Shown one piece after another: positions 1 to 64,000 of a stretch of DNA of 64,000 nt. The notes under the pieces are model-generated. The model saw only the letters and a list, made by a program, of their open reading frames with translations, had not been told where the DNA came from and did no database searches. The stretch is from Candidatus Methanomethylicaceae archaeon (GTDB taxonomy: Archaea > Thermoproteota > Methanomethylicia > Methanomethylicales > Methanomethylicaceae): assembly GCA_026414165.1 (NCBI GenBank), contig JAOAJN010000003.1, positions 1 to 64,000 on the forward strand. The letters run 5' to 3'. Every line of letters begins with the position of its first letter. The stretch's first letter is position 1. The translations under genes were made by a program, and so were the position numbers.

Positions 1-45
1 AGGGAGATCATAGCAATGCCCCTCCAGAAAAAGTGGTGGGACTGA
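1..45 (+). pseudogene. 3' end of a second copy of the pyruvate-kinase C-terminal domain gene (partial at window edge)
   Basis: The first 45 bases read in frame 1 as the last 14 codons and stop of a protein ending MPLQKKWWD. This is exactly the C-terminus of the protein encoded on the opposite strand at 7244-7858. Identity continues through base 63, past the stop. Whether a full second gene lies upstream cannot be seen. It may be a true duplicate, one end of an inversion, or an assembly edge. It is convergent with the histidine kinase gene that follows. Confidence 0.6.
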
Positions 46-63
46 AAGTAAATAATAAAATTT
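1..63. repeat. Left arm of a 63-bp perfect inverted repeat
   Basis: Bases 1-63 are the exact reverse complement of 7226-7288; the first mismatch is at 64 versus 7225. The match covers the end of the pyruvate-kinase-C-like gene, its stop and 18 bases downstream. The repeat may extend left of the window. The arms bound about 7.16 kb holding the histidine kinase, DMT, QueG-like, radical SAM and ADP-forming synthetase genes. Confidence 0.9.
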
Positions 64-178
64 ATTTTTGATCAAATTGCAGTGTATGCTGTCTGCTAGA
101 TTTATTATTATGCCAATTATCGACTATTTCAATTTAGATAGTATTAAAGATAGGCTTTCTGACACTATGCCCTACACT

Positions 179-2710
179 TTATCTTTTCTGAGGAATTTTG
201 ATAGTAAAAGTCGTTCCTTTTCCAACCTCGCTTTCCACAGATATGGTCCCTCCATGAGCCTCCACGAGCTTCTTCGATACTGCCAGACCAAGTCCCATCC
301 CTTTTGCTTTTGTCGTGAAGAATGGCGTGAATAATCGGTCTAGGATTTCCTTTGGTATTCCAGAGCCAGTATCACCAATCCTTATGACGAAGTGATCTCC
401 TTCAGTATTAGCAGTTATTGTAAGAGTGCCCCCATTTGGCATGGCTTGGATCGCATTTAGTATCAAATTACTACATACCCTCCTGAGGATGTACTCGTCA
501 AGGAATGCAGAGGGTTTTTCGTCCACATTCATTACTACCTTAATGTTAGAAGGGACCTGTTCCACTAACTCTTCTAAGAGCGGTTTTGGATTCATAGGTG
601 TTGGAGCGACTTTCCTCTCCTTGGAAAGGTCCTGCAGGTCTAGCACTATCTTGTTCATGTACCATATCTGTCTGTCCATAATTCTAAGTCTATCGAGGAT
701 TTCAGTCTTTGATTTTGGATCAAAATCAGCCTTCGTGATCTTTTCACTCAAGAGGTATACTATGTTTTTCATGACCTGAAGTGGATTTCGGAGGTCGTGC
801 CCCACCATGATCGCGGTCTGACCTATGGCTGCGAGCCTATCCTTTTCCCTCAACTCCTTGGTCCTCTCCTCAACAAGCTCCTCCAGGTACTTGGAGTACC
901 TCTCGAGCTCCTCCGAGTATTTCCTTATTTGTTCCTCCATCCATTTTCTTTCCGAGATGTCCAAAACTACGCCCTGGTAATGAGTTACCAACCCCTCATC
1001 GTTCTTTCTTACCCAAGTTCTATCGTAAACCCATCGAATATCTCCCCCTGCGGTGACGATTCGGTACTCCTGTGCAAACTCCTCAAGACCCTTTAATGTG
1101 AAGTCTCTCACCTCTTCTGCTACCCTCTCAAGGTCATCGGAATGAATTATATGTGCGTATTTTATCTTCCCACTCGTGAAGTCTTTGGGCATGTAGCCGA
1201 ACTGCTGAATGTTGTTAGACACATACTCCACTGGCCAACCCTCCTCATTCTTCCAAACGAATGCAATGGCAGGGCTCTTGTCGATGATCTCTCCTAACCA
1301 TTTCAATTCCTCAAAAAGCTCTGCAAAGCCAACTTCCAATATCTTCCTTTTTGTAATGTCGGTGATCGACAATATTGCTTCATTGATCTCTGGTACAATG
1401 CCGATAGAGATCAAACTAAATATTATATTCCCGTATTTGTCCTTAATTTTAGCCTCAAATGTAGCCAAACCTCTCTCTTCCATAACCTTTTGATAATTAG
1501 AAAGAAATGAGAGGTAATCCTCATCATTTAGGAGGGCGGCACAATTTATCTTTCCTTCAGCTTCTTCTCTTGTATAGCCTGTAAGTTTTCCAAATAGATT
1601 GTTTGTAAGAGTTATTACCATGTCTTTGTTGACCATTGCAAGAGCAACTCCAGCACTTTCAAATATGTTACGAAACCTATTTTCAGATTCCGTTAACTTC
1701 TGGGTCTCGGCGAGTCTGTTTAACATCTCATCAATAGACCGATCGAGCTCTGAAAGCTCATCGTCGCCCTTCAAAGTCAATCTATCTATTTGTTTTGGAA
1801 CCCTTCTCACGCTTTTGACATAACCTTCTAGTTTCTTTAACTTTGAAAATACTGAAAAATTCATCAATGTGAGTATAACAACTTCTAAAAATATATAGGA
1901 TAAAGTAAATAAAATTAAAAACTGTGTTGCTACAAACCTCCCTTGCTGGTAAAGAATTCTTGGAATTTCGCCTTGGATCGACAGTATCGGTCTGCCATAA
2001 ATATCATTCATAGTAAATGTGCCAGCAACAAATCTCTCGTTTATAGGCTTTACAGTGATCACTCCTGTCGGAAGAGGAGTCGAATCTTTGATTATATGCG
2101 CTGAGGTTTTTACCCCAGCCATGTCCTCAACCCACTGTAGCAGTTTCTCGTCAAAGTACCTTCCGAATATCAAGAAACCTCTGGGCGGACCATCTCTATT
2201 GCTTTTGAGAATGGGTTTTGACACGACCATCATTGGTCCGTTTTCGGTCATGATGAAGCCAGAGGTCCCGGAGCCGACTATTAGTGGAGAGGTGCCCGAG
2301 TGGATCTCATATAGCAGATCGTCTGGTATAACAGACTCCCCCCCTTTGTAGAGGTCTAAAGCCTTGCCAAAAACAACATCATTCGAGGAATTAACGAAGA
2401 GCATTAGATTCACATCAAGAGTTATAAAGGTGTCATCTGGAAGGTTGCTTCGGATATATTCTTCGTTTTTATCAACAATAAACTGGTAGGTATCATCCCA
2501 TGTACTCCAGTCAACCAAGCTTTTCTCTAAATAATCAAATTTCATATTAATTGTGCGAGCAACCTTCTCCATTTCGTCTTCTACTTCTATCGCTTCATTT
2601 TCCAAGAAACCCTTCATTACGAAAGCCTCGATATAAATATGAGTTACTCCTAAGAATAGGAAGGTCGTCACTAAGAAAATGATTAATGTTTTATGCAGGA
2701 CTTTCATCAT
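179..2710 (-). CDS. CHASE4-PAS-PAS sensor histidine kinase
   Basis: Membrane sensor kinase expected to autophosphorylate on His and pass phosphate to a response regulator. Residues 7-29 and about 261-284 are membrane helices enclosing an extracytoplasmic sensor; [11 protein letters not shown] at 67-77 is the CHASE4 signature. Two PAS domains follow (about 340-455 and 470-590), then a charged coiled coil (590-625) and the phosphoacceptor H638 in GHDLRNPLQ. The ATPase domain has an N box at 748-757, DTGSGIP at 780 and GMGLGLA at 804. No response regulator or HTH gene lies nearby, so it is an orphan kinase in this window. The start is the first of two ATGs, with a TATA-like element about 33 nt upstream. 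The ligand is unknown. Confidence 0.93.
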
Positions 2711-2738
2711 AGTACACCAGTATGGTGCTGTTCCAAAT

Positions 2739-2746
2739 CTTTATAC
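2739..2746 (-). promoter_or_regulatory. TATA box of the histidine kinase gene
   Basis: On the minus strand this reads GTATAAAG, about 33 nt before the ATG at 2710, giving a leader of only a few bases. A short palindrome, CACCA-GTA-TGGTG (2715-2727), lies between the box and the start and could be an operator; no regulator is known. Confidence 0.45.
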
Positions 2747-2787
2747 AGACAATATTTTACGGTCATTTCATATATATAGAATAAGAT

Positions 2788-3669
2788 TTAGGAGACCAGA
2801 ATAATCCCTGCGCCTATGAGGATCCCACCCGCATATCCTATGGGAGGGATCACTTCTCCCAAGAATATATTTGCGATCACCACTGCCACCACTATCTCAA
2901 AGAGGAGTATGATGCCAGTATTTACCACTGTAAGCTCCCTTAGTGCCCTATAGAAGAGGTAGAAACCGAAGATCGTGCAGACTATCGCCAAGTATATTAT
3001 GGAGGATATCGCGAGCGGAGAGATATTAAAAGTCCAAGTTGATAGGGATAGGAAGGGCATTAGTCCAAGAGTTGAGATGAGGGTCATAGACTCTGTGACT
3101 TCCATAGGGCTCATTCCAAGTTCGGTCGCAGCCCTCTTGTTATATATGTTTGAGTATGCCCAGACAATGCCGCCCAAGAATACGATAAGGTCCCCCAAGA
3201 CAGAACCGCCACTGAGACGTGATATATCTCCTTCGGTCGTTATGAGTGCGACACCAATAAGCCCCAAGAGAATTCCTGCTATTGTCCTAGCAGTCATCTT
3301 CTCATTTAGGAGGTGGGCTGCGAATATTGCCATAAAAACGACGTTCACGTTAACCAATAGTGATGCCTTTGACGCTGTCGTGAGGGTCATCCCGTAAAAT
3401 TCCATTACAAATCCTATGGCGTTGGTTATTCCGAGCACCCATAATATCCTGCTGCGGAAGAGTTTGCGGAGATCTTTTTTAAAGATAATTGAGTAGCATA
3501 GAACTACTAGAGAAGCTATTCCGAACCTTAAAAATACAAATAGGAACGGATCCATCTCTCCAAGTGCAGCCTTTACCACCGGAAAAGAGACGCCCCATAT
3601 AATTGTTGATAGGAGTAGACCAGCAGTAGCGCCCGCTTTCATAAATAACCGTACCCCGAAGAGCTTCAA
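2788..3669 (-). CDS. DMT-superfamily (EamA) transporter
   Basis: A hydrophobic protein of about ten membrane helices arranged as two EamA repeats, each starting with the family's GxxFP/W-type helix (SFPVVKAALGEMDP near residue 30). The length of 293 aa is standard. Family members export metabolites or amino acids; the substrate is not predictable. The first start is a TTG at 3669 with a TATA-like TTTAAATA about 30 nt upstream; an ATG at 3642 would drop nine residues and still keep the first helix. It is convergent with nothing and stands alone. Confidence 0.85.
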   Translation of the reverse strand: MKLFGVRLFMKAGATAGLLLSTIIWGVSFPVVKAALGEMDPFLFVFLRFGIASLVVLCYSIIFKKDLRKLFRSRILWVLGITNAIGFVMEFYGMTLTTASKASLLVNVNVVFMAIFAAHLLNEKMTARTIAGILLGLIGVALITTEGDISRLSGGSVLGDLIVFLGGIVWAYSNIYNKRAATELGMSPMEVTESMTLISTLGLMPFLSLSTWTFNISPLAISSIIYLAIVCTIFGFYLFYRALRELTVVNTGIILLFEIVVAVVIANIFLGEVIPPIGYAGGILIGAGIILVS

Positions 3670-3763
3670 ATGATATTGGAGGAGTTATTCTTTTGAGTTA
3701 TTTAAACAATTGGATGGTGTTTCCCCATCAAGAGGTTGGCTAGGCGGATACTTTTTTGAAAAG

Positions 3764-3786
3764 GATCGGCTAAGAGTAATCCGATC
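3764..3786. other. Hairpin-forming inverted repeat
   Basis: GATCGG (3764-3769) and CCGATC (3781-3786) form a 6-bp stem with an 11-nt loop, downstream of the Fe-S gene stop at 3851 on the minus strand. It has no long U tract on either side, so a terminator role is only possible. The remaining 3670-3850 gap holds the DMT promoter and nothing else I recognise. Confidence 0.3.
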
Positions 3787-3850
3787 ATTCCATTCAATAT
3801 GTTTTTATCGGTTAAGGCTCTCGCAGGACAAAATTCGGAACGCTTTCTCT

Positions 3851-4606
3851 TTACTTACTTTGTATTGGAGAAAGCCAAGTTTTTTCTCCCACAGGGCAGT
3901 TCCTTATGCAAACGCCGCATGCAGATCCCATGTCCCTGAGTTGGTTCCAGTAAACCCAGCACCTCCTCACGTCAGTGCCTCCCTCCACGCTAATCGCTCC
4001 TATCGGGCAAGACCTCACACACTTTTGACATGTATTCGACTGGATCTTCTCTAAGCAAATCTCCCCAGAGAATGCATTTCCTTTAACTAAAGGAGCCTCG
4101 GTGACTATGCTTATCCAGCGCACCCTCGGCCCATATTCCGGAGTCAGCAATACGCCGCATATGCCCTTCTTTCCGAGACCCGCTGCCTCAGCAGCAGCCA
4201 TGTGGTTGAATGATGGAACAAACTTCTGGTAGCCAGCTTCGTACTGCCTCCAGAGCACTTTGTAGTTGTCCGTCTCGGGGAAGTGTATGCTCTCATATCC
4301 GCTTCTCTTAAGAAACTTTGCGACCCCATAAGCCGCGGCGTTTAAACACTCGTTTATTGTATCGTAGTGTTTGCTGTAGATAGTGCTTGGTGTTGTATTG
4401 AGGACATGCTTTATTACAACCATCCCTAGGACGACTACGGACTTCGCTCCCTTTAGGTAGTCTTGCGGACGGTGTCCCTCGGGTGCCGCCTGAAGCAATC
4501 GGTTGAAGGGATCTGCAACGCCAAAGATGTCGGCACCCAAGGATTGTGCATAGTCCCTAACGGACTCTGTAAGCTTCTTTTTATCCCTCACTTTCACTTT
4601 TTGCAT
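3851..4606 (-). CDS. QueG/reductive-dehalogenase-like 4Fe-4S protein
   Basis: A short relative of epoxyqueuosine reductase (QueG). The N-terminal part matches the QueG/DUF1730-type fold that carries cobalamin in QueG (GADIFGVADPF near 24; KGAKSVVVLGM near 52). The C-terminus carries two 4Fe-4S clusters: C193xxC196xxxC200P and C216 with C230xxC233xxxC237P. At 251 aa it lacks the C-terminal extension of true QueG. Probably a soluble corrinoid- or flavin-linked reductase; the substrate is unknown. A second member lies at 33833-34573. Start: the ATG at 4606. Confidence 0.75.
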   Translation of the reverse strand: MQKVKVRDKKKLTESVRDYAQSLGADIFGVADPFNRLLQAAPEGHRPQDYLKGAKSVVVLGMVVIKHVLNTTPSTIYSKHYDTINECLNAAAYGVAKFLKRSGYESIHFPETDNYKVLWRQYEAGYQKFVPSFNHMAAAEAAGLGKKGICGVLLTPEYGPRVRWISIVTEAPLVKGNAFSGEICLEKIQSNTCQKCVRSCPIGAISVEGGTDVRRCWVYWNQLRDMGSACGVCIRNCPVGEKTWLSPIQSK

Positions 4607-4707
4607 TCCCTTCTCTGCATATTATATGTGGCAGCGGCATTAAAAGTGTTGTATAAAATATAATTGCAATTTTGAGCGGGCACTTCCAATAAAATGATCG
4701 GGGCAGG

Positions 4708-5733
4708 TTAGCCGCTTGTAGTTGCAACGAGGATGTTGTCCTTGACCCTCAAAAGCCTAACGTGTAATTCTGCTCCTACAGGAAGCTCTACACCTACCAC
4801 TGTTACGACCCATCTCTTGTCGCGGGTGATCGCAAGACTCTCCCCTTTGAACCAACCCGGCCCAATAACATTTACGGAGATCCTGTCCCATTTGCGGTAA
4901 GGAACTTTGAGGCTAATGGCGGGTCTTATCCCGAAGTCTGACGCCTTGAGTATGAGCTTAGTACCAGTCCTGAGCTCTAGTTCCCTGAGCCTTTTGTAGA
5001 ACTCGTACCAAGTCATGAACCTCATCTCTTTAACCCTTCTTCCGAACTTGTGTCGTTCGCACTTTTGAATGCCCAGCGGCGGACAGTTTCTACCTGCGCC
5101 GAGCTCCTTGGCGAGTCTAATTATCTTTTCCATTTCAAGGTCGTTCAGTGGGTGAACCCAGACAGGCGCAATCAGCAGATCGATTTTAGTGTTTTCGGTG
5201 ATGTACTTTGCCATCTCGATAACTCGGTTTACATTGTAATCGTATGTCCCCGCAAGCCTCTTTGCAAGCAAGGGATCGAGCGCATCGATGGAAAGGTTTA
5301 TCCTGGAAAGTCCCGCATCATCCAAGTCTTCGATTAATTTCTCGTTTAAGAGATGCCCGTGCGTCTGCATTGAGATTGTAGCGACTTCCCTGATTTCGCT
5401 TATTCTATGCACAAGGTCGACTATATTAGGGTAAGTCAGAGGATCTCCCACCGTGTCGATATGTGCCTCAACGCCCTCCCCTTTAATTTTGACGAGATTT
5501 CTTGTCCACTCCAATATATGGTCAAGCTCAACGAGGTACTCAGCCCTTCTCCTCTTGCTCTTTGGTCCAGCGTCCGTTGAGCAGAAGATGCAATTAAGCG
5601 GGCAACATGTTGTGGGTCTAATCTGTAGGACATTCGTTCCCCTGTCGATTATGCCGAAGTACACCGTCCCGACCAAAGGTATATCGTCGGGCACTTTGAA
5701 TAGTTCAACCATCTCCATTCTCCACTTTCCCAT
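4708..5733 (-). CDS. Radical SAM protein with C-terminal TRAM-like domain
   Basis: C44xxxC48xxC51 in the TTCCPLNCIFC segment binds the radical-SAM 4Fe-4S cluster; a (beta/alpha) core follows, with GDPLTYP near 117 and SIDALDP near 188. The last 60 residues (about 280-341) resemble a TRAM RNA-binding beta barrel (GESLAITRDKRWVVTVVG), as in tRNA methylthiotransferases, but the UPF0004 domain of those enzymes is absent. A role in RNA modification is inferred from TRAM only. It is transcribed divergently from the acyl-CoA synthetase gene, only about 70 nt away. An internal ATG eight residues in is an alternative start. Confidence 0.8.
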   Translation of the reverse strand: MGKWRMEMVELFKVPDDIPLVGTVYFGIIDRGTNVLQIRPTTCCPLNCIFCSTDAGPKSKRRRAEYLVELDHILEWTRNLVKIKGEGVEAHIDTVGDPLTYPNIVDLVHRISEIREVATISMQTHGHLLNEKLIEDLDDAGLSRINLSIDALDPLLAKRLAGTYDYNVNRVIEMAKYITENTKIDLLIAPVWVHPLNDLEMEKIIRLAKELGAGRNCPPLGIQKCERHKFGRRVKEMRFMTWYEFYKRLRELELRTGTKLILKASDFGIRPAISLKVPYRKWDRISVNVIGPGWFKGESLAITRDKRWVVTVVGVELPVGAELHVRLLRVKDNILVATTSG

Positions 5734-5802
5734 TTATTAAAAATCCCATAGGTAAGTTTATCTCTATAATTGGGGGGTAAATCTACCATTAGGTGCCATT
5801 AT

Positions 5803-7197
5803 ATGAATGATCTTAAGGCCCTCTTCTCCCCCAAGAGTGTTGCCATAATTGGTGCATCAAGGAACCCAAAGAAGATTGGCTATGAACTTGTGTATAATAT
5901 CATCAGCGGAGGTTACGAGGGAAGAATTTACCTCGTTAACCCTGAGGGGGCAGAGATCATGGGCCTCAAGTCCTACGCCTCGGTAAGACTCATACCTGAA
6001 GATGTGGATCTAGCGGTTATCGCGGTTCCTGCAGTTTATGTCCCCGACATATTGGAAGAGTGTGGAGAGAAGGGTGTAAAGGCAGCGATCGTTATAAGTT
6101 CAGGATTTAGAGAAGTAGGCAATTTTGAACTCGAGGATAAGGTCTTATCGGCGGCGAGGAAGCATGGAATCAGAATGCTCGGTCCGAACGTCTTCGGACT
6201 GTACTATGCACCGTCCAAGATGAATGCCACTTTCGGGCTAGCTCGAGTTTATCCTGGGCGGATCGCGTTCGTGACGCAGAGCGGAGCCCTTGGTATAGCA
6301 ATGATGGGATGGGCAAACTTGTACAAGATCGGTGTTTCCGCCGTGGTAAGCATGGGCAACAAGGCAGACCTTGACGAGGCAGACATGTTAGACTACTTCT
6401 CCTCGGATGAGGAGACCAAGGCAGTACTAATTTACATTGAAGGGGCAAAGGATGGGCGGCGCCTGATGTCCTCGCTCAGGGGCATAACATTGAAGAAGCC
6501 AGTAGTCGTCATCAAGTCGGGGAGAACAGAGAAGGGAGCCTCGGCTGCAGCGTCTCATACGGGCTCTCTTGCGGGCACAGACAGAATTTATGATGTAGCT
6601 TTTAGGCAGGGTGGTGCTCTCCGCGCTATGGACCTGACAGAAGCATTCGATTGGGTCAAGCTGATGACTATGCAGCCACCCCCTACAAATGAGAATTGCA
6701 TAATTATTACAAACGGAGGCGGTGTCGGCGTCATGACAACAGACGCCTGTGAAGAGGCTGGCGTCAACATTATGCCATTACCTGAAGATCTTCAGTTGGA
6801 GTTCAAGAAACTGATGCCGGTCTTTGGGAACTTTAGGAATCCTGTCGACCTGACCGGGCAGGCCTACGAGGATAGTTATTACAGGTCTGTGGAATTGGCA
6901 CTCCGTGATAACAGGATTGGTTCCGTTATCGTCCTGTATTGCCAGACCGCAATTACTGATCCGGTATCCATAGCAAAAGCCATAGCAGATGCCTGTGAAG
7001 GGCAAAGGTTCAGCAAGACTGTGGTGACGAGTTTCGTTGGCGGCGCACAGTGTGAGGAGGCTATGCGAAAACTCGACGAGCTCTCCATACCTTCATATCC
7101 GATCCCTGAGCGTGCGGTGTCGTCTCTGGCAGCATACTACAGGTGGCAGAGGTACAGGTCTATACGGGCAAAAATAGATTCCCAAGAGAAAAGTTAA
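5803..7197 (+). CDS. ADP-forming acyl-CoA synthetase, alpha subunit (orphan)
   Basis: CoA-binding and ligase-CoA domains of the NDP-forming acetyl-CoA synthetase family (ACD), which makes ATP from acyl-CoA, ADP and Pi. The N-terminus has the Rossmann CoA-binding motif (SVAIIGASRNPKKIGYE). SHTGSLAGTD contains the phosphorylated histidine (H252 from this start). At 464 aa it equals the archaeal alpha subunit; the ATP-grasp beta subunit is neither fused nor adjacent. I prefer ATG 5803, preceded by AGGTG seven bases away, over an upstream in-frame TTG at 5770. The beta subunit must be elsewhere in the genome. Confidence 0.88.
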   Translation: MNDLKALFSPKSVAIIGASRNPKKIGYELVYNIISGGYEGRIYLVNPEGAEIMGLKSYASVRLIPEDVDLAVIAVPAVYVPDILEECGEKGVKAAIVISSGFREVGNFELEDKVLSAARKHGIRMLGPNVFGLYYAPSKMNATFGLARVYPGRIAFVTQSGALGIAMMGWANLYKIGVSAVVSMGNKADLDEADMLDYFSSDEETKAVLIYIEGAKDGRRLMSSLRGITLKKPVVVIKSGRTEKGASAAASHTGSLAGTDRIYDVAFRQGGALRAMDLTEAFDWVKLMTMQPPPTNENCIIITNGGGVGVMTTDACEEAGVNIMPLPEDLQLEFKKLMPVFGNFRNPVDLTGQAYEDSYYRSVELALRDNRIGSVIVLYCQTAITDPVSIAKAIADACEGQRFSKTVVTSFVGGAQCEEAMRKLDELSIPSYPIPERAVSSLAAYYRWQRYRSIRAKIDSQEKS

Positions 7198-7225
7198 GGT
7201 CAAATGGGCAGAGGTCTAGGAATAA

Positions 7226-7288
7226 AAATTTTATTATTTACTTTCAGTCCCACCACTTTTTCTGGAGGGGCATTGCTATGATCTCCCT
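7226..7288. repeat. Right arm of the 63-bp perfect inverted repeat
   Basis: This arm is the reverse complement of bases 1-63 with no mismatch. It includes codons 190-204 and the stop of the gene at 7244-7858 plus 18 bases downstream. Beyond 7226 the two flanks diverge at once. Confidence 0.9.
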
Positions 7289-7858
7289 TATCTCGAGACG
7301 CTTTTCATTCTCCTTGGAGAAGACTGTCCCTGGATAAGTTGATCTCACCACTATTGCGGTATCTGCGCCAACCCCGCTCCCTCCAACTCCGATAACGTCC
7401 TTGAAAGGTTCAAGAACCCCGCAGTCCACAGCAGAGAGCACAACCTCAACTGCGACCTTCATTCCCTGCCCAAAAGTGTAGAGGGTCTCCTTGAAAACAG
7501 TCTCAGGGGTCGGAAAACAGTACTTAGAGGTCTCGTATAGGGATCCGTGGAGCACGTAGGGGATCTTGTCCAAAACTATGACGCCCAACCTCTCAAGCTC
7601 ATCTTTAATTTTTGGATCAATGCAGGGGTATTCGTTGCCCCACTCCCTCCTAAATGGACTCTCAGAGACGCATATTATCCGGGCCTCATCTTTAAGTGCC
7701 TTGGCGAACTTCAAAGCAGTAGCTCCGGATGTGCTGGCAACAACAACGTCCCTTATATCACTCCTCTCGATATACTTTGTGACGGCTTCTACCACGAGGT
7801 CGGTATTCTCCTCGCCAGGATTTAGAAAGTAATAAACTTCGCGCATTTTGAATGGCAT
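7244..7858 (-). CDS. Stand-alone pyruvate kinase C-terminal (alpha/beta) domain protein
   Basis: The 204-aa protein matches the PK_C domain alone: TDLVVEAVTKYIERSDIRD near 19, then VVVASTSGATALKFAKAL near 38. It lacks the catalytic TIM barrel of pyruvate kinase. Such single-domain proteins are common in archaea and their function is not established. It is convergent with the ADP-forming synthetase gene (46-nt gap). Its 3' end is the part duplicated at the window start. Start: ATG 7858, with GGTG eight bases upstream. Confidence 0.8.
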   Translation of the reverse strand: MPFKMREVYYFLNPGEENTDLVVEAVTKYIERSDIRDVVVASTSGATALKFAKALKDEARIICVSESPFRREWGNEYPCIDPKIKDELERLGVIVLDKIPYVLHGSLYETSKYCFPTPETVFKETLYTFGQGMKVAVEVVLSAVDCGVLEPFKDVIGVGGSGVGADTAIVVRSTYPGTVFSKENEKRLEIREIIAMPLQKKWWD

Positions 7859-7894
7859 GAAAACACCAGTAAAAAATCTGACGCTCCGCCCTCT

Positions 7895-10270
7895 TTAATT
7901 TTCCTCTTTTTTGGTAGGCGTTCGGTACCTCCTGAGGAGGAGCGAGTTTGAAACTACAGAGACCGAGCTTAAAGACATAGCAAGGGCTGCGATCTCGGGC
8001 CTCAGGACCAGTGAAGGGTAAAGCAACCCAGCAGCAATCGGTATTCCAAGGGCGTTATAGATCAGTGCCCAGAACATATTCTCCTTTATCTTTCTCATGG
8101 TCTTTTTGCTCAGTTCAATGGCGAGCACGACCCCTTCCAAGTCGCCTCCCGTCAAGATAATCTCACCCGCCTCCTTGGCGATCTCTGTACCGCTTCCAAT
8201 GGCTATTCCAACATCTGCTTGGGTGAGGGCGGGAGCGTCATTTATTCCGTCCCCTACCATAGCCACAACTTCGCCCTCTGCTTGGAGTTTTGCTATGACT
8301 CTGGCTTTCTCATCAGGTCTAACGCCTGCCACAAACCTGTCTATTCCCAATGACTTGGCGATAGCCTTTGCAACCCTCTCATTGTCACCAGTCAGCATTA
8401 TCACTTTTAGGCCCATGTTTTTGAGTTTATTCACCACATCCGTTGCCCCATGCTTCGGCTCGTCGAATATACCTATCGCCCCAACAACTCTCCCGTCGTA
8501 GAAAACGACCACGACCGTCATACCTTCTCCTTCCAATTCCCTAATGGCTTCGGGATCGGGAATGTTAATCCCAAGCCTTTCAAAGAAAGCTTTATTTCCA
8601 ACCATTACCTTTCTCTCCAGAATCTTTCCTATCGCGCCCTCACCAGGAGATTCTTCGAATTCATCAAGCTTGTACAGATCCGCCCCCTCGACCGCCTCGA
8701 CGATGGCTTTTGCCAATGGATGTTCAGATCCCTTCTCCAACGAGGCAGCCACCCTTATCACCTCTTTCTCTCCCACACCTGCGAGGTCCACGACCTTCAC
8801 GACCCTAGGTCTTCCCTGCGTAAGGGTACCTGTCTTGTCGAAGACGATCGTCGTCAATTTCCTTACCTTCTCCAGGACTTCACCGCCCTTTATCAGTATG
8901 CCCATCTCAGCACCTTTGCCTAGACCCACCATTATAGCAGTGGGGGTGGCAAGCCCCAAAGCACATGGGCAGGCTATGACAAGGACGGATACAGCCATCA
9001 TGAGCGAAAAACTAACCGTTCTACCTAAGAGGACCCAAGCGACGAATGTTATGAGAGCGATGCCTACGACAGTAGGGACGAAGCGGGATGCGACTCTATC
9101 GGCAAACCTTTGGATCGGCGCCTTCCTAGCCTGTGCCTCTTCAACGAACCTTACGACCTGGGAGATGAAAGTGTCTTTGCCGACCTTTGTCGCCCTTATA
9201 GTGATGAGACCGGTCCTGTTTATGGTACCCCCTATGACGCTATCGCCCTCCTTCTTCTCGACGGGGATACTTTCACCGGTTACCATTGATTCGTCCACCG
9301 TTGCCCTACCCGATACTATTACACCATCAACAGGCACGGATTCGCCAGGTTTTACAATCAGAATATCGCCCACTACTACATCGTCCGTAGCAACCTCTTG
9401 CTCCTTTCCATCTCTCAGGACCCTAGCGGTCTTCGGCCGAAGCTCCATTAGCTTCCTTATGGCGGAGGATGCCCTCGCTTTTGCCATCTCCTCAAGGTAC
9501 CTGCCAAGAAGTACGAAGGTTATCAGTAGCGCGGCCACTTCGTAATAAATGTCTCCATGGCTGAAAAAGGTGTTAAACACGCTGAAGAGGTAAGCCGCGG
9601 AGACGCCAAGAGCGACAAGCACATTCATATCCGAATAGCCTCTTCTGAGGGATTTGTAAGCCCCTGTGTAGAAGCTCCTGCCCCCTACGACCAAGACTGG
9701 GGTGGTGAGTAGGAAGAGCACTAACTCTCTGTTTGGGAAATGCATCATTATCATGCTGATGGCGGTTATTGGTATAGCGAGAGCCAAGCTGACTATAAAT
9801 TCCATCCTGTGCCTTGTTTTCTTTGACTCTGAGTCAAAAGGTAAAGCGTCTTCCTTCAATACAGGGGTGTAGCCCAGATCCCCTATTATATCCTTCAAAC
9901 GTCTCGGGCTAACTGCCTTAGGGTCGTATTCCACGACCACAGTCTTCGTTGCTAGGTTTGCGTTTGCGGCATAGACGCCCTCATATTTCATCAGCTCTTC
10001 CTCAATCTTGGCTATACAGGATGCGCACCTCATGTCATCGACGAAGATTACAGCCCTTTCCATCACCACCTTGTACCCTGCGTCTTCAACGGCTTTTGTA
10101 ATACTTCTGAGGTTGACCTTGTCACCCTCATACTCCACTAAGGCGGAATTTGACCCAAAGCTCACTTCTACATTACTAACGCCGTCTATCTGCCTTATCG
10201 ACTTCTCAATAAGAGAGGCGCATGTTGCACAGTGCATTCCCTCAATTTCCATCACTACTCTCTTTCGCAT
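7895..10270 (-). CDS. copA: Copper-translocating P1B-type ATPase
   Basis: Exports Cu(I) at the cost of ATP. Two N-terminal heavy-metal domains (C14xxC17 and C82xxC85) are followed by eight membrane helices. The CPC motif is at 434-436, the TGES actuator loop near 331, DKTGT with the phosphorylated Asp at 478, the SEHP motif, and GDGINDAP in the hinge. 791 aa is normal for CopA with two metal-binding domains. A TATA-like TTTATAAC lies about 45 nt upstream of ATG 10270. The YHS protein at 11109 is a plausible copper-handling partner. The CPC motif favours Cu+ over Zn/Cd. Confidence 0.95.
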
Positions 10271-10336
10271 GTGTATCGCCTAAAGATCGCGAAGTGAAGT
10301 TTTAACCTTTATTGTTATAAATTGCAATGAGCGATG

Positions 10337-10972
10337 TTAAAACATGTTTATTCTCCTAGATCCCAGTACGGTCCACATGACCTTGGAGGGAGTAACTATC
10401 AAGTCAACGGGTACATCCCACTCGTCCCTCGGAACATGATCCAAAACTTGGAGGTCATGGACCGTGGTGATCGCGATCGTTTTTTCTTCTATCGAGCCCG
10501 CTTTTTTCCAAAGGTTGTATTCAGTATCTGAGTAAGCCGTCCCCTTGCCGAGCCTGTACCCCTCCCGGCTAACGGCTACCGAGCCAGCTATGAAAAGATC
10601 GATTTTATAATCTCCAGGATTGACAGGTTTGCCCTTTTCCATGAGACCCCTTATTGTGGAGTCGTAGAATGGATCTTCTGACCGTTCTATTGCCATAAAG
10701 CCTTTCGACAGTCTGGGTGTGGCGACGATCAAGATCTTACCGTCTCGCAAGACCCTTTCCCTGACAGGCCTCTGGGGAGAGTCAGGGTTGCATAGGACGA
10801 CCTTAGCGCTATCGTAGTTCTCTAGGCTCTTCAGCCTCTCGGCGGCCTCGCTGGCGCCCCTGAAGTTCGGGATCCTTCCAAAGACTGGGAAGGGCGGGAG
10901 GGCGGCGTTCTTCTCCATCAGAGCCCTCCAGACTTTCATCCTTATCTCATCTTTAAGAGACTTTGAGACCAA
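10337..10972 (-). CDS. 5-formyltetrahydrofolate cyclo-ligase family protein
   Basis: Archaeal member of the MTHFS family; the bacterial enzyme makes methenyl-THF from 5-formyl-THF with ATP. RDGKILIVATPRLSKGF and the GxGTAYSDTEY segment (family GxGxGYYD) mark the fold. Archaeal homologues may act on other pterins or in thiamine metabolism, so the reaction is uncertain. The longest form starts with TTG 10972; the TATA-like ATTATAGGG at 10981-10991 would put the transcript start near 10960 and favour ATG 10939 (12th codon). Confidence 0.75.
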   Translation of the reverse strand: MVSKSLKDEIRMKVWRALMEKNAALPPFPVFGRIPNFRGASEAAERLKSLENYDSAKVVLCNPDSPQRPVRERVLRDGKILIVATPRLSKGFMAIERSEDPFYDSTIRGLMEKGKPVNPGDYKIDLFIAGSVAVSREGYRLGKGTAYSDTEYNLWKKAGSIEEKTIAITTVHDLQVLDHVPRDEWDVPVDLIVTPSKVMWTVLGSRRINMF

Positions 10973-11108
10973 GCGGTCGCCCTATAATCATATTTTCCAT
11001 TCAAGTATTATCCTTTTTCTTATTTCCATTGTGCAGTAGCATTTGGTTTAATCTTTTGAGAAAATAATGGCAGAAATTGTAATATAACACGAATGTGAAG
11101 ATACCTTG

Positions 11109-11258
11109 GTGGTAGATTTGGCAATAGACCCTATCTGCAAGATGGTGGTTGACGAAAGAACTGCCGAATATAAATCTGAATATAAGGGAAGAACTTACTA
11201 CTTCTGCTCTCGTGGGTGCAAGAAAGAGTTTGATGCTAACCCAGATAAGTACGCTTGA
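11109..11258 (+). CDS. YHS-domain metal-binding protein (49 aa)
   Basis: A short gene starting at GTG 11109 (TTG 11106 or 11118 possible). The product has the YHS signature: DPICKMVVDE with C10, then TYYFCSRGCKKEF with C33 and C37, and ends NPDKYA. YHS domains bind metal, typically copper, and occur inside or beside CopA-type ATPases. Here the gene sits 0.8 kb from copA, on the other strand. An AT-rich box (TAATATAA near 11079) lies about 30 nt upstream. Role as a copper carrier or sensor accessory is inferred. Confidence 0.8.
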   Translation: MVDLAIDPICKMVVDERTAEYKSEYKGRTYYFCSRGCKKEFDANPDKYA

Positions 11259-11374
11259 AAAATAAAATGTCTAGAAGCCTATAAACGAATCTGTCCTGCA
11301 AATTGGAGGACATAGCCAGATTCAATTCTTATTTCAACTTTGCCTTAATCCTTCTTAACAGCCGCATAATACAA

Positions 11375-11482
11375 CTAACAAGAATTATTCCTGATAGTTA
11401 TGCGGTTTGGATTTGCGAGGATGTCAAAGCATTCTATATAATGATCTAAAACGAACTCTGTCGGCAGATTTTTTATGAGCAC
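11375..11482 (-). pseudogene. Possible remnant of an ArsR-like regulator
   Basis: On the minus strand an open stretch reads PTEFVLDHYIECFDILANPN followed by RITI, then hits a stop. The DILANPNRITI part resembles the first helices of ArsR-type winged-helix proteins (LADPTRLRIL), but the DNA-recognition helix is missing. A nearby frame continues with basic residues. This may be chance. The rest of 11259-11533 shows nothing I recognise. Confidence 0.22.
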
Positions 11483-11533
11483 TTCAAGCTTTTACTTCAC
11501 AACTTCAGCGATCGTTAGAAAACTTTAATGCAG

Positions 11534-12463
11534 TCACTCTTCATTTACCTGTGATCTGTTTATTAGATCTGATGTACGCAAATTTTGTTTTGTCCCCGAA
11601 GATTCTGCACCATATAGCTCCCTCCTTCTCGCCTCCAGTAACTCGACCTCCTTTCCCATGTACTCGGCTGCGGTGCAGATCTTTGCGTCTGGATGTTTAT
11701 CTTCTAAATTCTTTATATATTGATAATAATTCGTGTCTCTTAGGAAGTGGTGATCTACGACCAATTCTTCAACACCCCCCTCCACGAGCCTGCCAAGGTT
11801 TCTCATTGAGGACTCCAGGTTCTCGTATGAGTAGCGGTAGCCTAGCATGTAGATCATAGGACCGTCTGCTATTACTAAGCGTGGTTTTTTATTCAGTAAA
11901 AACTCCATCTGATCATTAGAGATAGGACCTTGAACGTCAGATGTGTGAATGATCCTATCACCGTCCGCCTCCACCATGACCTCAACGACATATCCCAGCA
12001 GGCTACTCGAGCCATGAAAGACCGCCTTGGAGAATTCTATCTTTGTCTTTCCGATTTGGAAGGACTTAGCATCCGCAACCTCTACCCTCTGGGCTTTTTC
12101 TTTTATTATGCCTAGGAAAAGGGGAGCCCTGAAGTCGCATTGGCTTCGGTTGATGTTGTTCTTTGGATCCTTGATGAGGACAAACTTTTTGTCGTATATC
12201 TCCAGGGGGATTATATCCCCAAGATCGTGGTGGTCGTAGTGGTAGTGTGTTATAATTATCACATCAGATATCATTGCTTTCTCAGTGATGGCCCTTGCGA
12301 ACTCCTCTAGCCGCTCAAGCTCCAGTCTGTGGGGCGGTAGCCCAAATCTCCTAGGTGCGAGCGAAACGCCTGGGTCGATCATCACCCTTAGATCTCCGGT
12401 ATCAATAAATGTGCACATGGATCTAACGCCCATGCTGTCGAATGCGAGTAGTTCTACATCCAA
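11534..12463 (-). CDS. UPF0282 metallo-beta-lactamase-fold protein
   Basis: Starts LLAFDSMGVRSMCTFIDTG and continues with DPGVSLAPRRFGLPPH, the conserved opening of archaeal UPF0282. A HYHYDHHD segment (about 84-91) is the HxHxDH metal site of the metallo-beta-lactamase fold; further histidines lie in AVFHGSS and VVDHHF. Family members are hydrolase-like of unknown substrate. The start is TTG 12463 with GAGGGG upstream. It is divergent from nre with a 104-nt shared promoter region. Confidence 0.85.
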   Translation of the reverse strand: MDVELLAFDSMGVRSMCTFIDTGDLRVMIDPGVSLAPRRFGLPPHRLELERLEEFARAITEKAMISDVIIITHYHYDHHDLGDIIPLEIYDKKFVLIKDPKNNINRSQCDFRAPLFLGIIKEKAQRVEVADAKSFQIGKTKIEFSKAVFHGSSSLLGYVVEVMVEADGDRIIHTSDVQGPISNDQMEFLLNKKPRLVIADGPMIYMLGYRYSYENLESSMRNLGRLVEGGVEELVVDHHFLRDTNYYQYIKNLEDKHPDAKICTAAEYMGKEVELLEARRRELYGAESSGTKQNLRTSDLINRSQVNEE

Positions 12464-12529
12464 AGTGCTTACCCCTCTACACTATTCGATCATACACAAT
12501 AAAAAATTTTAGAACATACATGGAGTTCC

Positions 12530-12543
12530 AAATAAAATAAATA
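12530..12543 (+). promoter_or_regulatory. TATA element of the nre-radical SAM operon
   Basis: An A/T-only run (AAATAAAATAAATA) is centred about 28 nt upstream of ATG 12568. The spacing predicts a leaderless transcript for nre; no SD precedes the ATG. Confidence 0.45.
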
Positions 12544-12567
12544 CCGATCGATGAATAGGAATGATCG

Positions 12568-13866
12568 ATGAGAGATCGTTATACCTCGATGCTTCCAGAG
12601 TCCATAAAGGTAAGAGTGGCATCTAAGGCAGCGTCACTCTGCCTGCTTTGCAGGGGCGGGCGCCGCCTCTGTGGCAAGGCAGTTTGTCCCATAGATCTTA
12701 AGGCTAGGGCATTTGTCAAAAACATTAATGTCGTCGATAAGAAAGAATTCGTAGGGTCTTCTCCGCCGTCCGTATTCGTAGGTCGCTTCGGGTACCCGAA
12801 GGTGTTTGTCGGTCCCATGGTCCCCCCAATGTTGGGAGATACGGAGATCATGGACTTCCCAGAAAGATGGATTGGGGAGAGAGTTGAGGACATCGTCAGT
12901 TACAGATACGCTCTGATAAGGGGGAAGTTCTTAGTTCCCATCGAGTCCGCCAGAACTGGAGGGAGGTTGATCGAGACCCTCCAAGAGCTCGCGATGGGCG
13001 TATCTGCTGCAGACACTGAAGTGCAGTTCCTAAAGGTACCGTTCGGCTCACTCATAATAGATGACAACTCGCAGCCCTTTGGACCTTCCGCCCCATTAAA
13101 GCACTTTGAGGTCTCATCTGTGAAGGTGGATCACAGGATAGAGAAGGTGTATTACGACGGAGATTTAAGGGCAGGGGACGCCGTCATGGATCTCTATGCA
13201 AAGGGCGCGCCCGTCTCAAAGATACAAAGGGCATTCAGTATGGGCATCTTTGGAACTCGTAGAAATAGGAGGCTTGTACCAACGCGTTGGTCCATAACGG
13301 CCGTGGATAGTGTCATATCTCAAAGGCTCATTGAAGAAGTAAAGAGCTATGAAACTGTAGACAAATATCTAGTCTTCATTCATTCTTACATGCACAACAA
13401 CTTTGTTGCAATCTTCCTCCCCAGGAAGTGGGCTTTTGAGTGGATGGAGGCATGGTTCCCAGGAACCTTCTGGAATCCGTCCTCATCATCGCCTTCTGTA
13501 ATCGGAGACTATGAAAGTTACTGGGGAAGGACCAATTATCCCGAGATTGGCGGGTGCTATTTTGCAACAAGACTTGCGGTGACAGAGTTCTTAAGGAGAA
13601 TAAAAAGGCAGGCAACGGTACTGGTAATGAGGGAGATAATGCCCGAATTTCCTCTTCCGCTAGGCGTATGGTTCGTGAGGGAGAATGTCAGGTCGATGTT
13701 AAGATACAAGCCAGCAGTCTTTGAAGACCTCAGATCCGCACTTCTATACGTCAAGAAATTCATGAGGGTGCCAATTATGAGGTGGGCGGAGAGAAGTGTC
13801 ATTCTTAAGGACTCAATGCTTCAGAGACGGATTGACGAGTACATCAGAAGGGTAGATCTGCTTTGA
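12568..13866 (+). CDS. Archaeal Nre-family DNA repair protein
   Basis: Nre proteins act in repair of DNA damage such as mitomycin lesions and, in several archaea, contact PCNA. The N-terminus has the family zinc-ribbon-like motif C25xxC28 and C35/C40 (CLLCRGGRRLCGKAVC). FVGRFGYPKVFVGPM near 70, HSYMHNNFVAI and WYRRENV-like WFVRENVRSM blocks match the family. I see no clear C-terminal PIP box, so the PCNA link may be missing. The stop overlaps the next gene by four bases (TTGA), so the two are translationally coupled. Confidence 0.85.
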   Translation: MRDRYTSMLPESIKVRVASKAASLCLLCRGGRRLCGKAVCPIDLKARAFVKNINVVDKKEFVGSSPPSVFVGRFGYPKVFVGPMVPPMLGDTEIMDFPERWIGERVEDIVSYRYALIRGKFLVPIESARTGGRLIETLQELAMGVSAADTEVQFLKVPFGSLIIDDNSQPFGPSAPLKHFEVSSVKVDHRIEKVYYDGDLRAGDAVMDLYAKGAPVSKIQRAFSMGIFGTRRNRRLVPTRWSITAVDSVISQRLIEEVKSYETVDKYLVFIHSYMHNNFVAIFLPRKWAFEWMEAWFPGTFWNPSSSSPSVIGDYESYWGRTNYPEIGGCYFATRLAVTEFLRRIKRQATVLVMREIMPEFPLPLGVWFVRENVRSMLRYKPAVFEDLRSALLYVKKFMRVPIMRWAERSVILKDSMLQRRIDEYIRRVDLL

Positions 13867-14648
13867 TAAGATCAAGGCCCTGCAAGACGGCACTTTCGAA
13901 GAGCACACTCCCGGGCTTGGCGTACTCCTTCAATCCATACTGGGGGTGTATGCATGGTTGCCTTTACTGCTATGTTCCAGACGTGATGAGAAATGTTATG
14001 CCTGACCTAAAATGGGGGCAGGAAGTCTTCGTTAAGGAAAAAGTGCTCGAAATATTGAGGTTGGAGGTTAAGAAGAAGATCCCAAGAGTTGTTGGCGTGA
14101 GCACGGCTACAGATCCCTACCAGCCCATTGAGAGGGAGCTAGAAATAACTAGGAAGGCGCTAATAATTCTGAGCGGTGCGGGCTTTCCTGTATCCATACA
14201 GACTAAGTCGCCCCTAGTAACTAGGGACGTTGACTTGATGATGAATAAAAAATTTGATGTCGGGTTCACAATAACCTCAACTGAGAGAGAGTTCCAAAGA
14301 AAGTTTGAGCCAGGGGCTCCGCCTCCAGAAGAGAGAATTTCAGCTCTAGAGGCGATCTCCTCGCTTGGAATCAAAACGTGGATATTTTATGGACCTATCA
14401 TACCAGGTTATAACGATTCTTATGAAGAAATGGAGCGAATCGTCCAGCTTGGAGCGAAAACAAAGAGCAAGATAATATACGACCGCCTAAACATAAAACC
14501 CATGGTCCTCAAGCGATTAAAGATTGTTATCAAGGAGGAGGAACTCAGCAATAGAGATAGAGACATATATTCTTTGCGAGAGCAGTTCGCCCGATTGGAG
14601 GCACTATGCAGGCAGCATGGTGTGCGTTGCGAGTTCGCATTTCCTTGA
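13863..14648 (+). CDS. SPL-like (SplB-related) radical SAM protein
   Basis: C29xxxC33xxC36 in GCMHGCLYCY binds the radical-SAM cluster. The opening SFNPYWGC and GVSTATDPYQPIERE match the archaeal/bacterial family related to spore photoproduct lyase and Rv2578c-like proteins. It starts with TTG inside the nre stop codon. Coupling to Nre suggests a nucleic-acid repair or modification role, perhaps a pyrimidine photoproduct; the lesion is not predictable. SPL's fourth cysteine involved in hydrogen return is not evident, though a C-terminal CRQHGVRC pair exists. Confidence 0.82.
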   Translation: MIRSRPCKTALSKSTLPGLAYSFNPYWGCMHGCLYCYVPDVMRNVMPDLKWGQEVFVKEKVLEILRLEVKKKIPRVVGVSTATDPYQPIERELEITRKALIILSGAGFPVSIQTKSPLVTRDVDLMMNKKFDVGFTITSTEREFQRKFEPGAPPPEERISALEAISSLGIKTWIFYGPIIPGYNDSYEEMERIVQLGAKTKSKIIYDRLNIKPMVLKRLKIVIKEEELSNRDRDIYSLREQFARLEALCRQHGVRCEFAFP

Positions 14649-14720
14649 TAAGACTTTTTCAGTGCATGAATCGATCCTAACACTTAAGGACAAAGCCGTT
14701 CGACTTTAATATAAAGAAAA

Positions 14721-14757
14721 AAAGGGAAAAGAGAATAGAAAAGGGAAAATAGAATAG
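14721..14757. repeat. Two purine-rich imperfect direct repeats
   Basis: AAAGGGAAAAGAGAATAG (14721-14738) is followed directly by the near copy AAAAGGGAAAATAGAATAG (14739-14757). It lies between the radical SAM gene and the nitroreductase; probably simple sequence. Confidence 0.5.
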
Positions 14758-14793
14758 TCTGAATAACTCTGGCATCAATGGTAGGTGGCTTGA

Positions 14794-15333
14794 ATGGATG
14801 CCTTTGAGGCTATCACGAAAAGGAGATCAGTAAGGTCATACTTGCCAGATCCAATCCCTAAGAGTGTAATGGAGCGGATTTTGGAGGCGGGGAGGCTTGC
14901 TCCCTCGGCCATGAACTTGCAACCTTGGCATTTTATTGTGGTCACCGACAAAGAAAAGCGGAGAGCTCTCTCCTCGGGGAGGTTTGCAAAATTTCTTTCG
15001 GAAGCTCCAGTCGTAATAGTGGGATGTGGAAACGAGAAGCTCTCACCCAGATGGTACGCCATAGATACTGCTATCGCGCTTCAGAATATGGTGATCGCAG
15101 CAACAAGTGAAGGTTTGGGATCTTGTTGGATAGGAAGCTTCGATGAAATTGAAGTGAAAGAACTATTAAAGATCCCAGAAGGGCACCGCGTAATAGCGAT
15201 GTTGGCTCTAGGGTATCCTCGCGAAGGTACAGACATGATTAGAAAGATAGTTAATGTGGTGAGACCGAAAAAGAGGCTGAACGAGATAGCCAGCGCAGAA
15301 GAGTTCGGCGTGCCCTTCAATAAGAGCGGATGA
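14794..15333 (+). CDS. Nitroreductase-family flavoprotein
   Basis: FMN-dependent oxidoreductase of about 180 aa. RRSVRSYLPDP (near 9-19) is the FMN phosphate-binding opening, LAPSAMNLQPWHF (near 36) the second conserved block, and GLGSCWIGSF plus ALGYP close the fold. Family enzymes reduce nitro compounds, quinones or flavins with NAD(P)H. A GGTGG SD precedes ATG 14794. It is followed by two exporters and may belong to a detoxification set, but there is no direct proof. Confidence 0.85.
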   Translation: MDAFEAITKRRSVRSYLPDPIPKSVMERILEAGRLAPSAMNLQPWHFIVVTDKEKRRALSSGRFAKFLSEAPVVIVGCGNEKLSPRWYAIDTAIALQNMVIAATSEGLGSCWIGSFDEIEVKELLKIPEGHRVIAMLALGYPREGTDMIRKIVNVVRPKKRLNEIASAEEFGVPFNKSG

Positions 15334-15379
15334 TCCAACTCAGCAACCTTAAAAGCTTGATTAAGTGCTAAATCATGGT

Positions 15380-16792
15380 ATGCAAGGACGCCCCACATAC
15401 CGCCTCCAAAGAGAAGTCAAAATTGTAGCGCTCTTGACCACCACCGCTGCATCTTTTCTGACGCCCTTTATCTCCTCAGCGACCAACATAGCACTGCCGA
15501 ATATTGGGCTTGAGCTTGGTCTAGACACCGTCATGCTTGGATGGGTCCAAACCTCCTTTCTGCTCACCACAGCCATCTTCCTTCTTCCATTTGGAAAGGC
15601 GGCGGATATTGTAGGTAGAAAGAAGGTCTTTCTTGTAGGGTTGGTAGTTTATACAGCGTCCTCATTCTTGGGGTCTATCGCGAATTCTGCATCGGTACTG
15701 ATCATATCTAGGATCTTTCAAGGTATAGGGGGGGCCATGCTTGCTGCGACCTCCGTCGCCATATTGAGTTCCGTTTTCCCACCTCAGGATAGGGGAAAGG
15801 TCTTGGGAATAAATGTTGCTTCGGTCTACACCTCTATAGCCTTGGGTCCATTTCTCGGAGGGATCTTGACCCAGTATTTTGGATGGAGGAGCATATTTTA
15901 CACGAACGTTTTTGTAGGGCTTCTTACATTATTACTAGCGCTATGTCTGAGGCAGGAGTGGAAGGGCACTCCAGGCGAACGTTTTGACATAATTGGATCT
16001 TTACTTTATGGAACCTCGCTGGCAGCAATCATGTGGGGAATGCTTTCAATCTCATCCTACGGCGGCTGGGTTTCCAGTCCGTCATTTCATGCTCTTTTAA
16101 TAGGAACCTTCATTATGGCATGTCTAGTGGTCTGGGAGGGGAGAATTAAATATCCAGTACTAAACACTAGACTTTTTATAAGTAACTTGAATTTCTCGCT
16201 GTCCAACATATCTGCCCTCATAAATTATGCGGCGACCTATGCACTCTCATATCTCCTCAGCCTCTACCTTCAGGTTGTAAAGGGTCTCAGCCCTCAAGTA
16301 GCTGGAACAATTTTGGTTGCACAGCCTATTGTACAGGCCTTGCTCTCACCAGTCGCAGGGTGGCTGTCGGATAGGATTGAGCCGGGCAAGGTCGCTTCCG
16401 TGGGAATTGCTCTGAACGCTATTGGTCTATTTGCCCTCTCCACTATAAACGGAGAGACAGAAATAGTATCTATAGTCGCTATGCTCATTTTGATGGGCGT
16501 TGGCTTTGCTTTGTTTAGTTCCCCAAATACAAACGCAATAATGTCTTCTGTTGAGAGAGAACTCTTCGGGGTAGCCTCCGCCACGCTCTCAACGATGAGA
16601 ACTTTAGGGCAAACCTTTAGCATAGCAGCGGCTACACTTGTACTTTCGATCTTTGTAGGATCAGAGATCCTAAAGCCCACCAATTTGGTCGATTTTATTT
16701 CAGGAATACATTTCGCATTTCTGATGTTTGGAGTGCTTTGTATCGTAGGGATTTTCACTTCTTTGTGTAGGGGCAGAAAGAAGATGATTTAG
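15380..16792 (+). CDS. MFS multidrug exporter, DHA2 (14-helix) family
   Basis: About 14 membrane helices in 470 residues. Motif A GKAADIVGRKKVF (near 72) and the antiporter motif C region (LGPFLGGILTQYFGW) identify the DHA2 drug:H+ antiporter family. N-terminal ALLTTTAASFLTPF fits the first helix. I chose ATG 15380; an in-frame GTG at 15365 is possible. The gene is 46 nt after the nitroreductase, and an AT-rich element (CTTAAAAGC) sits between. Substrate unknown. Confidence 0.88.
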   Translation: MQGRPTYRLQREVKIVALLTTTAASFLTPFISSATNIALPNIGLELGLDTVMLGWVQTSFLLTTAIFLLPFGKAADIVGRKKVFLVGLVVYTASSFLGSIANSASVLIISRIFQGIGGAMLAATSVAILSSVFPPQDRGKVLGINVASVYTSIALGPFLGGILTQYFGWRSIFYTNVFVGLLTLLLALCLRQEWKGTPGERFDIIGSLLYGTSLAAIMWGMLSISSYGGWVSSPSFHALLIGTFIMACLVVWEGRIKYPVLNTRLFISNLNFSLSNISALINYAATYALSYLLSLYLQVVKGLSPQVAGTILVAQPIVQALLSPVAGWLSDRIEPGKVASVGIALNAIGLFALSTINGETEIVSIVAMLILMGVGFALFSSPNTNAIMSSVERELFGVASATLSTMRTLGQTFSIAAATLVLSIFVGSEILKPTNLVDFISGIHFAFLMFGVLCIVGIFTSLCRGRKKMI

Positions 16793-16945
16793 AAACAAAA
16801 AGAGAGAAAGGAAAAAGCAACATTTAGAGTTTGGGCATAGAACTTGAAACTCGTAAACATGAATACTACATGCAACTAAAACTATAAAAATGGGCGCCTT
16901 ATCCTGCAGATCTCGCTCTGGAGGATGGATGCGGGGTGGTCTGGC

Positions 16946-18082
16946 ATGAATCCTTTACTCTTTCGATTCTATATCGGGGTATTCTCCATATCTTTAGGCT
17001 TTGGTATAATGACCCCCGCCGTACCTCTATTTGCAACCCTAAAGTTTTCGGCTAATGAGTGGGAACTTGGCATCATAGGAACTCTAGTGGCCCTGCCATA
17101 TTTTTTCGCACCTTTTCTATTTGGAAAGATGTCCGACAGGGTCGGGCGACGCCCACTTATATTGTCTGGGATACTGGTCTACTTTTTTACATCGTTTATG
17201 TATGTCATTTCCACAAGCATACATCAAATCGCCATACTTAGAATTTTTGAGGGCATATCCTTTTCCATGATCTGGCCATCTACAGAGGCTTTTGTTGGGG
17301 ATTTCGCGAAACATTTATCGCGAAACAGAGCCATTGGGCTGTACAGCGTTGCATGGAGCTCCGGTTATATGCTCGGATCCATGACAATGGGGCTAATGGT
17401 CTATTTTATCGACCTCACACATCTGTTTTTTGTGGTTGGCTTTATTATGTTAGTAGGCATCTGTGCCTTCTTTTCTTTAAATATTAAAAACTCAGATCTT
17501 GAAGAGATTTCAACCGATAAACCCTCGAGATCGCTAGTGATCTCAGTCTCTTACGTAATGTTAATTTGGGGCGTCTCAGTACTTTCCTTCTTCTCCCTAT
17601 TCCCCTCATATGCCACAAAGAAAGGCGTCTCTCCCTCTATGATAGGATACTTAATCGGCATTGTTGGACTCGTTAGGACGCTAGTATTCTTTTTCTTCTC
17701 TAGGATAATGGCAATTATGGGGAGTGCGACGATGCCGATCGGTATGGCTCTGCTAAGCTTGTCGATGTTGATCTTATGGTTGGCTCCTTCAGAGATCGGT
17801 CTTTTGGCGTCTGTTTCTCTTCTAGGCTTATCGCTTGGACTTCTTTATGCCTATTCGCTCTTATTGATGCTTTCCCTTCCATCGAGAGGGCGGTATGCAG
17901 GTATTTTCGAGTCATCAATTGGTTTGGGAGAACTTGTAGGACCCATAATAATGGGTTATATGGGCTTTGTGATATCGCCATCATTCCCGTATATTTGCCT
18001 CTCTATATTGGGATTGATTTCTTCCATCGTATCTTTTTTACTTATCACATGTGGACAGAAAAAGCTCTTTGAGGTCTCTTAG
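16946..18082 (+). CDS. MFS transporter (12 helices)
   Basis: Twelve predicted membrane helices. GKMSDRVGRRPLIL (near 66 from this start) is MFS motif A, and the RIFEGISFSMIWPSTEAFVG block is typical of drug and sugar exporters. ATG 16946 has GGGGTGG six bases upstream; the upstream ATG 16925 directly abuts GGAGG with no spacer and is less likely. A TATA-like ACTATAAAAA lies at 16879. The 3' end overlaps the convergent thioredoxin gene by 45 bp. Confidence 0.85.
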   Translation: MNPLLFRFYIGVFSISLGFGIMTPAVPLFATLKFSANEWELGIIGTLVALPYFFAPFLFGKMSDRVGRRPLILSGILVYFFTSFMYVISTSIHQIAILRIFEGISFSMIWPSTEAFVGDFAKHLSRNRAIGLYSVAWSSGYMLGSMTMGLMVYFIDLTHLFFVVGFIMLVGICAFFSLNIKNSDLEEISTDKPSRSLVISVSYVMLIWGVSVLSFFSLFPSYATKKGVSPSMIGYLIGIVGLVRTLVFFFFSRIMAIMGSATMPIGMALLSLSMLILWLAPSEIGLLASVSLLGLSLGLLYAYSLLLMLSLPSRGRYAGIFESSIGLGELVGPIIMGYMGFVISPSFPYICLSILGLISSIVSFLLITCGQKKLFEVS

Positions 18083-18349
18083 CCTCAGCCCTTCCAGCGA
18101 GCTTACCCTTCTGATCTCTTTCCCATCTTTATACAGGACCGCGGTTGGAACAATATCAACATTAAATTCGTCCCAGCAATTCTCATTGGAGATGTCCACC
18201 AATATTAGGCGCAGGCTATGGCTTGATTGATCGAGTTCTCGAATAAGATTTCTACAATATCCGCACCAGCTAGCAGTAAAGACCGCTATGAATTTGTCCC
18301 TTTCGTTCTTGAGGAGACTCTTAAAGGAGTCGCAGTCGACAATATCCAT
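18038..18349 (-). CDS. Thioredoxin-family protein
   Basis: FTASWCGYCRNLIREL carries a CGYC redox motif (instead of CGPC) after the first beta strand, and VPTAVLYKDGKEIRR holds the cis-proline. The size of 103 aa equals a single thioredoxin domain. The open frame extends upstream to 18457, but residues before MDIVDCDSF do not look like a domain, so I start at ATG 18349. It could be reduced by the unusual reductase at 47428. The 3' end overlaps the MFS gene. Confidence 0.8.
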   Translation of the reverse strand: MDIVDCDSFKSLLKNERDKFIAVFTASWCGYCRNLIRELDQSSHSLRLILVDISNENCWDEFNVDIVPTAVLYKDGKEIRRVSSLEGLRLRDLKELFLSTCDK

Positions 18350-18417
18350 TGTTTTCACTGCCCTAAATGTCGTTTTCAATCTTCGAAAATTTTTAGGAAG
18401 TGTTCCGTTATTAAGGA

Positions 18418-19695
18418 TTACTCGTAAATATCTAGGCTGACTGCGCAGGAGAGGCAAGGATCATAGGACCTTACCATATCCTCAAGTATGAACCTTAGCT
18501 TTTGACTGCCCAAAGGTTTGAACCTCTTTACTAGCTCTATGGCATCGTTCTCTATGCTCTTTGAGTTTATGGCGGTTGGAGTGTAGACTCGGTAGTCCTT
18601 TATCTTCCAATCTTCGATCTCACAGTAATGGCAGAGTGTTCCGCGGGGTGCTTCTGCTACAAATAGTCCTACACCTTTATCTCTGTGCGCCTTAATGTCC
18701 TCGGTTTTTAGATTTTCTGGTGGGATCTCTGCCAGTTCTCCTCCAAGCCTGATGAGCTCATCCAAATAATGCAGAACCTCAATAGCTTGAGCCTTTATGT
18801 TTAAAAATGGATTCGGACCCCATTCAATCTCTTCAGCCAACTCCCTAGCCCTGCTACTAAGGTATCTCTTGTTCAACATTATCCTAGAGAGAGCCCCAAC
18901 AGTGATCTCCGATTCTTTGAAATAAACATGCTTAGATGTGGAATAATCCTTTGTTACCTCCTCCAGACCTTCATAGTATTCTGATGATGAGAGCACCGAA
19001 CCGTCTGAGAGTGCAACGTTCGCCTCCTCTGCATAGATAGGGTATGATCCCGACCTCTTTAGAGCCACCAACAGTCGATACCTCTCCATTTCAGGGAGTT
19101 CCAACTTTAGTGTGTATTTCACTAGGCGCTCGGCATCGTCTGAGAGGGCTGCGAGTTGATGTATTGGATGAAGCAGCTCCTTACACTTTATTGCTTTGCC
19201 AAAACCTCCAACAATGACGTTAGGGACGTGAACAGATCTCCCGCCCCAAACCTCTATGAGTTCTGTTGCCTTGCTAAGTATATTGGCACCCATACGAACA
19301 ATATTAAGGTCTCTCATTCTGAGGGCGCTGATCAAGCCCTCGACAGGAGGGATAGAAAGGAACAGCAGGTGGATGAGATGGCTCCTCAGGTTGTTTGCCA
19401 TATAAAGCACATCCCTGAGTTTTCTTACATCTTCAGAGATCTTCATATCAAGCGCCCTTTCTACAGCCTCTGCTGAGCTTATTGAGTGAACAGTATAACA
19501 CAACCCGCAGATCCTGGACGCGACCCTTGGAGCCAGATCGACAGGCTTCCCCTTTAGATATTTTGTTAGAAATCTGGGACCTTCTAAATTATGGAACTCC
19601 GCCCTTAGTTTTCCGCCGTAGCTCTTAACAATTAACTGTCCATGACCCTCTATAAAGCGGAGGTCTCCGGTATCGATTATGATGCTGTCGCTCAT
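18418..19695 (-). CDS. hydA: [NiFe] hydrogenase large (alpha) subunit, group 3b-like
   Basis: Carries the Ni-Fe active site. The proximal motif R61-I-C63-G-L-C66 and the distal motif D412-P-C414-L-S-C417 supply the four cysteine ligands. After C417 only AVSLDIYE remains, so the usual DPCxxCxxH/R ends in Ser where His or Arg is normal. Length 425 aa equals Pyrococcus sulfhydrogenase alpha. Last gene of the beta-gamma-delta-alpha operon; its ATG overlaps the delta stop by four bases. No maturation genes are in the window. Confidence 0.92.
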   Translation of the reverse strand: MSDSIIIDTGDLRFIEGHGQLIVKSYGGKLRAEFHNLEGPRFLTKYLKGKPVDLAPRVASRICGLCYTVHSISSAEAVERALDMKISEDVRKLRDVLYMANNLRSHLIHLLFLSIPPVEGLISALRMRDLNIVRMGANILSKATELIEVWGGRSVHVPNVIVGGFGKAIKCKELLHPIHQLAALSDDAERLVKYTLKLELPEMERYRLLVALKRSGSYPIYAEEANVALSDGSVLSSSEYYEGLEEVTKDYSTSKHVYFKESEITVGALSRIMLNKRYLSSRARELAEEIEWGPNPFLNIKAQAIEVLHYLDELIRLGGELAEIPPENLKTEDIKAHRDKGVGLFVAEAPRGTLCHYCEIEDWKIKDYRVYTPTAINSKSIENDAIELVKRFKPLGSQKLRFILEDMVRSYDPCLSCAVSLDIYE

Positions 19696-20429
19696 TCTTT
19701 GAGAACCTCCTTTATCTTCTTACCCATGAACATGTAAAGCAGCGGTTTAGCATCCTCGACTTTCAGTCCCTTCTTCTCCAGCGTCTTGAAGTACGCTTCT
19801 AGGTCAGCCTCGATATACGGTCCCCTACAGCCGAAGCAGGGCGATCCGACCGAGGTACAGGCAGCATCGCATCCTCCCATTGCAATAGGTCCAAGACAGA
19901 GTTGCCCCTTATCTAGGAGACATGCGTTACCTGACAATTTGCACTCATAGCAGACACTAAAGTCAGGCTGAATTGGTTCAAGCCCGTTGACGAGCCTAAG
20001 AAGTGCATCTATGAACTCGTCAGCATTTACAGGGCAACCATTGAGTTCAAAATCTACTGCAATTACGGAAGAGAGCGGCTCAGCCTCGCGAACTTCCAAT
20101 ACTGAAAGGGCCTTCTTGCCAAGCTTTACATTCCTTGAGGCCGTGTAGGCTATATTTCCACTGGATGCACAAGTACCTATAGCCACAACAAATCTCGAGT
20201 TCTTCCTAATCTCCTGCAGATGTTCCCTGTCTAGGTTTGTGACGACTGCTCCCTCCACAAATGCTATGTCCGCCTTCGGAAACCTGCTACCCCCTACTGG
20301 CTCCCTCACTAGCTTGAAGTAATCTATATCGAAATTGTTCCAAAGACCCTCTATATCAGGCCCTAGCTTGGTTATTAGAGTGGTAAGGCACCCTTCACAT
20401 GAGGTTAAAGAATAAAATGCAAGCTTCAT
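19692..20429 (-). CDS. hydD: [NiFe] hydrogenase small (delta) subunit
   Basis: Electron-transfer subunit with three Fe-S clusters. The proximal cluster ligands start in LTSCEGCLTTL (C10, C13), followed by GTCASSG and LNGCPVN. The C-terminal half has CYECKLSGNACLLDKGQLC and GSPCFGCRGPY for the medial and distal clusters. It is followed and preceded without gaps by the alpha and gamma genes. Length 245 aa matches the thermococcal delta subunit. Confidence 0.92.
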   Translation of the reverse strand: MKLAFYSLTSCEGCLTTLITKLGPDIEGLWNNFDIDYFKLVREPVGGSRFPKADIAFVEGAVVTNLDREHLQEIRKNSRFVVAIGTCASSGNIAYTASRNVKLGKKALSVLEVREAEPLSSVIAVDFELNGCPVNADEFIDALLRLVNGLEPIQPDFSVCYECKLSGNACLLDKGQLCLGPIAMGGCDAACTSVGSPCFGCRGPYIEADLEAYFKTLEKKGLKVEDAKPLLYMFMGKKIKEVLKE

Positions 20430-20430
20430 T

Positions 20431-21252
20431 TCACTCGCTGACCTCCTCCAAGTTTATCTCACTAGCGCTGAAGACAGGTCCGTCCTTGCAGACCATAAAT
20501 CCGCCAGGAATCATGCATCTAGCACATTTGCCTATACCACACTTCATGTGTCGCTCCATTGATAGGTAAACATCCTTACACTCAAGCCCTTTATCAATCA
20601 GAGTCTTCGCCACGCTGATCATAACAGCTGGCGAACCGCAGATTACCGCCAGCGAGTTCTTCCCGAGATTGATCGCGTCAAGATGGTCAGTAACCCTACC
20701 TTTAAGCCCCTTCCATTTTTCTGAGGGTTTGCTGAGGGTCACCATGACCTTTATCTTCTCAGCCCAGTTCTTCAACTCTTCCCTGTAAACTAAGTCTTCG
20801 ACAAATCTTGCGCCATAAAGTAGCGCAATATCTCCAAAATCAGTTCTGTTCTCTATTGTGTAAAGTATCAGGGAGCGGAGCGCTGCTATTCCGATCCCTG
20901 TAGCAACCATAATTAAGTCTTTTCCCTTAAAGTGATCGACCGGAAAGGACCTACCGAAGGGACCTCTTATACCTACCGCGTCGCCAGGCCTTATGTAGTG
21001 GGCAGCGGTGGTGACCAACCCTCTCCTCATTATTGTTAATTCTAAATGCCTGGGATCGCTTGGTGAAGATGCTATGCAGAAGGGCGCCTCTCCAACACCA
21101 GGAAGCAATAACTGAACGAATTGTCCTGGTAAAAAATTCGCCCTCCAGTTGATAAGCGAAAGCCTGAGGGTTTTAGTCTCAAGACTCTCCTCCCTGACTG
21201 CATTGACGCTCGCAGGTTTTGGAAGATATGGGTTGTATTCCATAGACATCAT
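20431..21252 (-). CDS. hydG: Hydrogenase gamma subunit (FAD/NAD(P)-binding, 2Fe-2S)
   Basis: Ferredoxin-NADP+ reductase-type module that passes electrons between NAD(P)H and the hydrogenase. RGLVTTAAHYIRPGDAVGIRG-like FAD domain, VATGIGIAALRSLI for the pyridine nucleotide, then the 2Fe-2S set CGIGKCARC...VC near the C-terminus. The same family includes dihydroorotate dehydrogenase PyrK and sulfide dehydrogenase. The start overlaps the beta stop by four bases. Confidence 0.9.
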   Translation of the reverse strand: MMSMEYNPYLPKPASVNAVREESLETKTLRLSLINWRANFLPGQFVQLLLPGVGEAPFCIASSPSDPRHLELTIMRRGLVTTAAHYIRPGDAVGIRGPFGRSFPVDHFKGKDLIMVATGIGIAALRSLILYTIENRTDFGDIALLYGARFVEDLVYREELKNWAEKIKVMVTLSKPSEKWKGLKGRVTDHLDAINLGKNSLAVICGSPAVMISVAKTLIDKGLECKDVYLSMERHMKCGIGKCARCMIPGGFMVCKDGPVFSASEINLEEVSE

Positions 21253-22328
21253 GCAACCCTCCTTCCTACGAATCCTCTAAAGTCTATCCTTGAAGGACAG
21301 AAGGCTATGCAGTTTCCGCAGCCCACGCACCCCAGCATGTTGTACATTTTCTCCGAGAAGGGGAATTTGTGCTTCATTCGCCATTTGAACCGTTCATTCT
21401 TCGTCTTTAGGAAAGTCACCCCGCCAGCTATGCTACTATAGCCCCTCCTTTGACACGACATTCTTATCCTGACCCTTTCCACATTACCTGGATCCATAAG
21501 GCTGAACCTATCCTGTATATCTGAACAGTAACATGTCGGGCATACCACAGTGCAGGAAGAACAGAGTGTGCAACTCTCCAAGAGATCAGCAGGGTCTTTG
21601 CTTTCTATGCTCTTCTCATTGGCAGTGTCTAAGATATACTCCTCCTTCATCTTTGGCGAAAACTCTTCGATCTCCTCGACGCCCTCCTCCGTCAGGAGGT
21701 TGCCTCCAATCGGAGATCTTGCCGAAACAATAAAGCTGTCTCCGTCCTTCCTTATAGAAAGGTCCGCATAACCCTTCGGGACTTTGTCGCCATCAACACT
21801 TTTACAGAAACAGTATTCGTCGCCTTCTTCGCATTCGAGGACTGCAATAAAAAGACCTTCTCTTCTTGCCCTGTAGTACGGATCCACAGGATCTGAGAGC
21901 ATCACTTTGTCGAGGTATCTGATCGAATTTACCATGCAGGGATGGATCCCAAAGAACGCAAGTCTGCCTCTTGGTGGCGAATACTCTGGAACTATAGTGA
22001 TCGGGCAAGGTCCTTCGACTGTGGGAAACCTTATCTTCAGACCATATGATGTTATTGTGGCAGTACTCTTGTATCTGAAGAGTCGCTCCTTGTTCGGGAG
22101 GAGGAAGTCCTTTGGAGAGTTTAATGTTCTAACATAATTGATCTCGAGCTTTGTGGCATCTTCGAGTGGGACCAGTTTGACAACGCCGCCCTCTGAGGAC
22201 GGCCCCACCACCTCAAAGCCTCTCTTCCGCAGATCCTGAACAAGGTCCAAGATCTCATGCCAAGATAATTTAGCCAAGGATCCTCGTCTCGTGATGGAGA
22301 TCGATGCGAGGCTAATATATTTTTTCAT
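21249..22328 (-). CDS. hydB: Hydrogenase beta subunit (4Fe-4S)
   Basis: First gene of the operon. Homologous to the beta subunit of archaeal sulfhydrogenase and to anaerobic sulfite reductase subunit A. Two 4Fe-4S motifs are visible: CTLCSSCTVVCPTC (near 252) and GCVGCGNCIAFCP (near 332); an additional cysteine set CEEGDEYCFC is near 186. It relays electrons between the gamma flavin and the delta clusters. The start at ATG 22328 lies in a 109-nt divergent promoter region shared with the carboxyltransferase gene. Confidence 0.88.
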   Translation of the reverse strand: MKKYISLASISITRRGSLAKLSWHEILDLVQDLRKRGFEVVGPSSEGGVVKLVPLEDATKLEINYVRTLNSPKDFLLPNKERLFRYKSTATITSYGLKIRFPTVEGPCPITIVPEYSPPRGRLAFFGIHPCMVNSIRYLDKVMLSDPVDPYYRARREGLFIAVLECEEGDEYCFCKSVDGDKVPKGYADLSIRKDGDSFIVSARSPIGGNLLTEEGVEEIEEFSPKMKEEYILDTANEKSIESKDPADLLESCTLCSSCTVVCPTCYCSDIQDRFSLMDPGNVERVRIRMSCQRRGYSSIAGGVTFLKTKNERFKWRMKHKFPFSEKMYNMLGCVGCGNCIAFCPSRIDFRGFVGRRVA

Positions 22329-22410
22329 TCACAAGTTAATGCCCAAATACCATTAAATGACAGTCCTAAAGTGCTTTGGGTGAAGGGCTCACAAAATGTA
22401 AAACTTCGTG

Positions 22411-22418
22411 TATATATG
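22411..22418 (+). promoter_or_regulatory. TATA box of the carboxyltransferase gene
   Basis: TATATATG centred 24 nt before ATG 22438. The spacing predicts a transcript starting at or next to that ATG (leaderless), which supports the longest start of the gene. Confidence 0.5.
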
Positions 22419-22437
22419 TAAAGCAATACATTTTTAA

Positions 22438-23880
22438 ATGTACACGCCTCTTTTACTCATTCTGTTGGTGTACGCGTTGCTCAAAGTCATAGATACAACC
22501 ATCAGAGACGGTCAACAGTCTCTATTTGCTACTAGAGTAAAGATCGAAGATATTTTGCCAATACTGGATAAGATGGACGAGGCAGGCTTTTATGGATTGG
22601 AGGCGTGGGGCGGGGCGACTTTCGACTCTTGTATAAGGTACTTGAATGAAGATCCTTGGGATAGGCTGAGGAGTATAAAAAGGAGCCTAAAGAAGACCAA
22701 GGTGGTAATGCTGCTAAGAGGAAAGAACCTTGTTGGTTACAAACATTATCCTGACGAAGTTATTGAAGACTTTGTGAAGAAGGCGTACGAGAACGGCGTG
22801 GATGTTTTCAGGATATTCGACGCTCTAAACGATGTCAACAATCTGAAGAAGGCAGTATCCTCTGCAGTTAGCGTCGGTGCAGAGGTCCACGGAGATGTTG
22901 TCTACACTCTCAGCCCTATCCATACGGTGGATCATTTCATAGAAGTTGCGAAGAAGATAGCAGAGCTTGGCGTGAATGCCATAAGGATAAAGGACATGGC
23001 AGGACTGCTGGCGCCGAGAGCAGCTTATGATATTGTGAGGGGCATAAGAAAGGAGACAGGTCTACCTGTCGGGTTGCATTGTCATTATACTTGCGGACTT
23101 GCATCTCTTTCTTATATGAAGGGCATAGAGGCGGGTGCCGAATACATAGACACGGCGCTATTCCCTTTTGCTTTTGGAGCTTCCCAGCCAGCCATAGAGA
23201 CTATATACGAGGCGCTACGTGGGACGGGGCATCTGAGTCATCTTAACATAGAGCTGATATATGAGTGCGCCGACTACTTTGAGAAGATTAGGGAAAAATA
23301 CAAGGGATATACTTCTGAGGCCACAGAGAGAATTGATCCTAGGGCTTTGAGACATCAAATACCTGGAGGGATGCTCTCCAATCTTGTAGCTCAGCTTAAA
23401 GAGTACAACGCACTCTCAAAGATGGAAGAGGTTCTGAAGGAAGTTCCAATCGTCAGGAGAGATCTGGGCTATCCGCCGCTAGTGACTCCAATGAGTCAGA
23501 TCGTAGGAACTCAGGCTGTAATGAATGTTATAATGGGTGCAAGGTACGGGACAATAATAAAGGAACTTGAGAATTACGTAAGAGGTTTCTATGGGAAATC
23601 TCCTGGTGAGATCAGTAGAGAGTTAATAGAGAGAGTCAAGCCAACAGACCCTCCAAAAGACTTATCGTTCAATAACATTCCAGAGGATGTTAAAACATTA
23701 TTTAGAAAAGAAGAGGACGTGCTTACGTATCTGCTCTTCCCTCAGATTGCCGTTCCATTCCTCAAGGGCGAAATGAAGTCTTTATTGCCCAACAACAAGG
23801 AGAAGAGGAAGGACATAAAATGGTTCAGAGTGAAAGTGGGCAACGAGGAGATAGAAGTCAAAATTGAGAGCGAGGACTAA
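22438..23880 (+). CDS. Pyruvate carboxylase subunit B / oxaloacetate decarboxylase alpha-like carboxyltransferase
   Basis: DTTIRDGQQSLFATR (near 19) opens the carboxyltransferase TIM barrel, RIFDALNDVNN and RIKDMAGLL are the metal and carbamoyl-lysine regions, and GLHCHYTCGLA holds the metal-binding HxH. The PYC_OADA domain follows (near 300-430). It lacks the C-terminal biotinyl domain, and neither that nor a biotin carboxylase gene is nearby. The first 16 residues (MYTPLLLILLVYALLK) are oddly hydrophobic; GTG 22468 is an alternative start, but the TATA spacing favours 22438. Confidence 0.88.
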   Translation: MYTPLLLILLVYALLKVIDTTIRDGQQSLFATRVKIEDILPILDKMDEAGFYGLEAWGGATFDSCIRYLNEDPWDRLRSIKRSLKKTKVVMLLRGKNLVGYKHYPDEVIEDFVKKAYENGVDVFRIFDALNDVNNLKKAVSSAVSVGAEVHGDVVYTLSPIHTVDHFIEVAKKIAELGVNAIRIKDMAGLLAPRAAYDIVRGIRKETGLPVGLHCHYTCGLASLSYMKGIEAGAEYIDTALFPFAFGASQPAIETIYEALRGTGHLSHLNIELIYECADYFEKIREKYKGYTSEATERIDPRALRHQIPGGMLSNLVAQLKEYNALSKMEEVLKEVPIVRRDLGYPPLVTPMSQIVGTQAVMNVIMGARYGTIIKELENYVRGFYGKSPGEISRELIERVKPTDPPKDLSFNNIPEDVKTLFRKEEDVLTYLLFPQIAVPFLKGEMKSLLPNNKEKRKDIKWFRVKVGNEEIEVKIESED

Positions 23881-23950
23881 CAGCAGAGGTATAAATATTC
23901 AAACACTAAATACTTGATTAATCATTACTTCTGAGTTTGGGGTGTTAAGT

Positions 23951-24997
23951 TTGGACATGGAGTTGCTGAGGAAAGTGAGCGAAGCGCCAGGCATATCGGG
24001 GTTCGAGTATGGTATAGCTGAGATCATCAAGAAAGAACTTGAAGGGCATACTGATAAAATAGAGGAGGACGCCTTTGGAAACCTTTACGTTCATAAGGGC
24101 AAGGGACCCAAGACCATAATGATAACAGCCCATACCGACGAAATAGGACTCATAGTTAAGCATATTGATGAAAAAGGCTTCATAAGGTTTGCAAAGGTTG
24201 GAGGGGTTCCAGACCATGTGCTCCTCGGTCAGAGGGTTCAAGTTCATGGGAAGAACAAAAAGCTAAGCGGAACTATAGGGTGTAAGGCCATACATGTGAT
24301 GAAAGAGGACGAGAGAAAGCAGTTGGTGACCTATGACAAGATGTTTGTAGATACTGGTGCCACTAAAGACCAGCTGACGAAATATGGAGTCAGGGTTGGC
24401 ACCCCTATAACTATTGAGAGAGGGGTGACAGAGCTCGAAAATGGTCTGATAGTAGGAAGGGCAATGGACGACAGGGCAGGATGCTACATGCTTATTGAGG
24501 CTCTAAAGAATGCAAACCCCGTGAACAGAATCGTGGGAGTGTTCACAGTGCAGGAGGAGGTCGGACTGAGGGGAGCAACAGTAAGTTCTTTTTCGGTGAG
24601 ACCAGACGTGGGAATAGCCATAGACACAACAATTGCTGGGGATCACCCTGAGATAGGAGAGAGCGAGGCTCCAATTAAACTGGGTTCTGGACCAACTTTG
24701 GTAGTTGCGGACGGGAGGCGGGACTCGCTCGGAGGAGGGCTCATAGCCAACCCGCTAGTCATCCAGTGGCTGACAGATTTGGCAGAAAAGTCGAATATAA
24801 AGTGCCAGTTTGAGGTTTTGGAAGGGGGGACAACGGACGCGACCGCAATACAGCTTTCCAGGGAGGGCGTTCCTTCCGGCTGTATAGCGATCCCAGCTAG
24901 ATATGTGCACAGCTTTAGTGAAGTTGTTTCCAAAAACGACATAGAGTCTGGTGTAAGATTACTGGTAAGCATTATGGAGAACCCAGTGCCATTCTAG
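23951..24997 (+). CDS. M42-family aminopeptidase (TET-like)
   Basis: Dizinc aminopeptidase, usually a dodecameric cytosolic particle. TAHTDEIG, MDDRAG, TVQEEVGLRGA and YVHSFSEVV hold the metal and catalytic residues. GVPSGCIAIP is the typical C-terminal motif. Length is about 348 aa, normal. The best SD (GGGGTG, 23939-23944) sits six bases before TTG 23951; an in-frame GTG 23942 and ATG 23957 are alternatives. A TATA box (TATAAATAT, 23890) precedes it. The next gene follows after one base. Confidence 0.9.
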   Translation: MDMELLRKVSEAPGISGFEYGIAEIIKKELEGHTDKIEEDAFGNLYVHKGKGPKTIMITAHTDEIGLIVKHIDEKGFIRFAKVGGVPDHVLLGQRVQVHGKNKKLSGTIGCKAIHVMKEDERKQLVTYDKMFVDTGATKDQLTKYGVRVGTPITIERGVTELENGLIVGRAMDDRAGCYMLIEALKNANPVNRIVGVFTVQEEVGLRGATVSSFSVRPDVGIAIDTTIAGDHPEIGESEAPIKLGSGPTLVVADGRRDSLGGGLIANPLVIQWLTDLAEKSNIKCQFEVLEGGTTDATAIQLSREGVPSGCIAIPARYVHSFSEVVSKNDIESGVRLLVSIMENPVPF

Positions 24998-24998
24998 A

Positions 24999-25709
24999 GT
25001 GTCGAAAATGCCCATAGAGCGTGAACTTCACTTCGACAAGGTTAATGAGGCGCATGAGAAAGGTAGGATAGACGACAATGTTCTGAAAAGCTTCTTCGAG
25101 AGATTGCCAATGCTTGAAAGATCAGTATCCTCAGTTGAGAGGGCTTTTGGTTTAGACTATCCGCCGATATCGTTTAACCCGAACCTTGTTATAGTAAAAT
25201 ACCCCAATGGCTTCTCTCAAACAGTAATCTACGCGTCCACCCAGATCCAGAGATTGAACGGCAAATTTAGATTATGTGTCGAACTCACACTGCCCTTCCT
25301 TCTCTTTGCCAAAGAGGAACTCCTAAGGGCATGTTTGGCACATGAGTTTCTGCACTACATTTTCATAACCTTAACTCTTAGCAGCAGATCTCTTGAAGAA
25401 CTTGCCCCCGAAAAACCAACAACCCCTGACCTTCAGCTCGCTTTCGATGAAGGCCATACGGTGAAAGCTGAAGAGTGGATTAAAGATGAGGAGTTGCTAG
25501 GCCTAATTATGAAATATTTTACTCCAATGATATCAGACCAAGAATTGGAGGAGAGCATCAGAGAGAAGTGGGTAAATAGAATGCTCCCAATAAGAGAGAT
25601 ATCGGTAGACGATAACATGCTTAGAATACCTTTAATAGAGTTGGATAGGATTCCCTTAGACCAAAGGATAATAGAGGCCGCAAAGGCAAAATCCCATAGA
25701 TCGAGGTAA
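24999..25709 (+). CDS. HExxH-containing archaeal protein, putative metalloprotease
   Basis: Not assigned to a named family. ACLAHEFLHYIFITL (near 107-122) is a zincin HExxH helix. No second metal-binding motif is obvious; EGH in AFDEGHTV (near 148) or a downstream Glu could be the third ligand. It starts one base after the M42 stop with GTG 24999 (ATG 25008 alternative), so it is likely co-transcribed with the aminopeptidase. No signal peptide. Confidence 0.65.
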   Translation: MSKMPIERELHFDKVNEAHEKGRIDDNVLKSFFERLPMLERSVSSVERAFGLDYPPISFNPNLVIVKYPNGFSQTVIYASTQIQRLNGKFRLCVELTLPFLLFAKEELLRACLAHEFLHYIFITLTLSSRSLEELAPEKPTTPDLQLAFDEGHTVKAEEWIKDEELLGLIMKYFTPMISDQELEESIREKWVNRMLPIREISVDDNMLRIPLIELDRIPLDQRIIEAAKAKSHRSR

Positions 25710-25805
25710 GGTAGCATACCGAGCGAGGATCCTACATCCTGTTTTTGGAGGAATTTTTCAATTTTATCTGCATTAGTCGCAAAACCTCATAATCCAAAGT
25801 CCATC

Positions 25806-25813
25806 TTTTTATA
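25806..25813 (+). promoter_or_regulatory. TATA box of the SAH hydrolase gene
   Basis: TTTTTATA, centred 28 nt before GTG 25838, consistent with leaderless initiation there, or with a 10-nt leader to ATG 25847. Confidence 0.5.
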
Positions 25814-25837
25814 CCATTTATTATTTAACGTAGTTAG

Positions 25838-27094
25838 GTGCCCAGTATGGACTTCATGGTGAAGGATCTCGGATTGGCAGAGAGGGGAAGGAATTTACTA
25901 AAATGGGCAGAGGATCATATGCCCGTCCTAATGGAAATTAGAAGAAGATTCTCGGCGGAAAAGCCCCTTGAAGGGATTAAGATCGGTGCTTGTCTCCATG
26001 TGACAAAAGAGACTGGTGTGTTGATGAGAACTCTTAAAGCAGGGGGTGCCAGCGTTGCCCTCGCAGCATCCAACCCCCTTTCAACTCAAGACGAAGTTGC
26101 GGCAGCTCTGGCAGCCGAAGGCATAAATGTCTACGCTTGGAAGGGCCAGAAAAAGGAAGAATATTACAACTGTATTACCTTGGTCCTTAAGCACAAACCC
26201 TCAATAACTATGGACGATGGTGCCGACTTGGTGACCGAGCTGCACTCTGGAAAGTGGGACTTCGGTGTGATAGGAGGTACAGAGGAAACTACAACTGGAG
26301 TTATGAGGCTCAGAGCAATGGCTGACAGAGGAGTCTTAAAGTACCCCATAATTGCAGTTAACAATGCGGAGACAAAGTGGGATTTCGATAATGTGTATGG
26401 AACCGGTCAGAGCACGATCGACGGAATTCTGAGGGCTACCAATGTACTATTGGCTGGCAAAAAATTCGTTATTGCAGGGTACGGACATTGTGGGAGGGGG
26501 CTCGCAAACAGGGCAAGAGGTATGGGCGCACGCGTTATAATCACCGAGGTTGACCCGATAAAGGCGCTAAAGGCAGTCATGGATGGTTTTGATGTTATGC
26601 CAATGGATGAGGCTGCAAAAGTGGGAGACATATTTGTTACCGCTACGGGGAATAAGAACGTCATAAGGAAGGAACATTTCAAGGTGATGAAGGACGGCGC
26701 GATCTTGGCTAATACAGGGCACTTCAATGTTGAGGTAGACTTGAAAGGGCTAGAAGAGTTAAAGGTTGGTAAGGCAAAAATAAAGGAATCCGTTGAAGAG
26801 TACGATCTGGGCGATGGAAGGAAGTTGTACCTGTTGGCTGAGGGGAGGCTCGTGAACCTTGCCGCTGCAGAGGGGCACCCCAGCGAGGTGATGGACATGA
26901 GCTTCGCAAACCAGGCCCTCTCGGTAGAGTATATCTTGAAGAATTCTGGGAGTATGAGAGCGGCAGTTTACGACGTCCCAAAGGAGATAGACGAGACCGT
27001 AGCGAGGCTAAAACTCAAAATGATGGGAATCAGGATAGATGCCATGACCGATGAACAATTAAATTACCTCAGAGGCTGGTGGGAGGGGACATAG
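25838..27094 (+). CDS. ahcY: S-adenosylhomocysteine hydrolase
   Basis: Cleaves the product inhibitor of SAM-dependent methyl transfer to adenosine and homocysteine. [18 protein letters not shown] and [14 protein letters not shown] are substrate-binding blocks; [20 protein letters not shown] is the NAD-binding Rossmann motif (near 212); GHFNVEVD and [21 protein letters not shown] close the fold. 418 aa is the archaeal length. GTG 25838 versus ATG 25847 is undecided. The end overlaps the frame of the DUF169 gene, whose SD lies inside it. Confidence 0.95.
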
Positions 27095-27096
27095 AC

Positions 27097-27873
27097 ATGG
27101 ATATGAAAGAGGTAGCAGAAAAGATCTACAAATACATTAAACCAAAGTCCAAGGTTGTAGGTATAAGATTCTTCAAGAGCAGAACAGAAGCGGAGGGAAT
27201 GCTTAAGGCATTAAGGAGACCGAGAAAAAGACTCACCATATGTCAGATTATAAATACAGCAAGGCTTTATGGATGGACTTGGGCGGTATTCTCAGAGGAC
27301 GTTGATTGTGTTCTTGGATCTTCGGTTCTTGGACTGAGGGAGGTTGATGAGAGCTTTAAAAGTGGAGAGATCTTCATAAAGCTTGGATATGTAACGGACA
27401 GGGATGCGGCAAAGAATTTTGCAGACTCTGTTCCAAAAATGAGGGATAGAGTTGAGGGGTTTGTTGTTGGTCCCTTGGAGGGGCTTGAAGTGCAACCCGA
27501 TCTGGTAATCATATATGGTAACGGGGCTCAGATGATGAGAGTTATAAACGGGGCAGTCTATGCGACTGGAGAGAGGCTCAAATTCGGCGCGATAGGCGAT
27601 ATAGGCATCTGTGGCGATGGTATTGCTGAGGCTTATAACACACAAAAGCCGCAGTTAGTAGTTGCTTGCTATGGAGAGAGGAGGTTCGGACATACATCGG
27701 ACGATGAAATAGCCATGGTCATACCATTCAAATATTTAGAAAAATTTGTTGAGGGACTTGAGAAGACACACAACGCAGGCATAAGATACCCTATTCCGAT
27801 AGCCGCAACCATTGCCGAACTTGACATTCCTGAGGTTTTAAGAGTCCAGCCTAAGGAGAAAGGGCAGCCCTAA
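27097..27873 (+). CDS. DUF169-family protein
   Basis: VVGIRFFKS near 20 and TICQIINTARLYGWTWAV near 47 match DUF169, a family frequent in anaerobic archaea and bacteria and without an established function. The Cys in TICQ and those in CVLGSS and GICGDG are conserved in many members. ATG 27097 follows ahcY by two bases with GGAGGGG eight bases upstream, so it is translated from the ahcY mRNA. The 3' end overlaps the convergent methyltransferase gene by 23 bp. Confidence 0.85.
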   Translation: MDMKEVAEKIYKYIKPKSKVVGIRFFKSRTEAEGMLKALRRPRKRLTICQIINTARLYGWTWAVFSEDVDCVLGSSVLGLREVDESFKSGEIFIKLGYVTDRDAAKNFADSVPKMRDRVEGFVVGPLEGLEVQPDLVIIYGNGAQMMRVINGAVYATGERLKFGAIGDIGICGDGIAEAYNTQKPQLVVACYGERRFGHTSDDEIAMVIPFKYLEKFVEGLEKTHNAGIRYPIPIAATIAELDIPEVLRVQPKEKGQP

Positions 27874-28843
27874 CCATAGCCTTGATGTTCCTCGTAGGGG
27901 TTCGCGGGGCGATACCACAGCTCGGCGCCAATATGTCCACCCCGGAATCTATTGCCTGCTTTGAGGCTTTGAAGACCTCCTCCTCAGTGCCCATCAGAAG
28001 CACTCCTGCGGAGGGAACATTTCCAACTATTGCGACTCTTCTGTCTTTTAGTATAGATTTTGCGGTGTTCAAGTCAACTTTCTCCTCTATGCTGAGAGCA
28101 GAGAAGCCACAGTCGGCCATATGACTCAAGATTGGGGTCGCATTCCCACAGATGTGGAGGATTGACGTCTTTGCCACGTTTGCAATGCTCTTCAGGGGGC
28201 TTTTGGAGAACTTTTCGAACATCCTAGGACTCAAAACCGAGGGCGATGCGGTAGGATCGGCAGGAGCAATAATATCGGCGCCCTCTTGTATCAGAGCTTT
28301 CGTATAAATAACACAAGCATCCTCTGCGGCCTCTATGTATTTCGCGACCTCGTCTGGTTTTTTGATCATCATCAAGCAGAGGCGCTCAACGCCAAGAAGG
28401 TGACCAGCCAATGTGGTAGGTCCTTCGAATCCCACGATTAATGGTACGTCAAACTTCATTTCCTTAATTTTGTGGATAGCATCAAATATTGTCTGGATCC
28501 TGGTACTTTCTAATAGCTTTTCAGTGTTTGGGGTTTTGCCTTGATCGTAAAGGGTTTTTGCAACTGCTGGTTGACGATCGTTCCTACCCCGGTCTATGAT
28601 GCAGCCCATCGACTCGGCCAAGACTGTTAGGCAGAACGGAATCCGGACACCCTCCAAGCCCGCCACGGTGTGTGCAGCCGAGGCCAATTTTGCCATCAGA
28701 TCCGCATCAAAGCTCGCATCCGGCCAGTAAGCCCCAGAAGCCTCCATAAGTTCGCAAGTTCCAGTCTGGGTAGCTGAAAGAACAGACGGACGGTCGACGC
28801 GTTCATAATTTAAAATCTTGAGCGTCCTTTCTTTTGGGGTCAT
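27851..28843 (-). CDS. MtaA/CmuA-type URO-D-fold methyltransferase
   Basis: Uroporphyrinogen decarboxylase-fold protein of the methylcobalamin:thiol methyltransferase type. The Zn motif is intact: SILHICGNATP gives His-x-Cys and LAPSCGIAP gives the third ligand. TPKERTLKILNYERVDRPSV is the family opening. In methanogens MtaA moves a methyl group from a corrinoid protein to coenzyme M; here the acceptor is unknown. ATG 28843 has GGTGAGG just upstream. The gene lies 35 bp after cstA on the same strand, so the two are probably one transcript. Confidence 0.85.
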   Translation of the reverse strand: MTPKERTLKILNYERVDRPSVLSATQTGTCELMEASGAYWPDASFDADLMAKLASAAHTVAGLEGVRIPFCLTVLAESMGCIIDRGRNDRQPAVAKTLYDQGKTPNTEKLLESTRIQTIFDAIHKIKEMKFDVPLIVGFEGPTTLAGHLLGVERLCLMMIKKPDEVAKYIEAAEDACVIYTKALIQEGADIIAPADPTASPSVLSPRMFEKFSKSPLKSIANVAKTSILHICGNATPILSHMADCGFSALSIEEKVDLNTAKSILKDRRVAIVGNVPSAGVLLMGTEEEVFKASKQAIDSGVDILAPSCGIAPRTPTRNIKAMVRAALSP

Positions 28844-28878
28844 ATTCCTCACCAAGGGAAAAAAGAAAAAGAAGTATT

Positions 28879-30555
28879 TTAGAATTCCTCGAACTTGAGG
28901 AACTTCTCCTTCTCCTCGGGCGTGTAGCCACGTCTCCACCTGCGCCTCGCCCACTCAAAGACGTATATTAAGGTCACCACAGCAGCGATGAGCGAAACAG
29001 TTCCAGGAACGACGGCTCCCGCACTATAATTCCACCATGCGCCGTAGATGGATGCGGGAAGGGATATGCCGAGAAGTGTGACCAACATCGCGATCCTCCA
29101 GAATATAGGATTCTTGTCATGAAGTCTGCACCACTCTCCGACAATTATAAAGGAGAAGACCGCTAAGGATGTGGAGAGAATCGGAAATAGAGCCCATATC
29201 TGCAGGTAGGCGCCGCTCAGCGCAAGACCTATGACGAGACAGGCAGTAATTGTGGCAGCGATCCACCTTGAAGCAGAGACATATCTTGTTATCTTCTTCT
29301 TTGTCACTAGTTGGACGAATTCTATACCTAGGACGCGCATGTTTCTGAAGCCCGAATAGAAAGTACTCATTATAAAGACCATCACAACCCACATACCAAA
29401 TACTTTCAGTAGTGTGGGATCCGCGAAAGGCATTATAGAACCTACGATCTTCGCGAAGCCGAGCCCAAAGGCAGCAGTCCATCCAGCCTTTAATGCAGGT
29501 ATATATGTACTGACTGGTAGGACTAGCATCGCCAAGAATGCGGTCCAAAGACCAACGCTTTCGAGAACCTCTCCGCCGTATCCGATAATTCTAACCCACC
29601 TTTCCTCTGGGAAACGCTTACACGTGTAAGCACCTATCCAGAAAACATGCATACCAGTAAGAGCCCCGCATGACACCATCATAGTTATTCCTGGATAGAA
29701 CCACCCGCTGGGAGTCAATGCCTTGTCATAGAATAGGAGGGCAGGATAATCGGTTATGGGGAAGTTTCCCACCAGGGCGCCTAGAAACAGCAAAACAACT
29801 CCAGTAGCCATGTATAAGAACATCATGAAATTTGATGGTTCCGAGTAGAGCCAGTTTGGTAGACATGCCGCCAATATTCCAACTATCGCAAGAAACACGT
29901 ACCATGCTTCAGCAGACATCTTAAACGGATAAAGTAGACCCACATAAATCGCGACAAGAAATATAATGTACTGGATGATGCCGACCAGCCAAATCGGCCA
30001 ACCCTTCCTATAAAGAAGGTAGCCGAAGGGAGGACCTATAACCGCAAGTAAAAGAACGGGGACAAATAGAGCAGGCGTAGAAGTGGTCCCAGCCACAACC
30101 AGTCTGACAAAAGCAGCACAGAAACTGACTATGGCAATATATCCAATAAATGTGAATAAAATTCCCGAGAGAGGTGTTATCCACCTGTATGAGACCTCGC
30201 TGGCGGTCTGTCCACGCTCACGCATCATCACGAAACCTGTGGCGTAGTCGTGGACTGACCCCAAGAATATGTTAACCGGCAATACGTACAAAATGCCCGA
30301 TGCCCAACCCCACTGGGCGATGGCCACACCCCCAGACAGCGGTGCGCCTCCCGCTGTTGCCGCCCAATGATCACCAAATAGAGATATTGGATTTGCGGGG
30401 TAGAAGTCGAAGTCATCTCTAAAGGCGCATGCAGGAGTCTTTCTACTAGGATCTGGAGTGAAGTATGCCTTCTCAAGTCTCTTAGAAACAACGAAGACGC
30501 CAAAGAGATAGAACGCGATTGCTATTATCACTAGGTAGGCAGTAGTCATTTCCAT
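28879..30555 (-). CDS. cstA: CstA-family transporter
   Basis: Polytopic protein of about 15 helices. The conserved CstA start is present: TPACAFRDDFDFYP then GDHWAATAGGAPLSGG (near 60) and GSVHDYATGFVMMRERG (near 97). Known members take up peptides or pyruvate under starvation. 558 aa is shorter than E. coli CstA (about 700) and typical of archaeal and Gram-positive forms. AAGGTG precedes ATG 30555. Pairing with a corrinoid-type methyltransferase is unusual. Confidence 0.9.
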   Translation of the reverse strand: MEMTTAYLVIIAIAFYLFGVFVVSKRLEKAYFTPDPSRKTPACAFRDDFDFYPANPISLFGDHWAATAGGAPLSGGVAIAQWGWASGILYVLPVNIFLGSVHDYATGFVMMRERGQTASEVSYRWITPLSGILFTFIGYIAIVSFCAAFVRLVVAGTTSTPALFVPVLLLAVIGPPFGYLLYRKGWPIWLVGIIQYIIFLVAIYVGLLYPFKMSAEAWYVFLAIVGILAACLPNWLYSEPSNFMMFLYMATGVVLLFLGALVGNFPITDYPALLFYDKALTPSGWFYPGITMMVSCGALTGMHVFWIGAYTCKRFPEERWVRIIGYGGEVLESVGLWTAFLAMLVLPVSTYIPALKAGWTAAFGLGFAKIVGSIMPFADPTLLKVFGMWVVMVFIMSTFYSGFRNMRVLGIEFVQLVTKKKITRYVSASRWIAATITACLVIGLALSGAYLQIWALFPILSTSLAVFSFIIVGEWCRLHDKNPIFWRIAMLVTLLGISLPASIYGAWWNYSAGAVVPGTVSLIAAVVTLIYVFEWARRRWRRGYTPEEKEKFLKFEEF

Positions 30556-30708
30556 AGGATTTTCACCTTTTTGCTCCAGTATTAAAAATATTTATGTTAC
30601 TCTATATAATATTTTTGAAAAATTTTATATTTTGAGTGCCAATATAAATGTAATATATAATTGTGATATAAAATTTTAGTTTGTTCTAAGTAAAACGCTT
30701 AATAAAAA

Positions 30709-31347
30709 TCATGAAATTAAAAACCTTAAAATTATTATTAAAAACCAGAATAGTAAAACACCTATGGAGATCACTTCCATATATTTTTCCAACTTCAGAT
30801 GCCTGAATATTGCCTCAAAGACCTTACCACCGTCCATAAGGGGTGCTGGGATCGCGTTAATAGTCAAAAGCCAAAAGTTGGCAACGGACATTATGTGCAA
30901 ATGGGGGCTCAAAGTTAGGAATGGGAGAAACAGCAAAAATAGCAATAAGTTGGATCCCAAACCGCTCGAATAAAATGGTAGCTGGATTTTAGAATAAGTT
31001 TCGGGGGTTATGTCAGCCTTAACGAATCCGCCCCAGATGCCAGATATAGAGATCCCCGTCGAGATGTTCTTGACCTCCCTGTTTGCGAGAACAACTATGT
31101 GAGAAAACTCGTGTATGAAAAGACCTAATATTAAAGCGATGATTAAAAATATGAATGTGAAGGAGTCTATGAGAAAAGGTAAGAAAAATTTTGGAATAGA
31201 TCCACAGGCAAAGAATAGGGTTATACATGCGAGAACAAATGGAACAGATAAAAACCCAAGGCTGCAAACAACAACCTCATAGGTTTTGAAGGCTTTTTTG
31301 TTCGATTTGCAGGTTTTCACTATTGCCTCTGTGATCAGAAGCCTCAC
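30709..31347 (-). CDS. M50-family (site-2-type) membrane metalloprotease
   Basis: Intramembrane zinc protease. IHEFSHIVV holds HExxH (near 83-87), and NAIPAPLMDGGKVFEA (near 165) is the second M50 motif NxxPxxxxDGG. About five to six membrane helices; no PDZ domain. Start GTG 31347, seven bases after the stop of the winged-helix gene, so co-transcribed. Site-2 proteases usually cut membrane-bound regulators. 30556-30708, before cstA, is AT-rich and holds only promoter-like sequence. Confidence 0.85.
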   Translation of the reverse strand: MRLLITEAIVKTCKSNKKAFKTYEVVVCSLGFLSVPFVLACITLFFACGSIPKFFLPFLIDSFTFIFLIIALILGLFIHEFSHIVVLANREVKNISTGISISGIWGGFVKADITPETYSKIQLPFYSSGLGSNLLLFLLFLPFLTLSPHLHIMSVANFWLLTINAIPAPLMDGGKVFEAIFRHLKLEKYMEVISIGVLLFWFLIIILRFLIS

Positions 31348-31354
31348 TTTCCAA

Positions 31355-31681
31355 TCATGTTTGTTTCTTGTACTCTTTGTAAGCGTCCAGCCCAGCCTTA
31401 GTCAATGTGAGTTTTGATGTTATTAGTCCTTTCTTCTCTTTCAGATACCCCATCGCTACGAGATCCTTGACTGCTAATCTGAACATATCAGCCCAACCTT
31501 TCGTGCCAGCGGCGGTGCCCTTTATTCCGCTGTCCTTCCTCTTCGTCATTTCACTAGAAACATATCCAAGCACATCGCCGCTACCAATTTCAACCGATTC
31601 TATTTTGCTCTCGTCCCCAACTTTTTTTAGTATTCCTTCGATTATCAGTTCTTGCATAACTGTAAATTTTTTCTTTTCCAT
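31355..31681 (-). CDS. Small winged-helix-like protein
   Basis: 108 aa, soluble and basic. The C-terminal part (DLVAMGYLKEKKGLITSKLT then LTKAGLDAYKEY) looks like the recognition wing and last helix of a winged-helix DNA-binding protein; the N-terminal FTVMQELIIEGILKK would be helix 1. Not matched to a named family. The ATG is about 22 nt from the shared TATA element at 31698, so it should be leaderless. It precedes the M50 protease gene. Confidence 0.65.
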   Translation of the reverse strand: MEKKKFTVMQELIIEGILKKVGDESKIESVEIGSGDVLGYVSSEMTKRKDSGIKGTAAGTKGWADMFRLAVKDLVAMGYLKEKKGLITSKLTLTKAGLDAYKEYKKQT

Positions 31682-31697
31682 TATGAAAACCCGAATA

Positions 31698-31708
31698 ACT
31701 ATATATTT
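31698..31708. promoter_or_regulatory. Near-symmetric TATA element serving two divergent genes
   Basis: ACTATATATTT reads as a TATA box on both strands. It is about 22 nt from ATG 31681 on the minus strand and about 26 nt from a predicted start near 31729 on the plus strand. One box may drive both the winged-helix/M50 operon and the membrane/FtsX-like operon. Confidence 0.45.
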
Positions 31709-31733
31709 GCAGAGAATATAAAAAAATTTTTAG

Positions 31734-32798
31734 TTGGGGAGGATCGTTATAGATTATTTTTCATTATTCAAGATTACCATAGCCATGTCCTTTCCATCAG
31801 CAATAGTCGTTCACTATCTAATACCGTTGATTGTGTGGTTCAAGAATCAAGATTTGCTTATAGTGGCCCTAGCACTCACCTCGTATTACGCAGGGTTTAC
31901 GCTTGGGACGCATTATGGTCTTTGGTCGAGGGCGACTCTGTCAAGAATGGCCGGGACTTTCATGACTGCGCATGTAATAACTACGCTGCTCCTTGGAGCC
32001 TATGGCTACGGCTATATGGCCCCAATTTTTTCAATGCTGGTAGGCGCAACCACAGGAGGGCTCCTTTCACTCCCATCTTCAAAAGTAATGAGTATCCCAA
32101 CAGCATCTCTTCTCTCGGCATTTCCCCTTTTTGGGAGTATTTTAATGGAATTTTATGGAGCGGATTCAGTTTTAGTTGCATCAGGAATGCTGGCTTTTTT
32201 GTCTTCAGTTTTATTGCTGATCTCGATGAAAATAATCGTTCCAAAGCCAAAAATGGTGGAGGATGGGAAGTTAGGACTTTCCTTGGATGGATGGTTAATT
32301 GCACTTGGAATCGGCCTTGGGGGCACCATGGGAACGGTTTTGATGCCAGTTATAGCGGTTGTTGCTTTGGAAGTTGAGGTTATTTATGTGGGGCTGATAA
32401 TCACAATATCGCTTGTAACAATTCAAGTAATTGCCTTGAGGTTGCGCAAGCAGAACGTGATCTACAAAAGCATCGGAACTATCACGGCGTTGTCAATATT
32501 TTTTGTTTTTCTGATTATGGGGCTCCAAGACAATATTTTTATCTTCCTAGTCCTGTGGTTCTTGGCAATTGTAGACCTAAGTTACTGCAACTCCTTTTTG
32601 GTGGTCGCCAACAGAACCCTTAAGAAGTTTGACGAGAAAATTTTCATGTTAGTTTCAAATATTCTGTGTATGTTTGGGCCCTTACTCGCCGTTTTAATTT
32701 GGGCAATGGGGTCTTACCAATTAATTTTTTACTTTAGTGCCTTCTTAATACTAATTGGATGGATTGCAATGCGGAGGTTTCTGAAAGAGGTAAAATAG
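31734..32798 (+). CDS. Polytopic membrane protein, MFS-like
   Basis: About ten to twelve hydrophobic helices over 354 aa. It contains no recognisable MFS motif A, though SLDGWLIALGIGLGGTMGTV could start a second half. I do not assign a substrate. Starts considered: TTG 31734, only about five bases after the predicted transcript start, or ATA 31749, which stands exactly six bases after GGGGAGG. The stop is followed immediately by the ATG of the FtsX-like gene. Confidence 0.65.
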   Translation: MGRIVIDYFSLFKITIAMSFPSAIVVHYLIPLIVWFKNQDLLIVALALTSYYAGFTLGTHYGLWSRATLSRMAGTFMTAHVITTLLLGAYGYGYMAPIFSMLVGATTGGLLSLPSSKVMSIPTASLLSAFPLFGSILMEFYGADSVLVASGMLAFLSSVLLLISMKIIVPKPKMVEDGKLGLSLDGWLIALGIGLGGTMGTVLMPVIAVVALEVEVIYVGLIITISLVTIQVIALRLRKQNVIYKSIGTITALSIFFVFLIMGLQDNIFIFLVLWFLAIVDLSYCNSFLVVANRTLKKFDEKIFMLVSNILCMFGPLLAVLIWAMGSYQLIFYFSAFLILIGWIAMRRFLKEVK

Positions 32799-33722
32799 AT
32801 GGGGTTGATGGATGAGGTTTTGGACCCAAAGTCCTCTACAATACTCAGGATCGCATTGGGAAAAATAACACAAAGGATTCCGCTGACTCTTTGCACGGTG
32901 TTAAGTGTGGCACTGGTAACCTACGCATTCATATTTGTAGAGGTGGCTGTTGAGGGGTTATCGCTTGCATCTATATTGTTGCTAACATTTTTTTTGGCAA
33001 TAACGATGTCGTTTGCTCTGGAATACGACAGTAAAGACGAACTCATGGTTCTAATAAATCTGGGAGTTTCACCATCAGACATTTTCAAACTCGGAATATT
33101 CAGGGTGTTGATCATTTCTTTCATGGGATACCTGATCGGTGTTTTAGTCTCCTTAATATGGCCACTCTCAGGAATAAAGAACGTTATGTTGTTTTATTCG
33201 TTTTTGATAGCGACTGCTTTAGGGATCATCCCCCCGATCTATTCCTCATTGAGATCTATGCGCGTAAGTCTTCTTGGAAGAGCTGCATTTAAGCCTTTGA
33301 CAGAGAATGAGGTGCCAGTAGCATTATCGCCATCGGAATTGGTGGAGGTTAGAGAGTTCATTAAAGAGAGGTTAAAAGACCGACAAGACATAACGATTGT
33401 AGACTGCTCAGTAGGTAATGGAACACTCAACCTAGTTTGTAGGTACCTTGGAGACTTTGGGAGGGAGACTTTTGCCCTACTCGCAACCGTAGGCGTAAAT
33501 CCAGACGAAGCTCTCAGAAACGATGATACTCTACCAGCAGTTAGGTTAAGGGTGAGAATAGAAGAGGGCAAAAATCCGGTCATTGAGTGTTGGGAAGGCA
33601 GGGATGAAAAACATAAGAAAAGGTCGGCTATTTCTTTGAGCTTCCAGAGCCTTGTCCGACAGCTATTAATAGAGTATAAGGTTTACAGGGGCAAGCTCAG
33701 AGGTATAGAGTATCGCACATGA
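32799..33722 (+). CDS. FtsX-like membrane protein with C-terminal cytosolic domain
   Basis: Four helices within residues 25-160, then a soluble domain. The segment DELMVLINLGVSPSDIFKLG followed by IFRVLIISFMGYLIGVLVS is typical of FtsX/MacB permeases (alignment of the LxxLGxxxxDI loop with a helix). The C-terminal 140 residues contain a DCSVGNGTLNLVCRY stretch that I do not recognise. It abuts the preceding membrane gene. An ABC ATPase of the LolD/MacB class lies 1 kb away on the other strand and could be its partner. Confidence 0.6.
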   Translation: MGLMDEVLDPKSSTILRIALGKITQRIPLTLCTVLSVALVTYAFIFVEVAVEGLSLASILLLTFFLAITMSFALEYDSKDELMVLINLGVSPSDIFKLGIFRVLIISFMGYLIGVLVSLIWPLSGIKNVMLFYSFLIATALGIIPPIYSSLRSMRVSLLGRAAFKPLTENEVPVALSPSELVEVREFIKERLKDRQDITIVDCSVGNGTLNLVCRYLGDFGRETFALLATVGVNPDEALRNDDTLPAVRLRVRIEEGKNPVIECWEGRDEKHKKRSAISLSFQSLVRQLLIEYKVYRGKLRGIEYRT

Positions 33723-33737
33723 TCGATAAGATCAAAG

Positions 33738-33758
33738 ATTAGTAATTAGTAATTAGTA
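33738..33758. repeat. Three tandem copies of ATTAGTA
   Basis: Seven-base unit repeated exactly three times just after the FtsX-like gene. Probably simple sequence; too short for a CRISPR or origin iteron claim. Confidence 0.6.
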
Positions 33759-33832
33759 AAAAATGGAAAATTTATGAGTGCTCCTTTTGCTTTTAGTAGA
33801 TTTATCAATGAAATACAAATTCTGCAGTAGTG

Positions 33833-34573
33833 TTATAAACTGGGCCGAGATCTCCCTACCGGACAAACCTTAATACATATACCACAGACAGGGGCGGCGT
33901 ATGCTGCTTGATAAGGTTTTTGGGCAAACATCTCCTTAAACTTATTCAATCTAGTAGCACATTTCTGGTGTTCAAAGATCTCCTCCCTAGATGAAGGATA
34001 TGACTCAAATTCTGAGTACTTTAAAGCACCCGAAGGGCACGAGTCGACACATAGCCGGCATTTACCACACTGGTTCTTAAGAGGTTTGCCCGGTTTTAGT
34101 GGCATATCTGTTAGTACAGTCCCCAAGCGAACTCTGGGACCATAAACAGGATTAACTAGCAGACCATTACGACCGATCCACCCAACTCCAGCAGCACATG
34201 CGAAAGCTTTATGGGAGGCATGACCCAGCTCCTTCAAGATGTCCACCCTAAGTGACGCGGGAATGACAAGAGTTGAAAACCCCTTCTCTGCTATCCATCC
34301 AGACAATTTTAGTGTTATGGAGTCAATTAACGCATTAGCGGAGTGATAGGCGTGGGCGTATAGTATTCCAGGATCTTCGAGGCTTATTCTCTCCACTGCT
34401 ATGTTGGGAAGCGGGACAGCTACAGATATTGCATACCTAAAATCTTTTAATAGAACACCGCCAAAGGTCGGGAGGTCTTTAAGTAGTAAGAGGTCTGCAA
34501 CGCCAGCTACAGCAGCTCCGGATGACCTTGCGAGCGAGAGGATCTCCTCAGTATCTTTAATAGGATTTTTCAA
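33833..34573 (-). CDS. QueG-like 4Fe-4S protein (second copy)
   Basis: Same architecture as the protein at 3851: SGAAVAGVADLLLLKD then a KDFRYAISVAVPLPN block, and two cluster motifs CGKCRLCVDSCPSGAL and CGICIKVCPVG with a further Cys in HQKCATRL. No catalytic assignment. The start is TTG 34573 with GGGGTG eight bases upstream and a TATA-like CATAAATC at 34608. The two copies differ clearly in sequence, so the duplication is old. Confidence 0.75.
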   Translation of the reverse strand: MKNPIKDTEEILSLARSSGAAVAGVADLLLLKDLPTFGGVLLKDFRYAISVAVPLPNIAVERISLEDPGILYAHAYHSANALIDSITLKLSGWIAEKGFSTLVIPASLRVDILKELGHASHKAFACAAGVGWIGRNGLLVNPVYGPRVRLGTVLTDMPLKPGKPLKNQCGKCRLCVDSCPSGALKYSEFESYPSSREEIFEHQKCATRLNKFKEMFAQKPYQAAYAAPVCGICIKVCPVGRSRPSL

Positions 34574-34616
34574 GCATGTCGCACCCCATAACTAATCTAT
34601 TTGAAGAAGATTTATG

Positions 34617-34710
34617 CGTTTGTGAAGTTGGTTTTGATTTTCGTTTTTACCTTTTTGTGGCGAACGTTTGGTTTTGGTTTTATTTTTTATTTTTATTATT
34701 TTATATATTT
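34617..34710. other. T-rich, G/T-skewed intergenic tract
   Basis: The plus strand is dominated by T with G and nearly free of C (TTGGTTTTGGTTTTATTTTTT). It separates the ABC ATPase stop from the QueG-like gene. A-rich in the transcript sense; may act as a spacer or weak boundary. Confidence 0.4.
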
Positions 34711-34722
34711 AAACAAGTTCAA

Positions 34723-35400
34723 TTAGTCGATTTTGAGTAATCGTCCATTCATAAGGTTGATAATCATGTCCGCGTCCTCGATCAATGACTGCTCAAGGGT
34801 GGTGACTATATAAAGCGACTGAGTCTCCCTTTGCTTCTTCTTTATAATGTTGGCGATTCTTTTCGAGTTCTCAAAGTCAAGATGGGCGGTTGGTTCGTCC
34901 AGTATAACAATTGGTGGCGATCCTATGATTGTTTGGGCAAAACTGACACGCTCATACTCACCGCCACTCAGCTGTGTTGGTTTGTGGTTTATTCTATCAG
35001 AGAGTCCAACCTCTTCCAAAAGTCCTTTAGCAGATTTGATCGCTTTATCCCTGTCTACAAAATTGAAGAGTAGAGGCAGAGCGACATTCTCCAAGATAGT
35101 CAATTGTGGAATCAACACAGGATCCTGCGGCTTAAAGCCTATCTTCTTTCTCCTGAACCAAGCTAACTCGTAGGCACCTAGACGGGAAATCTCTACACCA
35201 TCTATGAAGACAGAGCCCACTGTTGGACTCTCCAGCCCAGAAATTATACGAATTAAGGTGGTCTTGCCAGCCCCGGATGGTCCGGCTATAACCACGATCC
35301 CTTTCTCAGGGAAATCAATAGTCAAAGAGTCCAGTGCAAGAACTTCCTTTCCCGCAACCTCATAAAGTTTTGAGACTGAGTTTACAAAGACCTTAGGTAT
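34723..35400 (-). CDS. ABC transporter ATPase (LolD/MacB type), probable AUA start
   Basis: All ATPase motifs are present: Walker A GPSGAGKTT, Q-loop KPQDP, signature LSGGE, Walker B VILDEPTAH. Homology reaches upstream of the first conventional start (TTG 35325): codons 35398-35326 add PKVFVNSVSKLYEVAGKEV then LALDS, which includes the A-loop Tyr. That extension contains no ATG, GTG or TTG. The only sensible start is ATA 35400, six bases after GGAGGA (35407-35412). The frame is closed by the TAG stop of the corrinoid gene at 35422. Likely partner: an FtsX-type permease. Confidence 0.85.
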   Translation of the reverse strand: MPKVFVNSVSKLYEVAGKEVLALDSLTIDFPEKGIVVIAGPSGAGKTTLIRIISGLESPTVGSVFIDGVEISRLGAYELAWFRRKKIGFKPQDPVLIPQLTILENVALPLLFNFVDRDKAIKSAKGLLEEVGLSDRINHKPTQLSGGEYERVSFAQTIIGSPPIVILDEPTAHLDFENSKRIANIIKKKQRETQSLYIVTTLEQSLIEDADMIINLMNGRLLKID

Positions 35401-35406
35401 AAGCCG

Positions 35407-35412
35407 TCCTCC
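35407..35412 (-). promoter_or_regulatory. Shine-Dalgarno site pointing to an AUA start
   Basis: Minus-strand GGAGGA, with six bases before ATA at 35400-35398. No conventional start codon occurs in frame for another 75 bases. Confidence 0.6.
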
Positions 35413-35421
35413 AAAAAAAGT

Positions 35422-36066
35422 CTATTTGGCGGTTAGGCTCCTCACTATCCCAACCGCCTCAGAGGCGTCCTTCCCCCAGCTGTCTGCCCCTATGGACTTC
35501 GCATAGTCCATGGTCGTTGGAGCCCCGCCTATCATGATCTTAACCTTGTCCCGGTACCCCTCCTTGAGAAGGAGGTCAACCACCTTCTTCATGCCAGGCA
35601 TTGTGGTAGTCATTAGGGCGGACATTCCTATGACTTCGGCTCCATGATCCTTGACAGCCTTTACGAAATCTGACAATGGGACGTCCTTCCCCAAGTCGAT
35701 TACCCTGAACCCAGCGCTGTCCAGCATTATCTTGACCAGGTTCTTGCCGATGTCGTGTATGTCGCCCTCTACCACTCCTAATACAACGGTTATAGGCTTC
35801 GCGGTCTTGTCCACCTTTATATGAGGTTTGAGTATTTCAACTGCCACATTCATGGCACTCGCAGAGAGAAGGACTTCGGGGACGTAGTACTCGCCCTTCT
35901 CGTAGAGCTCGCTCACGACCCTCATGCCCTCAGCGAGCCCTTTCATTATGGCTTCGTATGCGTCAATATTGTTCTTAACGGCTTCCTCGGCCCATTTTTT
36001 TGCTCCTTCCTCATCGCCATCTACCACACATTTCGCAAGGTTCTTGAAGAGTTCCTCCTTATCCAT
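35422..36066 (-). CDS. Corrinoid protein of a methyltransferase system (MtaC/MtgC-like)
   Basis: Carries a methyl group on cobalamin between two methyltransferases. The helical cap domain is at the N-terminus (MDKEELFKNLAKCVVDGDEE), and the B12 site is EGDIHDIGKNLV (DxHxxG) near 97, followed by GMSALMTTTMPGM. 214 aa is normal. ATG 36066 has GGGGGTGG seven bases upstream; the longer frame to 36159 has no family similarity and overlaps the upstream gene. It follows the MtaA-like gene by 11 bases, so the two act as a pair. Confidence 0.92.
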   Translation of the reverse strand: MDKEELFKNLAKCVVDGDEEGAKKWAEEAVKNNIDAYEAIMKGLAEGMRVVSELYEKGEYYVPEVLLSASAMNVAVEILKPHIKVDKTAKPITVVLGVVEGDIHDIGKNLVKIMLDSAGFRVIDLGKDVPLSDFVKAVKDHGAEVIGMSALMTTTMPGMKKVVDLLLKEGYRDKVKIMIGGAPTTMDYAKSIGADSWGKDASEAVGIVRSLTAK

Positions 36067-36077
36067 ATATCCACCCC

Positions 36078-37124
36078 CTACTGGTAAACACCATACTTTT
36101 TGACGGCTTCTACCATGGCTAAAATATTCTCCTGAGGCACTGCCGCAGGGACTATGCATCCAGAGGCCAACACAAACCCACCACCAGTCATTGCCTTCTC
36201 CAAAGCTATTTTACATTCCGCCTCAACATCTCCTGGCGTCTTTTGTAGCAGCGTGACTCCTGGGCTGATGTTTCCCATTATGCAGACTCTATTTCCAATA
36301 AGCGATTTTGCCCTTGCAAGGTCTACCTTTTCATCCACACTTATGGCATCTGCACCAGTATTTGCCATAACCTCTAGTCTGTCGTTAACGTTTCCGCAAA
36401 TATGTAGAAAGACCTTCGTGCCCATCCTCTTTATTGCTCGTATCTCCCTTCTCAAGTAGGGAAATACGAACTCTTCGAATGCCTTCTTTGAAATCATGTC
36501 CCCAGAAGATGTCGGATCCGAGACCCATATGAGGTCTGCTCCAGCTTCAACAACAGCCTCTCCATAAACTATAAGGCTCTCTGTGGCGATCTCTATTAGT
36601 TCTTTTAGTTGGTCAGGGTTCTTTTTCATATCCAGCAATGCCCTCTCTGTACCACGCATCATACAAGTGTGCCTCCAACATGCCTGAACATAGCCCATCA
36701 CGGGTATGACCCCACCAACAGCCTCCTTCATTCTAGAGATGCCCTTCAGTATCATCGGTAAGCGACCATCCTTTCTCGGATGCGGGATCTTTAGCCTAGG
36801 CAGATCCTTAGAGTAGTCATTCACCGCAGGTACATCTACGGAGGGAGGTGCATCAATAGGTATCTTGAGCACACTTCCCATAGCCTCAGACTCTGCATGT
36901 ACAGCCAGAAGATCCAACACCATGTCGTAGCCAAACTTTCGTACCGCGTAAAGTTGTGAATAAACATACTTCTCCGTATTTGTCATGACTTCAGAGAACT
37001 TATACCCAGCTTGACGGACGCACCATTCCCTCACGAATGGGGTTACAGGAACGCGATCTGGTTTTTTGAGCTCAAAAGCAGCCATAAGACGGTCGTAAGG
37101 AGTCATTTCCTCTCTTTGAGACAT
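36078..37124 (-). CDS. MtaA/MtbA-like URO-D-fold methyltransferase
   Basis: FLHICGNVNDRL gives the His-x-Cys zinc ligands and LASGCIVP the third; TPYDRLMAAFELKKPDRVPV is the family opening. Such proteins either demethylate a substrate onto the corrinoid protein (MtoB-type) or move the methyl on to a thiol or folate (MtaA-type); sequence alone does not tell. It is 11 bases before the corrinoid gene. It has its own TATA-like element (37181-37190). It differs well from the other copy at 27851. Confidence 0.88.
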   Translation of the reverse strand: MSQREEMTPYDRLMAAFELKKPDRVPVTPFVREWCVRQAGYKFSEVMTNTEKYVYSQLYAVRKFGYDMVLDLLAVHAESEAMGSVLKIPIDAPPSVDVPAVNDYSKDLPRLKIPHPRKDGRLPMILKGISRMKEAVGGVIPVMGYVQACWRHTCMMRGTERALLDMKKNPDQLKELIEIATESLIVYGEAVVEAGADLIWVSDPTSSGDMISKKAFEEFVFPYLRREIRAIKRMGTKVFLHICGNVNDRLEVMANTGADAISVDEKVDLARAKSLIGNRVCIMGNISPGVTLLQKTPGDVEAECKIALEKAMTGGGFVLASGCIVPAAVPQENILAMVEAVKKYGVYQ

Positions 37125-37180
37125 CTTGCTTCCCGTATTTTATTTTAGCATAATTTATTTTTAAGGCTTGTTAGATATTC

Positions 37181-37190
37181 TTATATAAAA
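37181..37190 (-). promoter_or_regulatory. TATA box of the methyltransferase-corrinoid genes
   Basis: Minus-strand TTTTATATAA about 60 nt before ATG 37124, giving a leader of roughly 35 nt. It suggests the methyltransferase, corrinoid and ABC genes can be transcribed separately from the aldehyde oxidoreductase pair. Confidence 0.4.
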
Positions 37191-37241
37191 ATCAAATAAG
37201 CAAATTATATCAATAAATTATCCATTTTATTTTTATTGCGT

Positions 37242-37517
37242 TCATCCACCATCTACCATTGGTAGGATGCTTATCTCCTCTCCGCCCATAAGTACTTCTG
37301 ACGAGATTGGTATAGGAGCCCGACCGTTGACTAACACTATGACAGCTGCCTTTTCTGTTTGCAGATTTTCCAATAATGGCTTAAGCTTCTCGAAGCGTCC
37401 GACAAGTTTTTTTAAAAAAAGAGGAAGCGGTGTGGGCCCTTCAATTTCGAGTTCCGCCAAGGATGTCCCCGCTGCATCTCTGATGTCTTGGTAGAACTTT
37501 ACACTCACCTTTCCCAT
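37242..37517 (-). CDS. MoaD/ThiS-like ubiquitin-fold sulfur carrier
   Basis: 91 aa, beta-grasp protein ending ISILPMVDGG, the GG tail that MoaD and ThiS use for thiocarboxylate formation. GGEEISILP is the family motif. It begins ten bases after the aldehyde oxidoreductase stop, so it probably supplies sulfur for the tungstopterin of that enzyme. ATG 37517 follows GGGGTTTGCT. Confidence 0.88.
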   Translation of the reverse strand: MGKVSVKFYQDIRDAAGTSLAELEIEGPTPLPLFLKKLVGRFEKLKPLLENLQTEKAAVIVLVNGRAPIPISSEVLMGGEEISILPMVDGG

Positions 37518-37527
37518 AGCAAACCCC

Positions 37528-39378
37528 TTAGCGCAATCTTCCCATCTTTTCTAAGTCATCAGCAATATCCTTTAGACCCAACTCTTCAAGCTTACCCCTT
37601 GTGGGCAGACCTGTTGCAACATCCCATCCTCTGGCTTGGTAGTATTCATCAAGCAGAGGCTCTAGTTCGAATTTCTGCCCTTTTGATGGTCCGTCGGGTA
37701 TTGGCTCCTTGAGGAAGCGGGCAGGCAGAGTGTCGTGCCTTCTGTCAAAGCCTTCCCTGACGTTAAAGGCTTTCTCGACGTTCCAGACCCTTTCTCCTAT
37801 CTTGAGAGCTGATTCGAACCCTCCGAAATCTACTCCTGTAGCAGCCACAACTATTTTCGTTAATAGGTCGGGCTTATGCCATTCGGATCTAGTCGGGAAT
37901 GTGCACCATATGCAGCACTCGCCCCATGTGAGACGGTCTTGGTTGAACTTTGTGAGTTTGCCCTTGCCCTCAAGAGTATAACGATCCACCGGAGTGGGAA
38001 GTCCAAAGACTTCCTGAGTGCCGTAGCCCAGGGCATGGCTACCACCTATGTTTGAGGTAACCATACCTAAACCATGCGCCTTTACGGGACGAGGATCGTA
38101 AGCTGGTAGCTCGAGACCCTTTATGTGAGGGGCAAACTCCTCTGATCCCTTTCCAATCTTCTCTGAGGCGACCTTTACGCCCTCTGCCAAGAGATCTCCG
38201 AACCCTTCCCTGAATGCTATCTTCTTTATGAGCTTCATCATTACTTCCTCATCACGCCACCTGAGCACCATTCCGTCAGTGTCTTTAGTAGTTATTATGC
38301 CCCTCTCAAAGGCCTCTATCGCAAATCCTATGGTGATCCCTGCGGAGATTGTGTCTATGCCATATAGATCAGCAAGTTGGTTCGCCGCTATTGTTGCATC
38401 CAAGTTTGAGATATCCAGCAAACCACCAAAGGTACAGAATGTCTCATATTCCGGTCCATCGACCCATGCCCCTGCATAAGGGCCCTCTTTAACGTAGGTG
38501 AACTTCCAGCAGTTTATGATGCAGTTCGGGCACCCTGCATTTCTTATGGTTTTCCTTACCCGTCCTTCACCATTTAATTTCTCATGATCGGGGAAATAGG
38601 TGCTCCTGAAGTTCTTGTATGGATAGTCGCCTATTTGGTTTATGAGCGTATGTATAGCAGCAGTGCCATATCTTTGCATCCTCTTGGTGCCGTGGGCTGC
38701 GGAGAGTTGGTTGATCTGCTCCTTGACAAGCTCTTTAAGGACATCCTCATTCGCTATTGGTATAGGCTTGTCTCCATAGACTGCTACGGCCTTCAGGTTC
38801 TTCGCGCCCATTATAGCACCCATTCCGCCTCTGCCAAGCTGTCTTGTGCCACATTGAACGATTGCATACTTTACAAGTCGCTCCCCTGCAGGACCTATGA
38901 CTGCAGTCTCTACTCGTGGATTTCGTATCAAGTGGTTTTTGATGATGTATTCAGCCAAGTCGGTGGTTGTGCCCCATAAGGAAGAAGCATCCCCGAATTC
39001 CACATCTCCATTTTCAATGTAAATATAAGTGGGACTTTCAGCCTTGCCCTCAATTATAAGAAAATCGTATCCAGAGCGTTTCAGCATAATCCCAAGGTTG
39101 CTGACGCAACGTGATCGAAAATATGTGCCTGTAGCAGGAGATTTTGTTGTGACGACCCATCCGCTGGAGCAAGCTTGAACAGGAAGACCCGTGAGGGGTC
39201 CAGTGCCCCAAACCATCTTGTTATCTGGTGACAAGGGATCTGTACCAGGAGTCATGATATCATAAAGAAGTCTTGCAGCGATGCCGCGTCCTCCAAGGTA
39301 TTTCCTTATGTAATCTTCTGGCAGTGGGGACTCTGAGACTTTTTTTTCTGTGAGGTTCACTCTTAAGATTTTACCCAT
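37528..39378 (-). CDS. aor: Aldehyde ferredoxin oxidoreductase (tungsten)
   Basis: Oxidises aldehydes to acids with ferredoxin. The N-terminal domain begins GKILRVNLTEKKVSESPLPE; SPATGTYFRSRC and GRGGMGAIMGAKNLKA bind the pterin; CPNCIINC (near 288) and the later Cys in GECCIWC are the 4Fe-4S ligands. About 616 aa, normal. The start is ATG 39378 with AAGGTG five bases upstream, not the ATG 15 bases before. Followed by a MoaD-like gene. The substrate among AOR, FOR and GAPOR types is undetermined. Confidence 0.92.
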   Translation of the reverse strand: MGKILRVNLTEKKVSESPLPEDYIRKYLGGRGIAARLLYDIMTPGTDPLSPDNKMVWGTGPLTGLPVQACSSGWVVTTKSPATGTYFRSRCVSNLGIMLKRSGYDFLIIEGKAESPTYIYIENGDVEFGDASSLWGTTTDLAEYIIKNHLIRNPRVETAVIGPAGERLVKYAIVQCGTRQLGRGGMGAIMGAKNLKAVAVYGDKPIPIANEDVLKELVKEQINQLSAAHGTKRMQRYGTAAIHTLINQIGDYPYKNFRSTYFPDHEKLNGEGRVRKTIRNAGCPNCIINCWKFTYVKEGPYAGAWVDGPEYETFCTFGGLLDISNLDATIAANQLADLYGIDTISAGITIGFAIEAFERGIITTKDTDGMVLRWRDEEVMMKLIKKIAFREGFGDLLAEGVKVASEKIGKGSEEFAPHIKGLELPAYDPRPVKAHGLGMVTSNIGGSHALGYGTQEVFGLPTPVDRYTLEGKGKLTKFNQDRLTWGECCIWCTFPTRSEWHKPDLLTKIVVAATGVDFGGFESALKIGERVWNVEKAFNVREGFDRRHDTLPARFLKEPIPDGPSKGQKFELEPLLDEYYQARGWDVATGLPTRGKLEELGLKDIADDLEKMGRLR

Positions 39379-39472
39379 GTATGCACCTTGCATTGTCTAT
39401 CCCAATAGTTATAGGCTTTGACATTATTTAAGTTTTATTTTTACTAAAAATGCTTGAAATTTAAAAGATATT

Positions 39473-39480
39473 TTTATAAA
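39473..39480 (+). promoter_or_regulatory. TATA box of the ureohydrolase-like gene
   Basis: TTTATAAA centred 26 nt before ATG 39503: textbook spacing for a leaderless transcript. Confidence 0.55.
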
Positions 39481-39502
39481 TGTATTATTTGTATTTACAG
39501 TT

Positions 39503-40723
39503 ATGGTCTGGTCTGCATTCGGCGCATTGTTTGACCCTGACGAGGGCAGAGATTCAATTCAAAGAAAGATAGAAGAGGTAATTAAAGGTATAAGACCAGC
39601 AAATCCATACAGGGCGGTGCTTTGCTCTGAAGAGGTTGTAGGGTTGAATATCAGAGATTGCGGGGAGGTTCCGATAGAGAGCTGGCTTTCTATATATCCA
39701 GTTCAGGATGACCTTTTCATGCTCACGAGTGCCAATTTCGGGATCTTCCTAGATTCTGATGGGTGCAGAGAGTATAAGGAGAAAGTGAGGGAGTATGCAA
39801 GAGGATTGGAAAGACCACTAATGATAGGGGGCGATCATAGTCTTACGGGCGGGGTCGTTGAAGCTTTAATTGATAAGTACGAAGATTTGCTACTAGTTGT
39901 ACTTGATTCCCATTTTGACGGTATACCCTCGCCGATAAGGAACGAATTGATCGGATATATGATGGAGAGCAGACCAGATTATGAAAGGTTCGGATACAAG
40001 CCTTCTGATTATGTATTCAGTTCTGCGGGTAGGAAAAATAGCTACAATGGGGGATCATTCCTCTACCACTTAATTAACGAAGGCATAATAAATGCTGAAA
40101 ATGTTGTAGTCTTCGGCCCTTTGGACTATCCGACCGAGAAAATGGAGAGGATCCAGGATCATCGAGTGAAAGAATTTGTTCAGACATATAAAGCTCTAGA
40201 GAATGAGGGTGTCAAGATCGTTCATAGGGGAATAATAGATTCTCTTGGTCTCGAGAAGGTCATCAATGATTGCGTGGGTCCAAAATTTGCAGCCAGTAAC
40301 ATTTACATATCAGTTGATTTAGACATCGGCTCAAGATCGGCGCTAATGGGAGCTAAATTCACAGACATAGAGGGCCTTAAGGAGGCAAGCATTTACATGT
40401 TATTAAGAGCGCTATACAAAAACGCGAGTAACATAATAGGTTTAGATCTCATGGAGATAGATCCTTGGAGGGCAGGTCTCATCAGAGACGGTGTAAAGGA
40501 TAGAACTTACAACATCTGTGGCAACATAATAAGAATACTAACTGATGGCAACATATATCTACAAAAAAGGTACAAGGAAGTTTTAGAAAAAATTTCTCCC
40601 AAGACTATGCTCAAAGAAATTGGTGATAAAAAATTGCTTGATGAGCTTATCAATATGGGATTCCTTGAATTATCTGGAAAATATTTGAATGTGCTTTATG
40701 ATGGTGAAGTCTTATCCTCATAA
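39503..40723 (+). CDS. Divergent arginase/agmatinase-fold protein with C-terminal extension
   Basis: The ureohydrolase metal ligands are all kept: GGDHS (near 111), DSHFD (near 134-138) and the DLD of SVDLDIGS (near 274). The Asp-Pro that normally follows (SxDxDxxDP) is replaced by GSRS. It has an extra N-terminal region of about 105 residues and a C-terminal tail of about 60 that looks like a small helical domain. At 406 aa it is about 100 longer than agmatinase. Substrate unknown; formimidoylglutamase-like or other guanidino compounds are possible. A canonical agmatinase is encoded at 50525. Confidence 0.72.
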   Translation: MVWSAFGALFDPDEGRDSIQRKIEEVIKGIRPANPYRAVLCSEEVVGLNIRDCGEVPIESWLSIYPVQDDLFMLTSANFGIFLDSDGCREYKEKVREYARGLERPLMIGGDHSLTGGVVEALIDKYEDLLLVVLDSHFDGIPSPIRNELIGYMMESRPDYERFGYKPSDYVFSSAGRKNSYNGGSFLYHLINEGIINAENVVVFGPLDYPTEKMERIQDHRVKEFVQTYKALENEGVKIVHRGIIDSLGLEKVINDCVGPKFAASNIYISVDLDIGSRSALMGAKFTDIEGLKEASIYMLLRALYKNASNIIGLDLMEIDPWRAGLIRDGVKDRTYNICGNIIRILTDGNIYLQKRYKEVLEKISPKTMLKEIGDKKLLDELINMGFLELSGKYLNVLYDGEVLSS

Positions 40724-40791
40724 TAAAAAGGGTCTGGATATTTGAAAGTTATTTGAAAAACTGAGTTGGTGAAAAAGAAAAAAAAGAGGAA

Positions 40792-40947
40792 TTATGCGTA
40801 AGAGACTACAAAGTCCTTAAAGACCTGCGAAGGTAGGAGCTTAGTGTTGTGAGATCCACAATTAGGACATTTTATCGAGGATGATATTTTGTTAGAGACC
40901 CAAGTGTGTCTGCAATCTCTACACTTTATTTTGTATTCAAAAGGCAT
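40792..40947 (-). CDS. 51-aa zinc-ribbon protein
   Basis: MPFEYKIKCRDCRHTW opens the protein; CRDC and CPNC make a CxxC...CxxC zinc ribbon of rubredoxin/FYDLN type. GAGGTGG precedes ATG 40947 by five bases and overlaps the end of the HdrD-like gene, so it is the third gene of the operon 43844-40792. It may deliver electrons or assist maturation for the dehydrogenase; unproven. Confidence 0.75.
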   Translation of the reverse strand: MPFEYKIKCRDCRHTWVSNKISSSIKCPNCGSHNTKLLPSQVFKDFVVSYA

Positions 40948-40957
40948 GCAATCCACC

Positions 40958-42286
40958 TCATTTCATAGATCTTTCAAGTAGTTGCAGGATGTCTCCGATC
41001 TCAAGACCGAATTTTCCAGATTCTTCGTTGCGTCTAAGATTTAGCACACAGAAAGGACAAGCGCTGGATACATATGATGCGCCCACCAGTTTCGCTTCCT
41101 TGAGTCTTTCCGTGGCTGCAAAATTGGCAAGCTCAGGGTAGGCAGACATTACGCCCGCACCCGCACCACAACACCATGCATGGTGCGCAGTCCTCTCAAA
41201 TTCTACAAACTTTAACTCCGGTATGTTAGAGAGGATATCTCTGGGCTCATCGAACACTCCGACATGGCGACCCAAGTGGCACGGATCGTGGTATGTTACC
41301 ACTTTATCGGTAGCTCTGCTCTTTGGTTTAAGCCTGCCGCTACTCAAGTACTCGCTGAATAGTTGTGAAGAGTGCAATACCTCAAATGAGGGCTTAGAAC
41401 CACCGAACTTTCTGTATCCTTCGTGAAACTGTCGGAAGCAGCCAGCGCAAGAAGTTATCAGTCGCGTTATTCCGAGGTCTTCTATTTTGGCGATGTTGTG
41501 TTCATATGTCTCCTTAGCCTCTTCCCATAGACCAGTCATGTATAAAGGAGAACCGCAGCACCACTCGTCCCCCCCGAGTATTGTAAAGTCAGCGTTGGCT
41601 GCCGAAAGAAGAGAGACTGTGGCCTCACAAACATCCGGAGTTCTGTATGGACCCGTGCATCCTGCGAAGTACAAAATCTCTGCACCCTTCTTCTGGGGGG
41701 CCACGCTCTTCTTCAACCAAGCAAATCTTTTCTCTGGCGGTTCAGCGTAGGGGTTGTGGTACTCTTTTATATAGTTTGCAAACTTCTTGTGTGCGGCAGG
41801 GGGCGCTATGCCCATCTTAACGAAGGTCCTTCTGAGAGCCATTACGGATACTACTGGGTCGCTCCCAATTCCCATACTGCACTGCAAAGTGCAGTTTCCG
41901 CAAAGGTTGCAGAAGTATGCAACATCCACGAGTTCTGGCGTCGGCTTTATGAAGCCCTGCAAAAGACCCAAAACAGTCATATGCTTCCCTTGTCCTCTGT
42001 ACGCCGCCTGCCTGTAGTGTGCAGGGTATGTGGCAGTTGGGCAGTTCATAGCCCAATTCGCCATTGAGGACATTTCACACTGCCCACAGACCCAGCATCG
42101 GACAGCCTCAAATTTGGCTGCTGCGAGATCCGGGTACTCGTTATCCTTGGGGAAGGCTATATTCACCCATTCACGAGGCGTTTTATCCAGACTGGCGTGT
42201 GTTATGAACGGTACAAATTCTATGTTTTTATATATTAAGGGTATTTTTCTCTCTACCTCAGTCACTTGAACCACCCACCTACCCAT
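40958..42286 (-). CDS. HdrD/GlcF-like Fe-S subunit with CCG domains
   Basis: Two 4Fe-4S motifs in the N-terminal half (CWVCGQCEMSS with NCPTA, and CNLCGNCTLQCSMG) and two CCG domains (YFAGCTGPYR with WCCGSP; SCAGCFRQF with WCCGAGAG). This is the electron-accepting subunit paired with FAD-dependent 2-hydroxyacid dehydrogenases (GlcDF type) and also the HdrD fold. It overlaps the FAD gene by eight bases. A GTG at codon 8, preceded by GGTGG, is an alternative start. Confidence 0.87.
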   Translation of the reverse strand: MGRWVVQVTEVERKIPLIYKNIEFVPFITHASLDKTPREWVNIAFPKDNEYPDLAAAKFEAVRCWVCGQCEMSSMANWAMNCPTATYPAHYRQAAYRGQGKHMTVLGLLQGFIKPTPELVDVAYFCNLCGNCTLQCSMGIGSDPVVSVMALRRTFVKMGIAPPAAHKKFANYIKEYHNPYAEPPEKRFAWLKKSVAPQKKGAEILYFAGCTGPYRTPDVCEATVSLLSAANADFTILGGDEWCCGSPLYMTGLWEEAKETYEHNIAKIEDLGITRLITSCAGCFRQFHEGYRKFGGSKPSFEVLHSSQLFSEYLSSGRLKPKSRATDKVVTYHDPCHLGRHVGVFDEPRDILSNIPELKFVEFERTAHHAWCCGAGAGVMSAYPELANFAATERLKEAKLVGASYVSSACPFCVLNLRRNEESGKFGLEIGDILQLLERSMK

Positions 42287-43844
42287 ACTCGAAGGGTATG
42301 TTGAACCCTAGCCATGGAGCCATAATATTGTTTGGATCAACGGCACGTTTGATCCTCTGATATAGTTCAAAGAAGCCAGGGTCCATGTGCTGCGAAACCA
42401 CTTTTGCACCAAGACCGAAGCACCTTGCAGGAACGAATCCGCCCTCACGTATGACCCTTGGGATGACCTCCCCGAAGAATGCGGCATATTTCTTAACACC
42501 CTCGCCGTCGCCACGCTCGATTGGGACCATGTACCTCACATGGGAAACCCTTCCCTCGTTTATAGGTATCACATGTAGTGCTGGAACAAGTCCGTGCTTT
42601 CTGCCAACGCTCCAAGTTATATCATGAAGTTTGGGAAGGGCGCTGTTTCCCACGCTTCCGTAGAAGCTCCATATATGCCCTGGGACCCAACCGCAGTACC
42701 TTATGCGCTGGTTACCAGGTTCGCCTTCGCCTATGCCACCGTACATTTTTATTGATGCTTCTATCTCCCCGAACTTTATGCCCGGGCAGTTATCAGGAGT
42801 CAACTCAGTAACCTCAGGGTGCGATGAGAGGTAGGCAGACCAGTATTTCTCCCAGAGCTTAGCCTCGTCCTCTGACTGGTAGTGTGGGGTGCAAGCGAGC
42901 ATGTAGAAATACTGCGTACCTTCGCCTGGGAAGCCATAGTATTCCCGCATTTTGACTATATCATCATCAGTCAAGTCGTAGAGCTTCTTTTTCTGGTCGA
43001 AGCCCCAATACGGCGCTATATTAGTCCCGTGAAGTACAAATAGTAACCAGTGACCTCCTGAGGTATTAGGTGCCAATTTTGTATACATAACCTTTGAAAG
43101 ATTCTTTGCTAGCTCATCACACTTTTTAATTCCCAGAAACTTGACGGTCAGTGCTTTTGGTTTTGGCCATAGTTTTATCGCTGCCTTTGTGACTACCCCA
43201 AGGGTACCAAGCGCTCCGACAAAGATCCTAGTCAGTTGTGGACCAAAGCCCAGATCAAATGTGTATTTACATGAAGATATGGGTAAACTCCAAGACCCAG
43301 TATGTGCAATCTCTCCAGTGGGCAGGACTGCCTCCAGTGCCATTATTGCTTCTTGATTTCCATCACTTACCGAAGTCATATTCATGCCTATGCCCTTAAA
43401 CAGGAAGTTGGCAACTATGGAGGTGTTCGGAGGGGCAGTAGTGGTCGGAATTACTAGATCGATATTCTTCGAACGCAAATATCTGTAGAACTGATTGAAG
43501 GTTACACCTGCATCTATAACGGCATATCCTTCCTCAACATTAACCTCATGGATTCTGTTCATTCTAACTGTTTGGAGCAGTATGCCGCTGTAACAGGGGA
43601 GTTTGTAGGAGTACGCACTAGCCACATGCACAGGTACCTTATATCGGTTTGCCATAAGGATAATGTCTTGAACCTCGAATTCATTTGCAGGTCTTACGAT
43701 GTAGTCGGGCATCTTTGGCGGTTTGCCCGGAAATATTTGGAGCCAAGCATCATATACCTCTGCGAAGATTCTGCCTGGATCAGATATCACGTTTGCAGGA
43801 CCAACGATAGCCTCTAACTCCTTAAGAACCAATTCGTTTGGCAT
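42279..43844 (-). CDS. FAD-linked oxidase/dehydrogenase (GlcD / vanillyl-alcohol oxidase family)
   Basis: PDYIVRPANEFEVQDIILMA opens the FAD-binding PCMH domain; GALGTLGVVTKAAIKLWPKP is its last strand; a C-terminal FAD-oxidase domain follows. Paired with the HdrD-like subunit it should oxidise a 2-hydroxyacid (lactate, glycolate) or an aromatic alcohol and pass electrons to Fe-S clusters. I begin at ATG 43844; 17 more in-frame residues upstream look non-coding. About 521 aa. The substrate is unresolved. Confidence 0.87.
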   Translation of the reverse strand: MPNELVLKELEAIVGPANVISDPGRIFAEVYDAWLQIFPGKPPKMPDYIVRPANEFEVQDIILMANRYKVPVHVASAYSYKLPCYSGILLQTVRMNRIHEVNVEEGYAVIDAGVTFNQFYRYLRSKNIDLVIPTTTAPPNTSIVANFLFKGIGMNMTSVSDGNQEAIMALEAVLPTGEIAHTGSWSLPISSCKYTFDLGFGPQLTRIFVGALGTLGVVTKAAIKLWPKPKALTVKFLGIKKCDELAKNLSKVMYTKLAPNTSGGHWLLFVLHGTNIAPYWGFDQKKKLYDLTDDDIVKMREYYGFPGEGTQYFYMLACTPHYQSEDEAKLWEKYWSAYLSSHPEVTELTPDNCPGIKFGEIEASIKMYGGIGEGEPGNQRIRYCGWVPGHIWSFYGSVGNSALPKLHDITWSVGRKHGLVPALHVIPINEGRVSHVRYMVPIERGDGEGVKKYAAFFGEVIPRVIREGGFVPARCFGLGAKVVSQHMDPGFFELYQRIKRAVDPNNIMAPWLGFNIPFEYG

Positions 43845-43995
43845 TAAGATCGCCGTCCTATCCAATAGTTTAATATTTCTTTTTATAAATAACACTTACC
43901 ATTTACTAATTATATTATTACATTATTTTTGGATTTTAAGAGGTAAGAAAACATTAAATACTGAACTAGCATATCTTTTGAACATATTTAAGGTG

Positions 43996-44886
43996 ATGAA
44001 GTTGGAGGAACAGTTGGTTTACATAGATGGAAGTTTCTTTCCAAGGTCTAAGGCTTTTGTCTCGGTGTTCGACCATGGTTTCTTGTATGGAGATGGCGTA
44101 TTTGAGGGAATAAGGGCATACAACGGATACGTCTTCAAACTGAAGGAGCATATTGACAGACTTTACGCATCGGCGCACACACTAAAGTTGAATATACCCA
44201 TGACAAAGGAAGAGCTCTCTAGGGCAGTCGTGGAGACCCTTAAGAAGAACTCTCTGAAGGAGGGGTATGTGAGGCTCATTGTAACGAGAGGCGAAGGAGA
44301 TCTGGGACTCGACCCGAGGAAGTGTAAAAAACCCAGCGTCATAATCATTGCAGGTAGCATAGCGCTACTTCCGAAGGAAGTGTGCGAGAAGGGCATAAGA
44401 GCCATAATCAGCTGGGTCAGAAGAGATCCCATAGATGCAACTTCGCATGAAGTAAAGTCCTTAAATTATTTGAATAGCATATTGGCAAAGCTCGAGGCAA
44501 ACACCTACAACGCCGATGAAGCGATATTGCTGACCCCAAGTGGTTACGTCTGTGAGGGGACCGCAGAGAACATATTCTTAGTCAAAAATGGCGAGATCCT
44601 AACACCACCGACCTACACCGGAGCACTCCCAGGCATAACACGACAAGTAATCATGGAGATAGCAAAGAAGAATGGGCTTAAAATCAATGAGAGGTTAATC
44701 ACGGTTCACGAATTATTCAACGCTGATGAGATATTCTTTACTGGCACTGGTGCCGAGATAATACCCGTAGTGGAAGTAAATGGTAGGACCATAGGGGACG
44801 GGAAGCCAGGGAAGATCACTCATCTCATTAGGGAAGAGTTTCAGAAGTACACCGCCGATCCTTCGAATGGTGTTCCCATAATCTAA
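43996..44886 (+). CDS. ilvE: Branched-chain amino acid aminotransferase
   Basis: PLP fold class IV. YIDGSFFPRSKAFVSVFDHG and LYGDGVFEGIRAYNG form the N-terminal domain; HEVKSLNYLNSILAK holds the PLP lysine; EGTAENIFLV and GALPGITRQ bind the cofactor phosphate. 296 aa is standard. The upstream open frame to 43723 is the shadow of the FAD gene. The start AAGGTGATG suggests a leaderless or very short leader transcript. Confidence 0.92.
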   Translation: MKLEEQLVYIDGSFFPRSKAFVSVFDHGFLYGDGVFEGIRAYNGYVFKLKEHIDRLYASAHTLKLNIPMTKEELSRAVVETLKKNSLKEGYVRLIVTRGEGDLGLDPRKCKKPSVIIIAGSIALLPKEVCEKGIRAIISWVRRDPIDATSHEVKSLNYLNSILAKLEANTYNADEAILLTPSGYVCEGTAENIFLVKNGEILTPPTYTGALPGITRQVIMEIAKKNGLKINERLITVHELFNADEIFFTGTGAEIIPVVEVNGRTIGDGKPGKITHLIREEFQKYTADPSNGVPII

Positions 44887-44891
44887 ATCAG

Positions 44892-45449
44892 CTAAGCCTT
44901 CCACCAGTCAAACATATAGTAAATAACCTTTTTTTGGACCTCGTCAAAGGTTGCAAGGACGAACTTTTTTCTGACAGTATGGGAAAGTCTGCCCGCCCGG
45001 ACGATCTCTATAGGGTCAATCTCTGCAGAATTGGGCAAGACATGTATTATGAACGGGGCGTGATCTATGCCAGGACCGTACTGGTATACGGCAAAGTCGG
45101 CACCAAATTTCAGAGCAGGTCTCACGACGTAGCCTTTATCCCTTAGATCTTTGTATACAGCATAGAGCTCATTAAAGAGGCGATATTGTTTCTTTGATAA
45201 TCTTAAAAGCTGTTCTCTGGTGAGGATCTTTTTGCCCATTTTTACCTTTATTAGTCCCTTCTCTAGGAGATAATTTGCCTCGAGTAATGAGAGTTCGAGA
45301 TAGCTGTTAATCTCCGATGCGTCTTTTGGTTTGGAAACATTTATGGGTTTGCCATAAAAGCCAGACCTGTAGAGTTTGCCGCTGTCTTCCTTGGACCAAA
45401 CCAATACCCTAGAGCCGTGAAGACTGGCTTCGACTTGGTTGCTATCCAT
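44892..45449 (-). CDS. endA: tRNA-splicing endonuclease
   Basis: Removes introns at bulge-helix-bulge sites in pre-tRNA and rRNA. The catalytic triad is present: Tyr in YQYGPGIDHAPF, His in the adjacent HAPFIIHV, and Lys in HTVRKKFVLATF. 185 aa is the size of the homotetrameric (alpha4) enzyme. An archaeal marker. Convergent with ilvE, with five bases between the genes. Confidence 0.93.
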   Translation of the reverse strand: MDSNQVEASLHGSRVLVWSKEDSGKLYRSGFYGKPINVSKPKDASEINSYLELSLLEANYLLEKGLIKVKMGKKILTREQLLRLSKKQYRLFNELYAVYKDLRDKGYVVRPALKFGADFAVYQYGPGIDHAPFIIHVLPNSAEIDPIEIVRAGRLSHTVRKKFVLATFDEVQKKVIYYMFDWWKA

Positions 45450-45506
45450 ATCTAGTACCCCAAATTTTAAAAAGGTAAGTTTTTAAAAGAACTTAGATTT
45501 GCCCAA

Positions 45507-45515
45507 TTCATAAAC
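45507..45515 (+). promoter_or_regulatory. TATA box of the flippase-like gene
   Basis: TTCATAAAC centred 24 nt before TTG 45535, which would make the TTG a leaderless start. Confidence 0.4.
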
Positions 45516-45534
45516 TTTGTTAAAGTGAAGGACT

Positions 45535-46614
45535 TTGAGGAGACTTCCAATCAGTCTGACAAGCATCATGTTGATAGTCGGAGCCGTGATATTCATAATC
45601 TACCTCTATTTCGCAGATGTTACAGAGATCGCAGCGACTATTATGAGCCTAGATCTCAAGATCGCATTAACAGCAATACTCATAGACTTGACATGTATAG
45701 GGTTATTTGTCCTCGGATGGTACGTTTTGCTGAAAAATCCAAGAATGAGCTTCAAGGAATGCTTTGAGATCGTTCTAGTCAGCATATTTGGAGATTTGAT
45801 GATACCGACGGCCTCAATATCAGGGGAATTTTTCAGGGTGAGCCTAGCCGTTAAAAGGGGTAAAATACAAATCAGTGAGGCAACTGCGAGTGTTCTCCTC
45901 CATAGAATTTTGCTCGCTCTAACTTTTGGTGTTGTGTTACTGGTTAGTGTAATTAATTTAGCAGGATATCAGATCGCACCTATTGCAGAGATCTACGCAC
46001 TTGGGGCAATAGCTATTTTGGATCTGGTTTTGGGTATGGCTTCGATGTATATAGCTCTAAGAGCGCATCTCTTCGAAAAGAGTGTTGAGAAATTGGCCCT
46101 AAGAATTGGAGGGTTCTTGAGGCATTTCAGACCAAACTACGACCCTGATAGGTTGAGGGGCAACGTCTTGGAAGGTTTCAGAACTTTTGTCCAAGCAATA
46201 AAGAGTGTGAAGATGAAGACTTTTGTCGTATCTTTTTTGGTTCTAACTTTAAGGTGGTTTCTTATCGCGATGATACCTTACATTATGTTTATTTCTCTAG
46301 GTCGATCAGTGTCGTACTGGATCGTTCTTGGGGTGGCAGTCTTTGTCAGCATGGTTCAGATGATACCTATTGGGATACCTGGCATGGTGGGGGTAATGGA
46401 GGTCTCCATGACAGCATTCTTCATGGGGTTTGGTATCCCTCCAGCACTTGCAGCCTCCGCGACAATACTAACTAGACTTGTCATCTTCTGGTTTGAGCTC
46501 GTAATAAGCGCCTTTGCTGCATCTTTGCAGGGGCTTAGGGGGCTCAGGATAAGTTATAAAACGAGAAATAATTCAGGCCACTCTGTGCAAGGCCAGAACT
46601 CTAAGGTCGTCTGA
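45535..46614 (+). CDS. Lysylphosphatidylglycerol synthase/flippase-like membrane protein (UPF0104)
   Basis: About eight helices. The family pattern is seen in PTASISGEFFRVSLAVKRG, SVLLHRILLA and GIPGMVGVMEVSMTAFFMGFG. Bacterial MprF uses this domain to flip lipids; archaeal members sit near glycan genes, which is not the case here. The start is TTG 45535. The 3' end overlaps the convergent DUF47 gene by 42 bp. Confidence 0.83.
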   Translation: MRRLPISLTSIMLIVGAVIFIIYLYFADVTEIAATIMSLDLKIALTAILIDLTCIGLFVLGWYVLLKNPRMSFKECFEIVLVSIFGDLMIPTASISGEFFRVSLAVKRGKIQISEATASVLLHRILLALTFGVVLLVSVINLAGYQIAPIAEIYALGAIAILDLVLGMASMYIALRAHLFEKSVEKLALRIGGFLRHFRPNYDPDRLRGNVLEGFRTFVQAIKSVKMKTFVVSFLVLTLRWFLIAMIPYIMFISLGRSVSYWIVLGVAVFVSMVQMIPIGIPGMVGVMEVSMTAFFMGFGIPPALAASATILTRLVIFWFELVISAFAASLQGLRGLRISYKTRNNSGHSVQGQNSKVV

Positions 46615-47265
46615 TGCGTCCTCTATCAAGTCAGCCATATCCTCCAAGAGGCGCAGCAGGTCTCTGTATATCAATAGTTGTTCGATCTTTTTGACTTCCA
46701 TTAGCAACTTGAAGTCCGCGTCGTAATATGAGCTGTCAACCTTCGATTCTGCCTCATGTACGCTGACTACAAGCCCTATTGTCCGCTTCGGGTTCGATGG
46801 AAGGACCATTATTGCATCCCTTAAACGCTCGTATTCGGTCAACACTTCGCTCGAAACTCTTTCAAATAGTTCTCCGACAACTGGACTCGGCACCCATCCG
46901 CTATCAGAAATTCTACTGAGCTGTCTAGATACGGACTGTGCCAATTCGGCTACTTCGTCTACACAGATAATTAGTCTAATGAAGTCCTCCCTGTAGAGGA
47001 AGGCTGGAGCACTCTTCGTTAACTGCTCTATCAGCTCTCGCTTTATCTTGTCAGCGTCCTCCTCGACTGCAGAGATCTTCTCATAGATACTCTTCAATTC
47101 CGAGCGCTGCGAAGCTTTGAACTTTGAGAATGACTCCACCATCAAACGTACGGAGTCTTGTACTTTTCGGGCATGCTCAGTTATCAGATCGAGAGATTTG
47201 CGGTACACCTCATTTCCGAGGGTGTTGAGATCTTCTTGAGGGATTGTCAAAGTGGCACGCTCCAA
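46573..47265 (-). CDS. DUF47 (PhoU-like) protein
   Basis: 230 aa, all-helical. ISAVEEDADKIKRELIEQLT and DFIRLIICVDEVAELAQSVS match DUF47/TIGR00153, whose genes normally sit by a PiT-type phosphate permease. None is nearby. TTG 47265 is the longest start, with a TATA-like TTTATAAA at 47293; a TTG five codons in has a better SD (GGAG). Confidence 0.85.
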   Translation of the reverse strand: MERATLTIPQEDLNTLGNEVYRKSLDLITEHARKVQDSVRLMVESFSKFKASQRSELKSIYEKISAVEEDADKIKRELIEQLTKSAPAFLYREDFIRLIICVDEVAELAQSVSRQLSRISDSGWVPSPVVGELFERVSSEVLTEYERLRDAIMVLPSNPKRTIGLVVSVHEAESKVDSSYYDADFKLLMEVKKIEQLLIYRDLLRLLEDMADLIEDASDDLRVLALHRVA

Positions 47266-47390
47266 TCATGGTTCTAAAACGAAATGGGTTTTATAAATAT
47301 TTGCAGATAGTCATCTATAAGTAATATAAGAATGGCGTGATTTTAAAATTATTTATTAAATTTTATTAAATATCATAAATTCAAGAGAAA

Positions 47391-47402
47391 TTATTTAAAT
47401 AT
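47391..47402 (+). promoter_or_regulatory. TATA element of the thioredoxin reductase gene
   Basis: TTATTTAAATAT about 31 nt before ATG 47428. A GGGGG SD three bases before the ATG suggests a short leader. Confidence 0.4.
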
Positions 47403-47427
47403 TTGTGGCAAATAAGTTTGGGGGTCT

Positions 47428-48342
47428 ATGGAAAAATACGATGTGGTTATAATAGGCGGAGGTCCTGCCGGACTCGCAGCTGCCATTTATTCATCAAGGG
47501 CAGGCGTCAGCACTCTGCTAATTGAGGGGAATATGCTCGGAGGGAGGGCAATATATGCCCGAGAGATTGATAACTATCCAGGATTTCCTGATGGTATTTC
47601 GGGGAATGAACTCGTACTTAGACTTCTCAAACATGCTGAAAAATTTGGTACTAAAATATTAGTTGGTCAAAGTGTAATGGATATGTGGCTGAGTGGTAAG
47701 GTAAAGATCATAAAGACGATCAATAGCGAGTTTAAGTCAAAATCTGTTATAATCGCAACAGGACTTGCACAAAAAAAACTGGGAATTCCATTGGAGGACA
47801 AGTTTGTTGGCAGGGGGTTATCTTATTGTGCAACCTGCGATGGCTTCTTTTTTAGGGGTAAAAAGGTTGCAGTTATTGGATCCGACGAAGATGCGCTCTA
47901 CGATCTTAAGTACCTTTCATTAATGACCAAAGATCTAATATGGATCCCAAATGTTCTGCAGTGTGATAAGGAAAAGTTAGACTACGCAAAAGAATTAGGC
48001 GTTGAAGTACTAGAGGGCGTTAATGTAACGGAATTGTTGGGCGAGAATAGGCTCACTGGGATTAAAATTAAAGATAGAAGTGGAAAAGAAAGAGTTGTAA
48101 ACTTGGATGGACTTTTTGTGGCTTTAGGCTTCACCCCTATCTCGGATCTGGCGAGGAGTACAGGTCTGAAGACCACTCAGGAGGGATACATTCTTGTCAA
48201 TGAGGATATGAAGACCAACTTCGATGGAGTCTACGCGGCAGGAGATTGTACAGGAAGGAGCCACCAGATAATCGTAGCAGTTGGTCAAGGTGCTACTGCA
48301 GGCATAAATTCTTCCGACTATGCAAAGAGTATAGAATTCTAA
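47428..48342 (+). CDS. trxB: Thioredoxin reductase-like flavoprotein without NADPH motifs
   Basis: The FAD motif GGGPAGLAAAIY (10-21) and redox pair C134xxC137 in SYCATCDGFF are classical. FVALGFTP and AAGDCTG close the FAD domain. In the pyridine-nucleotide domain the GGGDSA motif is replaced by GSDEDA (150-155), and no HRRxxxR follows; the equivalent text is IWIPNVLQ. Thermoplasma and methanogen reductases of this type do not use NADPH (the methanogen one uses F420H2). The thioredoxin at 18038 is a candidate partner. Confidence 0.9.
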   Translation: MEKYDVVIIGGGPAGLAAAIYSSRAGVSTLLIEGNMLGGRAIYAREIDNYPGFPDGISGNELVLRLLKHAEKFGTKILVGQSVMDMWLSGKVKIIKTINSEFKSKSVIIATGLAQKKLGIPLEDKFVGRGLSYCATCDGFFFRGKKVAVIGSDEDALYDLKYLSLMTKDLIWIPNVLQCDKEKLDYAKELGVEVLEGVNVTELLGENRLTGIKIKDRSGKERVVNLDGLFVALGFTPISDLARSTGLKTTQEGYILVNEDMKTNFDGVYAAGDCTGRSHQIIVAVGQGATAGINSSDYAKSIEF

Positions 48343-48400
48343 GCGGCTCCTTCCGGTCTAAGATTTATTGTTAAAAAAGATAGTCAAAATAAATTTAGCG

Positions 48401-48685
48401 CTAGATCCTCGCTGCTCGGACGGTAGCTATGGAGTTGTCGGAAAGCCCAGCCGCCTTCATCTCATCAGAATTTATCCAAACCTCATTCTCCGGTATATCA
48501 GAGGAGGGGGATGCGATTAGCTCTAATTTTTTCTTTCCGGCGACCACGACCTCTATTTTTCCAGAGATCCTCAGGTACTTGTAAGTAACTTCGTTCATTT
48601 TTGAGGTTCCCCGCTCTATACTTTCATTCCTTCTGAGGCGCAGCCTCTTCTCAGGAGGTCTTTGGGACACAATATCACCACACAA
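48401..48685 (-). CDS. Small double-psi-barrel-like protein
   Basis: 94 aa from GTG 48685; an internal ATG 48598 would give 65 aa that hold all recognisable sequence. NEVWINSDEMKAAGLSDNSI then ATVRAA resembles the double-psi beta barrel of molybdopterin oxidoreductase C-termini or VAT-N domains. No family call. A TATA-like TTATAATA is about 27 nt before the GTG. It lies downstream of glyS on the opposite side of its promoterless end. Confidence 0.55.
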   Translation of the reverse strand: MCGDIVSQRPPEKRLRLRRNESIERGTSKMNEVTYKYLRISGKIEVVVAGKKKLELIASPSSDIPENEVWINSDEMKAAGLSDNSIATVRAARI

Positions 48686-48733
48686 GAGTTTATAGAACGC
48701 ATTATTATAATTGACTGTACTGTTTTTAATTGA

Positions 48734-50452
48734 TTATGATGGATTACATGTTTTTGGGAAGTGGGCCCTTAGGTAATCTACAAGGTTGCTTATTGGAACC
48801 CTGACTTGATCCCATGTATCGCGGTCCCTTAAGGTAACAGTTCCATCTTCCATAGTTTTGTGGTCAATTGTGACGGCTAGAGGAGTCCCTATCTCATCGG
48901 ATCTGGCATAACGCCTTCCTATGGATCCTGTATCGTCAAAATCAGCGAGGTATCCCTCAGATTTTATTAACTTGTAGACCTCAAGCGATTTTTCGCGAAG
49001 ACCGTCCTTATTAACAAGGGGAAAGACAGAGACCTGTATAGGTGCGATTCCCTTGGGTAATGCAAGGACAACCCTTCCATCCCTCTCCCTATAAGCATAC
49101 TCCATTGATACATAAACAAGCCTATCGGCACCAAATGAGGGCTCTGCAACATGTGGAACGAAACGTCTGCCAGTAATCATGCGCTCCTCCTCAACGAATT
49201 CGACAAACTCAGGTCTTACCTCTACGCCATTGATCGAGGTTGTACCCTTGGACAGCAAGTCCTTCAGGTATAAAACATCGGCAGCTTTTATCGTAGATAG
49301 GACCTTGCCTGTCTCCCTACCACATTTACTAGTAATGATGTCTACTTTTGGACGCGCGAGCAGAACCTTCTCCTTCAAAGGCTCATCAAACTTTTTGAAG
49401 ACCATCAGATCCTGACCGCTGAAGCTTTGATGGCGGGATAGATCATAGTCTGTGCGGTATGCATGTCCAGAGACTTCAACCCAGCCCCACCTCTCGAGCT
49501 TCACAAGTTGGTCAAATGTCTGTGCCGAATAGTGAGCACGCTCATTCTCCAGTTTTGCAATGAACATTTGGTTCTCTTTAGGTACGCCGAGATCCGATAT
49601 AAAATCGGTCGAAAGTGCCATGAAATAGGCTTGCCACTCTGATAGTATAATCTTGTCTTTAACAGCTTCTCTTACAGTCACCTCGATCGGTTCGGGCGCT
49701 CCACTTGAGACCATACTTTCTGTTAGAAGGCGAATTTTTTTGTTGGCAACTTCGTTCAGCAGGTCACAATCTGGTGACTTCGGATCAAAGAAGAACTCAA
49801 TTTCCATTATTGTAAACTCCCTGAGTCGGATGGGCCCCTGTCTCGGAGATATTTCATTCCGCAGCACTTTCCCTATCTGTGCTAGACCGATTGGCAGCCT
49901 CTCTCGCATTGTGTTGTAAATGTTTTTGAAGTTTACGAACATTCCCTGTGCGGCTTCGGGGCGCATATAGGCAACGTTTTCCGCGTATGGACCTATGTAG
50001 GTCTTGAAGAGTAAATTGAATGTAGTTACTTGACCAAGCGAACCCTTACATTCGGGGCATCGCAAATTCTTCTCCTTGATTATCTCGTCAAGTTCTCTTG
50101 GAGTTTTGCCCTCTATGCCTTGCACCTCGCCCAGTTGATCTACGATCAGATGATCTGCTCGAAACCTTTTGTGGCATGAGAGGCACTCCACTATTAGGTC
50201 CGTGAAGTGGTCTACATGGCCTGAGGCCTCAAATACTTTTGAGGGCATAACCACGGGGGTCTCTATCTCATATACGAGACCATGGTGGCGATGTATGAAC
50301 GTCTCCCTCCATTTCTTCTCGATATTTCTCTTTAGGAGTGTTCCCATGGGTCCAAAATCTAGAAAGCCAGCAACCCCCCCGTAGATTTCACAAGAGGGCG
50401 AAAAGAAACCTCTCCTTTTAGCAAGGTCCATAACTTTGTCGTATTTGTCCAT
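48734..50452 (-). CDS. glyS: Glycyl-tRNA synthetase (archaeal/eukaryotic type)
   Basis: Class II synthetase. RRGFFSPSCEIYGGVAGFLD followed by FGPMG is the family opening; the four-cysteine zinc site is CLSCHKRF and CPECKGSL; motif 2 lies in RNEISPRQGPIRLREFT and motif 3 in EPSFGADRLVY. The anticodon-binding domain ends the protein. I choose ATG 50452, six bases after AGAGGT, over 50479. Divergent from agmatinase. Confidence 0.95.
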   Translation of the reverse strand: MDKYDKVMDLAKRRGFFSPSCEIYGGVAGFLDFGPMGTLLKRNIEKKWRETFIHRHHGLVYEIETPVVMPSKVFEASGHVDHFTDLIVECLSCHKRFRADHLIVDQLGEVQGIEGKTPRELDEIIKEKNLRCPECKGSLGQVTTFNLLFKTYIGPYAENVAYMRPEAAQGMFVNFKNIYNTMRERLPIGLAQIGKVLRNEISPRQGPIRLREFTIMEIEFFFDPKSPDCDLLNEVANKKIRLLTESMVSSGAPEPIEVTVREAVKDKIILSEWQAYFMALSTDFISDLGVPKENQMFIAKLENERAHYSAQTFDQLVKLERWGWVEVSGHAYRTDYDLSRHQSFSGQDLMVFKKFDEPLKEKVLLARPKVDIITSKCGRETGKVLSTIKAADVLYLKDLLSKGTTSINGVEVRPEFVEFVEEERMITGRRFVPHVAEPSFGADRLVYVSMEYAYRERDGRVVLALPKGIAPIQVSVFPLVNKDGLREKSLEVYKLIKSEGYLADFDDTGSIGRRYARSDEIGTPLAVTIDHKTMEDGTVTLRDRDTWDQVRVPISNLVDYLRAHFPKTCNPS

Positions 50453-50524
50453 ATGAATACCTCTGTGAGGTAGATTCAAGTAGTTGTTTAATGAAATAAA
50501 TATATCTTGTTGTGGTGTATTAGG

Positions 50525-51415
50525 ATGAGCAGAAGCTTTTACGTGGACGATTTATCGAAACATTTTGGAGGGTTTAAGAGGGAGTATTCAGAGTCGGACT
50601 TTGTGTTGTTTGGGGTGCCTTTTGATAGCACTTCGAGCTTCAGACCAGGATCAAGGTTTGGACCTGCAGCCATCAGAGAAGCGTCCGCAAATATTGAGAC
50701 TTGGTCATGGAGAACAGGCATGGATTTCGAAGAGATCAAGCTCCATGATCTGGGAGATCTGGCTGTCGTGCATGGTGACGCGGCGGAGACGATAAGGAGG
50801 GTGAGAGAGGCGGTGGAGGACATAATTCTGTCAAAAAAGATCCCTGTCATGCTTGGTGGGGAACATATAATAACGCTGGGTGCTTTAAGGGGGGTCAGGG
50901 ACACAACAGTAGTATCATTTGACGCCCACTTTGATATGCGCGACGATTACCTCTCCAATAAACTCTCTCATGCCTGCGTTATGAGGAGGGCTTTAGACGA
51001 GTTAGGGGTCAAAAATGTCGTAATCGTCGGGACTAGAGCCTCTTATAGAGATGAGATCGAGTTTGTGAAGAAGAGCGGGGTGAACTACATCTCATCGCAA
51101 CGGATATTGAATGGCGGGGCTAAGGAAGCAGGAGCGTGGTTGAAGGAGGTTCTCGCAGATTCTAAGAAGATCTATATCTCGGTGGACATGGATGTACTTG
51201 ATCCTGCTTTTGCTCCAGGTGTGGGAAATCCAGAACCAGAGGGAGTCCCAACTTCAACTCTTTTGGACCTAATAGAGGAGGTAGTCGACGAGAGAATTGT
51301 AGGATTTGATGTTGTGGAAGTTTCCCCAGCATATGATAGTGGAGTAACAGCAGTAACCGCTTCCAAAATAGTATATGAACTCTGCTGCATGGTAGCAAAG
51401 TCTATCGGGCTCTGA
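50525..51415 (+). CDS. speB: Agmatinase
   Basis: Hydrolyses agmatine to putrescine and urea. Complete ligand set: GGEHIITLG, DAHFDMRDD, and SVDMDVLDPAFAPG; GNPEPEG is the agmatinase loop. 296 aa. ATG 50525 lies 18 bases after the longest possible start. The 3' end overlaps rpoP by 14 bp, convergent. Confidence 0.92.
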   Translation: MSRSFYVDDLSKHFGGFKREYSESDFVLFGVPFDSTSSFRPGSRFGPAAIREASANIETWSWRTGMDFEEIKLHDLGDLAVVHGDAAETIRRVREAVEDIILSKKIPVMLGGEHIITLGALRGVRDTTVVSFDAHFDMRDDYLSNKLSHACVMRRALDELGVKNVVIVGTRASYRDEIEFVKKSGVNYISSQRILNGGAKEAGAWLKEVLADSKKIYISVDMDVLDPAFAPGVGNPEPEGVPTSTLLDLIEEVVDERIVGFDVVEVSPAYDSGVTAVTASKIVYELCCMVAKSIGL

Positions 51416-51548
51416 TCTCCCTTACGACCTGAGATCGAGCCTTATAGAGGATCCTATGTCCGCATGCAGGACACCGTATGCCAGGGAGTGCCAAAAGTTC
51501 TTTACTATCAATAACTTTTCTGCATCTCTCACAAATGTACTGCGCCAT
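51402..51548 (-). CDS. rpoP: DNA-directed RNA polymerase subunit P (Rpb12 homologue)
   Basis: 48 aa. MAQYICERCRKVID with C6/C9 and GIRCPACGHRILYKARSQVV with C26/C29 make the zinc ribbon, and the ILYKxR and C-terminal REIRAR tail are the family hallmarks. An archaeal/eukaryotic marker. It is often followed in archaea by other small translation genes; here only a decayed region lies upstream. Confidence 0.95.
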   Translation of the reverse strand: MAQYICERCRKVIDSKELLALPGIRCPACGHRILYKARSQVVREIRAR

Positions 51549-51668
51549 AAAAATCACTCTTCTGAGATAAAATAGACTTGCTTAAATATATTTTGTGAAA
51601 ATGCTTCAATTTTCATTCTTCATTAATAGATTTCGGTTTTCTAAGATAAAAATAGGCATTTGTTCAAC

Positions 51669-51864
51669 TTATTTGTAAAGGATATTGCCAAGATCCCAGA
51701 AGATAAGTATGACGGCGGCTAGAGCTATGAGGAGCAGACCTGTGGCAGATGCCTATGACAGGAACAGTTCCCACAATTGGGAGGTGCGTCATTGAGAGGA
51801 TAATCTAAGCTATGAGAAAAAGGATTTCGAAAATTGTCCTCTTGATGAGAACCACATGATCCAT
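51669..51864 (-). pseudogene. Decayed small membrane protein gene
   Basis: From ATG 51864 the frame reads MDHVVLIKRTIFEILFLIA, hits TAG, continues IILSMTHLPIVGTVPVIGI, then the hydrophobic text shifts frame to ATGLLLIALAAVILIFWDLG and NILYK before a stop at 51669. One stop and one frameshift break what looks like a two-helix membrane protein of about 64 residues. A sequencing error could mimic this. The gap 51549-51668 shows nothing else. Confidence 0.45.
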
Positions 51865-51890
51865 TGTCCTCTTCTTAGATCTTACACGGA

Positions 51891-52088
51891 TTACCTTAAT
51901 ATAAGGTTCAAAAGGAATAGTATGTCTGCAAGTATTAGGGATATAATTATGCCTACCATGGCCAATATTGTGACGGTCCTAAGGTAACCAAAGGTATGTT
52001 TAGGATCGGGATTATGATATTTAGTTTCTGAAATTAAGGCACGATAAATCAAGCTTTTGGATGGTGATACATGGCTCCAATTCAACAA
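51891..52088 (-). CDS. Small single-helix membrane protein, doubtful
   Basis: 65 aa; the last 27 residues (TILAMVGIIISLILADILFL then LNLILR) form one membrane helix, and the N-terminus is polar. No family. It ends 27 bases before the decayed membrane gene on the same strand, so both may be parts of one lost small operon. Confidence 0.35.
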   Translation of the reverse strand: MLNWSHVSPSKSLIYRALISETKYHNPDPKHTFGYLRTVTILAMVGIIISLILADILFLLNLILR

Positions 52089-52113
52089 TGTCTATTAGGT
52101 TGCCGAGAAGGTC

Positions 52114-52123
52114 ATAAATATAA
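52114..52123 (+). promoter_or_regulatory. TATA box before a 32-codon ORF
   Basis: ATAAATATAA centred 30 nt before ATG 52149, matching the spacing of other leaderless or short-leader genes here. Confidence 0.35.
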
Positions 52124-52148
52124 TAAAGAAACCGCAGATCAGAAAATC

Positions 52149-52247
52149 ATGGGCATAAAGTCAAAAGAGCGTGTTAGAAAGAACTTCCTGACTACCAGGC
52201 GCCCAATAGAATATGGTGGTCTTCTGAAAAGACTTGAAGAGTTTTAG
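52149..52247 (+). CDS. Putative 32-aa basic peptide
   Basis: MGIKSKERVRKNFLTTRRPI then EYGGLLKRLEEF; charge is strongly positive. A good TATA box and the absence of any upstream in-frame start support a leaderless mini-gene, but there is no homologue I recognise. Confidence 0.35.
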   Translation: MGIKSKERVRKNFLTTRRPIEYGGLLKRLEEF

Positions 52248-52295
52248 GATCCAAGGATCTATGGTTAGGATATATCTACAACCTGAGAATCCATA

Positions 52296-52907
52296 TTAAA
52301 ATATTTGCATTCTGCGCATCATTTCGAGATCATCAAGTGTTATCTTAAATTCCAATAACGCATTCAACTGTTTTTGGAAAATTCTTGCAGCAATATAAGC
52401 GTCGCTTAGGGCGTTATGTCTTGATGTTCCTTCTATTTGATACTTATGGAGAAGATCCGAAAAATCGATAAAAGGAGTTACAGGTATGCCAGCCCTCAGT
52501 AAGATCAAACCCTCAATCTCTTTAATATCGAGATATTTAAGCTCAAATTTTTTGTGATGGTTTTTTTGTAATTTTTTAGCAGACTCCTTTAGAAAAGCGA
52601 TGTCGAAAATTACGTTAAACCCAACAATTATCCTATTATTCAACATGCCGAAAATTTTCTCAAATATCATTTCGAATGTAGGGGCTTGATCCAAGTCACC
52701 TCGGCAGATCCCGTGTATTTTTATGGTTCTTTCATGAAACTTTTTCGGTTTGATTAGTGAGTAGAAAGACTTTCCAAAATGAATTTGTAGTCCGGTCATT
52801 GGGATTATCGCTATCGATATGATTTCGTCCATTTTTACATCCAGTCCTGTTGTCTCAAGGTCCAATACGGCAAACTCAGTACTTTCCAACCCTAACTCTA
52901 CTCCCAA
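52296..52907 (-). CDS. DnaQ-like 3'-5' exonuclease of the acetate locus
   Basis: DEDDh exonuclease: FAVLDLETTGLD (exo I, D/E), GFNVIFDIAFLK (exo II), SRHNALSDAYIAARIF (exo III, H and D). 203 aa. It is the last gene of the acs-symporter-DUF294 operon. Bacteria carry a similar exonuclease in this same position; its role there is unknown. Start TTG 52907, 16 bases after the upstream stop. Confidence 0.88.
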   Translation of the reverse strand: MGVELGLESTEFAVLDLETTGLDVKMDEIISIAIIPMTGLQIHFGKSFYSLIKPKKFHERTIKIHGICRGDLDQAPTFEMIFEKIFGMLNNRIIVGFNVIFDIAFLKESAKKLQKNHHKKFELKYLDIKEIEGLILLRAGIPVTPFIDFSDLLHKYQIEGTSRHNALSDAYIAARIFQKQLNALLEFKITLDDLEMMRRMQIF

Positions 52908-52923
52908 TCCGATTCTTTTTCTA

Positions 52924-54570
52924 CTATCCCCATCCCAACAAATCTTTCATCCATAACTTGTACTCCATAACAACTTTAATGATTTTTTTATAAATGATCC
53001 TATCCAATAGCTCTTTTTTGGTATCCGTCTTTATGCTCAATTCAACAGTTCTCAAGGTCAAATATGCCTCCGTCAAATCTTCCGCTAATTCTTTTTTCAT
53101 GATTCCGCGGGATTCGAAGACTTTTAGTCGCTCCCAAGTTGGTCTGGATACCGGATCTCCATAGATATAACCCGCTACTTTGATCCCATTTGAAATTAGC
53201 TGCACAATACCTCTGTATTCTATTGTAGAATCTCCAAAAAGAGTTTTGACTTTGGCTAGGAACGTATTTTGTTTAGGAAGGTCTTTGAGTGCGTTCTTGA
53301 ATTTTATGTACATAATACGATCCCCAAATATGAACCTCGCATCAAGAATTTCTAGTAGCTTAGAGAAAGGTAAGGAGTTCAAAAATTTACAGGGATCATC
53401 AAAGCAGAGTTGGACATTCCCAATTTGGAGGCCGCTATTAGACAAGATCTCGATGTAATTTGAAATAGTGCCTTTGAATTTTTCATCGCCGATTATCAAG
53501 AGATCAATTGTGAGAGGAATATCAAATTCTCTTTTCCCGTAATCCCCAGTCAGCACAATAGCCATCCCAGAGCAAGGCTCAAATCTTGAGAGGGCTTTCC
53601 TTAAAACAGCGTCAACTATTGTTGTCACTAAATAGGATATAGATGGGTAGCTAAAGCCATAAGCAGAGGCGTTCTTTATTAATGAGTTTATTCGAATCGA
53701 TAGGTTCTTTAGCTCCTCCAAGTCCTTAGAGCGAATAATATCTTTTGATATTTTAAAAAAGTGGCTGCGAGATTCAAGATTGTAGATTAAGTCTTTGATA
53801 GAGATTACGCCGACCAATTTTTCATTGTCTACCACGGCAAGATGATTAATTCCATGGGATAGGAATTTTAAATATGCATCCATAATGGACTCTTCAGATT
53901 CGATCGTTATTACTGGGCGCGACATCACCCTTTCGACGGAGGTTGTAAGGGGGGTCTCCTTTTCTATCGAACGAAGTATATCCGAGTGTGTAAGGATGCC
54001 GATGGGTCGCACCTCTGGGTCAACAACAATTACGCTGCCAACATCATTTCTATTCATGAGTTCGATTGTCTCTCTCAGAGTCTGGTCCTTAAAACAAAAG
54101 ACAGGGCTCTTATTAATTACAATACTGACGCGTTTCTCGTAGATGCTAGATTCCGACATATCAGCCAATTTGAGGAGCGAAAGGAGCTTCCCAGAAATCA
54201 GTTTCTCAATAAATTCTTTGAACAGCAGGTTTTTCTGGAGTATCTTTTCTACCCTCGTGATGTCGAATTCAAAGATAATGGAGTCCTCCAGCGCCCTCGC
54301 AGAGTGTTCGGTGGTAATTTTGGAGAGAGAGGTGCTCGCCTCGATTATTTCATCCTTTTCCGCAGTCCCCACAAGGTCAGAGTCGTCGAATAATCCGACT
54401 TTTCCTTCTCTTACGAAGTAAAATTTTTTTATCCTCTCATTTGACTCGAAGATCGCCTTTCCTTTCTTATAAAGAACCACATCCATTCCGCTAAGGAGTT
54501 CCGACATTTCAGTCTCGGAGAGAAATGAAAATGGTTTTAATCTGGAAAGGTATTGGGCAGGGGGTAACAC
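52924..54570 (-). CDS. cNMP-CBS-DUF294 protein with degenerate nucleotidyltransferase site
   Basis: Order: cyclic-nucleotide-binding-like domain (about 15-125), CBS pair (about 150-270), DUF294 nucleotidyltransferase and DUF294_C. The expected GSxGRxE...TDxD is changed to TGDYGKREFDIPLTIDLL (341-358), so the two catalytic Asp of TDxD become Ile and Leu. It is probably a regulatory pseudoenzyme that senses nucleotides for the uptake operon. GTG 54570 has GAGG and GGTGG upstream. The next-door paralogue keeps the active site. Confidence 0.85.
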   Translation of the reverse strand: MLPPAQYLSRLKPFSFLSETEMSELLSGMDVVLYKKGKAIFESNERIKKFYFVREGKVGLFDDSDLVGTAEKDEIIEASTSLSKITTEHSARALEDSIIFEFDITRVEKILQKNLLFKEFIEKLISGKLLSLLKLADMSESSIYEKRVSIVINKSPVFCFKDQTLRETIELMNRNDVGSVIVVDPEVRPIGILTHSDILRSIEKETPLTTSVERVMSRPVITIESEESIMDAYLKFLSHGINHLAVVDNEKLVGVISIKDLIYNLESRSHFFKISKDIIRSKDLEELKNLSIRINSLIKNASAYGFSYPSISYLVTTIVDAVLRKALSRFEPCSGMAIVLTGDYGKREFDIPLTIDLLIIGDEKFKGTISNYIEILSNSGLQIGNVQLCFDDPCKFLNSLPFSKLLEILDARFIFGDRIMYIKFKNALKDLPKQNTFLAKVKTLFGDSTIEYRGIVQLISNGIKVAGYIYGDPVSRPTWERLKVFESRGIMKKELAEDLTEAYLTLRTVELSIKTDTKKELLDRIIYKKIIKVVMEYKLWMKDLLGWG

Positions 54571-54583
54571 GCCACCATCCTCA

Positions 54584-55966
54584 CTAAATGAAGGTTCTTT
54601 CGATGTAATCTTGAAAGAATTTTATGTTTTTTATTGCATTTTTAAGGAGATCTTTCTCAACAGATGTTAGGGATGAAAAATCCAGTAAGTGCTTAGAATC
54701 GAGTTGGCTTGAGATCTTGAATCGCATAATAATATTGTAGGTTTGCAAGAGTGTATGAGAAAGTTCGTCTGATATTATTTTGTTTCTTCTTAATGACTCG
54801 ATTCTATCAGTGGTGGAAGTGGACAAAATCTTGTTAGTAATCGCTAAAGCTCTAATAGGATATTCCAGAGGAGCGATTAATTTGGATTTAAGGTCGAAAG
54901 ATTTAGGTAATCCGAATAGCAATTCGGGCGGGCGATAAATGAGGGACTGTACTAAGAGAAGTCTGTTTTTGTGAAGCTTATTCACCAACTTCTCCTTTAT
55001 TCTTTCAAGCATCTCGCTGCTACCGAACAGGGCTCTAGCATCCGCAATGAGAGAGATCTTGACTGCAAACTTTTGGGGATCATCCCCCCACATCTCAATT
55101 AGTTTTGAAAGCTCGTTGAATTCGAAGATAAAATTTCGAGCAGTGTAGCCATGTTGGCAGGGGGGAAGACCAGCCTCGTCTAGAGAATCTTCGAGCCGAG
55201 AGACGAACGATTTGATACTATTTTTATTTTGGAAGGTTGATTCTTTATAGATAGCCATAGTATCGCGATCAGTTAGCAGAAATTGCTCCCTTCTTCCCCA
55301 GCTACCTGTTGCGGCGTAAACCATACCCTCGGGAAGACCCCCTCTTATATCAACAATGGTCTTTAATGCCGTGTCGACTACGCGACTAATAGTCTCGAAG
55401 AAGTATCCAGCTCTGCCTAACTCTGGCTTTTTGGAAAATTTTACTGCGTGTGTGATTAACTCACCCTTAAATTCAGAAACTATGTTTTTTATCTCTTCAA
55501 GATCTTTTGCCTTCCTCAACTTTATTATGTAGTGCACATAAAAAGGGCTTAGACTGTAAGCGATGTCGCCTATGGTAACCATGCTGATAGGCCTTTCAGA
55601 TTCCATTACTATGGCGTGTTTAATTCTATGTTCAAGCATCTTAGATAGTACATCATAGAGGCTCTCATGGATGTCTGCGGTCACCAATGTTGCTACTCTT
55701 TTAGGCTTGTGCTTCAAAAACTCGTCGAGTTTCAGATTAACATCAATGCCGTCAGCAATGACTCTTCTGAGATCCGAGTCGGTAATAATCCCAACAGGGA
55801 CGAGGTTTTCCATAATGACTACCGAGGAGACTCCCTCCCTATGCATCAACTCCGCTGCGTTCTTTATAGAGGCTTCCGAAGTTGTCCAGACGAGCTTGCG
55901 CCAAATTATTTTATCTAGTGTGTCTGCACTTTTGTCCAACTCATCTTCAAAATTCATTATTATCAA
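54584..55966 (-). CDS. CBS-DUF294 protein with intact nucleotidyltransferase motif
   Basis: CBS pair at about 20-140 without a cyclic-nucleotide domain, then DUF294 with G221-S-W-G-R-R-E and T232-D233-R-D235 (GSxGR...TDxD, as in GlnD), then DUF294_C. Expected to transfer a nucleotide to a protein target, with CBS sensing AMP or ATP. It lies between the symporter and its degenerate relative, 13 bases from the latter. ATG 55957 (codon 4) is an alternative start. A target such as Acs or the symporter is conceivable but not shown. Confidence 0.87.
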   Translation of the reverse strand: MIIMNFEDELDKSADTLDKIIWRKLVWTTSEASIKNAAELMHREGVSSVVIMENLVPVGIITDSDLRRVIADGIDVNLKLDEFLKHKPKRVATLVTADIHESLYDVLSKMLEHRIKHAIVMESERPISMVTIGDIAYSLSPFYVHYIIKLRKAKDLEEIKNIVSEFKGELITHAVKFSKKPELGRAGYFFETISRVVDTALKTIVDIRGGLPEGMVYAATGSWGRREQFLLTDRDTMAIYKESTFQNKNSIKSFVSRLEDSLDEAGLPPCQHGYTARNFIFEFNELSKLIEMWGDDPQKFAVKISLIADARALFGSSEMLERIKEKLVNKLHKNRLLLVQSLIYRPPELLFGLPKSFDLKSKLIAPLEYPIRALAITNKILSTSTTDRIESLRRNKIISDELSHTLLQTYNIIMRFKISSQLDSKHLLDFSSLTSVEKDLLKNAIKNIKFFQDYIERTFI

Positions 55967-55995
55967 CCTTAAATCTACTTCAAAAAATTAAAAGA

Positions 55996-57753
55996 TTATT
56001 CGGGGGTCTTGAGTGCATCAATAAACCTGAGCACTTCAGGAGTGTTGGCTTTTCTGCCACCTGTTGCCAGCGTGACAGCAATGGTGATCATTATGTTGAC
56101 CAAAAATGCGATCGTGCCCCACGCGATTGTCCCGATTTTGCTGCCGAAGATCATTATTGGGGGAGCGCCATATAGACCGACCCAGAGAACATACGGGAGT
56201 GCTGTGAACATTCCACATATCATCCCAGCAATCATTCCATATTTGTTAAGATCCTTCCAAAAGATACCTAGAATAACAATGGGAGTGAATGAGGATGCTG
56301 CGAAGACAAACGCCCAGCCAACAAGCAAAGCTACATATGTGGAAAAAGTAGGATCATCCAGCGCCCTAGCACCAAATATACTGGAAACTACTGATAGTAC
56401 AACCAGCATGATTCTTCCAATCCATATCTCCCTCCTTTCAGAGGCGTTCGGGTTTATGAATCTCTTGTAAATGTCCCTTGTTGCGCCGACCGCCATAACC
56501 ATAATAAGACCATTTGCCGTGCTCAATGCTGCAGCGAGACCTCCAATCGCAACAATCGTTGTGAAAAACCATGGAAGACCGAACATGTCAGGCATGCCAA
56601 CCACGACTATATCATTGTGAAACGAAAGCTCGAGGGGTTGCAGTAGACCGTCGCCATTTACGTCAACGACTTTAATCAGCCCGGTAGGGACCCACTTTTG
56701 TATCCAAGACAAGTTAATTACCTGATCTACTGGCATTCCCCACGCTCCTGAGAAGGCAGATCTTGCAAGCACGGCATAAACCGGGGCGGTAATATAAAGC
56801 AGTGCAATGAATGTGAGGCCCCATCCAACGCCATATCTTGCAGTTCTAACGTCCTTGACCAAATAGAACTGCGAGAGGACGTGTGGTAGCCCTACAGTGC
56901 CCAGCATCAAACATAAAGCAGAGAGAATCCAATTTGCTTGCCCTGTGCCACCGCCAAAGACCCTGACAAAGGGTTCAGTGAACGTCTTCAAGTTGAAAAA
57001 TGCCTCCTTAGCCTCCAATTTAGTCAGGAGTTCGCCGTAGCCTATATGCGGCCATGGATTGAAGATCCCAGCGACGTAAGCGGCCGCCATAAAGGCACAC
57101 CAGTATGCGATTATGAGGATCCAATACTGTGCAACATTAACCCAGACTATAGATTTCCAGCCACCAGAGCCAGCAAATGCTACTACTATTACGGAGGCGA
57201 TTATGGCGCCGAGGATCGCTGGGAGACCCAAGAAGCGCCCTACAATAACCCCTGTAGCTACAAGCTGGGCGACAAGATATGTAAAAGAGACGATGAATAG
57301 CATTATTACACCTATGAGGCGAGCAATTGACCAGTAGCAGGCTCGGACTTCAATGAATTCGGGAATCGTGTATGTGCCAGATTTTCGTATGAATGGAGCG
57401 ATCATAAATGCGGCAATGCAATAACCCAAAGTCCAGCCAATTATGTATGGTAAACCATCAAAGCCTAGCAAGGCTATCGCACCAGCCATTGAAACGAACG
57501 AAGCACCACTCATCCAGTTGGAGGCTATGGATGAGCCTATGGGTATTGCGCCAATACTCCTTCCTGCAACGTAGAATTCGCCAACATCCCGGGTTCTCAT
57601 TATAAAGGCTATGAGAAGGTAGAGAAATAAAGATCCGAAGACTGCGACCCCCGAAGCTACGAAGGTATTGCCAAGCAAGGCGAGCACTATTATTAATAGC
57701 GCATATAATATGGAGAAGAGAATGATTGAAATTTTCCCATAAGAAAGATTCAA
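55996..57753 (-). CDS. Sodium:solute symporter, acetate/ActP-like large subunit
   Basis: SSS family with about 13-14 helices. FYVAGRSIGAIPIGSSIASN followed by WMSGASFVSMAG is the family hallmark near the N-terminus, and GTVGLPHVLSQFY lies mid-protein. This is the type always paired with a DUF4212 subunit. TTG 57753 has GGAGGTGG eight bases upstream; GTG 57765 overlaps that SD. Takes up acetate or a related short acid with Na+. Confidence 0.9.
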   Translation of the reverse strand: MNLSYGKISIILFSILYALLIIVLALLGNTFVASGVAVFGSLFLYLLIAFIMRTRDVGEFYVAGRSIGAIPIGSSIASNWMSGASFVSMAGAIALLGFDGLPYIIGWTLGYCIAAFMIAPFIRKSGTYTIPEFIEVRACYWSIARLIGVIMLFIVSFTYLVAQLVATGVIVGRFLGLPAILGAIIASVIVVAFAGSGGWKSIVWVNVAQYWILIIAYWCAFMAAAYVAGIFNPWPHIGYGELLTKLEAKEAFFNLKTFTEPFVRVFGGGTGQANWILSALCLMLGTVGLPHVLSQFYLVKDVRTARYGVGWGLTFIALLYITAPVYAVLARSAFSGAWGMPVDQVINLSWIQKWVPTGLIKVVDVNGDGLLQPLELSFHNDIVVVGMPDMFGLPWFFTTIVAIGGLAAALSTANGLIMVMAVGATRDIYKRFINPNASERREIWIGRIMLVVLSVVSSIFGARALDDPTFSTYVALLVGWAFVFAASSFTPIVILGIFWKDLNKYGMIAGMICGMFTALPYVLWVGLYGAPPIMIFGSKIGTIAWGTIAFLVNIMITIAVTLATGGRKANTPEVLRFIDALKTPE

Positions 57754-57757
57754 CCCC

Positions 57758-58120
57758 TTAACCACCTCCTGAATTCCGACCTCCTTTAAGCATCTTGTCA
57801 GTTTTGTCCATCACTAATGCATATAGAAAGATGAGAACTACCCCGACAAGTATGGATAACAGAGCGGCGTTAAACCAGTGCAGCGGTATGCCGTTCAGGA
57901 TCTTTATGGAGGAGGTCATTGATACAGGAATGTGAAGGAGTATCGCGGGAAAAATCCAAGCGGACATCCAAATTGCAGTTATCTTCTTTAATCGCATCCA
58001 GTACCTTTGGGAAATTCCATCTTCTGTCTTATTTTCAATAGGAGTTTCATTAGAAGAGTTTTTGTCAGAAATTTCGATATAGTCGACTCTCGAATTCATT
58101 TTTGGCATAACGATCACCAA
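57758..58120 (-). CDS. DUF4212 small symporter subunit
   Basis: Two helices (about 45-68 and 82-104) preceded by YWMRLKKITAIWMSAWI and ending VLIFLYALVMDKTDKML, the signature of the small subunit that accompanies SSS-type acetate symporters. It has an unusually long polar N-terminus (about 35 residues), and ATG 58105 (codon 6) is an alternative start. The stop is near the SSS start, so they are coupled. Confidence 0.88.
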   Translation of the reverse strand: MVIVMPKMNSRVDYIEISDKNSSNETPIENKTEDGISQRYWMRLKKITAIWMSAWIFPAILLHIPVSMTSSIKILNGIPLHWFNAALLSILVGVVLIFLYALVMDKTDKMLKGGRNSGGG

Positions 58121-58187
58121 TTTCTACAAAGCAATTTTTGAAAAAGAGATGGGCTTTGAGACGCCTATTAGAATAAAGTGGAAGACC

Positions 58188-60149
58188 TTAGGCTTCAACA
58201 CCAATGCCTCTTTCCATCTCAAGTTTTAGTTCCTCGTACGCTCTTCTTGCTTCTTCGACGCTCGTCTCGTCCTCCAGTGTTGTTGTATCTCCTATACTCT
58301 TTTCTTCCACAACTGCCCCTATTATGCGTCTCATGATCTTGCCGCTTCTCGTCTTCGGCAGTTTGCTGACGAAGTATATTGTCTGTGGTGCTGCAATTGG
58401 ACCTATTGTCTCTCTTATGTGGTTTATGAGTTCTATTCTTAGCTGTGGTGAAGGGGAGTATCCAGGTCGAAGAACTACAAAAGCAATGGGAACCTGCATT
58501 TTTACTGGATCTGATTTGCCAATAACTGCTGATTCAGCGACTGCAGGATGCGAGATGAGAGCGTCCTCCAATTCTATAGTTCCGATCCTGTGTCCTGCCA
58601 CCTTGAGAACCTCATCTGCCCTACCCAATAGCCAGAAGTAGCCATCTTCGTCTTTGACGGCGAAGTCCCCTGTGTAGTAGACTCCAGGGAATCGTGAGTA
58701 GTAAGATCTCTTGAAACGCTCCGGGTTCCCCCAGAGGGTTATTAATGTGCCAGGCCAAGGTTTTTTGATCACCAGCAGACCTTTTTCATCAGGTCTTGCA
58801 CTTCTTCCATCTTCTGTGTAGACATCTGCATCGACTCCTGGAAGTGGAAATGTAGCAGATCCAGGTTTGAGTGGGACAAGGGCCAGACCTGGCTGTGGAG
58901 AGATCATAATTCCGCCAGTCTCCGTCTGCCACCAAGTATCCACTATTGGTGCTTTTTCGTTTCCTATGTGCTTGTAGTACCAATTCCAGGCTTCAGGGTT
59001 TATTGGCTCGCCCACAGTGCCAAGTATCCTCAAGCATGAAATATTGTGCTTCTTAGCCCATTCTTCTCCGTTCTTCATGTGCATCCTTATAGCAGTGGGG
59101 GAAGTGTATAGAATTGTAATGCCGTACCTCTCAATCATGCTCCACCATCTGTCGGGCTGGGGAAAGTCAGGAGCGCCTTCGTAAAGGAATGAAGTGGCAC
59201 CCGTCAGCAACGGCCCGTATACGACATATGTGTGACCAGTTATCCAGCCAATGTCTGCAGTGCACCAGTATATGTCCTTGTCATTTATGTCAAACACGAC
59301 CCTCTGTGTGAAGTTGGCCCATACCATATACCCTCCAGTCCCATGTGTGACCCCTTTTGGTTTTCCGGTTGTTCCAGAGGTATAGAGGATAAAACTAGGG
59401 TGAATGCCATCAAGTCTTTCGGGCTCAACATAAGAGTCCGAGAAACTAACGAGTTCGTGATACCAGTAGTCCCTATCCTCAATCATGTTGACGTTGTTAT
59501 TTGCCCTCTTTATGACCAAAACTTTTTCAACAGTCGTTGTATGTTTAAGGGCTTCGTCAACTACCCTTTTGACATCAAAGAGGCGCCCCCTCCGGAAGGT
59601 CCCATCAGCTGTGACTACAACCTTGCTTTGAGAGTCGTTAATTCGTTCTGCAAGTGCATATGCCGCAAAGCCTCCAAAGACTACAGAATGAATTGCCCCT
59701 ATTCTGACCGCAGCTAGCATGCTTATCGGTAATTCAGGCACCATGGGGAGGTAGATCGTTATTCTGTCTCCTTTTTTTATGCCAATATCTTTCAGAAGGG
59801 AGGCAAACCGATTGACTTCTTTATAAAGATCATAGTATGTGAGTGTTTGTCTCTCTCCATTTTCCCCTTCCCAGTAGTAGGCGACCTTGTTTTTCCTCCA
59901 ACTATCCACATGTCGGTCAAGTGCATTGTAGGAGATGTTAGTCTTCCAGTGGGAGAACCAAGCAGCGTATGGAGGCTCAGGGAGGGGATCGTATGCGGGA
60001 CCATTCTTCTCATACCAAAAGAGCTCTTCAGCCATCTTTCTCCAAAAAGACTCGGGGTCTTCTAAGCTCTGCCTATAAATGGCCTTGAGGACGTTTATGT
60101 CAGGATGTATATTTTTAGAGGTCGGGAGAACCTTCAGGAGCTGCTCCAA
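58188..60149 (-). CDS. acs: Acetyl-CoA synthetase (AMP-forming)
   Basis: Activates acetate to acetyl-CoA. YTSGTTGKPKGVTHGTGGY is the AMP-binding motif; GWITGHTYVVYGPL and DTWWQTETGG form the acetate pocket (Trp of TWWQTETG limits it to small acids); PKTRSGKIMRR carries the catalytic lysine that is often acetylated. 653 aa. Start TTG 60149 with GGGGGG six bases upstream. First gene of the operon. Confidence 0.94.
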   Translation of the reverse strand: MEQLLKVLPTSKNIHPDINVLKAIYRQSLEDPESFWRKMAEELFWYEKNGPAYDPLPEPPYAAWFSHWKTNISYNALDRHVDSWRKNKVAYYWEGENGERQTLTYYDLYKEVNRFASLLKDIGIKKGDRITIYLPMVPELPISMLAAVRIGAIHSVVFGGFAAYALAERINDSQSKVVVTADGTFRRGRLFDVKRVVDEALKHTTTVEKVLVIKRANNNVNMIEDRDYWYHELVSFSDSYVEPERLDGIHPSFILYTSGTTGKPKGVTHGTGGYMVWANFTQRVVFDINDKDIYWCTADIGWITGHTYVVYGPLLTGATSFLYEGAPDFPQPDRWWSMIERYGITILYTSPTAIRMHMKNGEEWAKKHNISCLRILGTVGEPINPEAWNWYYKHIGNEKAPIVDTWWQTETGGIMISPQPGLALVPLKPGSATFPLPGVDADVYTEDGRSARPDEKGLLVIKKPWPGTLITLWGNPERFKRSYYSRFPGVYYTGDFAVKDEDGYFWLLGRADEVLKVAGHRIGTIELEDALISHPAVAESAVIGKSDPVKMQVPIAFVVLRPGYSPSPQLRIELINHIRETIGPIAAPQTIYFVSKLPKTRSGKIMRRIIGAVVEEKSIGDTTTLEDETSVEEARRAYEELKLEMERGIGVEA

Positions 60150-60760
60150 TTAAATCCCCCCAATTTTACAATTTGATAATTTAAACTTTCTATTTGTAAT
60201 GGTTTCAATTGATGTTCGACAATTAAAGGTTGGCATAGGCAAAATCTTCTATCATAAGCGATATATAAAAGTTGTTAATAATTATAATTATTTATAATTA
60301 TAGATTGAGGCGAGTATGTAATAAGTTTTGATCATGCCGAAGTGAGAGGCGAATGATAATAGAAAATAAGGATTATGTTGCAGGGATATAAGCATAAAAA
60401 ATATGAAAATTGGATGCGGTGCCAGAAAAAGACTGAAATCGTAGGATACTTTCCTATCCTGCGTTGGATTTAATGGTGTTACTCGAGTCACCGAAAATCC
60501 TTGAAAAAATGAAGCTTATTTGGCTTTATGGGTTGGGATAGGAAAAATCAATTCCCTGTATACGATTTACTATTCGATTTATCTTATTCGTGGGGAGAAT
60601 TTTTATTGCGAAAATGGCAAATTTAACAACATTAGAAGCATAGTTAAAGATTTTATCGTAAGAAAAATAAGTAAACAAGAAAAAAGAACGCGCCCTCGTA
60701 GGAGCTTTCACAACTTCAGGAGTAAAGATCACCACGGCTAATCTTGGCTAAGGAAAGTTA
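60150..60760. other. 611-bp intergenic region
   Basis: Contains the acs promoter (AT-rich around 60175-60200 and 60260-60300), the hairpin at 60440-60463, and a palindromic ACTCGAGT inside GGTGTTACTCGAGTCACC (about 60474-60492). Several short open frames on both strands have no protein character. An untranslated RNA is possible. Confidence 0.5.
60440..60463. other. Nine-pair hairpin in the acs-HMGR gap
   Basis: 60440-60448 pairs with 60455-60463 around a six-base loop (CGTAGGATA-loop-TATCCTGCG with one G-T pair). It sits in a more GC-rich patch of an AT-rich gap. No known RNA family was recognised. Confidence 0.4.
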
Positions 60761-60907
60761 ATGGTTATTAAAGATGAAGACGACAATATGCTATTCGAGA
60801 TCTCAGATTTTAGGGCGGCTATCGGTAATGTGGTACAAGAACTTAAGAAGATGGCAGACATTATATGCAAGGAAGACAACGGAAAAGGTGTGAGTGGTGC
60901 TGAATAG
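60761..60907 (+). CDS. Small acidic protein upstream of HMG-CoA reductase
   Basis: 48 aa: MVIKDEDDNMLFEISDFRAA continues IGNVVQELKKMADIICKED. One amphipathic helix, no family. It ends 21 bases before the HMGR start and probably shares the transcript. A weak GGAAAG precedes the ATG. Confidence 0.45.
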   Translation: MVIKDEDDNMLFEISDFRAAIGNVVQELKKMADIICKEDNGKGVSGAE

Positions 60908-60928
60908 CCTTTTGGGGGGTTTAACTAA

Positions 60929-62194
60929 GTGGTTACAGATTCGAGAATATCAGGATTTTATAAGATGTCCATAGAGGAAAGAAGAAAGATATTAATTGAG
61001 AAAGCAGGTCTTTCTGAGGAGGACCTGAAGGTTTTGGATTGTGGGCTTGAAATCTCACTTGCGGACAAAATGATCGAGAACGTGGTAGGAACGATCCAGA
61101 TCCCGCTAGGGATCGCGACAAACTTCAGGATCAATGGAAAGGACTACTTGATACCTATGGCAACCGAAGAGCCCTCCGTAGTTGCTGCGGCAAGTCATGC
61201 GGCAAAGCTCGCACTTCCAGAAGGATTCACTGCAAAGAGCACCTCGCCAGTTATGAGGGGGCAAATACAAATTTTGCAGGTTAAAGATCCAGAGGAGGCA
61301 AGGAGCAGAATTTTGAAGCTTAAAGATGAGTTGATCCAAAAGGCGAACCGATTCGCAGATATCTTGCCCAAAATAGGAGGCGGGGTGAAGGACTTGGGTG
61401 TAAGAATCATTGGTCCGCCAGAGGATAGCATGTTGGTGGTAGAGTTCTTCGTTGATTGCCGAGATGCTATGGGAGCAAATACCGTGAATACGATTTTAGA
61501 AGGGATCACACCAGAGGTTGAGGAGGTGGTGCGGGGGAAGGCATTATTGAGAATTTTATCCAACCTCGCCACAGAGAGAATGGTAAAAGCCACAGTGTTG
61601 TACAAAAAAGAGAACATCGGCGGGGAAGGGGTCGTCGACAGTATTGTGAATGCCTACAGATTCGCGTATTATGATCCCTATAGGGCGACTACCCACAACA
61701 AAGGAATAATGAACGGCATCACGGCGGTTACGTTAGCAACAGCAAACGACACTAGGGCAATAGAGGCAGGGGCACATGCTTATGCGTCACTCACTGGAAG
61801 ATATCTGCCGCTCTCTCGATGGTATAAAGGCCCCAACGGCGATCTTTTAGGGGAGCTTGAGCTACCAATGGCGTTGGGCATAGTAGGAGGCGCAACGAAA
61901 ACACACCCTGTGGCACAGTTAAGCCTTAAAATATTAGGAGTGCGGACCGCCAACGAGTTGGCAGAGATTGCCTGTGCGGTGGGTTTGGCCCAAAACTTTG
62001 CGGCCCTGAGGGCTCTTGCTACGGAAGGCATACAAAGAGGGCATATGGAACTCCATGCTCGTAACATAGCCATAATGGCGGGGGCCAAGGGCGATCTTGT
62101 AGATAAAATCGCGGAGCAGATGGTCAGAGAGAGAAATATCAAAATCACTAGGGCGAAAGAGTTGCTGGAATCTATGCAAGGAAAGACGGGTTGA
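60929..62194 (+). CDS. hmgA: HMG-CoA reductase, class II
   Basis: Makes mevalonate for archaeal lipids. The class II pattern is clear: SRISGFYKMSIEERRKIL opening, TEEPSVVAAASHAAKL (catalytic Glu about 80-81), DAMGANTVNT, K258 in THNKGIMNG, D274 in ANDTRAIEAGAHAYA, and H376 in MELHARNIA. Most archaea have class I; class II is known from Archaeoglobales, Thermoplasmatales and bacteria. GTG 60929 follows GGGGGG. The alpha/beta hydrolase gene follows three bases after the stop. Confidence 0.95.
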   Translation: MVTDSRISGFYKMSIEERRKILIEKAGLSEEDLKVLDCGLEISLADKMIENVVGTIQIPLGIATNFRINGKDYLIPMATEEPSVVAAASHAAKLALPEGFTAKSTSPVMRGQIQILQVKDPEEARSRILKLKDELIQKANRFADILPKIGGGVKDLGVRIIGPPEDSMLVVEFFVDCRDAMGANTVNTILEGITPEVEEVVRGKALLRILSNLATERMVKATVLYKKENIGGEGVVDSIVNAYRFAYYDPYRATTHNKGIMNGITAVTLATANDTRAIEAGAHAYASLTGRYLPLSRWYKGPNGDLLGELELPMALGIVGGATKTHPVAQLSLKILGVRTANELAEIACAVGLAQNFAALRALATEGIQRGHMELHARNIAIMAGAKGDLVDKIAEQMVRERNIKITRAKELLESMQGKTG

Positions 62195-62197
62195 ATT

Positions 62198-63169
62198 ATG
62201 AAGATAAATAAAAGGAAAATAATAATCATCTTATTGTCTTCCTTTTTGTTCGTATTTTTTGTTTTTCCTTACTTGATCCCAGTACCAAAAATCCCAGGAA
62301 CATTTCCACCATACATGCTTGGGAAAGAAGACAGTAAGTTCATGACCGTCAATGGATTAAAGGTGCATTACAAGATTTATGGTTCTGGGGAGCCCACGAT
62401 TATCCTTATGCACGGTTTTGGTGCATATACCTTTTCTTTCGATCCTATTATTAGAGACCTTTCCAAGTATGGTACTGTCATAGCTTTTGACAGACCGGCT
62501 TTCGGCTTTACCGAAAGGCCTTTGCTCGAGAATTGGAAAGGTCCTAACCCATATACCAACGAGTTTGCAGCAGATTTGGTAGCGAACTTGATGGACGAGT
62601 TGGGCATTAGTAAAGCGATAATTTTGGGGCACTCCGCGGGAGGGGCGGTAGCATTACTGACATACTACAGGCATCCAGACAGGGTTGCTGCCCTCATTTT
62701 GGAAGACGCTGCAGTATACGGAGGAGGGGCACCTTGGTATGTAGGAATTTTTCAATATTTGCCCCAATTCCAGAGGCTTGGACCGCTACTGATTAGGAGC
62801 ATAGCAGGGGATCTTGGCATCAACACCATATACTTAGCATGGTATAATGATTCCAAGATCACTCCAGACATTATAGAGGGGTATCGGAGACCTCTCATGG
62901 CTGAGAACTGGGACTACGCACTCTGGCAGTATACATTAGCATCGAGGGATCTCAGGTTATCAGAAAACTTGAGCAGAATTTCGGTGCCAGTCTTGATAAT
63001 TACTGGAACAGAAGATCAAATAATCCCCCCATCTTATGCAGAGCGCCTCGCAAGTGAAATACCTGGAGCACGACTTGTGAAAATAGAACAGTGCGGGCAC
63101 ATCCCCCACGAAGAGAAGCCAAAAGAATTCTTGAGCGTGGTAACAGCATTTTTAGGGTCAGCGGATTAA
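62198..63169 (+). CDS. Alpha/beta-hydrolase with N-terminal membrane anchor
   Basis: Residues 7-27 form a signal anchor (IIIILLSSFLFVFFVFPYLI). The catalytic triad is Ser in LGHSAGGAVAL, Asp in TGTEDQIIPP and His in CGHIPHEEKP; HGFGAYTFSF is the oxyanion loop. 323 aa. It probably acts outside the membrane on an ester or lactone. Co-transcribed with HMGR, but a link to lipid synthesis is guesswork. Confidence 0.87.
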   Translation: MKINKRKIIIILLSSFLFVFFVFPYLIPVPKIPGTFPPYMLGKEDSKFMTVNGLKVHYKIYGSGEPTIILMHGFGAYTFSFDPIIRDLSKYGTVIAFDRPAFGFTERPLLENWKGPNPYTNEFAADLVANLMDELGISKAIILGHSAGGAVALLTYYRHPDRVAALILEDAAVYGGGAPWYVGIFQYLPQFQRLGPLLIRSIAGDLGINTIYLAWYNDSKITPDIIEGYRRPLMAENWDYALWQYTLASRDLRLSENLSRISVPVLIITGTEDQIIPPSYAERLASEIPGARLVKIEQCGHIPHEEKPKEFLSVVTAFLGSAD

Positions 63170-63225
63170 TAGGAGGGGGTTTAATCAGTTATTGTAAGAT
63201 TGTCAAGTCAATTTTCAATTGAGGT

Positions 63226-63786
63226 TTAAAAAGTCAAACTTCTCAGGATATTAACTATGGATTCGTCCTTTATTTCCTTCATGATCTCTGCTAACTCCTT
63301 TTGGCAACTATCTATAATGTCTTCTACGCGATAATTCATTTCCGCGTACTCTAGAGCTTGCCTCAGGGTCGCTATCAAGTCAGCAGCTTTTGTGACAATT
63401 GATTCTTGAGTGCTTTGTTCCTCGTATTCTTCAAATAGCTTGAAGAGCTCCGGGAAACCGCTAATCGAAGAGAGCTCCTGCATTATCCGTGTTTCTGTAA
63501 CTTTTTTCATCTCCTTACCGATTTTCTTTGTAAGGGATCGGGGGATGTCGCCTGCCACAGATTCTCCCCAATCGTGAATAATCCCCATGAGTAGTAATTT
63601 TTTGTTATTCAGAACGTCTCCTGCATGCATCACAACGGTCGCAAGTATAGAGGTTACCTCAAACGAATGTTCTGCAACAGTCTCTGCTATGGATGGAGGA
63701 ATTCCACGCTGTAGCCAACCAGTCCTAGGAATGTTTTTAAGAATTCTGACGGTCTCGGCCACAACTTTTGTGTCCAAAGAGGTCAC
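63226..63786 (-). CDS. HD-domain phosphohydrolase (YfbR/HDDC2-like)
   Basis: HD motif residues: AEHSFEVT (His), MGIIHDWGESVAGD (HD) and a later Asp in KAADLIATLRQ. LKNIPRTGWLQRGI is the family opening. Homologues are 5'-deoxynucleotidases that clear dNMPs. 186 aa. It is convergent with the hydrolase gene, with the stop about 57 bases away. Confidence 0.87.
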   Translation of the reverse strand: MTSLDTKVVAETVRILKNIPRTGWLQRGIPPSIAETVAEHSFEVTSILATVVMHAGDVLNNKKLLLMGIIHDWGESVAGDIPRSLTKKIGKEMKKVTETRIMQELSSISGFPELFKLFEEYEEQSTQESIVTKAADLIATLRQALEYAEMNYRVEDIIDSCQKELAEIMKEIKDESIVNILRSLTF

Positions 63787-63920
63787 CTCGTTATTTTTAT
63801 TTTTTAAAAGTTTTAACTGTATCGCGGAGAATGCAAATCGATTTCATATACGACTGGATTTAATGTGGTGTGTTAAGGGTTATAAAAAGAAAATTTCTTG
63901 AGGGCAGTATATATATCCCA

Positions 63921-63929
63921 AATTATAAA
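63921..63929 (+). promoter_or_regulatory. TATA box of the last gene
   Basis: AATTATAAA centred 25 nt before ATG 63950. An AGAGG SD is also present. Confidence 0.45.
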
Positions 63930-63949
63930 GAAAAGTAGAGGAACGACTT

Positions 63950-64000
63950 ATGGTGTTGATATCCTCAAAGTATAACCCAGAACTCGCAGAATATATAAAA
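63950..64000 (+). CDS. Start of a truncated gene
   Basis: MVLISSKYNPELAEYIK, then the window ends. The TATA spacing and SD support a real start. Seventeen residues are too few to name the product. Confidence 0.5.
   Translation, partial: MVLISSKYNPELAEYIK

Follow-up and report, generated by a model that had tools for sequence, protein, structure and literature searches.

A conserved aldehyde oxidoreductase and corrinoid methyltransferase gene block in Methanomethylicaceae, a possible catabolic module for a methylated substrate

Which methyl donor, and which source of electrons, might be served by a gene block in which a tungsten-type aldehyde oxidoreductase stands beside a corrinoid methyltransferase? 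Outside the Euryarchaeota, few methanogenic substrates have been proven, and methyl reduction there is considered H2-dependent. A conserved, uncharacterised methyltransferase together with enzymes for aldehyde and for alcohol or hydroxy-acid oxidation would be a small enzyme set pointing to a new methanogenic substrate and to H2-free electrons. The window analysed here is a stretch of 64,000 nt (positions 1 to 64,000 of contig JAOAJN010000003.1, assembly GCA_026414165.1, Candidatus Methanomethylicaceae archaeon). The comparison set consisted of 22 genomes of the Methanomethylicia family, with 39 other genomes added for the search for methyltransferase orthologues. The window's gene set is referred to as version A and a diverged second set as version B.

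Five intact genes, all on the minus strand, form the block. These encode the aldehyde:ferredoxin oxidoreductase (AOR, 37528..39378), a MoaD/ThiS-like sulfur carrier with a C-terminal GG (37242..37517), a URO-D superfamily corrinoid methyltransferase (MT, 36078..37124; 266.7 bits), the methyltransferase-cognate corrinoid protein (35422..36066; B12-binding and B12-binding_2 domains, DxHxxG motif) and an ABC ATPase (34723..~35382, start uncertain), separated by gaps of 10, 117, 11 and about 39 bases, respectively, and the catalytic or cofactor motifs are kept in the proteins of the block. The original prediction of a five-gene directed block was borne out gene by gene; it had overlooked a pair of genes further upstream, as well as the diverged second set. 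This pair, also on the minus strand (40958-43844), encodes an FAD-binding flavoprotein (FAD_binding_4/FAD-oxidase_C, 42279..43844) and an HdrD/TfrB-like iron-sulfur protein of the noncubane cluster type (40958..42286). The same-strand set is broken only by the gene for an arginase-family protein (39503..40723, plus strand), which is conserved at the same place in relatives and, by splitting the version A set, argues against a single module. On the other side, a gene for an Fe-S protein similar to the Fe-S portions of QueG and of reductive dehalogenases (33833..34573, minus strand) is conserved near the ABC gene.

Some 7 kb downstream of the block, the window encodes MtaA, a methylcobamide:CoM methyltransferase (27851..28843, minus strand), which scores over its NCBIfam cut-off, falls inside the MtaA/MtbA clade and is probably the acceptor enzyme (MT2); it adjoins a gene for a CstA-family transporter (28879..30555, minus strand) that is 97% identical in G003. 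The original prediction had looked to the rest of the genome for an acceptor and a corrinoid activase, and both are there: besides MtaA, a RACo-type activase gene lies beyond the window on this contig, and such a gene is present in 22/22 family genomes. mcrA is likewise present in all 22; the earlier remark that the window has no mcr applies to the window only, as the contig carries it at C33:96005-96385. Going by protein families, the genome would have a complete corrinoid methyltransferase system of MT1, corrinoid protein, MT2 and activase. Neither MtaB nor MttB was found in any of the eight version A genomes, so these would have few other methyl routes.

The order AOR-MoaD-MT-corrinoid was found in 7 of the 22 family genomes (G000, G002 (cut), G003, G008, G009, G012 and G013), and because these belong to three genera the arrangement is more than chance. 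Conservation in relatives, on which the original prediction had hung its proposal, is therefore present. The flavoprotein-HdrD-like pair is contiguous with these four genes in six of the seven genomes and with AOR in G001, and the version A AOR and flavoprotein occur in the same 8/22 genomes. MT orthologues (83-94% identity) are present in 10/22 family genomes and in none of the 39 others searched; in G003, G009 and G012 their identity is 88-94%, with McrA at 92.5-98.6%. As predicted, MT and the corrinoid protein are a pair, being adjacent in 10/10 orthologue-bearing genomes (in two, the contig ends within the corrinoid gene), and the ABC ATPase gene follows the corrinoid gene in 8/8 uncut MT-orthologue loci.

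Version B, comprising diverged AOR, MoaD, flavoprotein, HdrD-like protein and MT with about 30-40% identity to version A and a different gene order, was found in three genomes. It is contiguous as AOR-MoaD-flavoprotein-HdrD-MT in G006, where no corrinoid gene follows it, and is split across contigs in G001 and, probably, G011. In G001, a sister genome, the version B MT adjoins a corrinoid gene 93-94% identical to that of the window, a pattern resembling a swap of the substrate part around a retained carrier. In a search of genome contigs with the flavoprotein alignment, the best 80 of 480 loci were taken. Among these, version A flavoprotein was found at one locus only, in Methanomethylicota WYZ-LMO10 (97%), and at the threshold applied the other 79 never join AOR to either an MT or a corrinoid gene. 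At one of these (L055), 5 kb separate CstA-MtaA from a flavoprotein-HdrD pair accompanied by an arginase-like gene, but there is no AOR. Most family genomes contain other flavoprotein/HdrD-like copies, and G020, which has bacterial-looking contigs, carries AOR-MoaD-flavoprotein-CCG without MT on C20.

The AOR carries the hallmarks of the tungsten family, with AFOR_N (228 bits) and AFOR_C (431 bits), the CxxCxxxC motif with a later Cys, and an active-site Glu and His whose roles we take to be those of the Pyrococcus furiosus enzyme. P. furiosus AOR (1aor) is also the best solved match (5.4e-130), with cluster and catalytic positions kept; unlike it, the window AOR has genes for a MoaD-like carrier and a corrinoid methyltransferase beside its own. 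A role of AOR solely in corrinoid reactivation was considered and is possible, but RACo-type activase occurs throughout the family. The HdrD-like protein has two Cys-rich CCG motifs (C-x-CCG-x-CxxC), which place it with the HdrD/HdrB CCG proteins. In the accessible text of PMC6783470, an hdrD-glcD complex is proposed for Verstraetearchaeota and suggested to regenerate CoM and CoB. It resembles the window pair in joining a flavoprotein to an HdrD-like protein with CCG motifs; compared with the complex as described there, the pair in the window is a paralogous copy that occurs in only 8/22 genomes, where it has AOR and MT as linked genes.

Here it is proposed, tentatively and at somewhat less than an even chance, that these genes form a catabolic module in a methanogen that reduces methyl groups, for a methyl donor whose remainder, or a co-substrate, is oxidised with electrons passing to the heterodisulfide or ferredoxin. 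MT, as MT1, would move the methyl group of a methylated compound onto the adjacent corrinoid protein, from which MtaA would hand it to coenzyme M for reduction to methane by Mcr, with the RACo-type protein reactivating the corrinoid. The remainder of the substrate, or a co-substrate, would then be oxidised: the flavoprotein/HdrD-like pair may oxidise an alcohol or 2-hydroxy acid and pass the electrons to the CoM-CoB heterodisulfide, and AOR, with its MoaD-like carrier, may convert an aldehyde to the acid and reduce ferredoxin. This aldehyde might, as the original prediction suggested, arise from demethylation or cleavage of the methyl donor. In a stronger form, which is unlikely, a single compound would provide the electrons as well as the methyl group, its alcohol and aldehyde parts being oxidised once it is demethylated, methane would be formed without H2 through the flavoprotein/HdrD route to the heterodisulfide and through AOR, and the five-family module would have been assembled at least two times. 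According to the accessible text of PMC12244365, the sole cultured relative requires H2 and accepted neither lactate nor formate as donor, which, if it carries the module, speaks against the proposal. So do the lack of a corrinoid gene after version B in G006 and the AOR set without MT in G020.

Of lower but real probability is that the block joins two functionally separate neighbours, MT-corrinoid(-ABC) on the one hand and AOR with flavoprotein/HdrD for general aldehyde or hydroxy-acid oxidation on the other, within a conserved energy-metabolism neighbourhood. G018 and G021 keep MT-corrinoid-ABC without AOR-MoaD, so the halves are separable units, as the original prediction had allowed; moreover, since these two genomes and G011 (contig cut) keep MT without the version A AOR or flavoprotein, MT function does not depend on either. 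The TATA-like sequence TTTATATAAG (37180..37189, minus strand) within the 117-base MoaD-MT gap points the same way; similar sequence is found in the two genomes of the same genus, and other genera have only 43-51 bases in this gap. The order of other genes in the 20-kb region is likewise kept, and flavoprotein-HdrD pairs are widespread without a nearby MT among the best 80 of 480 loci. Against such independence, the same families reunite in version B at low identity and in another order, and of the family's 73 AOR places 17 have a corrinoid gene within 6 kb, compared with 3.6 expected randomly, these places being related and not independent. It is distinctly unlikely that MT is instead an MT2 passing corrinoid-bound methyl to a thiol such as CoM, with MT1 encoded elsewhere. 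Its zinc-type HxC...C motif (H241, C243 and C323, invariant in 14/14 aligned rows) is as in MtaA/MtbA, its best solved relative is the MtbA-type 4ay7 (2.9e-40), and a position as sister to the MtaA/MtbA clade was not rejected by the AU test (p = 0.379). However, MT stays under the cut-offs of TIGR01463 (214.9/235.4), MtaA (183.5/400) and MtbA (161.8/600) and lies outside the 32-row MtaA/MtbA-type clade (SH-aLRT 93), and because of this tree position it is read as a probable substrate-specific MT1; a genuine MtaA is encoded 7 kb from it and the block has no other MT1 type. On score and tree position MtaA itself was rejected as its identity. A HemE-type haem enzyme was rejected too, since MT reaches 95.1 bits where the cut-off is 302.95 and has the zinc-type motif.

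As to the substrate of the proposed module, methoxydotrophy on lignin- or coal-type phenols, in which MT would O-demethylate, the VAO-like flavoprotein act on a benzylic alcohol and AOR on the aldehyde, is improbable. Among solved structures the FAD domain of the flavoprotein is nearest to VAO, eugenol oxidase and p-cresol methylhydroxylase (PCMH), but its C-terminal substrate half aligns only weakly to the VAO/PCMH kin (4-12 bits). An AlphaFold2 model of the flavoprotein from seven sequences is poor (mean pLDDT 56) and supports no active-site claim. A Tyr-Arg pair near its end, which in VAO-type flavoproteins presumably binds phenol, falls outside the alignment, and version B matches D-lactate dehydrogenase (1.2e-21) nearly as well as eugenol oxidase (8.9e-23). 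MT groups weakly as sister to CdmB-like rows (SH-aLRT 90), which the accessible text of PMC13222342 describes as kin of O-demethylases; however, at 348 aa MT is short, and its match to CdmB (9rui; 429 aa) covers the second half only (residues 156-347, 5.3e-17), without full-length similarity. The control row L172 matches CdmB alone (8.6e-34, residues 196-444 of 446). The faintest of the readings considered is a methionine-derived S-methyl substrate (the hydroxy acid, methional or 3-methylthiopropionate), S-demethylated by MT with flavoprotein and AOR acting on the side chain. A branched-chain aminotransferase gene adjoins the flavoprotein gene, an amino-acid permease gene is divergent from the version B AOR in 3/3 genomes (Pfam checked for two), the zinc-type motif is as in thiol-acting kin and AOR is nearest to that of P. 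furiosus; yet IlvE may simply belong to normal amino-acid biosynthesis, the permease stays below every NCBIfam cut-off and a decarboxylating step was not identified.

Compared with described systems, the proposed module shares with the MtaABC-type methanol system and MtaA/MtbA/MtsA a methyltransferase of URO-D fold, a corrinoid protein, MtaA and Mcr in one organism, but differs in the placement of MT outside the MtaA/MtbA clade and in the absence of MtaB from version A genomes. With MtoABCD, MtvABC, VdmB, OdmB and CdmBCA it shares a URO-D superfamily MT1 and a corrinoid protein that demethylate an organic compound; here, in contrast, there are linked genes for AOR and flavoprotein/HdrD, and the methyl group probably ends up on CoM by way of MtaA. 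Among mostly open-access papers on AOR linked to corrinoid methyltransferases, or on Methanomethylicia, Methanosuratincola, hdrD-glcD or divergent mcrA, no title or abstract opening described such a module. The ABC ATPase was rejected as a substrate importer because its kin are LolD/FtsE-like; in G008 and G012 the gene after it is, by our own reading and without a Pfam match, FtsX-like.

The genes for the tungsten aldehyde oxidoreductase (AOR, 37528-39378), its MoaD-like carrier (37242-37517), the URO-D methyltransferase (MT, 36078-37124), the corrinoid protein (35422-36066) and the ABC ATPase (34723 to about 35382) were found intact where the original prediction had placed them, all on the minus strand of the window, which covers positions 1-64000 of contig C33 in a 1.19 Mb genome (G000, 85.7% complete, 42 contigs). 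The start of the corrinoid ORF lies at 36066 rather than 36159, which leaves 11 bases between it and MT. The AOR has a CxxCxxxC motif with a later Cys, and Glu and His residues aligning with P. furiosus AOR, its closest solved relative, from which we assume the functions of the aligned residues. The carrier ends in GG, the corrinoid protein carries DIHDIG, MT has the motif residues H241/C243/C323, and Walker and signature motifs were found in the ABC ATPase. The HdrD-like protein (40958-42286, minus strand), encoded upstream of AOR, has two CCG motifs. Two small Fe-S proteins (33833-34573 and 3851-4606) resemble parts of QueG and reductive dehalogenases, the former having a conserved place near the ABC gene.

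The block is a real, conserved module. Among 61 genomes searched, MT orthologues (83-94% identity) were present in 10 of the 22 Methanomethylicaceae (G000, G002, G003, G008, G009, G011, G012, G013, G018 and G021) and in none of the 39 genomes from outside the family. The order AOR-MoaD-MT-corrinoid recurs in relatives, as predicted, in seven of these ten neighbourhoods, including that of G002, which breaks off inside the corrinoid gene; MT-corrinoid-ABC recurs in eight, contig ends interrupting the other two. The MT locus lacks an AOR in G018 and G021, neither of which has an AOR of the window's gene set (version A) among the AORs listed; in G011 the MT orthologue has IlvE and the end of its contig next to it. 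The flavoprotein (42279-43844, minus strand; 82-97% identity, other flavoproteins reaching at most 41%) occurs in exactly 8/22 genomes, the same eight that have the version-A AOR (the seven ordered-locus genomes and G001); as these belong to three genera, the agreement does not represent eight independent events. A locus of Methanomethylicota WYZ-LMO10 (L050) is 97% identical across the flavoprotein, and hits at matching coordinates suggest that G002 and G008 correspond to WYZ-LMO10 and WYZ-LMO11; the window thus appears to come from a relative of these Methanomethylicia (Verstraetearchaeota).

A diverged version B is contiguous in G006 as AOR-MoaD-flavoprotein-HdrD-like-MT, with an arginase-like gene nearby; its AOR, HdrD-like protein and MT, and part of its flavoprotein, share 30-38% identity with their window counterparts. 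In G001, of the window's genus, version-B MoaD-flavoprotein-HdrD-like-MT is immediately followed by a corrinoid gene that shares 93-94% identity with that of the window; the version-B AOR of G001 (70% identity to that of G006) is at another contig's edge, and version-A MT was not found there in the 61-genome search. In G011, version B is probably split over separate contigs (AOR, 69%, with MoaD; MT, 63%; a probable flavoprotein). An amino-acid permease gene (Pfam-checked in G001 and G006) is divergent from the version-B AOR in all three genomes. The window's arginase-family protein (39503-40723, plus strand) scores far under the agmatinase and arginase cut-offs, and its gene is kept beside flavoprotein-HdrD pairs in the window and in loci L055, L069 and L076.

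For the methyl-transfer half, assignment to a corrinoid system has good support. In a quick-method tree of 71 rows, with sixteen long end branches flagged, the window MtaA (27851-28843, minus strand) falls inside a 32-row clade (SH-aLRT 93) that includes Methanococcoides-genome enzymes above the MtaA and MtbA cut-offs, and MT forms a separate 9-row clade (support 100) with a weak sister relationship (90) to four rows, the one tested being CdmB-like. An AU test did not reject MT as sister of the MtaA/MtbA clade (p 0.379). MT is therefore more likely, though not certain, to be a substrate-specific methyltransferase (MT1) than a CoM methyltransferase. CstA (28879-30555, minus strand), adjoining MtaA, is among the region's most conserved genes (97% identity in G003; 78-91% in L037, L039, L041 and L044). 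The same genome has an additional URO-D/corrinoid pair on contig C38 (L045 8057-9801), its URO-D protein scoring above the TIGR01463 and PRK06252 cut-offs and under that of MtaA_Meth, and same-genus genomes have a further pair preceded by a CCG Fe-S gene (L135 6134-9105, L136, L205 5670-8698).

The link of methyl transfer to oxidation is supported by its recurrence and loosened because some genomes retain MT alone. The FAD half of the flavoprotein most resembles VAO, eugenol oxidase and p-cresol methylhydroxylase (top match 4.8e-27, versus 1.4e-14 for the best D-2-hydroxy-acid dehydrogenase-like entry), and its substrate half is too divergent for assignment. In Hua et al. 2019 (PMC6783470), an hdrD-glcD complex, of whose type the window flavoprotein/HdrD-like pair is a paralogue, was proposed to regenerate CoM/CoB in Verstraetearchaeota, and "unknown methylated compounds" were proposed as substrates. 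Against direct coupling of methyl transfer and oxidation stands the physiology of the H2-dependent Methanosuratincola petrocarbonis, which may or may not carry version A; according to PMC12244365, the isolate used methanol and monomethylamine with H2, and lactate and formate were not used as donors.

Of 73 AOR places in the family, 17 have a corrinoid gene within 6 kb, versus 3.6 expected, an excess inflated by shared ancestry. A third type of link, in which a corrinoid gene and MtmB-type genes come directly after AOR, occurs in G004, G014, G018, G020 and G021, and is assigned by place in G010 and G019; MtmB was tested with Pfam in G004 and G000, in frames without an in-frame stop. Loci L145 (3884-12369) and L146 (8183-14046) combine AOR and an Fe-S protein with a corrinoid gene and a pair of MtmB genes that lack an in-frame stop and so apparently do not encode pyrrolysine. 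Some G020 contigs (L043, L130, L164, L202) have a bacterial-looking gene content (sugar catabolism, transposases), and for this reason counts for this genome need caution.

The lack of mcr noted in the original prediction is true of the window; beyond it the same contig has mcrA at 96005-96385. mcrA is present in all 22 family genomes, as is RACo, a corrinoid activase of the kind that the original prediction had suggested looking for elsewhere in the genome. Neither MtaB nor MttB was found in the eight genomes with version A. A second, divergent McrA occurs in 4/22 family genomes (G011, G013, G018 and G021; loci L036 403-2362, L037 2794-6938, L138 10933-14956 and L139 941-5058), accompanied in G013 by mcrB and mcrG (alpha 534.6 bits versus a cut-off of 767.75). 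A further corrinoid gene lies beside the divergent McrA, together with a URO-D gene in G011, G018 and G021, and this McrA adjoins the window-MT orthologue in G018 and G021 and MtaA-CstA in G013.
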